Positions 1 through 35,751 of a stretch of 35,751 nt of DNA are shown here, one piece after another. Position 1 is the stretch's first letter. Every line of letters begins with the position of its first letter. The notes beneath the pieces were generated by a model. The model did not search any database. It saw only the letters and a program-made list of their open reading frames with translations, and was not told where the DNA came from. The stretch is from a bacterium. GTDB lineage: Bacteria; T1Sed10-126. Position numbers and translations under genes: made by a program. The stretch is from positions 1-35,751 of the forward strand of contig PWHN01000028.1 in NCBI GenBank assembly GCA_003554945.1, read 5' to 3'.

Positions 1-15
1 AAAATGAAAAAATGA

Positions 16-52
16 AAGTATGGAAAACTGGGGAAATGGGAAATTGCGATCT
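16..52. repeat. G/A-rich degenerate short-unit repeat
   Basis: The stretch repeats a loose unit of the type TGGAAAACTGG / GGGAAATGG. The same kind of string recurs at 1316-1380. It is not coding in appearance. Such strings look like slippage-prone intergenic simple repeats. Confidence 0.5.
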
Positions 53-676
53 AGCAAGAAACGGATAGTGCTGAAAAGCTGTGTGAAGACAGAAGCGAGA
101 CAGCGCAGAAATGAAAGAGCCCGTTCTCGGAAGCGTGAAAACATTCGCAGGTTCCTGTCAGGCCACCTGCACGATGCATCGCTCTGGTTCACGCGCGTAA
201 AAAAAGAGAAGAATTGAGGGCTCTGAACAGGTACAAAGAGGGCGCAGAAAGGAGGTAAATAAAATAAACGAAGAATATAGCTTTCCCTCGGAAGGCCGTT
301 CCCACAGTGAACGAAAACCATCAATGGCCGAGCTCCTTCTCCTGGTGTAAATAAATAGTGTATTTTAAGCGGCGTTTATAAAGCAGATTAACAGAGCATT
401 CACAAACAAGTCCTGCAAAAACGGCAGTTAATAGCAGGCATATAAATGCCAAGCAACATCACTCCAACCCCAAACGCTACAAAAATATGGTTCGTTTACC
501 GCCCCCTTCCATTTTCGGTAAATATGACAATATAAATTAGCAAAATTAAAATCCCTTCCATTCGGAGTATTTTTGCTTTTTTTGATGTAAACGATTGAGC
601 TACTGGTCGTGTTAGAACGTTAAAACATGTTGCGAGTTAACATCTAAAACTGAACACCGTTGACCGACAACCCTCT

Positions 677-723
677 CCCCCCTTTCTTTTTCCCCCCTTC
701 AAGGGGGGAAAAAGAAAGGGGGG
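677..723. repeat. Perfect 47-base C-rich/G-rich palindrome
   Basis: The arms 677-699 and 701-723 are perfectly complementary over 23 bases around a single central C at 700. One strand is almost all pyrimidine on the left and purine on the right. The core CCCCCCTTCAAGGGGGG recurs at 5144-5160. It is followed directly by a REP-like element at 731. It has no T-run, so it is not a classical terminator; a cruciform-forming or mobile REP-type element is more likely. Confidence 0.85.
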
Positions 724-730
724 GTGTCAA

Positions 731-760
731 GATGGATTCCGGCTCGGGGGCCGGAATGAC
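731..760. repeat. REP-like inverted repeat (ATTCCGGC type)
   Basis: ATTCCGGC at 736-743 pairs with GCCGGAAT at 750-757 and is followed by GACG. The preceding GATGGATTCCGG also occurs at 5229-5240, where only the left half of the element is present. Elements of this pattern are common dispersed intergenic repeats in many bacteria. Confidence 0.75.
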
Positions 761-833
761 GAGCGTTAGGTCAAGGTCAAGATCAAAGATAAAATCATAA
801 GATCAAAGATAAATTCAACTTCCCCCCTCACCT

Positions 834-930
834 GTATCCTCTCCCTCGGAGGGGAGAGGAGATGAGCGTGGAAAAGTATCCTCTCCCTCGTGGGGGAGAG
901 GAGATCAGCGAGAAAAAGTGTCCTCTCCCA
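834..930. repeat. 42-base tandem repeat, about 2.3 copies, hairpin-forming
   Basis: Units start at 834, 876 and 918, an exact 42-base period. Each complete unit begins GTATCCTCTCCCTC and contains a 9-base stem (TCCTCTCCC with GGGAGAGGA), for example 837-845 with 852-860 and 879-887 with 894-902, then GAGAT(G/C)AGCG. The third copy stops after GTGTCCTCTCCCA. The unit resembles a widespread family of C-rich intergenic repeats and the elements at 6521 and 9301. Confidence 0.8.
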
Positions 931-995
931 GCCTATCGTCTCCCGCATAGGAGAGAGAAAGTCTGCTGTTCAGCTTAAATTTTTGTTCCGACCAG

Positions 996-1024
996 CCGAG
1001 CACTCAATAGACCGAGTGCTCGGT
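996..1024. promoter_or_regulatory. Palindrome resembling a TetR-family operator
   Basis: CCGAGCACTC (996-1005) is the exact reverse complement of GAGTGCTCGG (1014-1023). In addition ACCGAGTGCTCGGT (1011-1024) is itself a 14-base near-perfect palindrome with a TG centre. Such ACCGAN2NTCGGT-like sites are typical of TetR-family repressors. No tetR gene or adjacent target start codon is visible, so the role is inferred from shape only. Confidence 0.35.
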
Positions 1025-1315
1025 GATAGGAACCGGAAAGGAGGGGTACTTTCCGTGTCTGGACAGTATATAGAGCAAATTATATGCCAGATATCCCAGT
1101 AGCTCTGATTATTTAACTGAACAATTAGACAATTCCATCATTATTGTTCTATAAGCAGACAGAAGCCAGATTTGACAAAAATATTAGTCGGTATTTTACG
1201 AGCCATATTCTACGAAAAAATGATGTACAAGCCCCTATTCGGTCAAAAATCTGAATTATTGGGTAAAATTTTCGTAACAAGTAGATGAACCGGGGAGAAA
1301 CTACCCATTTTCGCC

Positions 1316-1380
1316 GAAAACTGGAAGAATGGAACACTGGGAAAGTGGAAAAATGGGAAACCGGAAGATTGGAAAACCAA
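1316..1380. repeat. G/A-rich degenerate 8-10 base repeat array
   Basis: Successive units such as CTGGAAGAATGG, GGGAAAGTGG, AAATGGGAAACCGG and AGATTGGAAAACC form a degenerate tandem string, of the same kind as 16-52. It is followed at once by a REP-like inverted repeat at 1391. Confidence 0.55.
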
Positions 1381-1390
1381 TTCAAGATGG

Positions 1391-1411
1391 ATTGCGGGTC
1401 AAGCTCGCAAT
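1391..1411. repeat. REP-like inverted repeat (ATTGCGGG type)
   Basis: ATTGCGGG and CTCGCAAT flank TCAAG, followed by GACG; there is one mismatch in the stem. A better conserved copy lies at 9247-9269. The preceding CAAGATGGATT is shared with the copy at 731 and the partial copy at 5229. Confidence 0.75.
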
Positions 1412-1464
1412 GACGAACTTTGGGCCAATACCATAAAACCTTGTTGCGGGCTGAGACCTAACCC

Positions 1465-1493
1465 GGCCTATGCATGAACCCTATGCATAAGCC
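1465..1493. repeat. Short inverted repeat around TATGCATA
   Basis: GGCCTATGCAT (1465-1475) pairs with ATGCATAAGCC (1483-1493) with one mismatch, around a 7-base loop. No function can be assigned. Confidence 0.4.
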
Positions 1494-1658
1494 TCCAAAG
1501 GGCCGCTCATTCGTCAAATGGCTGGGTGTCCTGCGGACGGATAACCCGAATTATGCCTGAGATTGAAGGTTTAATACATAATTCTGTCCCAGGAAAAAGG
1601 ATACACATAAGGGACATATTTGGTGTCACATGAAAAGACAGTTGCGCTGTACCTATTC

Positions 1659-1746
1659 AAAAAAGGCTCAACGAGAGGGCTATCCCGGCTTATTTATGGA
1701 CACTATACATAGACCACTATCCCCATAAATAGACGGGACAGCCTCT
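1659..1746 (-). terminator. Possible terminator downstream of the secreted TPR gene
   Basis: Read on the minus strand, a long imperfect stem (arms 1723-1746 and 1674-1699, sharing GGCTNTCCCG and TATTTATGG) lies 76 to 148 bases after the stop codon of the gene ending at 1822. A run of six T (1659-1664 on the plus strand as A) follows the stem after a 9-base spacer. The loop is long and the spacer is not ideal, so this could also be a remnant of an inverted-repeat element. Confidence 0.4.
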
Positions 1747-1790
1747 GGCGAACTATTCACAACAGTAGTACTGCGCGAATTATCTGGGCC
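1747..1790. repeat. Degenerate copy of the hairpin found at 5030
   Basis: The reverse complement of about 1748-1773 matches the right part of the 5030-5068 hairpin (CAGT....CTGT.GTGAATA.TTCG). It carries its own small palindrome, CAGTA-G-TACTG, at 763-773 past 1000 (1763-1773). It appears to be a diverged member of the same small repeat family. Confidence 0.45.
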
Positions 1791-1821
1791 TACTCCAAAG
1801 TAAACTTAGGTTGAACGTTTT

Positions 1822-3075
1822 TTACTGTAAAACGTTAAGCGTTTCCTGGGCCTGCTGCACCATACCCGGGGAATGAAGTTCGCTTTCATCAATCATCTGC
1901 TCTAAGATTTCAATGGCCTCCGTTGTTTCCCCGCGAACATGATGAGCGTAAGCGAGGTTATAGCGCGCCTCGCTAAAGTAATCATCAACCTTTAAAGCGT
2001 CTCTAAAGCGAGCTAGCGCGGCATCAGGGTTATCCTCTACTTCGAGAAAGATAAGCCCCAGGTTATTGTGAGCCCGCTTGTGTCGGGGATTAAGCTGCAG
2101 AGCGTTCATATAGCTCTGCTTGGCCTCCTCAATGTTACCCTGGTTATCGTGAAGCAGTCCTATATTGTAGTGGGCCTCAACATTTTCCGGGTTCTTTTCC
2201 AGCGCTGTTTGGAAAGCGACAAGGGCCTCCTGGAAGTTATTACGTTCCATATGGATCATGCCCTTATCGGAGTAAGCTGAGCTGAGGTCAGGATCAATAT
2301 CGAGAGCCTGCTGGTAGTAATCCAGGGCCGTGTCATGGTCACCCATGTGATAGTGAGCAAGACCAAGGTTGTTGAGAGCCAGTGCATACTCCGGATTAAT
2401 ATCAAGGGACTGTTCCAGGTAATCGATCGCCGCCTGTGGATTATCTCGACGCAGCTCTAACAACCCACGTTCATTGTAGGCACTGAAATTATTGGGGTCA
2501 ATTTCAAGAGCCGAGTCAAGAAGATCCGCGGCTTCATCAAACTCGCCCAGGTCACGTTTAATGCTCCCAAGCTGAATCATGGCACGCTCATGGTCAGGCT
2601 CCAACTCCAGAGTCTTTTCAAATTTTTCTACTGCATCATCAACCCGCCCCATGGCATTGTAAACATTACCCATGTTGTAGTGGGCCATAACGAGCTCAGA
2701 ATCAAGTTCGAGCGCCTGCTGATAAGATTCCTTAGCCTCTTCAGGCTGGTTCAACCCCAGGTAGGCATTCCCAAGGTTAGCGTGGGCCATGGCATCCTCA
2801 GGAGCAAGTTCAATCAAATCCTGGTAAATGTCCCGGGCAGAGGAATAGTCGTGCAAAATAAAAAAACAATTCCCCAGGTTATTAAGAGCACCGGTGTGTT
2901 CCGAGTCAAGCTCCAACGCCTGCTGGTAGTAATCAATAGCATCGGCGTAATTTTCGGCTTCAACAGCCATGTTCCCTTGCTGATGGTAATCCTCAGCAGT
3001 CTGCCCAAAAGCAGGCGCATTAATCATAAAAACAAAACTCAACACAACAAAAAACGGAAAAGAATACTTAATCAA
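1822..3075 (-). CDS. Secreted tetratricopeptide-repeat protein (11 TPRs)
   Basis: This 417-residue protein is almost entirely TPR, a helical protein-protein interaction scaffold. It has an N-terminal signal peptide (MIKYSFPFFVVLSFVF, cleavage near APAFGQ) and then eleven 34-residue units with the usual pattern (A-x-x-N-L-G-x-x-Y ... A-x-x-x-Y-x-x-A-L-x-x-D-P). I chose the TTG at 3075 because GAGGAGG lies at 3085-3091, 9 bases upstream, and because it gives a canonical signal peptide. Longer starts (to 3135) would put about 20 odd residues ahead of it. It overlaps the end of the preceding gene by 8 bases, implying translational coupling. The tenth unit is 35 residues long, exactly as in the lipoprotein at 5244-6485; the two also share a C-terminal QQA(Q/R)E-x-L helix, so they are paralogues. 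The product is probably periplasmic or secreted. The partner is unknown. Confidence 0.88.
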   Translation of the reverse strand: MIKYSFPFFVVLSFVFMINAPAFGQTAEDYHQQGNMAVEAENYADAIDYYQQALELDSEHTGALNNLGNCFFILHDYSSARDIYQDLIELAPEDAMAHANLGNAYLGLNQPEEAKESYQQALELDSELVMAHYNMGNVYNAMGRVDDAVEKFEKTLELEPDHERAMIQLGSIKRDLGEFDEAADLLDSALEIDPNNFSAYNERGLLELRRDNPQAAIDYLEQSLDINPEYALALNNLGLAHYHMGDHDTALDYYQQALDIDPDLSSAYSDKGMIHMERNNFQEALVAFQTALEKNPENVEAHYNIGLLHDNQGNIEEAKQSYMNALQLNPRHKRAHNNLGLIFLEVEDNPDAALARFRDALKVDDYFSEARYNLAYAHHVRGETTEAIEILEQMIDESELHSPGMVQQAQETLNVLQ

Positions 3076-4993
3076 CGTCAACACCCTCCTCGGTGAAATA
3101 GTCTTCAAGTCCAACAATTCGTTCAAGATATTCAACTAACTGTTCAAGTTCAGGAACCTGTCTTATCCCCTCATCAAGCTCATTCAAGCGCTCTCGAGCC
3201 CTATCGTAATCACGTGCTAAAATATCGCGTATAATACGATTTACAACCGGATCATACTGAAGACGGGCTCGCATGTGATGATCGAGTTCATCAAAATCTA
3301 TTTCCAGCTCGTCTTCCGCCTCAAGTATGTCCTCGTCAATCTCCGGCTCATCGATCTCCGGCAGATCATCAAGATCCACTTCTTCTTCAAAATCTACATC
3401 CACATCAATATCCTCTTCTAAATCGAGATCATCAACTTCATCCACGGGCGAATCAGCATCAACTTCAAGCTCCTCAAGTTCAGTTTCTACTTCATCAATA
3501 TCATCCATCTCGATATCTGCCGGTTCCTCTTCAAGAAGACTAACATCAGCGTCAAACTCTTCTGAATCAAATTCCAGCGGTTCAGTAGCCATATCAACGT
3601 CATCCACTTCTACGCCTGGGTCCACGTCTTCATCCACTTCGGGCACATCAATATCAGCGACCGGATCTGGATCGGGTTCAGGCTCGGGTTCTGGTTCCGG
3701 CTCCGGGTCAGGCTCAGCCGCCGCCACAGGCTCCTCAGCGAGAATCACGCCTTCAAAGTCAAGCTCCTCAAACGTTTCATCAGGCCGATCAAGACCCCGG
3801 TCGCGGGGCAGACTAACCAGTTCCAGGGTGGGCTGATAATGTTTCTCAAAATCCGGCTCCGGGACTTCAACTACCGCCTGTTCCTGCAGATTAGCCTCTA
3901 TACCTTCAATATTTACTTCCAGCTCATCCGCCGGTGGCGACGCTCCAGTCTGTTGTGCTGCTGCAAATATCTCAGCAGTCCGGGGTTCAGGTGAAATAAC
4001 TGTCTCTGAGGAACGCAATTTATCGCGCCCAATTATAGCTGAATGTTCAAGCTCATCTATATATTTATCATGACTAATGGGAGCATCAACATCAAGGGGG
4101 TCAGTATCAATTGCCGGCTTGGGGTTAAAAGCAGGCGGCAACTCCTCGCTTGCCCTTGCCTGAAGTTCAGCTACAACCTTCTCCGGCACCTCAAACACAG
4201 GTTCAGCCTGAAGCATAGGGGTCATGCGACGGCGATGTTGCAAAAACTCCCAGAGGTAAAGCTCATCTTCCGGTGGTTCGGCGACTACTGTCTCAAGTTC
4301 CAGCTCATCTCGCTGCCTCAGAGCGTAATCAATTATTTCACCAGCCCCAACGGGAGAAACAAGGTCTATTTCAACCGGTTCTTCTAATCTAACTGAGGGA
4401 GCTGCCATAAAAGACGGTTTATCGTCAATTAATAGATCATCAGGAAGAACTATTCCGTCGGTTAGTTGCTCGAACAACGCGCCAATTTGTCCCTCGTTAA
4501 GCTGAGCAGGATGAAAATCTTCTACTAAAAGTTGCTCTTCAGTCAGCAATTCGCCCTTTTGATTAAAAGCATAGCCATATATTTCTAATTTTTCTCGATC
4601 GTTAATTTCAACTATGCTATATTCGCCCAATACAATAAAATCAGCCGTTGTTTTATCAATCCAGAGCTCAGCCTGAGCGGACGGCTCAAGCTGCCGGTAA
4701 TCAACACCAAAATCTTCCAGCAGCTCATCCACCCGGGAAGAAGAATAACTGGTGAAACTCTCATTTTCAGCTACAGCCTGTTCAAGGCCGGTAGCGATGA
4801 AGGTATTCAACCAACCCAGCTCATCCGCGCCTTCAGACGGATAAAAATCGGCGACAATTACATCAAATATTTCAGGATGAGCTCCTTCATCAAGCGGGTT
4901 CCCATACAGACTTGCTGTTAAAACCAGCAGAGCACCCATGCAGAAAACTGATGCAATTACAAAACAACGCCTGAAGAAGTCTAAAACAGTCAT
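3068..4993 (-). CDS. Secreted acidic protein with CsgG/FlgO/LpoB-like N-terminal domain
   Basis: The product has about 641 residues. A hydrophobic export signal (residues 7-30, FFRRCFVIASVFCMGALLVL) has no clear lipobox. Residues about 40-180 resemble the CsgG/FlgO/LpoB superfamily: an opening strand 'FDVIVADF', a helix 'LNTFIATGLEQAV', 'SRVDELLEDFGVDY' and then 'TADFIVLGEYSIVEI'. That match is from pattern only. The middle is a long, disordered, extremely acidic segment with a Pro-Glu/Pro-Asp tract (PEPEPEPEPEPDPDP) and many D/E-rich blocks. The last 75 residues are helical ('ARDYDRARERLNELDEG'), close to a single TPR-like hairpin. The start is ATG 4993, 6 bases after AAGGAGG; the TTG just before it is too close. 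It sits between two paralogous TPR genes and overlaps the next start by 8 bases. A periplasmic or outer-membrane assembly role is plausible but unproven. Confidence 0.8.
   Translation of the reverse strand: MTVLDFFRRCFVIASVFCMGALLVLTASLYGNPLDEGAHPEIFDVIVADFYPSEGADELGWLNTFIATGLEQAVAENESFTSYSSSRVDELLEDFGVDYRQLEPSAQAELWIDKTTADFIVLGEYSIVEINDREKLEIYGYAFNQKGELLTEEQLLVEDFHPAQLNEGQIGALFEQLTDGIVLPDDLLIDDKPSFMAAPSVRLEEPVEIDLVSPVGAGEIIDYALRQRDELELETVVAEPPEDELYLWEFLQHRRRMTPMLQAEPVFEVPEKVVAELQARASEELPPAFNPKPAIDTDPLDVDAPISHDKYIDELEHSAIIGRDKLRSSETVISPEPRTAEIFAAAQQTGASPPADELEVNIEGIEANLQEQAVVEVPEPDFEKHYQPTLELVSLPRDRGLDRPDETFEELDFEGVILAEEPVAAAEPDPEPEPEPEPEPDPDPVADIDVPEVDEDVDPGVEVDDVDMATEPLEFDSEEFDADVSLLEEEPADIEMDDIDEVETELEELEVDADSPVDEVDDLDLEEDIDVDVDFEEEVDLDDLPEIDEPEIDEDILEAEDELEIDFDELDHHMRARLQYDPVVNRIIRDILARDYDRARERLNELDEGIRQVPELEQLVEYLERIVGLEDYFTEEGVDVD
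3085..3091 (-). promoter_or_regulatory. Ribosome binding site deciding a TTG start
   Basis: GAGGAGG on the minus strand, inside the last codons of the upstream gene, lies 9 bases before TTG at 3075. It supports that start over the in-frame upstream codons for the secreted TPR protein. Confidence 0.7.
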
Positions 4994-5029
4994 CAAAATC
5001 CTCCTTACTATATCCGTAATTGTTTAGCG

Positions 5030-5068
5030 CGAATTATTCACGTCAGTGGTGCTGTCGTGAATAATTCG
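5030..5068. repeat. 17-bp stem hairpin upstream of the acidic protein gene
   Basis: CGAATTATTCAC (5030-5041) is perfectly inverted at 5057-5068, and the stem continues inward with one mismatch to leave a 5-base loop, TGGTG. There is no T-run, so it is not a standard terminator. It lies 37 to 75 bases before the start codon of the gene beginning at 4993. It could be an operator, an mRNA leader structure or a repeat element; a diverged copy lies at 1747-1790. Confidence 0.7.
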
Positions 5069-5125
5069 GGTTGGCGTCCCCGGCGTCCTTGTGTGAACGT
5101 ATGACGTCCCAGGGAACCGACCCGC

Positions 5126-5240
5126 CTCCCCCCTTTGTCCTTTCCCCCCTTCAAGGGGGGAAAGCTCGAAGAGGCGAGCTTGCGAGCAGGCAAAGAGGCG
5201 CAAGATCGAAAATCAAGATCAAGTTCAAGATGGATTCCGG
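5126..5240. repeat. Composite intergenic repeat (C/G palindrome, GAGGCGAGC block, half REP)
   Basis: CTTTCCCCCCTT and AAGGGGGGAAAG (5140-5164) form a perfect 12-base palindrome with one central C, like that at 677-723. It is followed by GAGGCGAGCTTGCGAG (5171-5186), also seen at 9378-9392, then by CAAGATCAAGTTCAAGATGG and ATTCCGG, the left half of the REP-like element at 731. The half element abuts the stop codon of the TPR lipoprotein gene (5244-5246). Confidence 0.75.
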
Positions 5241-5243
5241 CAC

Positions 5244-6485
5244 CTATATTCTTTCCAGTAATTCGCGTGCCTGTTGTGCTAACGAACTGTCATCGGAAAC
5301 GAGTGTCAGAACTTCCTCAAACGATTGACGGGCTTCTTCTCCACGCCCCAGCTCCAACTCTGCTATTCCCCGGTTAAGCAGTGCCATTTCAAAATAAGGG
5401 TCAACCTCAAGTGCCTGATCAAAGTGATCCAGAGCTGATTCAAAATCCTGGTAGTAGTTCATAACCAGAAGACCCAGGTTGTTAAGAGCTTTGACATGAT
5501 TGTCGTTAAGGCTAATTACACGCTCGTAGTGGGAAATAGCGTCCTCAAACCGACCCATATCCTCGTATAACATCGCCAGATTATAGTGCGCCGAAGCATT
5601 CTGAGGATCAATTCTCACGGCAACTGTAAATTGATCATACGCTTCGTCATGATTACCGGCCTCGTAAAGAGCCAACCCATAATCACTGCGCAGTTGACTG
5701 TCTTCGGGATCGACCCGCATAGCATTCTCATAGTGTTCTCTTGCACGCTGAAGATTATCTTCATGATAATAGACAAGCCCAAGATTATGATGAGCCGGAC
5801 CAAATGCTGGTTCAATTTCAAGCGCCTTCTGCAGATGTTCACGGGCCTGGGTAAAATCCCCGCGGTTTAGATAAAAACGACCCACCTCATTCTGAAGGTC
5901 AGGATCTTCGGAATTAATTTGGAGAGCCTCGTCAAACAGTCGGGCCGCTTCCTCGTGCTCCCCCAGTGAAGCCTTGACAGTCGCCAGCCTATAGCGAGCC
6001 TTATAGTGGTTGGGGTTTTGTGCCAGAACCGTTTCATAGTGATCCTGGGCGCGGTCGTAAACCCGAAGACGATTAAAGGCATTACCAAGGTTGTAATGGG
6101 CCATCGGCAGTTGCGAATCAATATTCAACGCTTCCCTGTAGTGTTCAATCGCCCGAGAAAGATTACCCTGCTGCAGAGCAACGTTGCCCAGATTTGCGTA
6201 AGCTTTAGCATGCTCGGGATCAAGTTCAATAACTTTTTCATATCTCGCCCGTGCCTGAGCAAAATCATTTTTTAGCAGATAAATATTACCGGCATTGTTA
6301 TGGGCTTCGGCCAGGTCAGGATTAATTTCAAGCGCCTCCTCGTATTTTTCCAGCGCCTGCTCATATTCTCCCCGGCGAGCCAGTTCATTTCCCTCTTCAA
6401 AAACGGAATGTGCGTCTCCACAGCCCATCAAAAATCCTCCCATTAATAAAATAATGACAACCAGAGTGACAATCCTTTTTTTCAT
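5244..6485 (-). CDS. TPR lipoprotein (11 TPRs)
   Basis: The 413-residue product begins with a lipoprotein signal peptide (MKKRIVTLVVIILLMGGFL) ending in the lipobox LMGC, so Cys22 should be lipidated and the mature protein membrane-anchored on the periplasmic side or exported to the outer membrane. The rest is eleven TPR units of 34 residues with a final helix; unit 10 has 35 residues ('NYYQDFESALDHF'). The start is ATG 6485 with GAGGTG 8 bases upstream. The gene stands alone between two repeat-filled gaps, downstream of the two-component pair. It is paralogous to the secreted TPR protein at 1822-3075. Similar TPR lipoproteins (for example PilF/PilW and BamD types) serve as assembly factors for outer-membrane machines. 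Which machine this one serves cannot be told from sequence. Confidence 0.9.
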   Translation of the reverse strand: MKKRIVTLVVIILLMGGFLMGCGDAHSVFEEGNELARRGEYEQALEKYEEALEINPDLAEAHNNAGNIYLLKNDFAQARARYEKVIELDPEHAKAYANLGNVALQQGNLSRAIEHYREALNIDSQLPMAHYNLGNAFNRLRVYDRAQDHYETVLAQNPNHYKARYRLATVKASLGEHEEAARLFDEALQINSEDPDLQNEVGRFYLNRGDFTQAREHLQKALEIEPAFGPAHHNLGLVYYHEDNLQRAREHYENAMRVDPEDSQLRSDYGLALYEAGNHDEAYDQFTVAVRIDPQNASAHYNLAMLYEDMGRFEDAISHYERVISLNDNHVKALNNLGLLVMNYYQDFESALDHFDQALEVDPYFEMALLNRGIAELELGRGEEARQSFEEVLTLVSDDSSLAQQARELLERI

Positions 6486-6612
6486 AGTAATTCACCTCAT
6501 ATGAAGTACCGTTCAAAATATCCCCCCACCCTAGCCCTCCTCCAGGGGGGAGGGGACTTTCTTTTCTCCCCCCAGCGGGGAAGAAAAAATAAGTTTGTAA
6601 GGGGGTATTCAA
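6486..6612. repeat. Gap holding C-rich hairpin repeat
   Basis: CCCCCCACCCTAGCCCTCC (6522-6540) and the following CAGGGGGGAGGGG can fold into a hairpin; a second smaller one is CTCCCC...GGGGAAG (6566-6582). The first is a relative of the element at 9301-9335. The gap separates the histidine kinase gene from the TPR lipoprotein gene. The structures could slow or stop transcription leaving the kinase gene, but no T-run follows. Confidence 0.6.
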
Positions 6613-7809
6613 CTAATTTGTTTCAGCGAGAAAGCTAATTTTAAATTCCGTTCCTTCGGGATCGGAGGTCAGGCTGATATCAGCCCCGTGTGAGTCAAGT
6701 ATATTATAAACTATTGAGAGGCCAAGTCCAGTCCCAGACTCCTTAGTGGTGAAAAATGGATCAAATATTTTATCTTGCACCTGCGGGTCAATACCGGGTC
6801 CATTGTCAGCAACTATTAACCGGTAACGGGTACCGTCAGAACCCAACTCAACCTTTACCTCTCCGTCACCCGATCCAACGGCTTCCAGGGCATTTGCAAG
6901 CAAGTTTGAAACCACCTGTTTTATCTGGGCCGGATCGCCATGAATTTCACAAATTTCATCAGTGATCTGAAGATCAAAATCCACGCCTCGCCGCTCAAAA
7001 CGAGATTTTAATTCTCCACTAACCTCCTTAACCACATCAGCTAAATCAAAAGTTTTAAGGCCTTCTTCAGCACCTCGACGTGCGTAAGTTAGTAGATCAT
7101 CTATGATATTCTTACTCCGTTCAATTTCTTCATCAATAATATCTACATAGCGCAGCGTTTCCTCAGAATCCAACTTTTTCTTTAGCAGGCGTGTATAGCC
7201 ACTCATACTAACCAGCGGATTATTCAACTCATGTGCTACCCCGGCGGCAAATTCACCTATGGCTGCCAGCTTAACGGATTGAACAAGCTCCTGTTGTGTT
7301 TCGCGCAATATTTTATTCTTACGTCTTAATTCTTCATAAAGGCGATTATTCTGGAGGGCAGCAGCTATCTGGGCACTGAAGACCGCCACTAATTTTTTTT
7401 CATAATCCCCAAACCCTTCCCCTGCAGCGCGTGGACCAAGGAGGAGTGCACCAACCAGCTTATCTTTATGTTTTAAAACTTGTATATATTTAAACCCTTC
7501 TCCTTCAGCAAAATATTCCGAGTAATCGGAAAAATCAGCCAGCGCGTCAGCTTTCTGCAATCTCCCCGCCAGATCAGCTTGATTGGTAATCAGATCATCG
7601 TCAAAGTCCTGCGCGGCTTCGCCCCGAGCATCCCGCAGTCTTAATTGATCATGTTCTTCATCATAAATCAACAAAGCCACCGAAGTGACGCCAAAAAGAC
7701 CTAACACATTGCAGAGTATGAAGTCAACCAACCGATCCACAGAACGGGTGGAGAACATTTTTATACCAACGTCGCGCAGCGCCTCTACCTGGAGTTTTTC
7801 GTCAGTCAA
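6613..7809 (-). CDS. Soluble GAF-domain sensor histidine kinase (NtrB-like partner)
   Basis: The 398-residue product has no membrane segment. Residues about 8-155 look like a GAF sensor domain, followed by a coiled-coil linker (155-182), a HisKA domain with the H-box [15 protein letters not shown] (phosphoacceptor His193) and a HATPase_c domain with N-box [25 protein letters not shown] and GTGLGLS. All catalytic motifs are intact. It should autophosphorylate and pass phosphate to the response regulator encoded just upstream. The start is a TTG that overlaps the regulator's TGA by 4 bases (TTGA); the ribosome site (GAGG) is weak, so coupling is likely. The next ATG would cost 17 residues. The signal sensed by the GAF domain is unknown. 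Confidence 0.93.
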
Positions 7810-9179
7810 TCGAGATCAGCCTCTTTGAGTTTTCTATAGAGCGTGGAACGATGTATACCAAGCAACTCCGATGCCTGCCCTTTGTCGCCCTCTGTAACCT
7901 CAAGAGCCTTTTTTATATGTTCGCGTTCCATTTCTGCAAGTGTTTTAAAATCCTGCTCAGGCTCCGACTCTTCTCGGCCTGAAGACAGCTCAGACTCACC
8001 GCCAATAAAATCCAGATCCGAAGCTTCTATCTCCGCACCAGAGGCCAACAAGCTAACACGTTCAACGCTATTTTCCAGTTCCCTGATGTTGCCCGGCCAG
8101 GAGTAGCCCCGCAATTTTTCCAGAGCACCGGGAGAGAAGGATTTATCCTGTTCAAATTTTTCATTTGCCCGGTTTAAAAAATAACGAGCCAGGGGAATTA
8201 TTTCTTCTTTACGTTCACGCAGTGGTGGGAGTTTAATTGGAACAACCTTGAGCCGATAGTAAAGATCCTGCCTGAAATTTCCCGATTCGACCGCCTGTTC
8301 AAGATCTTGATTTGATGCAGCGACCACTCGCAGATCAACCTCTTTTGAAGTTTCGGCGCCAAGCGGTTGTATCTCTCCCTGTTGAATCAAGCGAAGTAGT
8401 TTAGCCTGAATTTTACCTGAAATTTCGCTAATTTCATCAAGAAAAAGTGTGCCACCGTCAGCAACTTCTACTTTTCCTTTTTTATCAAATTTAGCATCAG
8501 TAAAGGCACCTTTTTTGTGACCAAAAAGTTCACTTTCAAGAAGATTTTCCGGAAGTGCGGCACAGTTTATAGTCTCAAAAGGCTTATCCTTAAACTTACC
8601 ACTGTAGTGAATCGCCTGGGCTATGAGCTCTTTCCCGGTTCCGGTTTCACCGGTTATAAGAACGTTTGTCTTGTAATCACAAATCTTCATTACAACTTCG
8701 ATGATGCCCTGCAACTTATTGCTGGCAGTAATTATCTGTTCGTCAGCATTTTTGAATTCCAATTCAGGATAAGAGAGATCGAGACGGTGATGCAGTTCAG
8801 CTACTTCCAGCCCCCTTTCAATCTGTCCCTCAAGTTCATCAAAATCAAAAGGTTTTACAACGAAGTCAAAAGCTCCTTTTTTCATAGCGTCCACAGCCAT
8901 GTCGACAGTTGCGTAACCGGTTACTAAGATAACCGGGATTTCGGGGTATTCGTCCTCCAATACTTCCAGCAGTTCAAGCCCGCTCTGTTCCGGCATTTTA
9001 ACGTCGGATATCACCAGCTCTACTTCGCCATTATCCCGCAGCTTCTCAAGAGCATCAGCAGCACAATCGCTGGTAAGTATCTCATAGTCTTCACCGTAGG
9101 TATCTTTGAAGACCCGACGTATATTTTTCTCGTCGTCAACCACGAGTAGTGTCGATTTGTCTCCTGATTTTGCACTCAT
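7806..9179 (-). CDS. NtrC-family sigma54-dependent response regulator
   Basis: The 457-residue protein has three domains: a receiver (residues 10-125; acidic pocket D15/D16, phosphoacceptor D59 in ISDVKMP, T87, K109), an AAA+ sigma54-activation domain (Walker A GETGTGKE 177-184; Walker B TLFLDE 244-249; arginine-rich RERKEEI at 321) and a Fis-type helix-turn-helix (about 430-452, 'GQASELLGIHRSTLYRKL'). The sigma54-contact loop reads GAFTDA (224-229) instead of GAFTGA. The variant occurs in some family members, and the loop's Phe-Thr is kept. The start is ATG 9179 behind a good promoter at 9202-9230. The kinase gene follows with a 4-base overlap. Targets are not visible: I saw no clean -24/-12 promoter in the window. 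Confidence 0.95.
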   Translation of the reverse strand: MSAKSGDKSTLLVVDDEKNIRRVFKDTYGEDYEILTSDCAADALEKLRDNGEVELVISDVKMPEQSGLELLEVLEDEYPEIPVILVTGYATVDMAVDAMKKGAFDFVVKPFDFDELEGQIERGLEVAELHHRLDLSYPELEFKNADEQIITASNKLQGIIEVVMKICDYKTNVLITGETGTGKELIAQAIHYSGKFKDKPFETINCAALPENLLESELFGHKKGAFTDAKFDKKGKVEVADGGTLFLDEISEISGKIQAKLLRLIQQGEIQPLGAETSKEVDLRVVAASNQDLEQAVESGNFRQDLYYRLKVVPIKLPPLRERKEEIIPLARYFLNRANEKFEQDKSFSPGALEKLRGYSWPGNIRELENSVERVSLLASGAEIEASDLDFIGGESELSSGREESEPEQDFKTLAEMEREHIKKALEVTEGDKGQASELLGIHRSTLYRKLKEADLD

Positions 9180-9201
9180 TATTTTGCTACCACCTTAAAA
9201 A

Positions 9202-9230
9202 ATTTATGACTTTTTAGCGCTTACTGTCAA
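9202..9230 (-). promoter_or_regulatory. Sigma70/SigA-type promoter for the two-component operon
   Basis: On the minus strand TTGACA (9225-9230) is followed by exactly 17 bases and ATAAAT (9202-9207). Transcription would start near 9195, only about 16 bases before the ATG at 9179, with AAGGTGG as the ribosome site between. The -35 box is a perfect match and the -10 box is close to consensus. Confidence 0.75.
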
Positions 9231-9246
9231 ATGCCTTTTAATTCAT

Positions 9247-9269
9247 CATTGCGGGTCAAGCCCGCAATG
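9247..9269. repeat. REP-like inverted repeat (CATTGCGGG type)
   Basis: CATTGCGGG and CCCGCAATG form a perfect 9-base stem around TCAAG, followed by ACGAC. It is the best-preserved copy of the family also seen at 1391-1411. Confidence 0.8.
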
Positions 9270-9275
9270 ACGACC

Positions 9276-9412
9276 ACAAGATCAAATTCAAGATCAAGTT
9301 CCCCCCACCTTAATCCTCCCCCTCCAGGGGGGAGGAAATGAACGCGGGGATAAACCTCTTCCTCGGAGAGGCTCAAAGAGGCGAGCTCGCGAAGAAGCGA
9401 AGGAGCGAAAAC
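9276..9412. repeat. Composite intergenic repeat block
   Basis: ACAAGATCAAATTCAAGATC runs into a C-rich hairpin element, CCCCCCACCTTAATCC with CCTCCAGGGGGGAGG (9301-9335), and then AAAGAGGCGAGCTCGCGA (9375-9392). The modules are the same as at 5126-5240 but in a different order, which suggests dispersed elements that inserted next to or into each other. Confidence 0.65.
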
Positions 9413-9502
9413 CGTAAATTAAGTCAAAGAGCAAGTCCTCTCCTCTTCTGTCTCCTTTCCTTCGGGACAAACGAAGAAATCAAGCCGGTATTAACTTTGG
9501 CC

Positions 9503-12500
9503 TCAAGTGGAAACATGACCCGGTCGCTCCTCAACACTCTCAGGGACAACAAGCCATGAGAGCGCCCGGCGTTTCAATTTTTCAACCCCATAAAATATAG
9601 CCGGGAGAAAGAATAAATTAAAAATTACGCCAACAGTCAGACCAACAATAACAGTATGGGCCAGTGCTGCTCCAAGTGCTACACCTGCAGCACCTGTTAA
9701 AGCCACGGGAAGCATCGCTATCATAGTTGTGCTGTAAGTCATTAATATGGGGCGCAATCTATCAGCCGCTCCCCGCTGAACAGCTTCAGTCAGCGTATTG
9801 TCCGACGACAGCAAATCAGAGATACGAGCAACCATAACAATTGCCTCATTGACCACAATTCCCATCAGGATTATTAAGCCAATGTAAACTGGCAGAGAAA
9901 AGGGTTGCTCGCTCAAGTATAGCATCCAGAAAGTTCCGCTTACAGAGACGGGAACAGCGAGCATAACCAAAAATGGCTGCCATAGGGACTCGCTCACCCC
10001 CGCGAGCACAAGATAAATCAAAAACACGGTTATCAACACAACCCAGTGCATTTCCTCACGCATCAGCACGAGCTCACGGTAGCCTTCGCCAAGACTGAAA
10101 AAATAATCGCGCGGTAATTCCCGGGTTCCTAACCTTTCATCAATCTGTTGGTAAACCGAGGCAAGATCGGTCTCCCGGGTTGTAGCCGCCAGAAATGCCG
10201 TGCGTTCAGCATTTAAACGTTGGATCTGGCTTCCAACTTCACGTCTGTTTATTTCAGCAACAGAGGTTAAAGGTACATTTTCTCCAGTGCGTGTGGATGT
10301 TAAATATAATCTTTCGACATCCCGCACTTCGTCCATCATTTCGCGATCAAATCTGAAAACAATATCATATTCACGTCCCTCAACCCGCATTTCTGATGCT
10401 ATTTCACCGCCGACTTGAGCCCGAAGTTCATGCAGTGCCGCTCGAGGAGAAAGACCAAACTCAGCCAGGCGGCGACGATCCAGATCAACTCGAAGTTCCG
10501 GCTGTGGCCGTGGCATGATAAGCTGGACGTCTTCAAATATACCCATGTCCTGTAATTCACCCACGTATTCAAGACCAAGCTGATGCAGACGATCAATCGA
10601 GGGACCGGAAAGCTCCAGCTGTACCCTTTCCATATCTCCGGGAGACTCCTGTTGAAAATAAATCTGTATCCCCTCACGACGATATTCATCAAAAATTTCT
10701 GCCAGTTCACGGACTGCTTCGTCAGTGGTCACGGTGGTGACTCCCAGGGGTAATAGTTGAATATTTATATCGCCAATCCAGCGTTCAAACCTGGTAGTAA
10801 AATTTTGCACATAGTCCTTCTCTGCTATATCTCTTTCCATACGACCAATATCCCTCTGGATGCGTTCAATCGGGGTTCCGGGAGAGAATTCGATGTGAGC
10901 GGAAATGATCCGATCCTCAAAACCAATGTCCGTTGTCGCGCCAATTTGTGTCAGCAGAGGCAAGCTTAATAATACGAAAATAACAGCGACGCTAGCTAAA
11001 ATCCAGGCCAATGGAGTGGAGTGGTTGATAATAAAACGATAGCTACTGCGCAGATAAGAATGAGTGCGATCGCGTGCTGGTTTTAACAAAGTAAAAAGAA
11101 CCGGTATTAAAAAGAAGGAAACAATCAAGGAAGCAAAAAGCGCTACAGAAACAACAAGAGCCAGACCACTGTACATTCTGCGTATACGCGGCTGTACAAA
11201 AAGCAGGGGAACGAAAACAATTATTGTGGTTAACATCGCAGCAAAAAGAGGGGCTATTACCTCCGCTGTTCCCTCAACAGCAGCAGCGGCAAGACCATCA
11301 GTTTCAGAGTAAACCCTTTTTATATTCTCAGCAACAATAATTGCTGAATCAACAAGCATTCCCACTCCGAGAGCCATACCGCTAATAGTCGTTATATTCA
11401 AATCAAAAGGAGAAAAATAAAGCACAATTGTAACCACGGCCAGCGAAGCCGGAATAGAAAGAGCAACCACGAGAAGAAAGCGCAGTTCCCTGAAGAATAG
11501 GAGTAGTACCAGAGTAGCTCCAATAATTCCAATCAACAGTGCCCTGGCAAGTACTGCGAAGGCCCGGTTTATCGGTTCGGCCTGATCAAAGACAACATGG
11601 CTTTCAATACCTTCAATCTCCTGTTCAGCCAGGACTTCCTCCACTTCTGAGGTAAACTGGAGCACGTTGTGACCACCGGCCATATAGACATAAGCGGCAA
11701 CAGAAGGACTGCCGTCCACCCGGGATAATCCACGCAGTGGCAAATAACCCCGCTCAACAGTGCCAAGATCATCGATTTCGACCACCCGCCCCTGGTCGGT
11801 TCTATAAACGGGCAGACGCGCCAGATCTTCCACTGAAGCGATAGGCTCCTCCTGGGTTATCGGAAAAAGCCGATTACGGTGATATACGTCCGTCAATGCC
11901 TGATATTCGTCAGCCAGGTGAATCGCCTCGGAAATATTGTAAATGGAAAGACCGCCGGCATCTACGTAATAAGGAATAACATCAACAAGATAATTAATCT
12001 CGCGTCCACCGGCAATATCAACGTTAGCCGTCCCCTCAAGTTGATGCAGCGGAGGTTCGAGTTGATTTTCCACCCGGTGACGAACTTCCTCGGTTGACAT
12101 ATTCTCGGAAGTAAACGCTACGATCATAGCGGGCATATCTCGTGAAGTATACTGTCGCATATGAATTCTCTCCACGCCATCCGGCAAATCACCGCGAACA
12201 CGACGCAGTCGCTCCCGTACCTCGAGATAGCGCTCCTCCATATCGGCAGCGAGATCGAAACGAAGGTCAATCTCCACCTCACTTTCCGAAGAGTAAGAAA
12301 CCATTGTCTCCAGGCCCTCAAGAACACCGATACTTCGTTCAACCGGTTCGGTCACGTTTTCCTCTATTTCCTGGGCCGAGGCTCCGGGATAAACAATTTG
12401 AATGGAGATGGTCGGATAATCAACGTCCGGCAGGAGAGAAATGTCAGTTCTCAAGACGTAGATTCCGCCTACTATAAGAAGGAAGAGAAAAAACATTAAT

Positions 12501-12547
12501 ACGGCAATTTTTTTGCCATAAATACGCGCCAAACAGTTCTTAATCAT
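9503..12547 (-). CDS. RND-family efflux transporter, second pump subunit
   Basis: This inner-membrane protein of about 1014 residues has the AcrB-type layout: TM1, a first periplasmic porter domain, TM2-6, TM7, a second porter domain and TM8-12, with duplicated halves. Recognisable signatures are 'SLLPDVDYP' near the N-terminus, 'GVGMLVDSAIIVAENI' in TM4 and 'GIVVNEAIVMVARI' in TM10. Against AcrB, Asp407 is kept but the Asp408 position is Ser and the Lys940 position is Asn, so proton coupling uses a reduced residue set. I prefer ATG 12547, which overlaps the upstream RND stop by 8 bases; TTG 12556 is the alternative. Neither has a good ribosome site, so translation probably depends on coupling. 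Together with its neighbour it may form a heteromeric pump like MdtBC. It is the last gene of the long unit. The substrate is unknown. Confidence 0.92.
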   Translation of the reverse strand: MIKNCLARIYGKKIAVLMFFLFLLIVGGIYVLRTDISLLPDVDYPTISIQIVYPGASAQEIEENVTEPVERSIGVLEGLETMVSYSSESEVEIDLRFDLAADMEERYLEVRERLRRVRGDLPDGVERIHMRQYTSRDMPAMIVAFTSENMSTEEVRHRVENQLEPPLHQLEGTANVDIAGGREINYLVDVIPYYVDAGGLSIYNISEAIHLADEYQALTDVYHRNRLFPITQEEPIASVEDLARLPVYRTDQGRVVEIDDLGTVERGYLPLRGLSRVDGSPSVAAYVYMAGGHNVLQFTSEVEEVLAEQEIEGIESHVVFDQAEPINRAFAVLARALLIGIIGATLVLLLFFRELRFLLVVALSIPASLAVVTIVLYFSPFDLNITTISGMALGVGMLVDSAIIVAENIKRVYSETDGLAAAAVEGTAEVIAPLFAAMLTTIIVFVPLLFVQPRIRRMYSGLALVVSVALFASLIVSFFLIPVLFTLLKPARDRTHSYLRSSYRFIINHSTPLAWILASVAVIFVLLSLPLLTQIGATTDIGFEDRIISAHIEFSPGTPIERIQRDIGRMERDIAEKDYVQNFTTRFERWIGDINIQLLPLGVTTVTTDEAVRELAEIFDEYRREGIQIYFQQESPGDMERVQLELSGPSIDRLHQLGLEYVGELQDMGIFEDVQLIMPRPQPELRVDLDRRRLAEFGLSPRAALHELRAQVGGEIASEMRVEGREYDIVFRFDREMMDEVRDVERLYLTSTRTGENVPLTSVAEINRREVGSQIQRLNAERTAFLAATTRETDLASVYQQIDERLGTRELPRDYFFSLGEGYRELVLMREEMHWVVLITVFLIYLVLAGVSESLWQPFLVMLAVPVSVSGTFWMLYLSEQPFSLPVYIGLIILMGIVVNEAIVMVARISDLLSSDNTLTEAVQRGAADRLRPILMTYSTTMIAMLPVALTGAAGVALGAALAHTVIVGLTVGVIFNLFFLPAIFYGVEKLKRRALSWLVVPESVEERPGHVST

Positions 12548-15500
12548 TGGCTTCAAGGGGGGCGTAAAAAACCCCGTAAAGCAGAGGAATATAGACCAGG
12601 GTCAGGAAGGTCCCAAAAAGCAATCCGCCAAAAATAGCAAGCACTAGCGGGCGCTGGAGCGCACTGGCCTCACCACGTAAAAACAGGAGCGGAAGCAGTG
12701 CAAGCATAGTAGTAAAAGCTGTCATCAGAACGGGCCTTACCCGCACTTCGGCAGCACGATAAGTAGCTTCTTTCAGACTCATTTCTGATCTGTATTGACC
12801 AATTAAATCGACAATAAGAATTGCGTTGTTAACAATGATTCCAGCCAGGACAATAAAGCCCATGCCGCTAACTATAGAGATATCCTGGCCACCAAGAAAA
12901 AGGAAAATAAAGCCTCCAACAAAAGCCATTGGCACGCTAAACATAACCACAAATGGTGATAAGAGAGAATTAAACTGACCGGCCATTGTCATATAAACAA
13001 GCAAAATGGCAAATAAAACCGTCAACATTACCTCGTGCTGTAACTCCAGTATTTCTTCGGTCAAGCCTTCCACCTGAAGATAAAAATCAGCAGGTAAGGG
13101 AAAATCTGCCAGGCTGGCACTGATATCTTCAAAAATCCCATGTGGATCATCGGAGTCTATATCAGCCGAAACAGTAACAGTCCGCAAACCGTCCTCGTGT
13201 CGAATATTAGTAATCGTTTCGTCCTCACGTATTTCAACCACTTCAGAGAGATCTAACATACCGCCGAAACCGGATTTCAGGGGAATCCTTTCGACATAAG
13301 ATAGCGGGGTCTGTGGCGGTCGATCCAACCGTACCCGAATGCCAATTTCGCTCCCCCCGTCTTCTCCACCGGTGAAGTCTGTTGGAACATGTCCGTCCAG
13401 AGCAATATTTGCCGAACGTGCAACATCTACTACGGATAGACCATACAAAGCCACTTCACGCTTATCGATATCTACGGAATACTCCGTCCGATAGGCATCG
13501 AGATCGGTTTGAACATTATACAAATTCTCGCGTTCGAGCAGCCGGGATTGAATTTCTTCACTGAGATCCTCAAGCACTTCATAACTGTATCCCTGTAGCT
13601 TTACTTCAACCGGCCGGGGCAAGACTACAAGCTCCTCGGTGAAATCACCAAAAGCCAGACGATAGCTGGTGGAGACAGGAAAACGCTCCTCAAACTTTTC
13701 ACTTAATTCAAGCAACAACTCATCAATGTTCCGCTCTCGGTCGACCAATGGAACCATACTTCCTTGAATAACAATTTTGGTTGGATCAAAATCAACGTCA
13801 CCGGGCAAACGTTCACCCGTAACCACCAAAAAATCATCAACGTAACCGATGGTTCTCATTATATTGTCAATTTCAGGAATATTAGCATCAACTCGTTCGT
13901 GTGGAGAACCAGGAGGAAAATCTAAGGTTAATATAAAATTTGAAGAATCAATACGGGGAAAGAGCTGAACCGGTGTAACCAGATAAACACCAATTCCAAG
14001 CAAAGCTAACAGCAAAAGAGTTACCGATGAAATCAAAAGTTTATAGTCCCAGCATTTTATTATCAGAGTTTTAACCTGCCTGGCCATTTTATCAACAGAT
14101 TTATTTACCCGGCGGGCAATAAATGAAACAGATTGACGAAGAAGATGATATGGAAAAGCAACGGCGTATCGAAATAATTGAAAAGTTCCGCCGGCCCAGC
14201 GCGAAAAGAAATTGTTTTGCGAAGAGAAAACTTTACTGCGAGACAGCAGATCCGTTAATTGATAAAAGAGATAAGTTAAAGCGGGGATAAGAAAGAGCGC
14301 GACAAACAGCGAAGTAAAGAGAGAAAAAGCAATAACCAGTGCCATTATGGCAAAAAAGCGAGAGATAAAAGTAACCATAAAAGCGATTGGAAAAAATACC
14401 GCCACAGTGGTCAGTGTTGAGGCCGTAATTGCTCCTGAAACCTCGCTAACACCGTCAGCTATTGCCGCTTCAAAAGTTTTATCTATTTCAAGGTCGTAAT
14501 AATGGCGGTTGATATTTTCAAGGACAACAATAGAGTTATCGATAAGCATACCGACACCTAATGCGATGGCAGAAAGGGACATAATATTGAGAGAAAGGTC
14601 AAAGACGTAAAGCAGCAAAAAAGTACAGAAAACACTGATCGGTATGGCAGTGCATATTATGAGGCTATCACGCAGATCACCAAGGAAAAGAAGAATCACA
14701 AGAAAGGCAAATAATGATCCAAGCAAAACAGCCTGGCCCACGTTATCGATTGCCATTCCGATAAATTCTTCCTGCTCGTTGAGCATTTGCAAATCAACTT
14801 CATCGGACAAATAGATATCTTCGAAATAATTTAGTCGTTCACGTAGATCCGAGGTGACCTGCATCAAATTAGCATCGTCCTGCATATGAACGTCAAAAAC
14901 GACGGCGCGATCGCCGCCGTGGCGGGCTATTACTTCATCTCCTTCAGAGAATGGATTTATAGTAGCTATCTGATCAAGAAATATTTTATTTTCTTCGTCG
15001 GTCTCGATAGCAACTCGACCAATATCATCATAAGAACGAAATTGTCCCAAACCACGAACGAGCAATATCTCATCCCGTTCATCAAGGTCGCCAAGTCTGA
15101 AAGTGGCGTTGGCCTCACTGAGTGCTTCGGTGATCTGAAGCAGACTTACGTTGTAACCAAGCAACTGGGAGCGATCAACTTCAACCAGTATTTCCCTTTC
15201 AGGAAGACCGTGCAGTTCTACCTCGGCAACACCACCCACACGTGAAATCTCCATCTCCAACCGATCTGCGTATTCTCGCAATTCATGCAAACTACCGGTG
15301 CCGGATAATGCGATGTTTGTGATGGGAAAGTCGCCGGGGGTAACATCCTGTATAACAGGGGTGGATACATCGTCGGGCAAAGTATCTTCAACAAGATCTA
15401 TCTGTTCCCGCACTTCAACAGCAGCCAGGCTCATATCCGTTTCCGGTTGAAAATATAATTCTATTGTTGACTGATTTTCTTTTGAGACCGAATAAATACG

Positions 15501-15731
15501 TTCCAGACCGCTAATTATGCCAAGCGTATCCTCCAGCCTTCCGGTGACCAGTGTTTCCACATCCTGCGGCGAGGCCCCTTCAAATTCAGTCAGCACCGTC
15601 AGACGTGGCATAGCAACGTCCGGCATTAAAGCGATCGGCAGACGTAGAAAAGAGACATAGCCTCCCAGAAAAAGAACAGCAAAGAGGGCACAGATGGCAA
15701 TAGGCCGTTTTACAGGCAGTTTATAAATCAA
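12540..15731 (-). CDS. RND-family efflux transporter, first pump subunit
   Basis: A 1063-residue AcrB-type transporter with 'RLPIALMPDVAMP' after TM1, 'GVGMLIDNSIVVLENI' in TM4 (the retained Asp is residue 398) and 'GIIVNNAILIVDLIG' in TM10. As in its neighbour, the AcrB Asp408 and Lys940 positions are Asn. Between TM6 and TM7 there is an unusually long cytoplasmic stretch of roughly 70 residues rich in Arg/Lys and aromatics ('FIARRVNKSVDKMARQV'), absent from the second pump. The TTG start at 15731 has AGAGGAG 8 bases upstream, lying in the last codons of the adaptor gene 4 bases before. Its order after TolC and adaptor genes and before a second RND gene suggests a tripartite pump with a two-component inner-membrane trimer. 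Sequence does not tell drug efflux from export of envelope components. Confidence 0.93.
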   Translation of the reverse strand: MIYKLPVKRPIAICALFAVLFLGGYVSFLRLPIALMPDVAMPRLTVLTEFEGASPQDVETLVTGRLEDTLGIISGLERIYSVSKENQSTIELYFQPETDMSLAAVEVREQIDLVEDTLPDDVSTPVIQDVTPGDFPITNIALSGTGSLHELREYADRLEMEISRVGGVAEVELHGLPEREILVEVDRSQLLGYNVSLLQITEALSEANATFRLGDLDERDEILLVRGLGQFRSYDDIGRVAIETDEENKIFLDQIATINPFSEGDEVIARHGGDRAVVFDVHMQDDANLMQVTSDLRERLNYFEDIYLSDEVDLQMLNEQEEFIGMAIDNVGQAVLLGSLFAFLVILLFLGDLRDSLIICTAIPISVFCTFLLLYVFDLSLNIMSLSAIALGVGMLIDNSIVVLENINRHYYDLEIDKTFEAAIADGVSEVSGAITASTLTTVAVFFPIAFMVTFISRFFAIMALVIAFSLFTSLFVALFLIPALTYLFYQLTDLLSRSKVFSSQNNFFSRWAGGTFQLFRYAVAFPYHLLRQSVSFIARRVNKSVDKMARQVKTLIIKCWDYKLLISSVTLLLLALLGIGVYLVTPVQLFPRIDSSNFILTLDFPPGSPHERVDANIPEIDNIMRTIGYVDDFLVVTGERLPGDVDFDPTKIVIQGSMVPLVDRERNIDELLLELSEKFEERFPVSTSYRLAFGDFTEELVVLPRPVEVKLQGYSYEVLEDLSEEIQSRLLERENLYNVQTDLDAYRTEYSVDIDKREVALYGLSVVDVARSANIALDGHVPTDFTGGEDGGSEIGIRVRLDRPPQTPLSYVERIPLKSGFGGMLDLSEVVEIREDETITNIRHEDGLRTVTVSADIDSDDPHGIFEDISASLADFPLPADFYLQVEGLTEEILELQHEVMLTVLFAILLVYMTMAGQFNSLLSPFVVMFSVPMAFVGGFIFLFLGGQDISIVSGMGFIVLAGIIVNNAILIVDLIGQYRSEMSLKEATYRAAEVRVRPVLMTAFTTMLALLPLLFLRGEASALQRPLVLAIFGGLLFGTFLTLVYIPLLYGVFYAPLEAND

Positions 15732-15735
15732 TTTG

Positions 15736-17121
15736 TTACTCCTCTACCAGCTCGGTTTCAACTTCCATAAAATCACGCAGACGATCCTGATCGTCCACAA
15801 CCACGAGATCCCCCGGTTGAAGACCGTCTAATACTTGAGCATAGTGATCATCCCCGTCGGCTATCGAAATTTCACGGGAAATCGCTACGCCGTCACGGAC
15901 AACGTATACCTGCCTATCGTAGTCACCCGGAACCGGCGTCTCCATCAGAGCGTTTTCAGGTACTGCCAGCACGTTTCTGTCCCGATCAAGAATAAATTCA
16001 GCGTGAGCGAACATTCCCGGCTTAAGCCGATGATCCTCATTCGACACTCGAACTCTCACGTTAAAATTACGCGCCCGCGGATCAACCAACGGCTCGACAT
16101 TGTGAACAACGCCTTCCAAATTGTTATCCGGATAAGCGTCAGGGCTCACGCGCACAGGCTGACCGGGAGTGATGTTAACTATTTCGTGTTCAGGTAACTG
16201 AATAACCAGTATTATGTCGTCTATATCCATTAACTGAACAAGAGTTGACTCTCCGGCCTCCAGGATCTCGCCGGTTGACGCTTCACGCTCAGCGACAACC
16301 GCGTCAATCGGTGCACGAATAATGGACTCCTCAAGCTCATGCTGGACCTGTTCTATTGTACTTTCGGCCTGTTCAATTTCTGCTTGTGCCAGTTCAATAT
16401 CCTCAATAACTTCCTGCAATTGCTGATGAAGCTGAAGCAATCCAATCTTATTACGAAGCACGTCGGCGACGGCACGGAAGCGATCCTCAGCAATTTCAGT
16501 TAACTCTCGATCAGTAAAGGCGTCAATATAATAGAGGCGAAGGCCTCGGTCGTATTCACGCAAGACATAACGCAGTTCTTCTCGACTGGATTGAAGATCT
16601 GTATTAGCTCGATCTATTTCCGTCCTCAACGTCGCCAGCCGGGAGAGAGCCTGCTGTTTCTCCACCTGACGCTGGTGTAAAGCATTCAGAGATTTGCGTA
16701 ACTCAATCTGGAGACTGGTACGCTGAAGCACGGCAATAGGATCACCGGCAGCAACCGTATCACCGACTTCATCTACAAACATGGCCTCTATTCGGCCCTG
16801 GCGGGGAGCACTAACCTCGACGCTCTCGTCATAAGTGAAACTGCCGTAATGTTCGAGTGTCCGCTCGAGATCACGATATTCCACTGGCTGAACCGGAACC
16901 GAGATTCGATATTCCTCTTCATCAGCAGCAGGATCTTCCTCCGCAAAAGTTTCCGTCCCCAGAAGAAAATCCAGCCCGTCAAGAAGAGAGTGCTTGGTTC
17001 CTTGAAAGTATTCCGCACCGGGTAGATAGTCTTCTACCACGGGATAGTCGGAGAAACCTACTATTACCACGACTGTCGCCAGCAAACAGATAGCAACTAT
17101 TAAAAAAGTCTTTTCTTTCAT
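15736..17121 (-). CDS. Periplasmic membrane-fusion (HlyD/AcrA-type) adaptor
   Basis: The 461-residue adaptor has one N-terminal hydrophobic anchor (MKEKTFLIVAICLLATVVVI). A non-standard acidic spacer of about 50 residues comes before the first barrel-sandwich half ('ESVEVSAPRQGRIEAMFVDE'), then an alpha-hairpin coiled coil (about 150-275), the returning sandwich half ('RAPIDAVVAEREASTGEILE') and a beta-barrel domain ('GQPVRVSPDAYPDN'). It should bridge the RND proteins to the TolC-like channel. ATG 17121 has GGAGG 7 bases upstream. A 105-base gap with a palindrome separates it from the TolC gene, the only non-trivial gap in the long unit. The next gene follows after 4 bases. Confidence 0.93.
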   Translation of the reverse strand: MKEKTFLIVAICLLATVVVIVGFSDYPVVEDYLPGAEYFQGTKHSLLDGLDFLLGTETFAEEDPAADEEEYRISVPVQPVEYRDLERTLEHYGSFTYDESVEVSAPRQGRIEAMFVDEVGDTVAAGDPIAVLQRTSLQIELRKSLNALHQRQVEKQQALSRLATLRTEIDRANTDLQSSREELRYVLREYDRGLRLYYIDAFTDRELTEIAEDRFRAVADVLRNKIGLLQLHQQLQEVIEDIELAQAEIEQAESTIEQVQHELEESIIRAPIDAVVAEREASTGEILEAGESTLVQLMDIDDIILVIQLPEHEIVNITPGQPVRVSPDAYPDNNLEGVVHNVEPLVDPRARNFNVRVRVSNEDHRLKPGMFAHAEFILDRDRNVLAVPENALMETPVPGDYDRQVYVVRDGVAISREISIADGDDHYAQVLDGLQPGDLVVVDDQDRLRDFMEVETELVEE

Positions 17122-17226
17122 TAGCTAACCTCCGATGTTAAGTTCATTAATCTGTAATCGGTAATCAATGATCAAGCTTGAAGTAACTGATTACCAACTA
17201 CTGATCACCGATAATTTGATAAATAA
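17122..17226. repeat. Inverted GGTAATCA repeat between channel and adaptor genes
   Basis: GGTAATCA (17160-17167) is inverted as TGATTACC (17188-17195) around the perfect palindrome TCAAGCTTGA (17172-17181). A further GATCACCGATAAT continues the theme. The rest of this 105-base gap holds only the adaptor's ribosome site. It may be a REP-like insertion or an mRNA structure that adjusts expression between the two genes. Confidence 0.55.
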
Positions 17227-18705
17227 TCATGGTTCCTCGACTTCAACGTCAACTTCACCAATCATTAAATCAATGACAAACTGGTTGAAATAAAAATCAA
17301 ACCAGCTTTTCATGAGTTCAATTTCAGCATTACTTTTTGCAATTTGAGCTTCAATAACTTCGAGAATAGTCACTTCGCCAAGCTCATCCCTGGTAAGAGT
17401 CAGATGTAGCTGTTCATCCCGATACTCAAGCTCTTCTATTTCGTTTATTATGTCTACGCGTTCACTGATCCAATCATAAAATAGTGACTCAAGATCTTCA
17501 ATTTCATTTTTTCGCGTCTCTTTTAGCTGATTTTTAGCCTCTGTTTTCATTGCTTCAGCCTGCCGGGTCTGTACTTCCAGAGAGTCTTCAGTTTGAACCG
17601 GATCACGAGCGCTGATGCGGTGAGTAATGTCCGGACGGTTGTCGAAGAATGTCATGGTGAACTCAGAGCTTTCAACATCATCATCATCGCGCTGATATGA
17701 TGATTGTACGGAGTGACCAAAGAAAAACATTTCCATGCTCAAACCAACGTAGTAGTCGTCCTCATCAGCTCCAAAAGGGTCGTCACCTCGAGCATCGTAA
17801 TCAACTTCCGCGGATAGGTCGGGAAGAAAATGAGCCTGTGCAAGAGCCACCCCTTCTTCAGCGTAAACCACTTCCTGTTCCTGCTGCCGAATCGAATAGG
17901 AGTGGTCCAGCAGTTGGGCACGCGACTGTTGGCGACGTTGGTCGGTAAGCTCTTCGGGGGGCTCCTGATCAGCGTCAAACTCCCCACGAGTAACAAAAAT
18001 AGAAGCTTCAAAGTCTCTATCCAGCACTCTATTAAGACGTATTCTGGCCTTTTGCAGTTCATTTAATGCCCGAGAATGGCGCCGATTAACTTCGTTTCTG
18101 CGCTGGCGTACTTCAAGTAATTCAACCCGTGTAAGTTCTCCAATTTCATATTTTTCACTGGCAACTCTGTAACTCTCCTCGACGCTGGTTCGAAGGGCTG
18201 ACTGTATTTCAGTTTCCATCTGAGCCTCAAGCAAATCGAAATACGCATTGGCCGCCCGCTCCAGAACTTCCGCAGCCCGCATACGATAGCCAAGGCGCGC
18301 GGCTTTAAGACTGGCCCTGGTCTGGTTCAGTCGGCCACCCAGACGACCACCGGACCAGAGTCGCTGAACCAACCGAGCGTTATAAGAGTGTTCGTAATGG
18401 TCGTCCTGTTCAATAAAAAGCCCATCGTGATGATCTTGTTGTTCCAGGGTTAGAGTCACCTCAGGAAAATATTCGCGAAGCGCGTCCTGGTAACGAGCCT
18501 CGTTCAACTCGATTTCGGCACGGCGGTTTTCCAGCTCGTCATCCACCTCAATTGCCCTGTAAAGCACCTGATCAAAATCAAAACGTGGCGGAGAATCTGC
18601 CCAAACCTCGCGGGCTGTCAAACAAGATAACACAATTACGAGGCTAAAAATCAACCCCAGTTGTAGATAGATTTTATTCTTCAAACTTTTTTTCAAGACG
18701 TACAA
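17227..18705 (-). CDS. TolC-like outer-membrane efflux channel
   Basis: The 492-residue protein has a signal peptide (KNKIYLQLGLIFSLVIVLSC, cleavage near VWA-DSPP) followed by two copies of the OEP pattern, with long helices such as 'QTRASLKAARLGYRMRAAEV' and 'VASEKYEIGELTRVELLEVR', and in the second half 'ELGEVTILEVIEAQ'. This is the TolC fold: a trimeric outer-membrane barrel with a periplasmic helical tunnel. The TTG start is supported by GGGAGGA 7 bases upstream, and the gene overlaps the end of the STAS/ATPase gene by 32 bases. An acidic insertion around residues 300-370 ('GDDPFGADEDDYYVG', 'QRDDDDVESSE') is unusual, and the C-terminus ends in an acidic tail. It lies directly before its adaptor and two RND pumps. 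Confidence 0.92.
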   Translation of the reverse strand: MYVLKKSLKNKIYLQLGLIFSLVIVLSCLTAREVWADSPPRFDFDQVLYRAIEVDDELENRRAEIELNEARYQDALREYFPEVTLTLEQQDHHDGLFIEQDDHYEHSYNARLVQRLWSGGRLGGRLNQTRASLKAARLGYRMRAAEVLERAANAYFDLLEAQMETEIQSALRTSVEESYRVASEKYEIGELTRVELLEVRQRRNEVNRRHSRALNELQKARIRLNRVLDRDFEASIFVTRGEFDADQEPPEELTDQRRQQSRAQLLDHSYSIRQQEQEVVYAEEGVALAQAHFLPDLSAEVDYDARGDDPFGADEDDYYVGLSMEMFFFGHSVQSSYQRDDDDVESSEFTMTFFDNRPDITHRISARDPVQTEDSLEVQTRQAEAMKTEAKNQLKETRKNEIEDLESLFYDWISERVDIINEIEELEYRDEQLHLTLTRDELGEVTILEVIEAQIAKSNAEIELMKSWFDFYFNQFVIDLMIGEVDVEVEEP

Positions 18706-19426
18706 GATTCTTTCCTCCCGGAGTCACTCGATATGAAAATTTATCCAACAGTTCGTTAATTAAATATAGTCCAAGTCCGCGTCTTTTGTTGTCCTCAAGA
18801 AATCTTTCCAGGTCGAAATCATGCTCATCTGGGTTAAACTGTTCTCCCTCGTCATTTAAGTAGATTATCAGTCCATTTTTAAATATACAAAGATTGAGTT
18901 CAATTGTCTCATCAGAATTAAATTTGAGACCGTGCTCAATAATATTGCTCAATGTTTCATCCAGTGAAGTAACTACCTGATGGATTTCGTTTTTATTGCT
19001 GCTATATTTTTGTAGTAAATTCCTTACTTTTTTACGCGTGGGTTCTAAAGACCCGGGTGATGCATCAACGGTAAGTTGTATGTTTTCTTGTTCCTCCCGA
19101 AAAACGGGTGCTTTGACAATTGTAAAAAGTTCGTCAAAACCCAACAATTTTAGAGTATCATTAACCTCTTCCTTTAAGTTGGCGAGAACAATATTTTTAT
19201 CGCTCGAGCACTTGCTTATAAGCAACCCCATGCCGGCGCTGTTAATATAATCGAGCTCACTACACTCAAAAATAACGTCTTCCTCACCAAAAAAATTCTC
19301 TATCTCTCTTTCAAAGATTTCAAAGTTTTCAGTGTCTATTTCACCTGAGAGAAAACCCAGTTTATGATTTTCATATCCACCGATTAAACAGTCGTCACAA
19401 ACTTTAACTATTTGTCCTTCAGCCAT
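18674..19426 (-). CDS. STAS domain fused to RsbW-type serine kinase/anti-sigma ATPase
   Basis: The 250-residue protein joins two normally separate partner-switching proteins. Residues about 5-105 are a STAS (anti-sigma antagonist, SpoIIAA/RsbV-like) domain with the phospho-acceptor motif YINSAGMGLLI (Ser63). Residues about 115-250 are a GHKL ATPase of RsbW/SpoIIAB type: N-box SLDETLSNIIEHG, LNDEGEQFNP and the glycine box RGLGLYLI. I chose ATG 19426, with AGGTG 8 bases upstream; the GTG at 19435 is too close to that site. It overlaps the phosphatase gene by 8 bases and the TolC-like gene by 32. A CxxC pair (CDDC) sits near the N-terminus. In known systems the kinase phosphorylates the STAS serine and a PP2C phosphatase reverses it, deciding whether a sigma factor or other target is held. 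The final target is unknown; no sigma factor gene is in the window. Confidence 0.9.
   Translation of the reverse strand: MAEGQIVKVCDDCLIGGYENHKLGFLSGEIDTENFEIFEREIENFFGEEDVIFECSELDYINSAGMGLLISKCSSDKNIVLANLKEEVNDTLKLLGFDELFTIVKAPVFREEQENIQLTVDASPGSLEPTRKKVRNLLQKYSSNKNEIHQVVTSLDETLSNIIEHGLKFNSDETIELNLCIFKNGLIIYLNDEGEQFNPDEHDFDLERFLEDNKRRGLGLYLINELLDKFSYRVTPGGKNLVRLEKKFEE
18713..18719 (-). promoter_or_regulatory. Ribosome binding site supporting the TTG start of the TolC-like gene
   Basis: GGGAGGA on the minus strand, 7 bases before TTG 18705, lies inside the upstream coding region. It explains why a 32-base overlap is real and not an annotation artefact. Confidence 0.65.
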
Positions 19427-20855
19427 TGGTTTCACACCTGCTAAGTGCCAGCAGAACTACGTCATCCTGGACACGAGTTTTATCTGACCTAGAAAATATT
19501 TCATCCAGCAGTAGCTCCGGTGACCTACTGTAGTTCAAAATCAACTCTTCAAGCCCTTCCCGCCCAAGTCGGTCACTATCCTCTAAAATCATTTCACTAA
19601 CACCATCACTGTATTGATAAATATAGTCACCACGATGTAATTGCAGAGTCTCCAATTCGGTCCGCTCTAAGAACTCAGACCGGCGCTGAACTCCCAGGGC
19701 CACACCGGAGGGTTGGTGGGAGACAACCTCTTCACTCTCAGAATGATAATAAAGCAGGGGATTGTGCCCACAGCGAACATAATCAAGTATACCGGTCTTT
19801 AAGTCGATAATTCCTGCAAATAGACTTACAAAAGAACTGGGTTGAAAATTTTCTACTATTAAAGTGTTAAGTTCGGCGACTTTTTCCAGAAGCTGATTTG
19901 GTCCTACTGATTGATCCAGGAACAGAGCTCGCAGAGAAGCAAGTGTATTGGTCATCAGCAGCGCGGCGGGAACCCCTTTCCCAGATACATCGGCTACAAA
20001 GACATAAAGTTTACCATCTTTTCGGAAAAAATCGTAGAGATCACCCCCAACTTGAAGTGAAGATTCATACTCTATCTCCAGATTATAACCGGATATTTCA
20101 GGAGTTCGTTCAGGTAACAGAGTATGCTGGATTTGCCGGCCCAATCTCAACTCATTTTCAAGTCTCTGTTTTTCAACAAGTTCCTTGCGGTCCTCTTCGA
20201 TACGCCTGCTCATGTGATTTATCGACTCGGCAAGGCTCCCCAGTTCATCTCTTCTGTCAAGATTAATCTGATGACCATAATTTCCGGCTGCAATTTCCTC
20301 CACCGACTCTCCCAGACGTTCAATGGGCCTGGTCAAAATACCGGACAGAACGCCGGCGCCGAGCAAGCCACCGGCCAGTATTAACAGGGTGGCTTCCATC
20401 ATTCGCGCCCGAACTCCCCGGATTGCACTGTTTACCATTTCTTGATCTATCCTCACGGCAGCCTGGTATTCTCCATATCCGGGCAACTGAACCTCGCGTT
20501 TGAGCAGTAACGCATCTTCTACCGGCGGCAGTTCACTGCCAATATACCGAGGTTCGTTATGGGCCAGAACTTGACCGGCTGCTGTGAGAACATAAACCTC
20601 TTCAATACCGGCATCCGGGCGATGGGCCGCTTCAACGGCATTGATTATGAACAAATCATCTCCGGTCTGTATTCCCCGACGCACACTTTCAGCAAGCTGA
20701 CTGAGTAAAATTTCCCCGGTATCCTGGAGCTGCGAACGAACATAATTTTCCTGATAACGAAGGACAAGATAGCCCGCAGCAATCATTATAATCAGGATGA
20801 ATCCTGAAATTATAACGCTAAACTTCAAATAAAGTCCTAATCCTTTTTTCTGCAT
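19419..20855 (-). CDS. Membrane-bound RsbU/SpoIIE-type PP2C serine phosphatase with HAMP
   Basis: The product of about 478 residues has TM1 (FSVIISGFILIIMIAAGYLV), an external sensor region of about 120 residues with a PAS/Cache-like feel ('EEVYVLTAAGQVLAHNEPRY'), TM2 (TLLILAGGLLGAGVLSGIL), a HAMP domain, a coiled-coil linker (RLENELRLGRQIQHTLLP) and a SpoIIE phosphatase domain. Metal-binding motifs are present: VGGDLYDFF, DVSGKGVPAALLM, GHNPLL, YSDGVSE and DDVVLLAL. The second ATG (20855) is preferred because AGGAG is directly next to the first (20861) but 6 bases from the second. It follows the barrel gene by about 20 bases and overlaps the STAS/ATPase gene, its evident substrate, by 8. It should sense an envelope or extracellular cue and dephosphorylate the STAS domain. 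Confidence 0.93.
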   Translation of the reverse strand: MQKKGLGLYLKFSVIISGFILIIMIAAGYLVLRYQENYVRSQLQDTGEILLSQLAESVRRGIQTGDDLFIINAVEAAHRPDAGIEEVYVLTAAGQVLAHNEPRYIGSELPPVEDALLLKREVQLPGYGEYQAAVRIDQEMVNSAIRGVRARMMEATLLILAGGLLGAGVLSGILTRPIERLGESVEEIAAGNYGHQINLDRRDELGSLAESINHMSRRIEEDRKELVEKQRLENELRLGRQIQHTLLPERTPEISGYNLEIEYESSLQVGGDLYDFFRKDGKLYVFVADVSGKGVPAALLMTNTLASLRALFLDQSVGPNQLLEKVAELNTLIVENFQPSSFVSLFAGIIDLKTGILDYVRCGHNPLLYYHSESEEVVSHQPSGVALGVQRRSEFLERTELETLQLHRGDYIYQYSDGVSEMILEDSDRLGREGLEELILNYSRSPELLLDEIFSRSDKTRVQDDVVLLALSRCETNG

Positions 20856-20874
20856 CGTCATCTCCTGGTATATA

Positions 20875-22512
20875 TCAGTAGTCCATCAACTGCTGCACGC
20901 GTTCCAGAGCCTGTTCCGCCCTGTCATGGTCGGAATCCAACTCAAGAGTATTTTCAAAATATTGTTCAGCCGTCTCGTAATTACCACTGGTAAACTCTAT
21001 TAACCCCTGCTGGTATTCCTCCTCGGCTTCACGTTCTCGCACACCCAGGGCGGCCAGAGCGTTATCCAATTGTTCTTCCAATCTCAGTGTTTGAGGATCA
21101 TCAGGATCGATGTCAAGCGCCTGATTTATAAGTTCTGCAGCCCTTGAATAATTTCCATCGTTAAGATTTATCATAGCTTGCTGACGCAGTTCCGGAAGCA
21201 GCTCAGTTTCATCCGCCATTTCGGCTTCATCTGCAGTTTCCGCGCCTTCAGCCCAGTGAAAAATCGCTCCATCAAGCCCCGCATTCTCACTGCCCACTCC
21301 CCGACCTACCTGTCCGGCTTGAACACCGGCCAGATCAGGAGTAAAAGTTTCCCCGTCCACATCGCTAAATTCAGGTTCAAACGGAAGATCCGGGGTCGGG
21401 AAGGGACGGATGTCACGTTCCTCCAGTTCAGGAGTTACAGGATCAAACCCAGGGTCAACGTCATCAAACGCTATTTCCGGTAAATGGGGCATTGTGTGAC
21501 GAACGCCACGAAAGATTTCGGCGGGTTCTTCTTCAGGTTCGTATTTTACATCCCAGCGATAAGTTATAGAGAACTGATCAACCATGTCCAGCTCATCGTG
21601 ATCAAAAATACTGTAATCAAACTTGAGATGGTCACCGGCAATTAACGAGGCACCGGCTGTTAAATTGTTATCACGCATACCGGCTCGAACACTCAAAGTA
21701 CGACGGAAAGGCCAGTCGCGCGCGTCAAGAAACTCCATGCCATAAAAATACCGCTCGTCCCGATCGTCCTGAAATTCGACATCCCCGGCCAGGCGTATCC
21801 GATCGCCCCATAGCCAGAATGAAGTACCAACCCGATACAACCGGGGAACTTCATCCACTGAAGACGAAAATGATGGCTGCACCACATTGAAAACATTCAC
21901 ACCCAGACGCCAGTAGTCAAGTGGCTGGTAAAAGAGAGAGGCATCAAGTCCAAAGTCGCTTTCCCTGTGGTCGGAACGCCCGGGGGTGGGATCATCAATT
22001 CCCTGGTCAAAATAGTTAGCCGTCAGGCCAAGCGAAAAGTTTTCTAACGGCCTGTAAGCACCTGAAACGGCCAGCGCTTGTTCGGCCATGTCAAAGCTGG
22101 AAGTAGGATCACCATCCGCGTCGCGTCCGTCAAAATCTTCGGACCCCAGACGCAGATAGTTAAAACCAAGACTAAACCTATCGTCTAAGTTCCAGACACC
22201 GGTTAATGTTCCGTGATAGGTATCCACCCAGAGTTCCTGGTATGAACCACTTATAGCCGAGTAACCAATGAAGGGCATGGCCGCCGGGTTCCAGTAAGCA
22301 GTGGAAACGTCGTCTCCCATACCGACCGCGGCCTGACCCATACCCTCGGTATGAACACCGACACCAAAGTCGTAAAGCTGACCAAGCTGACCGGCGTCGC
22401 CGGAGTACACCCTACCGGCAGAAAAAACAATTGCCGCACAGACGACCAGCGAAATTAGAGCTTTAAGATATATACGCCAATCGCCCAAATAGAGCAGGTT
22501 GCTTAATTTCAT
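20875..22512 (-). CDS. PorV/PorQ-like outer-membrane barrel with C-terminal TPRs
   Basis: The product of about 545 residues has three parts. A signal peptide (ALISLVVCAAIVFSAGRVYS) leads to a FadL/PorV-PorQ/UPF0164-like barrel of about 300 residues. It carries the family's opening theme of an aromatic GARxxGMGxA-like motif, here 'HTEGMGQAAVGMGDDVST' and 'AYWNPAAMP', and alternating strands such as 'DRFSLGFNYLRLGSEDF'. A Pro/Asp-rich linker of about 110 residues follows, then two TPR units ('NYSRAAELINQALDIDPDD', 'NYETAEQYFENTLELDSDHD'). I chose ATG 22512: AAGGGA (22522-22527) lies 9 bases before it but touches ATG 22521. In T9SS, PorV carries substrates at the outer membrane; here the genes just upstream encode two proteins with sorting-type C-termini. 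The TPR fusion is not typical of PorV. Confidence 0.8.
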   Translation of the reverse strand: MKLSNLLYLGDWRIYLKALISLVVCAAIVFSAGRVYSGDAGQLGQLYDFGVGVHTEGMGQAAVGMGDDVSTAYWNPAAMPFIGYSAISGSYQELWVDTYHGTLTGVWNLDDRFSLGFNYLRLGSEDFDGRDADGDPTSSFDMAEQALAVSGAYRPLENFSLGLTANYFDQGIDDPTPGRSDHRESDFGLDASLFYQPLDYWRLGVNVFNVVQPSFSSSVDEVPRLYRVGTSFWLWGDRIRLAGDVEFQDDRDERYFYGMEFLDARDWPFRRTLSVRAGMRDNNLTAGASLIAGDHLKFDYSIFDHDELDMVDQFSITYRWDVKYEPEEEPAEIFRGVRHTMPHLPEIAFDDVDPGFDPVTPELEERDIRPFPTPDLPFEPEFSDVDGETFTPDLAGVQAGQVGRGVGSENAGLDGAIFHWAEGAETADEAEMADETELLPELRQQAMINLNDGNYSRAAELINQALDIDPDDPQTLRLEEQLDNALAALGVREREAEEEYQQGLIEFTSGNYETAEQYFENTLELDSDHDRAEQALERVQQLMDY

Positions 22513-22517
22513 AGGAA

Positions 22518-25500
22518 TCATTCCCTTATCACGGCAATTTTAGTTTTTTCTTGCACAGAATCTGAGTCGTCACCTTGTGCTTCCAGAACAACTATGTAAC
22601 CGCCGGAAGAAACGCTATCAAATCGCTCGTTTCTTCCATCCCAGCTTATATTAGTTATTCGTCCTGAAGACGGCAAACCCTCCGGAATATCTATCTCGCG
22701 CACAAGTTCTCCGGTTAAAGAATAGATTGTAATAGTCGCCGGTTCTCCCGGCTGACCAACAGGTTGGTCGCCGTTACTGCTTTCACCGACAGAAAATTTT
22801 AACTCATCGTCACGTTCCGGCCGGTAAGGATTCGGATAGACAAAAAAGTCGTCAACATACTGTTCTGAAGCCATCTCGCCGCCTCTACGTAAATTTTGAA
22901 CCTCCACTGCTCCATCACTGTTAGTCACTTGAGATTCTTTACGGCCAATCTCGACAATATCAACAAGTGAATCCCCTTCCAACCCGGTCGTATCAGCAAG
23001 TGAACTTCCCACCACTTCAAAACCGGGATTATCGGTATAACGAAGGTGTAGAGTGTCACTTGCTTCAACTCCCTGGTAACGAATCAAGAGTTCACTTGGC
23101 TCATCTTCAGAAATATCCTCCACCTGCTCTTGAATAATTCCAGTATCCATCGGGTTAAACAAAAACAGATGCTCGAGTTCATCCCGATTATAGTCAGAAG
23201 CTCTCTTTGCAATTTGATAATGAAAACCCTCGGGCAGTTCCCGTCGTTCTAAATATTCTAATGTATACTCAACGCTCCCCCGTTCAGGATCAGCAAGATC
23301 TTCAAACCCTTCGTGGGCCGTCAATACATAAGTATCCCCCAGCACTTGTTGATTTTTGAGATCAACTATTGAGACAGAAAGATCCATATCGGTTCTATCC
23401 AACCGACCGGGCGCTCCTGCAGGAGCAAAAGCAAGTTCACCGTTTTCGCTTTCTCCCAGGACAAGACTTTTGTTAAAATCAGTGTTCTTCAGGTCAAGCT
23501 TCACATCCGGATAGCCATACACTTCAGCCTCGCCACCTCCGAGTGAAAGAGTGTCACTAACCAATTCTCCACTACCGGCGGAGTAACCGTAAACTTGGGC
23601 ACCAAATTCAATAACAGTGCCCGGTTCCAGGTCATCAGGAATATCAACTTTAAGCTCTTTTCTTTCGTAAGTCCCACCTCGAACCGAGTGAACAGTGTCA
23701 GAAATTCTCTGCGATTCAAACACTTTCCCCACGTTTTTACCTTCGCCCTGGTCAATAGTCAGAACGGGGGTGTCAAACCTGGTATAAAAATCATTCGCAC
23801 CGGCATTCTCAAGATAAACCCCTACTTCCACTGCCTCCTGGCCCACGGTCACTGCGTCCTGTACATCGAGCGATAAACCCATCTGGGCTCGACCAAAATC
23901 AGGTTGTTCCGGATCTGTAAGACGTTCAATTATTATAGTCTCCAGTGCCGTGTTTCCCAATTTATCTTCCAGGGCTATTCGAAAGTAGTGAAGTTCAGGG
24001 TATATGTCCATGTCTTCGTCATCCAGCAGAAAAGTTACGGTTCCCGGCTCAAGCCGATTATCCTTCTCCATCAACCGCGGACTTTCACAACTTCCATCAC
24101 GGCGGCAATCCATAAGCTGCAAGTTTTCAACGTTTTCTTTTAACTCTAAATGTATCTCAAACACGCCACCGTAAGTTCGATTAACCCGGCCGATTATATC
24201 GGCTCCCCCGGCACCATATATGTCAAACTCCGGTGGAGATGCATCAGTCACAAATTCAAATTCGTCTAACTTTCTGTTAGTCAATGGATCCATGAAAACA
24301 AACCCGTATCTCTCTCCAATTTGCGGGTGAAAGCGAAAGGTTTCCCCCTGGGCACGCTCCCAGTCACGGACTACTTTTTCCTCCTCCAGGTCCAACTGAA
24401 GAACTTCTATGTCATAATCCTTTCGCAGCCCCTCAAGCACCGGATGAGTATCATAAAACTCTTCCTCAATCATATATTTTACAGCCGGGTGATATTCGTT
24501 CGTGAGTATACGGCCATCTTCCTGAACTATTCCCGGCCAGTACGGATCATCTTCAACTCGCCGCACCCCCGGCGCACGGTCATCACGAACGGTAACGATA
24601 CGCCTAGTACTTATCGGATCAGCGTCGTTTTTAATAACTTCGGTGTCCTCGTAAAGATCAAAATAGACATCGTCGGTTTCATCACCATCGGGAACTGTAA
24701 TCAACAGTCTGATTTCTTCTTCCTCTTCTTCTTTTAGCTCTCCAATTGACGCTGTATCTGATACTATTTGACCTTGTTCATTGCTCCACCTTACTTTAAG
24801 ACCAAATGTATCTTCTTGTAGGTCTCCAACCGCAATTGGAACTGCAATTACATCTGTCTCTGGCTTATTAGTTTTAATAAATTCTTTATTTTCGTCTTCG
24901 TCCGGTTCAAATTCAATTACTTTCCAGTCAGCTTTATCTGGATATCTGGGGGCGGGAATGTAGTCCAAAATTTCAACATTGGGGTTAACCTCCTCAATAT
25001 AGACGACCCGGTCGACGGAAACTGTCTCCCCAACTGCATTACGAGCCTTGACTTCAAATCTGTATTGAGTGTCTCCAAGGTGATCCAGACTAAAGTTACT
25101 GTTGAAACTCAACTGCCTTTCCCCGACATTAAGCCAGCCATAACCATAATTTATTGCTTCAATCTTTAAAGCATCAGTCACCTCGCCTTCAACTTCTGGG
25201 ACTGCAGCTCTATCAGGAAATACTGAACCAGAAGCAGGGGTGTCTACAGTCAATTCAGGCGAACTGCTTGATTGTCCGAAAACAACTGTTTCAGAGTTGG
25301 TGTTCCCGAGGACATCCCGGCCGGTCACAAGAACTTTATTATAAGTGTCGGTATCCAGCTCTATTTCAGTTTCAAAGGGGCCTGAGTCATTACTTAACAC
25401 CTGTTCTCCGGCTACGGTTACTTCATCGAAGATCCCATTTTCACCGCTCCGATCGACTTCTGGATCGTATGCACTTACCTGGCCGCCAACAGTTACTTTT

Positions 25501-26282
25501 GTATCACCGGTATAATCACCGGCAAAAAGGTTTTCTTCATACGATATTTCGGACGAGGGTTCATCGACCTTAATCAGCGGTCCCTCAGTCCGCAAGTATA
25601 TTTCAACAGTGTATTGAGCCGTGTTACCGGCTCTGTCGCCGGCTAAAATTAACAGCTCGTTTCCTTCCTGGGAAAGGGAGACCGAGTCAGTTTCAAAAAC
25701 TTCCTCTTCGGGATTATACTCAAGCAGCTCAGTGTCATAAGTTCGTCCATTTACCAGTATTACCGTATCTCCATTCTCCACATCAACTTTTATCTTAATT
25801 TCTTCGTCAGCAGTAACGGTATCATAATCTAGATCAATAACCTCACCGCCAACCGCGGTCTCCATTTCAGGAGTAACCTCATGAATAACAGGATCTATGG
25901 AGTCATGGTAAATAGTTATAGTGGCAGTATCCTGTTTCTGCTCATATTGTACAGTAAGATCAAATGTCCGGCTGTCCTCAAGAACCAGGGAATCAGCAGC
26001 CACCGTACCCTCTATCTCTGCTTTCGTATCAGTACCGGAGAGGCGAGCTGGATACGTATCCCCGACAGATATTTCTCCCCCGATGTCAATATCGTCCACG
26101 CTGGTATCCTCTGTCAGCTCTCTAACAACGGCTGTTACCTGGACATCGTTGTGAGCGTTAGTGTCATAACGGGCGCCGGGGTCCACGATTTCCAGCTCCA
26201 GGGCGTAGACAGTCGACGGTGCCAGCAGAACCAGAAGCACTGACAAAATAAAAACCATTCGAGAAAAAACTTTATTATCCAT
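22518..26282 (-). CDS. Secreted Ig-repeat protein with FlgD-like/sorting-type C-terminal domain
   Basis: The 1254-residue protein begins with a clear signal peptide (FSRMVFILSVLLVLLAPSTV, cleavage near VYA-LELE). The N-terminal half is a series of bacterial Ig-like units of the glucodextranase-B kind, each ending in a strand such as 'LLILAGDRAGNTAQYTVEI' or 'VLVTGRDVLGNTNSETVVF'. The middle has further beta-rich units without a family I can name. The last 110 residues form a FlgD-like Ig domain: YPNPYRPERDDELKF, ITIYSLTGELV, ISWDGRN, SSGGYIVVL and the end KTKIAVIRE. This C-terminus closely parallels that of the giant protein upstream. Such domains resemble the type A sorting/C-terminal domains of secreted proteins. 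The start ATG 26282 is 2 bases after the giant's stop and overlaps none of it. A surface location is likely; ligand unknown. Confidence 0.88.
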   Translation of the reverse strand: MDNKVFSRMVFILSVLLVLLAPSTVYALELEIVDPGARYDTNAHNDVQVTAVVRELTEDTSVDDIDIGGEISVGDTYPARLSGTDTKAEIEGTVAADSLVLEDSRTFDLTVQYEQKQDTATITIYHDSIDPVIHEVTPEMETAVGGEVIDLDYDTVTADEEIKIKVDVENGDTVILVNGRTYDTELLEYNPEEEVFETDSVSLSQEGNELLILAGDRAGNTAQYTVEIYLRTEGPLIKVDEPSSEISYEENLFAGDYTGDTKVTVGGQVSAYDPEVDRSGENGIFDEVTVAGEQVLSNDSGPFETEIELDTDTYNKVLVTGRDVLGNTNSETVVFGQSSSSPELTVDTPASGSVFPDRAAVPEVEGEVTDALKIEAINYGYGWLNVGERQLSFNSNFSLDHLGDTQYRFEVKARNAVGETVSVDRVVYIEEVNPNVEILDYIPAPRYPDKADWKVIEFEPDEDENKEFIKTNKPETDVIAVPIAVGDLQEDTFGLKVRWSNEQGQIVSDTASIGELKEEEEEEIRLLITVPDGDETDDVYFDLYEDTEVIKNDADPISTRRIVTVRDDRAPGVRRVEDDPYWPGIVQEDGRILTNEYHPAVKYMIEEEFYDTHPVLEGLRKDYDIEVLQLDLEEEKVVRDWERAQGETFRFHPQIGERYGFVFMDPLTNRKLDEFEFVTDASPPEFDIYGAGGADIIGRVNRTYGGVFEIHLELKENVENLQLMDCRRDGSCESPRLMEKDNRLEPGTVTFLLDDEDMDIYPELHYFRIALEDKLGNTALETIIIERLTDPEQPDFGRAQMGLSLDVQDAVTVGQEAVEVGVYLENAGANDFYTRFDTPVLTIDQGEGKNVGKVFESQRISDTVHSVRGGTYERKELKVDIPDDLEPGTVIEFGAQVYGYSAGSGELVSDTLSLGGGEAEVYGYPDVKLDLKNTDFNKSLVLGESENGELAFAPAGAPGRLDRTDMDLSVSIVDLKNQQVLGDTYVLTAHEGFEDLADPERGSVEYTLEYLERRELPEGFHYQIAKRASDYNRDELEHLFLFNPMDTGIIQEQVEDISEDEPSELLIRYQGVEASDTLHLRYTDNPGFEVVGSSLADTTGLEGDSLVDIVEIGRKESQVTNSDGAVEVQNLRRGGEMASEQYVDDFFVYPNPYRPERDDELKFSVGESSNGDQPVGQPGEPATITIYSLTGELVREIDIPEGLPSSGRITNISWDGRNERFDSVSSGGYIVVLEAQGDDSDSVQEKTKIAVIRE
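22522..22527 (-). promoter_or_regulatory. Ribosome site embedded in the final IRE codons of the 1254-residue gene
   Basis: AAGGGA lies in the last codons (ATA AGG GAA TGA) of the upstream gene and sits 9 bases before ATG 22512. The same arrangement (AAGGGAG at 26288-26294, 5 bases before ATG 26282) couples the giant gene to the 1254-residue gene. Confidence 0.65.
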
Positions 26283-26284
26283 AA

Positions 26285-29200
26285 TTACTCCCTTATGATA
26301 GCGATTTTACCTGTTTCCACGTGCTGTTCATCGTCTCCATCGGCCACTACTCTATAAACATATCCACCCGAAGCAACCGGGCGACCTCGATCGTTTACAG
26401 CCTCCCAGACAAAATTATCTGACTGCCAGGTACTGTTATTATTTATTTCTTCCTGGTCCGAATATACCAGTTCACCGGTCAGGGTATAAATTTCCAACTC
26501 AACCTCACCAGTCGCTTTTTCTCCCAGTTCAAGTCCGATCTTAACTTCTTCATCTCGATCAGGGCGAGCGGGGTTGGGCCAGGCGACCGCTTTGTCAATT
26601 CCAAAGTCAGCAACCACCTCAAATCCGGCAATACGTCCCACTCCGGCAACATCGTCGTCTTCAAGTTCATCCGGCGGCCGGCTATCAACGGGAAATTCAC
26701 CGGATCCCGGCACTTCGACAAGCACAACAGCATCAATTATAATGATCCCCAGTGGGACATCTTCATCTACATCAACACTATATTCAATTACTCCCCGTCC
26801 CGGGCTACCATCTTCATAAGGAGGAATACCCTCTGTCATTGAAACACGATCATATTCAAAATAATCACTCACTGTGTCACCCAGGTCATTGTGGAGGAAA
26901 ACAAGTTCATCTACTCCCCGGGGATAAATCGGCGAGGTGTCATAATTTTCAATTTCAAACAGAAGCGAATGATTCTTTTCACCTCTTTCGACTAATAATG
27001 ATTCAACCCTGAATGTAGCTTCCACGGAGGGCCGGCTACGTGTTTCAACGGGGAATTGACCTGCTTCGGCTTCTGCTTCACCCCAGTCCTCCATCAACTC
27101 CGGCTCTCCACCGAATTCAATCCAGTACCTCCGAAAACTCTGATGGTCGGCAAGCGGAAATGCATCAATTGTCGCGGTATCACCCGTTGATCGACCTTCC
27201 GCCGTTTCATAGCCAGCAAGTGAAAACTTCAGCCAGGCCAGTAACGGTTCATCGTTTAACTCCCCCGACAGGGTAAATCTCGCTTCTTCCCTTCCCTCTA
27301 TCTCTTCTGTAGCTTGAGTAAATTCAAATTCCCCGATTTCATCCTCAATTGTACTGCTATCAAGGGGCTCCTCGGGAGAATCTGGCCAGTAAAAATTAAT
27401 TACTTCACCCGCCGGTCTTTCTATAACATGAGGCCAGAGTTTAACGGGAGAATGCCCCTTATTTTCCACGGTAAATTCAACCTCAAAATCGTCCGTCCCT
27501 TCCACGGGGCGGGGTGGATATTCGAAACTGGTTATTTCCAGTTCACCAAAACTTTTATAATAAATATCCACACTTTCCTCGGTTTTATTGCCAGCTACCG
27601 TTTCAACTTCAAAATCCAATCCTACACGTTCTCCCTCTTCAAAATCATCAAATTCAAAAGCCAGGGTACCACCCGCAGTTAAGGAAAATTTATCCCGCCC
27701 GACCTGTACTTCTGGAATATCAGTGTCCGTCTCAACAAGGACGGTCACCGGCTTGGAGTCGGCAAAATAATCGCCGTCAACTTTTTCCAACTCAGCGCCT
27801 TCAGGACCAAAAACAGTTACATCAAGCGAAGCCGTGTCATCCGTATATTCAAATGTAACAGTATCGTGGGCTTTGTTCCCCCAGTAATCGCCTGCTGTTA
27901 GAACAACATCCTGAACAACATATTCAAGCTCGACGCTCGTATCAAACTCAAAATAACCATTCTCCCGAATCCCAGGAACCCGGCTGCCCTCAACTTCAAA
28001 CCAGACAGTATCTCCCGACGGTTTATAAACTTCAGCCCGTAAATCCGGATTTTCGTCGCCCACACGGGCCCAATGTGTTTCGGGTTCAAGTAAAACAATC
28101 TCCGGCTCCGAAGTATCAAACTCAAATTCCCGAGTGGTTGGTGAAAAACTGCGTCCACCATAATAGGGTCTGATTTTTACTTCAACTGTATCGCCGGACT
28201 TTTCTCTAAGATCAAACTTAAAAAGTTCCATAAAAGTAGTATCTCCCTCTGTCATAAAAACCGTTTCTCTCCTTACATCCTCGGGAACGGCCGGACCAAC
28301 CATTTCTAAGGCCAAAGTGTCCGCCGGGTATCCCTTCACAGCACCACCCAGGTAAAATTCATCTGTCCCAACAATATCAACCGCCGGAGTATCAAAACTA
28401 ACTTCAGGCACTTCATCACTAATTCTAACCCGGAGATCGACTCGACGCTCATGGCCATATTCACCAGTAACATAAATATAAACCCGGTTTAGGGACCGGC
28501 CTCGCCTTAGTGATATTTCTTGATTAATAGCAGTGTCCGCGATTACGGCCACGGTTTCGCCATGAGTTCTATTATCAATCTCAATCTCAGCCCGTCGACT
28601 GGTTTTAAGAGTCAACTCAAGAGAATCGCGTTCCAATATCTCGACTTCAGGTTCTTCTGGATCAGTGTCAAAGTCCAGCACATCTTCAACATCCAGCTCA
28701 AGGTCCGGAGCCTCTTCGTAATAAGTTACCGTTCTGCTATCCCGGGCAGTGTTAGTGGCTGTATCATAAACCTCAGTCATCAACACGTTCTTCCCCGGGT
28801 CGAGCTCAATATCCCGCGCAAAAGTGTCATCGCCCAGCTCAGGAGCCGAAATAGGCGAGTGAGGCTCACCGTTCACAGCTACTGTCCCACCGACAGCACC
28901 TTCCGCAGACGCAATCAACTCAACCTGTCCGACACCGGTGGAAAGACCATCTTCGGGAGCAAGCACTTCCAGTTCCGGGGGCTCATCGTCATAAATCACG
29001 GTCAATCCCAGAGCGTCAGTATCTCCCGCCTCATCTTCAGCCAGCAGTTCAAATTCGTTTTCTCCCCGGTTAAGATCACGAGTTAAAGTGAAAGCGCCGC
29101 TGGATTCCAGACTTTCAATTACGTCTTCACCATTCATCTCAAACCGCTCAACAGGTGTCACCTTTGTCTCGACGTTTCCGGAAAAAACAACCGTGTCCTG

Positions 29201-32200
29201 GTTAGTATGATAGCCGGCCTCAGGTTGTTCCAATATTATTTGTGGTTCATAGGGATCATATATAACTTTGGCTTCAGTATCATTGTAAATTCCCCTGACA
29301 GGGTCCTCTATACGGAGAGGAATTCGGTTAGTACCGGTATCAAGGTCAACTGTGCTAACAAAGGAATCATTTTCTTGTTCAACTGCCCCGGTGTCACCAT
29401 CGACATAAACCTCATAAATCCTTCTGGAAACAACAATTATTTCGATTTCTGAGTCGGATACAATTTCACCATAATTGGGACTAATTAGTTCATAAGATAG
29501 TTCAACCCCGACCTCTACTTGCCGGGTTATAGAGTCAGATATGGTTTCACCGTCTTTTTCCAGTTCGGCGGTCACCTCGAGCTCATACTCGCCTGCCTCA
29601 GAATAATCCCGAACAGTAGCAAACGTGTCGGACTGCTCTGCCTCCCGTATAATCTCCCCGTCCAGGCGGATTTCTGCGCTGCTATCGGCAGTCCCCCGAA
29701 CGGGTACCTGCAGGCCACCGGTCTCATACCCGTCCTCAGGTTCCGCCAGGCTCAGATCAAGATCACCCAGGATGACTCGAACTTCTTCGCTTCTGGCAAC
29801 TACTTCAGTTTCACCTTCTTCGCTATGCTTGTATTTAACTTCGAATACATTCTCCCCCTCCAGCAGTTCCACTTCACGCTGATAGAGGGTATCGCTCTCG
29901 GCGCTCATTTCCCAATCTGAATCCCCCCGAATTAATTTAACAGCGGTATCCCCGGCAAGATGTTCATCCTCAGTTACTGACGCCTCAACAAGTGCCATTG
30001 AATCCGCTGTCAGGTCACCATCTCCCGGACGTAAAATTTCCACCCGTGGACCGGTATCCCAGTATTCGACCTCAACTGTGTCTGAAAACGACTCATTACC
30101 CGCCCTGTCAGCAAGTTTTATTCTCAAAGGTGTAACCCCGGTATCAAGACGGATCGTATACTCGTTGCCTTCGCCCACTTCAAGCTGATCCAGGCTTTCT
30201 CGGCTCTCTCCAGCATAAATTCTACCGCTTTCAAGTGGCACTGCACCGGTATCTCCAATCTCATACACGACCTCGAGACGCCCGTCGTCAAGACTATCCC
30301 CGGTGTCAGGATATGTTATGTCCACCGGCGCTGCGGCCGTATCATACCGCACTTCAATAGCTTCGGTCCCCGTCCCGATTGAAGTTGCAACCCTCGCCTT
30401 CAGCTCAAAAATTCCCGTGTCGGCCAGACCGACGACAGTGTCAAAACTGTAATCGTCTACAGCCATTTCTGTACTTAATTCACCGTCCAGCAATATTTCA
30501 AGCTCATTAACCCAGGGGGAGCGGTATGTACCTGCCACCGGCACCTCCGGCAGGCGGGTATCGTAAGGCGAAGCGGGAGAATCTATCTCAATAAACGGCT
30601 CAAAATTACCGCTGATTTCTACAGGTTTTGTGTCGTAATTACCAAATTTATCTTCACCGCTAAATATAACAGTGTTAGTATCACTGAATATTTCCAGGTT
30701 CTTTTCAAATCGCCAGTCAGCTTCTACTTCCAGTTCTATTTCTTCCACTGTGTCACCAGTTTCGCCGCCCAATAGAGAAATAGAGTAAGTGTCGTCCACT
30801 GTTGTGTCCGCAACCGCTCCGGCAATATCAATTGGTGTGGTGTCGTATTCATCCTCAACGTCAAGCTCAAAGCTCGGCGGATAATCCTTGTAGTAGACCT
30901 GGACAGTATCAGCAGTGTCGTTGCCCGCTTCATCAACTGCCGTCACCACAAAAGTATTTGCCCTGGACTCTAATTTCACCTCATTCAACTCGAATTCAAA
31001 GCGTTCAATTTCTGTATCTTCGTTATTAGCTGTCCAGTTAGTATCAAAATTATCATCGTTGGGATAAAAAGTCGTGTCAGCGTTATGCTTTATCCACATT
31101 GTATCTGGTATTTCTTCAGCTTCACCGGCCAGATTTATCAGCTCCTCGCCGGTGTCAATATCTTCTTCAGGAGAAGTAAAGGAGATACCGGCGGCAACCG
31201 TATCGGCAAATATAGTTATCGTGTCACTGGCCATATTACCGGCTGAGTCGTAGACCCGTGCTTCAATTACGTTAGTATCCGCTCCCAGGTGAACTGTATC
31301 CTGCAGAGTAGTGTCAAAAACAGTAGCAATATCAAAAGTATCTGAGACCGTCGTATCCAGGCTGTCGTCAAGATTCTGGTCAACCCCAAACTCATACCTC
31401 TCGATCCCAATTTCAGTATCGGCCGCTTCTACTTCAAGCAGCGGGTTAACCACATTAGTTGTAATACCATCTTCCGGCGCAGTTATTTGAACGCTGGGTT
31501 CAGTGTCGTTGTAGAAGAGGTGAGCAGTATCATAGCCCACGTTCCCATAAATATCTTCCGCACGGCCGACCACCACCGCCGAATCTGGCTCAGTCATTAT
31601 CGTTACCTGCCCCCACCATCGATAAGGCTCCCAGTCTGAAACTTCTCCCTTATAGTCCCACTCCACGTCTCGTTCAATACGATCTCGGTCGCCATCTTCA
31701 ATTTGAAAACCTTCAACGTGGTCAGGGAAAATTTCTTGTAGATCTTCAAAACGGTCAGGTAACAGATCAAGGCCTTCGGCTTCAAACTCAACTTCAACCC
31801 CCCGTTCGTTATAGTAACCCACAGTGTCTGGGTCAATAAATCGCACCTCGGGCGGCGTAGTATCGTAATTCACAACCTTAGAATCAGCAAACAGCTCTCC
31901 TTTTATCATCTTTTCAACAGTGAAAATATTACGGGTATCACTTACCGGTGCCTCCACTTCAAAGTCATTACCGTCCTTCTCAAAATTCACCTGGTCAGTT
32001 AAGTTCTCGTCGTCTCGATAGAGAGTAAGCTCAGAAAATTCGTCTTCCGGTTCAGTTCTTGTATCTCCCTGCACTCCTTTCAGGGTTACGTATTCTTCGT
32101 TCAGGTAAGCTTCGCCATCACGTTCTAATTCAGGTTTGTAAAGATCAATTTCAGGTTCATAGAGAATTTCCACCGATGCTGAGTCGGAGACACCGTAGGG

Positions 32201-35200
32201 CGTAGTATCATAAGCGACAACCTTATTTTCTCCAGGATATAGACCAATTGAAGCCTGAAAATAGCCGTCCTCGTCGGACCATACTGTTGCGCTGTCTAAA
32301 CCGTCATCGTGGTAATGACGTAGCTCCTGTGCTGGACCATGACGGGCTTCAAAGTCCGGAATATTATGGTAATTAGTGGTACGGAACTCAGTATAAAAAC
32401 TCGGATGTTCAACTTCGGTATCACCCTCCGGCCAGATCAGCTCCACTTCAGGTGCTGTTGTATTCTTCTTCACCCTTAAATTATCACTGCGGGTATTGCC
32501 TAACTGATCTTCGACTTCGACATAGATATCAAATTCCTCGTCCTCAAGCGGTATCTCCACTTCCGTATCAAAAGTAGCACGGGTATCGTATTCATCCCCA
32601 GTCAGCTCTAACTCTCTACGCGACTGTTCACCACCGTCATACCAGAGAAAAATTTCTCCTATTTCAGGTTCTCCGCGATCTACTTCAACCTGGCCGGCAA
32701 GACTAATCTTCTCAACTGAAGTATCCACCCGTCCATCGTGTGGTTCGTTGGGTACCGGGGTGTCAATTGAAACACTGGGATCGCTCAGAGGTTCTACCAC
32801 TTCAAATATACCGCTTGTATCAGCCCGGATGTTACCGGCCTTATCCACCAGCTCCACCTCAACATAAGCAGTGTCGGTGCGATTTGCGCCTGTGTATGCC
32901 GGGTCTGCCAGCTGGGGAACCGTCCACCGTTTCTCCCCCTCATCTTCAGTATCACTGGCTATCTCAATTTCGTTCCACCCACTTTCTTCACTACCAGCGT
33001 AATAGTCGTAAAAACTAATACTGATCGGCTCCGTTGCCAGCCCGAGCTCATCGTGAGCTTCCCACTCTATGTCCTGACTCCGCTCAAGCTCCCATATATC
33101 CCCCTCAGAAGGATCAGTCACTTCCAGCTCCGGCTTGTCGGAGTCAATAGTGAACTCTTCTGAAACAACTTTTGTATCGTTGCCGGCAGTATCCGCAGCA
33201 ACAACCCGCAGAGCCACCCCGTCACTGGAAACATCATCGGGGAGCTCCCAGTCGTAGCTTCCCGTGTTATCGATATTAGTTTCCAGCTCAACCCAGTCTG
33301 CGGTCGAATCTGGTCGGAAATCGAGACTGATCGGCTGAGTATCAAGCCCGAAACTGTCGCTGGCCTCCCACTCAACAGTTTCCAGCTCGCCGCCGCGCCA
33401 GTGAGAGCCGGCACCAGGACGTATTATTTCCACTTCCGGATCCTCGCTGTCTATAGTAAAGTCTTCACTTTCGTCAGTGACAATTTCTTCACCGGAATAA
33501 AGCAGCAACTGAACACGCGCCTCCTGCGTATGATCGGACGGGAGCTCCCAGCTTTCCAGAGCTACTTCCCCGGACTCTCCGGCGTCAATTCCATCTATTT
33601 CCTCGATAGGTTCAAATCCAGCACCGTCGGCGGCATACTCGGCTACGAGGGTATCACCCGATTCAATACCACTTGGTTGCCATTCAATTGATTTTTCGCT
33701 TCCACCGGCCCATATTTCTCCACCGGTAGGCGAAATCAGTTCCACCGCCAGCTCACGAATTTCAAACTCGCCGCTGTAATGCTCCTGACTCTGCCCGGCG
33801 CGGTCGTAAGCAGTTATCCTTAGCTGGGCGGCATCAACTTCAGTATCCGGCGGAGCATCAACATACCAGTCGAAGTGACGTTCATCACCCTCCTGTTCAC
33901 CAATTCCCACAAAATCCTGGTCTTCGTCAGCATATTCAATCACAAAACTGTCATACCCGGAGGCTCCGGGGTCAAACTCACTCCACCTCACAACGTGCGT
34001 ATCCCAGAGGGCGACAAGATCGCCCGCTTCCGGATCGTCAATTTCTATCTCAGGTTCACGATCATCTATCGCAAACTTAGCACTGACTGTGTCGCCTACA
34101 ATTCCGGCTTTATCCTCGGCTTCAACTCGCACCTGTACTTCGTCACTATTAATCTCGGGCAGATCCCAGTTATACTCGGTTTCCTCTATTTCGGCTTCGA
34201 CCAGGGTCCACTCGGAGTCTACTTCGGGACGATAGTAGAGCGAGTATGGCTGATCAATTAGATCAGCGTGACCGCTTTCTTCCGGATAATACTTCCAATT
34301 TACCGTTTCCAAGGCCCCCGCAACCCAGGCGGTGTCACCGTCCGGTTCGATTACTTCTACAACCGGCGCGGTGGAGTCAACAATAAAGTCTCCCGTGTAG
34401 GCGGTGCTGTCATTGCCTACCCGGTCACGGGCAGTAACTCTTATTTCCGCCTCCTCAGTATTATCAGCGGGAACATCCCAGGTGTAGCTGGTCCTCTCCA
34501 TATCTTCAGTTTCCTCGAGCAGTTCCTCCCAGACTCCATCTTCGCCACGGTATTCAACTGCGAAAGAATCATACTCGGAATAGCCGGCATCGGGCGCCTG
34601 CCAGATGATCTCATAAGTTGTCTCTCCCTGCACATTTTCTTCGGCTTCCGGCGCTATAACCTCAATTTCAGGCTCGCTGGAATCGACAATAAAATCTTCA
34701 CTTGCTGAGTCATTTTCATTGCCGGCACGGTCAATCGCCGTCACGCGGATTCGCGCTTCGTCCGAATTCTCAGGCGGAATCTGCCAGAGATAATCCCTAT
34801 CTTCACCTTCCACAGCTGCTATTTCATGCCATTGCGCTCCTCCGTCAAAAGACTCCGTCAATACAAAGGTATCATACCCTGATAACCCTGGCTCGTCAGC
34901 CGTCCAGACTATTTCATACTCATCATTCCCCCGCATCCTGGTATCTCCAACCGGGCGCTCCAGCTCTACTGCCGGTTCTTCGTTATCAACTATGAGCGCC
35001 TTTTCTTCGTCATAAGTTGTACTGTTACCCACCTGGTTTACAACCTCTAACTCGAGATCATACTCACCACTGTCCATATTTTCCACCACTTCCAGTTCTT
35101 TCTCCACGGGCTCAACCGCTTCCTCCAGCTCGTAACTGTATATTTTTTCCTCGCCCTCATAAACGTTCAGGGCTGCCGTTTCAAAGTAATCATCATTAGC

Positions 35201-35751
35201 CTGGTGGTCAATTACAAAATCATGTCCCGTCTGTTTGTAAGCCGGATCACCGTCTTCTGGAGAATAAATTACCGCTGTAGGAGCATCATCATGAACTATT
35301 AGGGCGTTCAATTCGATATCTTCCCCCACGTTCTCAGCCAGGTCATAACCACGAACTGTTACATCGTAACGGCCGTCCGCCGTCGACGCTGGCACCGTAA
35401 CAATTTTTTCTTCAATCTCGCCGTCGGTATTCTCGACTTCCTCGGTAAATATTTCTTCACCATTTTCGACAAGCAACTCTGCCGTATCAAAATAATCATC
35501 ATCAAGACTATATTCAATTACAAAGGTGTCTTCACTTTCCAGTATTACTGTATCACTCTCAAGCGGTCTATGTATCTCCGCTTCAGCAAACTCATCCTCC
35601 ACACGCAGTCCAGAGGACTCCACCGGCTCGCTTTCGTTTCCTGCATAATCTACTGCCTCCACCCGCACGTCGTAGTAACCGTCCGCCGTCGACTCCGGCA
35701 CTTCCACAATCTCTATCTCTTCGCTACCCTCAGCCAGCTCCTCCCTAATTA
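26285..35751 (-). CDS. Giant Ig-repeat surface protein, N-terminus beyond the window
   Basis: The frame is open from its stop (26285) to the window edge, so at least 3154 residues are encoded and the true start is outside. The GTG at 35707 lies inside a repeat (VPESTADGYYDV, compare VPASTADGRYDV later) and is not a start. Order from the N-terminal side: three related units with 'STADGxYDV'; seven units of about 104 residues (about 34975-32800) with 'W...G....I.W.A', a central 'W.LP..NS.EA.+RV.A.D.AGN' and 'DFxIDS'; a long array of glucodextranase-B-like Ig units (about 32780-27540); an 'FTVENKGHSPVKL' CARDB-like region; and a C-terminal FlgD-like domain (WPNPARPDRDEEVK, EIYTLTGELV, VASGGYVYRV, GKIAIIRE). 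About a quarter of residues are acidic and Asp-Thr pairs are very frequent. It is likely an adhesin or stalk-like cell-surface protein; no enzyme domain was seen. Confidence 0.88.
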   Translation of the reverse strand, partial: IREELAEGSEEIEIVEVPESTADGYYDVRVEAVDYAGNESEPVESSGLRVEDEFAEAEIHRPLESDTVILESEDTFVIEYSLDDDYFDTAELLVENGEEIFTEEVENTDGEIEEKIVTVPASTADGRYDVTVRGYDLAENVGEDIELNALIVHDDAPTAVIYSPEDGDPAYKQTGHDFVIDHQANDDYFETAALNVYEGEEKIYSYELEEAVEPVEKELEVVENMDSGEYDLELEVVNQVGNSTTYDEEKALIVDNEEPAVELERPVGDTRMRGNDEYEIVWTADEPGLSGYDTFVLTESFDGGAQWHEIAAVEGEDRDYLWQIPPENSDEARIRVTAIDRAGNENDSASEDFIVDSSEPEIEVIAPEAEENVQGETTYEIIWQAPDAGYSEYDSFAVEYRGEDGVWEELLEETEDMERTSYTWDVPADNTEEAEIRVTARDRVGNDSTAYTGDFIVDSTAPVVEVIEPDGDTAWVAGALETVNWKYYPEESGHADLIDQPYSLYYRPEVDSEWTLVEAEIEETEYNWDLPEINSDEVQVRVEAEDKAGIVGDTVSAKFAIDDREPEIEIDDPEAGDLVALWDTHVVRWSEFDPGASGYDSFVIEYADEDQDFVGIGEQEGDERHFDWYVDAPPDTEVDAAQLRITAYDRAGQSQEHYSGEFEIRELAVELISPTGGEIWAGGSEKSIEWQPSGIESGDTLVAEYAADGAGFEPIEEIDGIDAGESGEVALESWELPSDHTQEARVQLLLYSGEEIVTDESEDFTIDSEDPEVEIIRPGAGSHWRGGELETVEWEASDSFGLDTQPISLDFRPDSTADWVELETNIDNTGSYDWELPDDVSSDGVALRVVAADTAGNDTKVVSEEFTIDSDKPELEVTDPSEGDIWELERSQDIEWEAHDELGLATEPISISFYDYYAGSEESGWNEIEIASDTEDEGEKRWTVPQLADPAYTGANRTDTAYVEVELVDKAGNIRADTSGIFEVVEPLSDPSVSIDTPVPNEPHDGRVDTSVEKISLAGQVEVDRGEPEIGEIFLWYDGGEQSRRELELTGDEYDTRATFDTEVEIPLEDEEFDIYVEVEDQLGNTRSDNLRVKKNTTAPEVELIWPEGDTEVEHPSFYTEFRTTNYHNIPDFEARHGPAQELRHYHDDGLDSATVWSDEDGYFQASIGLYPGENKVVAYDTTPYGVSDSASVEILYEPEIDLYKPELERDGEAYLNEEYVTLKGVQGDTRTEPEDEFSELTLYRDDENLTDQVNFEKDGNDFEVEAPVSDTRNIFTVEKMIKGELFADSKVVNYDTTPPEVRFIDPDTVGYYNERGVEVEFEAEGLDLLPDRFEDLQEIFPDHVEGFQIEDGDRDRIERDVEWDYKGEVSDWEPYRWWGQVTIMTEPDSAVVVGRAEDIYGNVGYDTAHLFYNDTEPSVQITAPEDGITTNVVNPLLEVEAADTEIGIERYEFGVDQNLDDSLDTTVSDTFDIATVFDTTLQDTVHLGADTNVIEARVYDSAGNMASDTITIFADTVAAGISFTSPEEDIDTGEELINLAGEAEEIPDTMWIKHNADTTFYPNDDNFDTNWTANNEDTEIERFEFELNEVKLESRANTFVVTAVDEAGNDTADTVQVYYKDYPPSFELDVEDEYDTTPIDIAGAVADTTVDDTYSISLLGGETGDTVEEIELEVEADWRFEKNLEIFSDTNTVIFSGEDKFGNYDTKPVEISGNFEPFIEIDSPASPYDTRLPEVPVAGTYRSPWVNELEILLDGELSTEMAVDDYSFDTVVGLADTGIFELKARVATSIGTGTEAIEVRYDTAAAPVDITYPDTGDSLDDGRLEVVYEIGDTGAVPLESGRIYAGESRESLDQLEVGEGNEYTIRLDTGVTPLRIKLADRAGNESFSDTVEVEYWDTGPRVEILRPGDGDLTADSMALVEASVTEDEHLAGDTAVKLIRGDSDWEMSAESDTLYQREVELLEGENVFEVKYKHSEEGETEVVARSEEVRVILGDLDLSLAEPEDGYETGGLQVPVRGTADSSAEIRLDGEIIREAEQSDTFATVRDYSEAGEYELEVTAELEKDGETISDSITRQVEVGVELSYELISPNYGEIVSDSEIEIIVVSRRIYEVYVDGDTGAVEQENDSFVSTVDLDTGTNRIPLRIEDPVRGIYNDTEAKVIYDPYEPQIILEQPEAGYHTNQDTVVFSGNVETKVTPVERFEMNGEDVIESLESSGAFTLTRDLNRGENEFELLAEDEAGDTDALGLTVIYDDEPPELEVLAPEDGLSTGVGQVELIASAEGAVGGTVAVNGEPHSPISAPELGDDTFARDIELDPGKNVLMTEVYDTATNTARDSRTVTYYEEAPDLELDVEDVLDFDTDPEEPEVEILERDSLELTLKTSRRAEIEIDNRTHGETVAVIADTAINQEISLRRGRSLNRVYIYVTGEYGHERRVDLRVRISDEVPEVSFDTPAVDIVGTDEFYLGGAVKGYPADTLALEMVGPAVPEDVRRETVFMTEGDTTFMELFKFDLREKSGDTVEVKIRPYYGGRSFSPTTREFEFDTSEPEIVLLEPETHWARVGDENPDLRAEVYKPSGDTVWFEVEGSRVPGIRENGYFEFDTSVELEYVVQDVVLTAGDYWGNKAHDTVTFEYTDDTASLDVTVFGPEGAELEKVDGDYFADSKPVTVLVETDTDIPEVQVGRDKFSLTAGGTLAFEFDDFEEGERVGLDFEVETVAGNKTEESVDIYYKSFGELEITSFEYPPRPVEGTDDFEVEFTVENKGHSPVKLWPHVIERPAGEVINFYWPDSPEEPLDSSTIEDEIGEFEFTQATEEIEGREEARFTLSGELNDEPLLAWLKFSLAGYETAEGRSTGDTATIDAFPLADHQSFRRYWIEFGGEPELMEDWGEAEAEAGQFPVETRSRPSVEATFRVESLLVERGEKNHSLLFEIENYDTSPIYPRGVDELVFLHNDLGDTVSDYFEYDRVSMTEGIPPYEDGSPGRGVIEYSVDVDEDVPLGIIIIDAVVLVEVPGSGEFPVDSRPPDELEDDDVAGVGRIAGFEVVADFGIDKAVAWPNPARPDRDEEVKIGLELGEKATGEVELEIYTLTGELVYSDQEEINNNSTWQSDNFVWEAVNDRGRPVASGGYVYRVVADGDDEQHVETGKIAIIRE

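Follow-up and report, generated by a model that had tools for sequence, protein, structure and literature searches.

Type A-like sorting-domain proteins paired with PorV-family barrels suggest cargo-carrier cassettes in a divergent form of type IX secretion

In the type IX secretion system (T9SS) of F. johnsoniae, PorV associates with SprA, binds the C-terminal domain (CTD) of the cargo in the pore through its loops, and then departs with the cargo. A single PorV serves all type A CTDs in this organism, and type B cargo has carriers of its own. Retention of CTDs on their cognate barrels is already documented (PMC10202324, PMC9143113, PMC12618676): PorU on PorV, PorZ on PorQ and type B cargo on PorP/SprF each keep the CTD, and the protein stays on its barrel. 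In Bacteroidota, own-barrel carriage is known as a feature of type B cargo (PorP/SprF) and not of type A cargo in general. According to the literature, T9SS genes do not occur beyond the FCB group, the one around Fibrobacterota, Chlorobiota and Bacteroidota, and a literature search of partial coverage returned no published description of cargo-specific PorV barrels. Here, type A-like CTDs with apparently private PorV-family barrels are described in a lineage placed apart from Bacteroidota.

The window, the 35,751-nucleotide stretch of DNA analyzed, is one complete contig (G000:C108) of the genome under study (G000; 2.2 Mb, 121 contigs, 93.5% complete). Apart from one family member, the relatives with which this genome was compared share only the domain with it, which supports its placement apart from Bacteroidota and agrees with the original prediction, made from the window sequence, that the organism does not resemble Bacteroidetes. 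Three real open reading frames run in the same direction on the minus strand. They encode a giant surface protein, whose gene has lost its 5' end (start) at the contig end, a second surface protein of 1254 residues, and a barrel whose gene start overlaps the stop of the 1254-residue cargo gene by 4 nt. These and the adjoining features are:

26285–35749, minus strand: giant surface protein, at least 3154 aa, with Ig-like repeats (Big_13, Glucodextran_B, Kre9_KNH)
26288–26623, minus strand: T9SS type A-like CTD of the giant protein, a seven-strand sandwich
22518–26282, minus strand: 1254-aa surface protein with a Sec-type signal peptide and the same CTD as the giant protein
22521–22850, minus strand: T9SS type A-like CTD of the 1254-aa protein
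20875–22521, minus strand: PorV-family outer-membrane barrel of 14 strands (548 aa in all), joined by a disordered linker to a C-terminal TPR domain
19419–20861, minus strand: HAMP-SpoIIE phosphatase, 13 nt after the barrel gene
18674–19435, minus strand: STAS and HATPase anti-sigma-type protein, its gene overlapping the phosphatase gene

The phosphatase and the STAS-HATPase fusion (window positions 18674–20861) constitute a partner-switching module, possibly co-transcribed with the surface-protein cassette. Neither SprA nor PorU is encoded within the window, as the original prediction had stated.

The two surface proteins had been predicted to end in the same kind of domain. Their last ~110 residues are indeed 39% identical over 108 aligned residues (E 2e-19). 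A whole-genome search with a profile built from barrel-adjacent tails recovered 11 strong tails and one weak tail, so the domain is strongly shared by nine further proteins of the genome. The cargo types that bear it are diverse and include two subtilases, an LRR/GLUG protein, Ig giants, carboxypeptidase-regulatory-like proteins and InlB-repeat proteins. Taken singly, the window tails fall under the curated Pfam and NCBIfam cut-offs, and one other tail protein (L124) barely reaches that of Pfam Por_Secre_tail. In the alignment of the 11 strong tails, all from this one genome, the T9SS type A model TIGR04183 matches every member, mostly below its cut-off, the PorU and PorZ models match eight members each, and the type B sorting domain (TIGR04131) matches one weakly. 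Compared against the PDB, the tail profile found PorU (6za2, 1.2e-7) and PorZ (5m11, 9.5e-7), with weak matches to 8glj and 8glk, which are cargo CTDs within the F. johnsoniae translocon. The predicted fold is a seven-strand sandwich. PorU (Z 13.1) and PorZ (Z 11.0) are its best structural matches, and the CTDs of mirolase (Z 9.8, 1.6 Å) and NucA (Z 9.2, 1.9 Å) are also matched. As a family, the tails are T9SS type A-like sorting domains akin to the CTDs of PorU and PorZ, and the sorting-domain assignment originally made for the two window proteins stands.

The third gene had been read as a PorV/PorQ-like barrel, and Pfam and NCBIfam likewise place its product near PorV/PorQ. It scores 78 bits against the PorV_fam model (NF033709), below the cut-off of 90. 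A profile of ten barrels from the genome matches PorV at 3.8e-34 and the FadL-type transporter TodX at only 3e-5. In the structural model, the 14-strand barrel is connected through a disordered linker to a well-folded TPR domain, a unit that the original prediction did not mention; such TPR tails occur on at least three of the 11 barrels of the genome. PorV from the substrate-bound translocon is the best structural match. Fold comparison by itself does not separate PorV (Z 30.7) from FadL (Z 30.3); the sequence decides for PorV, and identification as a FadL transporter was rejected. The barrel is a PorV-family member, nearer PorV than FadL by sequence.

Pairing of the two gene types extends well beyond the window. 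Eleven clear PorV-family barrels are encoded in the genome, ten over the PorV_fam cut-off and the window barrel just under it. All but one (10 of 11) immediately follow a same-strand gene for a tail-ending protein, usually with a 4-nt overlap, and the eleventh follows one of the ten paired barrels. All 11 strong tails sit in barrel clusters, with only the giant protein lying one gene further off. The chance of such pairing under random gene order is ~3e-25, with 2000 genes assumed. The cargo-and-carrier arrangement of the original prediction is supported; what had been missed is that pairing is the rule in this genome and recurs across lineages. The near-universal pairing suggests that each surface protein brings its own dedicated carrier or anchor rather than sharing one.

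The cassette recurs in the sister genus of the same family (G001) and in at least ten other lineages. In the sister genus, seven of the eight barrel genes immediately follow a CTD gene (~2e-13 under random order), and most of these pairs overlap slightly. The tail profile finds 44 CTDs there, mostly unpaired, about 37 of them without an adjoining barrel. The profile is therefore not blind to unpaired tails, and carriers cannot all be private in this genus. Across seven other lineages, 29 barrel loci could be assessed, and 19 of them have a tail-protein gene directly upstream. The top-scoring barrel in two lineages with a C25 protease comes directly after a C25 protein bearing the CTD, as in porU-porV, and the cassette thus looks like a generalised porU-porV pair. 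In a single-protein scan, two named Elusimicrobia MAG loci (L044 and L045) showed a CTD protein followed by a PorV-like barrel. The review consulted on T9SS distribution lists no such genes for this phylum.

Tail and barrel are co-inherited as a pair. Over 43 cassettes, the Mantel correlation between tail and barrel distances was 0.50 (rho), versus 0.31 for pairs shuffled within genomes (p 0.0005; p 0.03 for G000 alone). Separately built tail and barrel trees recover several common clades. In one of these, ten cassettes from G000 and G001 group together (support 97/99 for tails and 99/92 for barrels); another has seven members across six lineages (98/94 for barrels and 98/75 for tails). Linked duplication can account for part of this co-inheritance, for which binding specificity is not required.

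A genome-wide search for further T9SS parts, as proposed with the original prediction, recovered a SprA N-terminus and was negative for PorU, GldL and GldM. The SprA_N and TIGR04189 models gave no match in G000. SprA of the sister genus, itself in two large pieces at contig ends, was used as a query and found G000:C25:3-359, an SprA N-terminus of about 120 aa with 52% identity that runs off its contig. This suggests that SprA is present in G000 but incompletely assembled, and a SprA-free system was rejected. Peptidase_C25 (PF01364, PorU) was detected in neither G000 nor G001, which are 91–94% complete with gaps that could hide the gene, and was found in six of the eight other genomes compared. 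Searches for GldM and GldL (PF12081, TIGR03513) returned nothing convincing in G000, G001 or eight other SprA-positive genomes, possibly reflecting models that are too narrow. Matches to GldL at E 0.02–0.09 were discarded, since the same search also matches in five control genomes without T9SS. As these models fail even in strong-SprA genomes, the ten genomes appear to use another motor, or one too divergent for the GldL/GldM models. A 908-aa TPR protein encoded near a cassette was considered as PorW/SprE and not accepted (65 bits versus a cut-off of 250, with better matches to other TPR models). Since these searches detected neither PorU nor the GldL/GldM motor, the machine of G000 looks like a variant.

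We interpret the three genes as a cargo-carrier cassette of a diverged T9SS, with exit through SprA followed by uptake and probable uncleaved hold by its own PorV-type barrel, and assign this reading a probability of about 0.66. The two large proteins would enter the periplasm through Sec, and we infer that their CTDs are then presented at the SprA pore. The PorV-family barrel encoded by the adjoining gene would take up the CTD, presumably with specificity for its own partner, and leave the translocon with the cargo attached. Because no PorU was found, the CTD is probably not cut off, and the cargo would remain at the cell surface, attached to the barrel with which it is encoded. We expect the barrel's TPR tail to lie on the periplasmic side, where it may link the complex to the envelope in the way that PorE links PorP.

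This arrangement shares with the T9SS of P. gingivalis and F. johnsoniae a homologous CTD fold and barrel, a CTD-protein gene followed by a PorV-family gene, and probably SprA, seen in G000 as an N-terminal fragment. It differs in providing nearly one PorV-family barrel per CTD protein, where those systems use one PorV for all type A cargo, and in that PorU/C25, GldL and GldM were not found. Type B CTDs with PorP/SprF (SprB-SprF; PMC12618676, PMC9143113) show the same gene order, with the cargo gene directly followed by that of its own barrel. There, cargo is held on the barrel, as we propose here, and PorE-like proteins are encoded beside some pairs, whereas the present cassettes combine a type A-like CTD with a PorV/PorQ-family barrel and carry the TPR fused to some barrels. 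PorZ-PorQ (PMC10202324) likewise has an uncleaved CTD bound to a PorV-like barrel, but it is a single dedicated component of the attachment complex and not a general scheme for surface proteins. Since the CTD is retained on the barrel in type B/PorP-SprF, PorU-PorV and PorZ-PorQ, the simplest reading is that the type A-like cargo here would be held in the same way. The paired gene order provides ready sets of matched and mismatched CTDs and barrels for testing carrier specificity. A broader generalization would be a type IX pathway without PorU, GldL or GldM, perhaps driven by an ExbB-ExbD-TonB set like the one near one of the cassettes, that is found in many phyla and uses an own PorV-type barrel as lifelong carrier and anchor, with the one-PorV-for-all arrangement of Bacteroidota being derived. 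We regard this as speculative and doubtful.

Gene order of this kind could also arise in an ordinary T9SS in which the barrels are redundant PorV paralogues that accept any type A cargo, the pairing being a relic of porU-porV followed by tandem duplication. Sharing is established for the PorV of F. johnsoniae, would accommodate the 44 CTD proteins that face about eight barrels in the sister genus, and agrees with the position of the top-scoring barrel directly after the CTD-bearing C25 protein in two PorU-bearing lineages. Redundant carriers are harder to reconcile with an order kept across lineages and many unrelated cargos (two subtilases, LRR, Ig giants), with the matched CTD and barrel clades, or with nearly one barrel per CTD in G000, and we consider this explanation unlikely. 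The barrels might instead be immobile anchors only, each catching its cargo once that has been exported, either through SprA with a single general carrier or along a different route. Envelope attachment is suggested by the TPR tails on at least three of 11 barrels, and the searches of G000 and G001 for a CTD-cutting PorU, which found none, also fit an anchor. However, the nearest relative of known structure, PorV, acts as a carrier that docks on SprA, and no other outer-membrane exporter was identified, making a purely anchoring role quite improbable.

An interpretation that dispenses with type IX export would treat the tails as FlgD-type Ig domains with a structural capping role, and the barrels as FadL-like transporters whose only tie to the surface proteins is a common operon. 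PF13860 (FlgD_ig) is the top single Pfam match for several tails, and on fold alone the barrel model is matched nearly as closely by FadL structures as by PorV. Nevertheless, the tails resemble PorU, PorZ and T9SS cargo CTDs more closely than they do FlgD, the barrel profile separates PorV from TodX by the wide interval given above, and SprA sequence is found, in pieces, in both G000 and G001. Strict pairing would also be left unexplained. This interpretation is disfavoured and, in our judgement, very improbable; the cargo-carrier cassette remains the preferred reading.

Several further loci of these genomes were recorded. The twelfth, weak CTD of G000 lies on contig C36 (L128/L136 kind), lacks the PNP motif and ends in (K)xFPVMVVK. 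In the sister genus, a related divergent CTD without the motif is followed by a 489-aa PorV-like barrel, but the 0.6 kb that remain to the end of C36 hold none, and the locus was not accepted as a further cassette. On contig C102, the region L123 1035–4297 (about 85034–88296) comprises a second PorV-family barrel without a CTD protein of its own and the genes that follow it. A DUF559 endonuclease-like gene (L123 4294–4641), probably an insertion, separates the two PorV-family barrels of this contig. After the second barrel come, in the same direction, genes for ExbB, ExbD, a TonB_C protein and a 908-aa TPR/YbgF-like protein; this ExbB-ExbD-TonB set could power the secretion route or could belong to a Tol/TonB operon with no connection to it. 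Contig C99 (L127 4875–8486) encodes two tandem proteins of ~550 aa with a weak PorV-like N-terminal motif and no adjoining CTD protein, and a similar weak match is present in G001 (L138).
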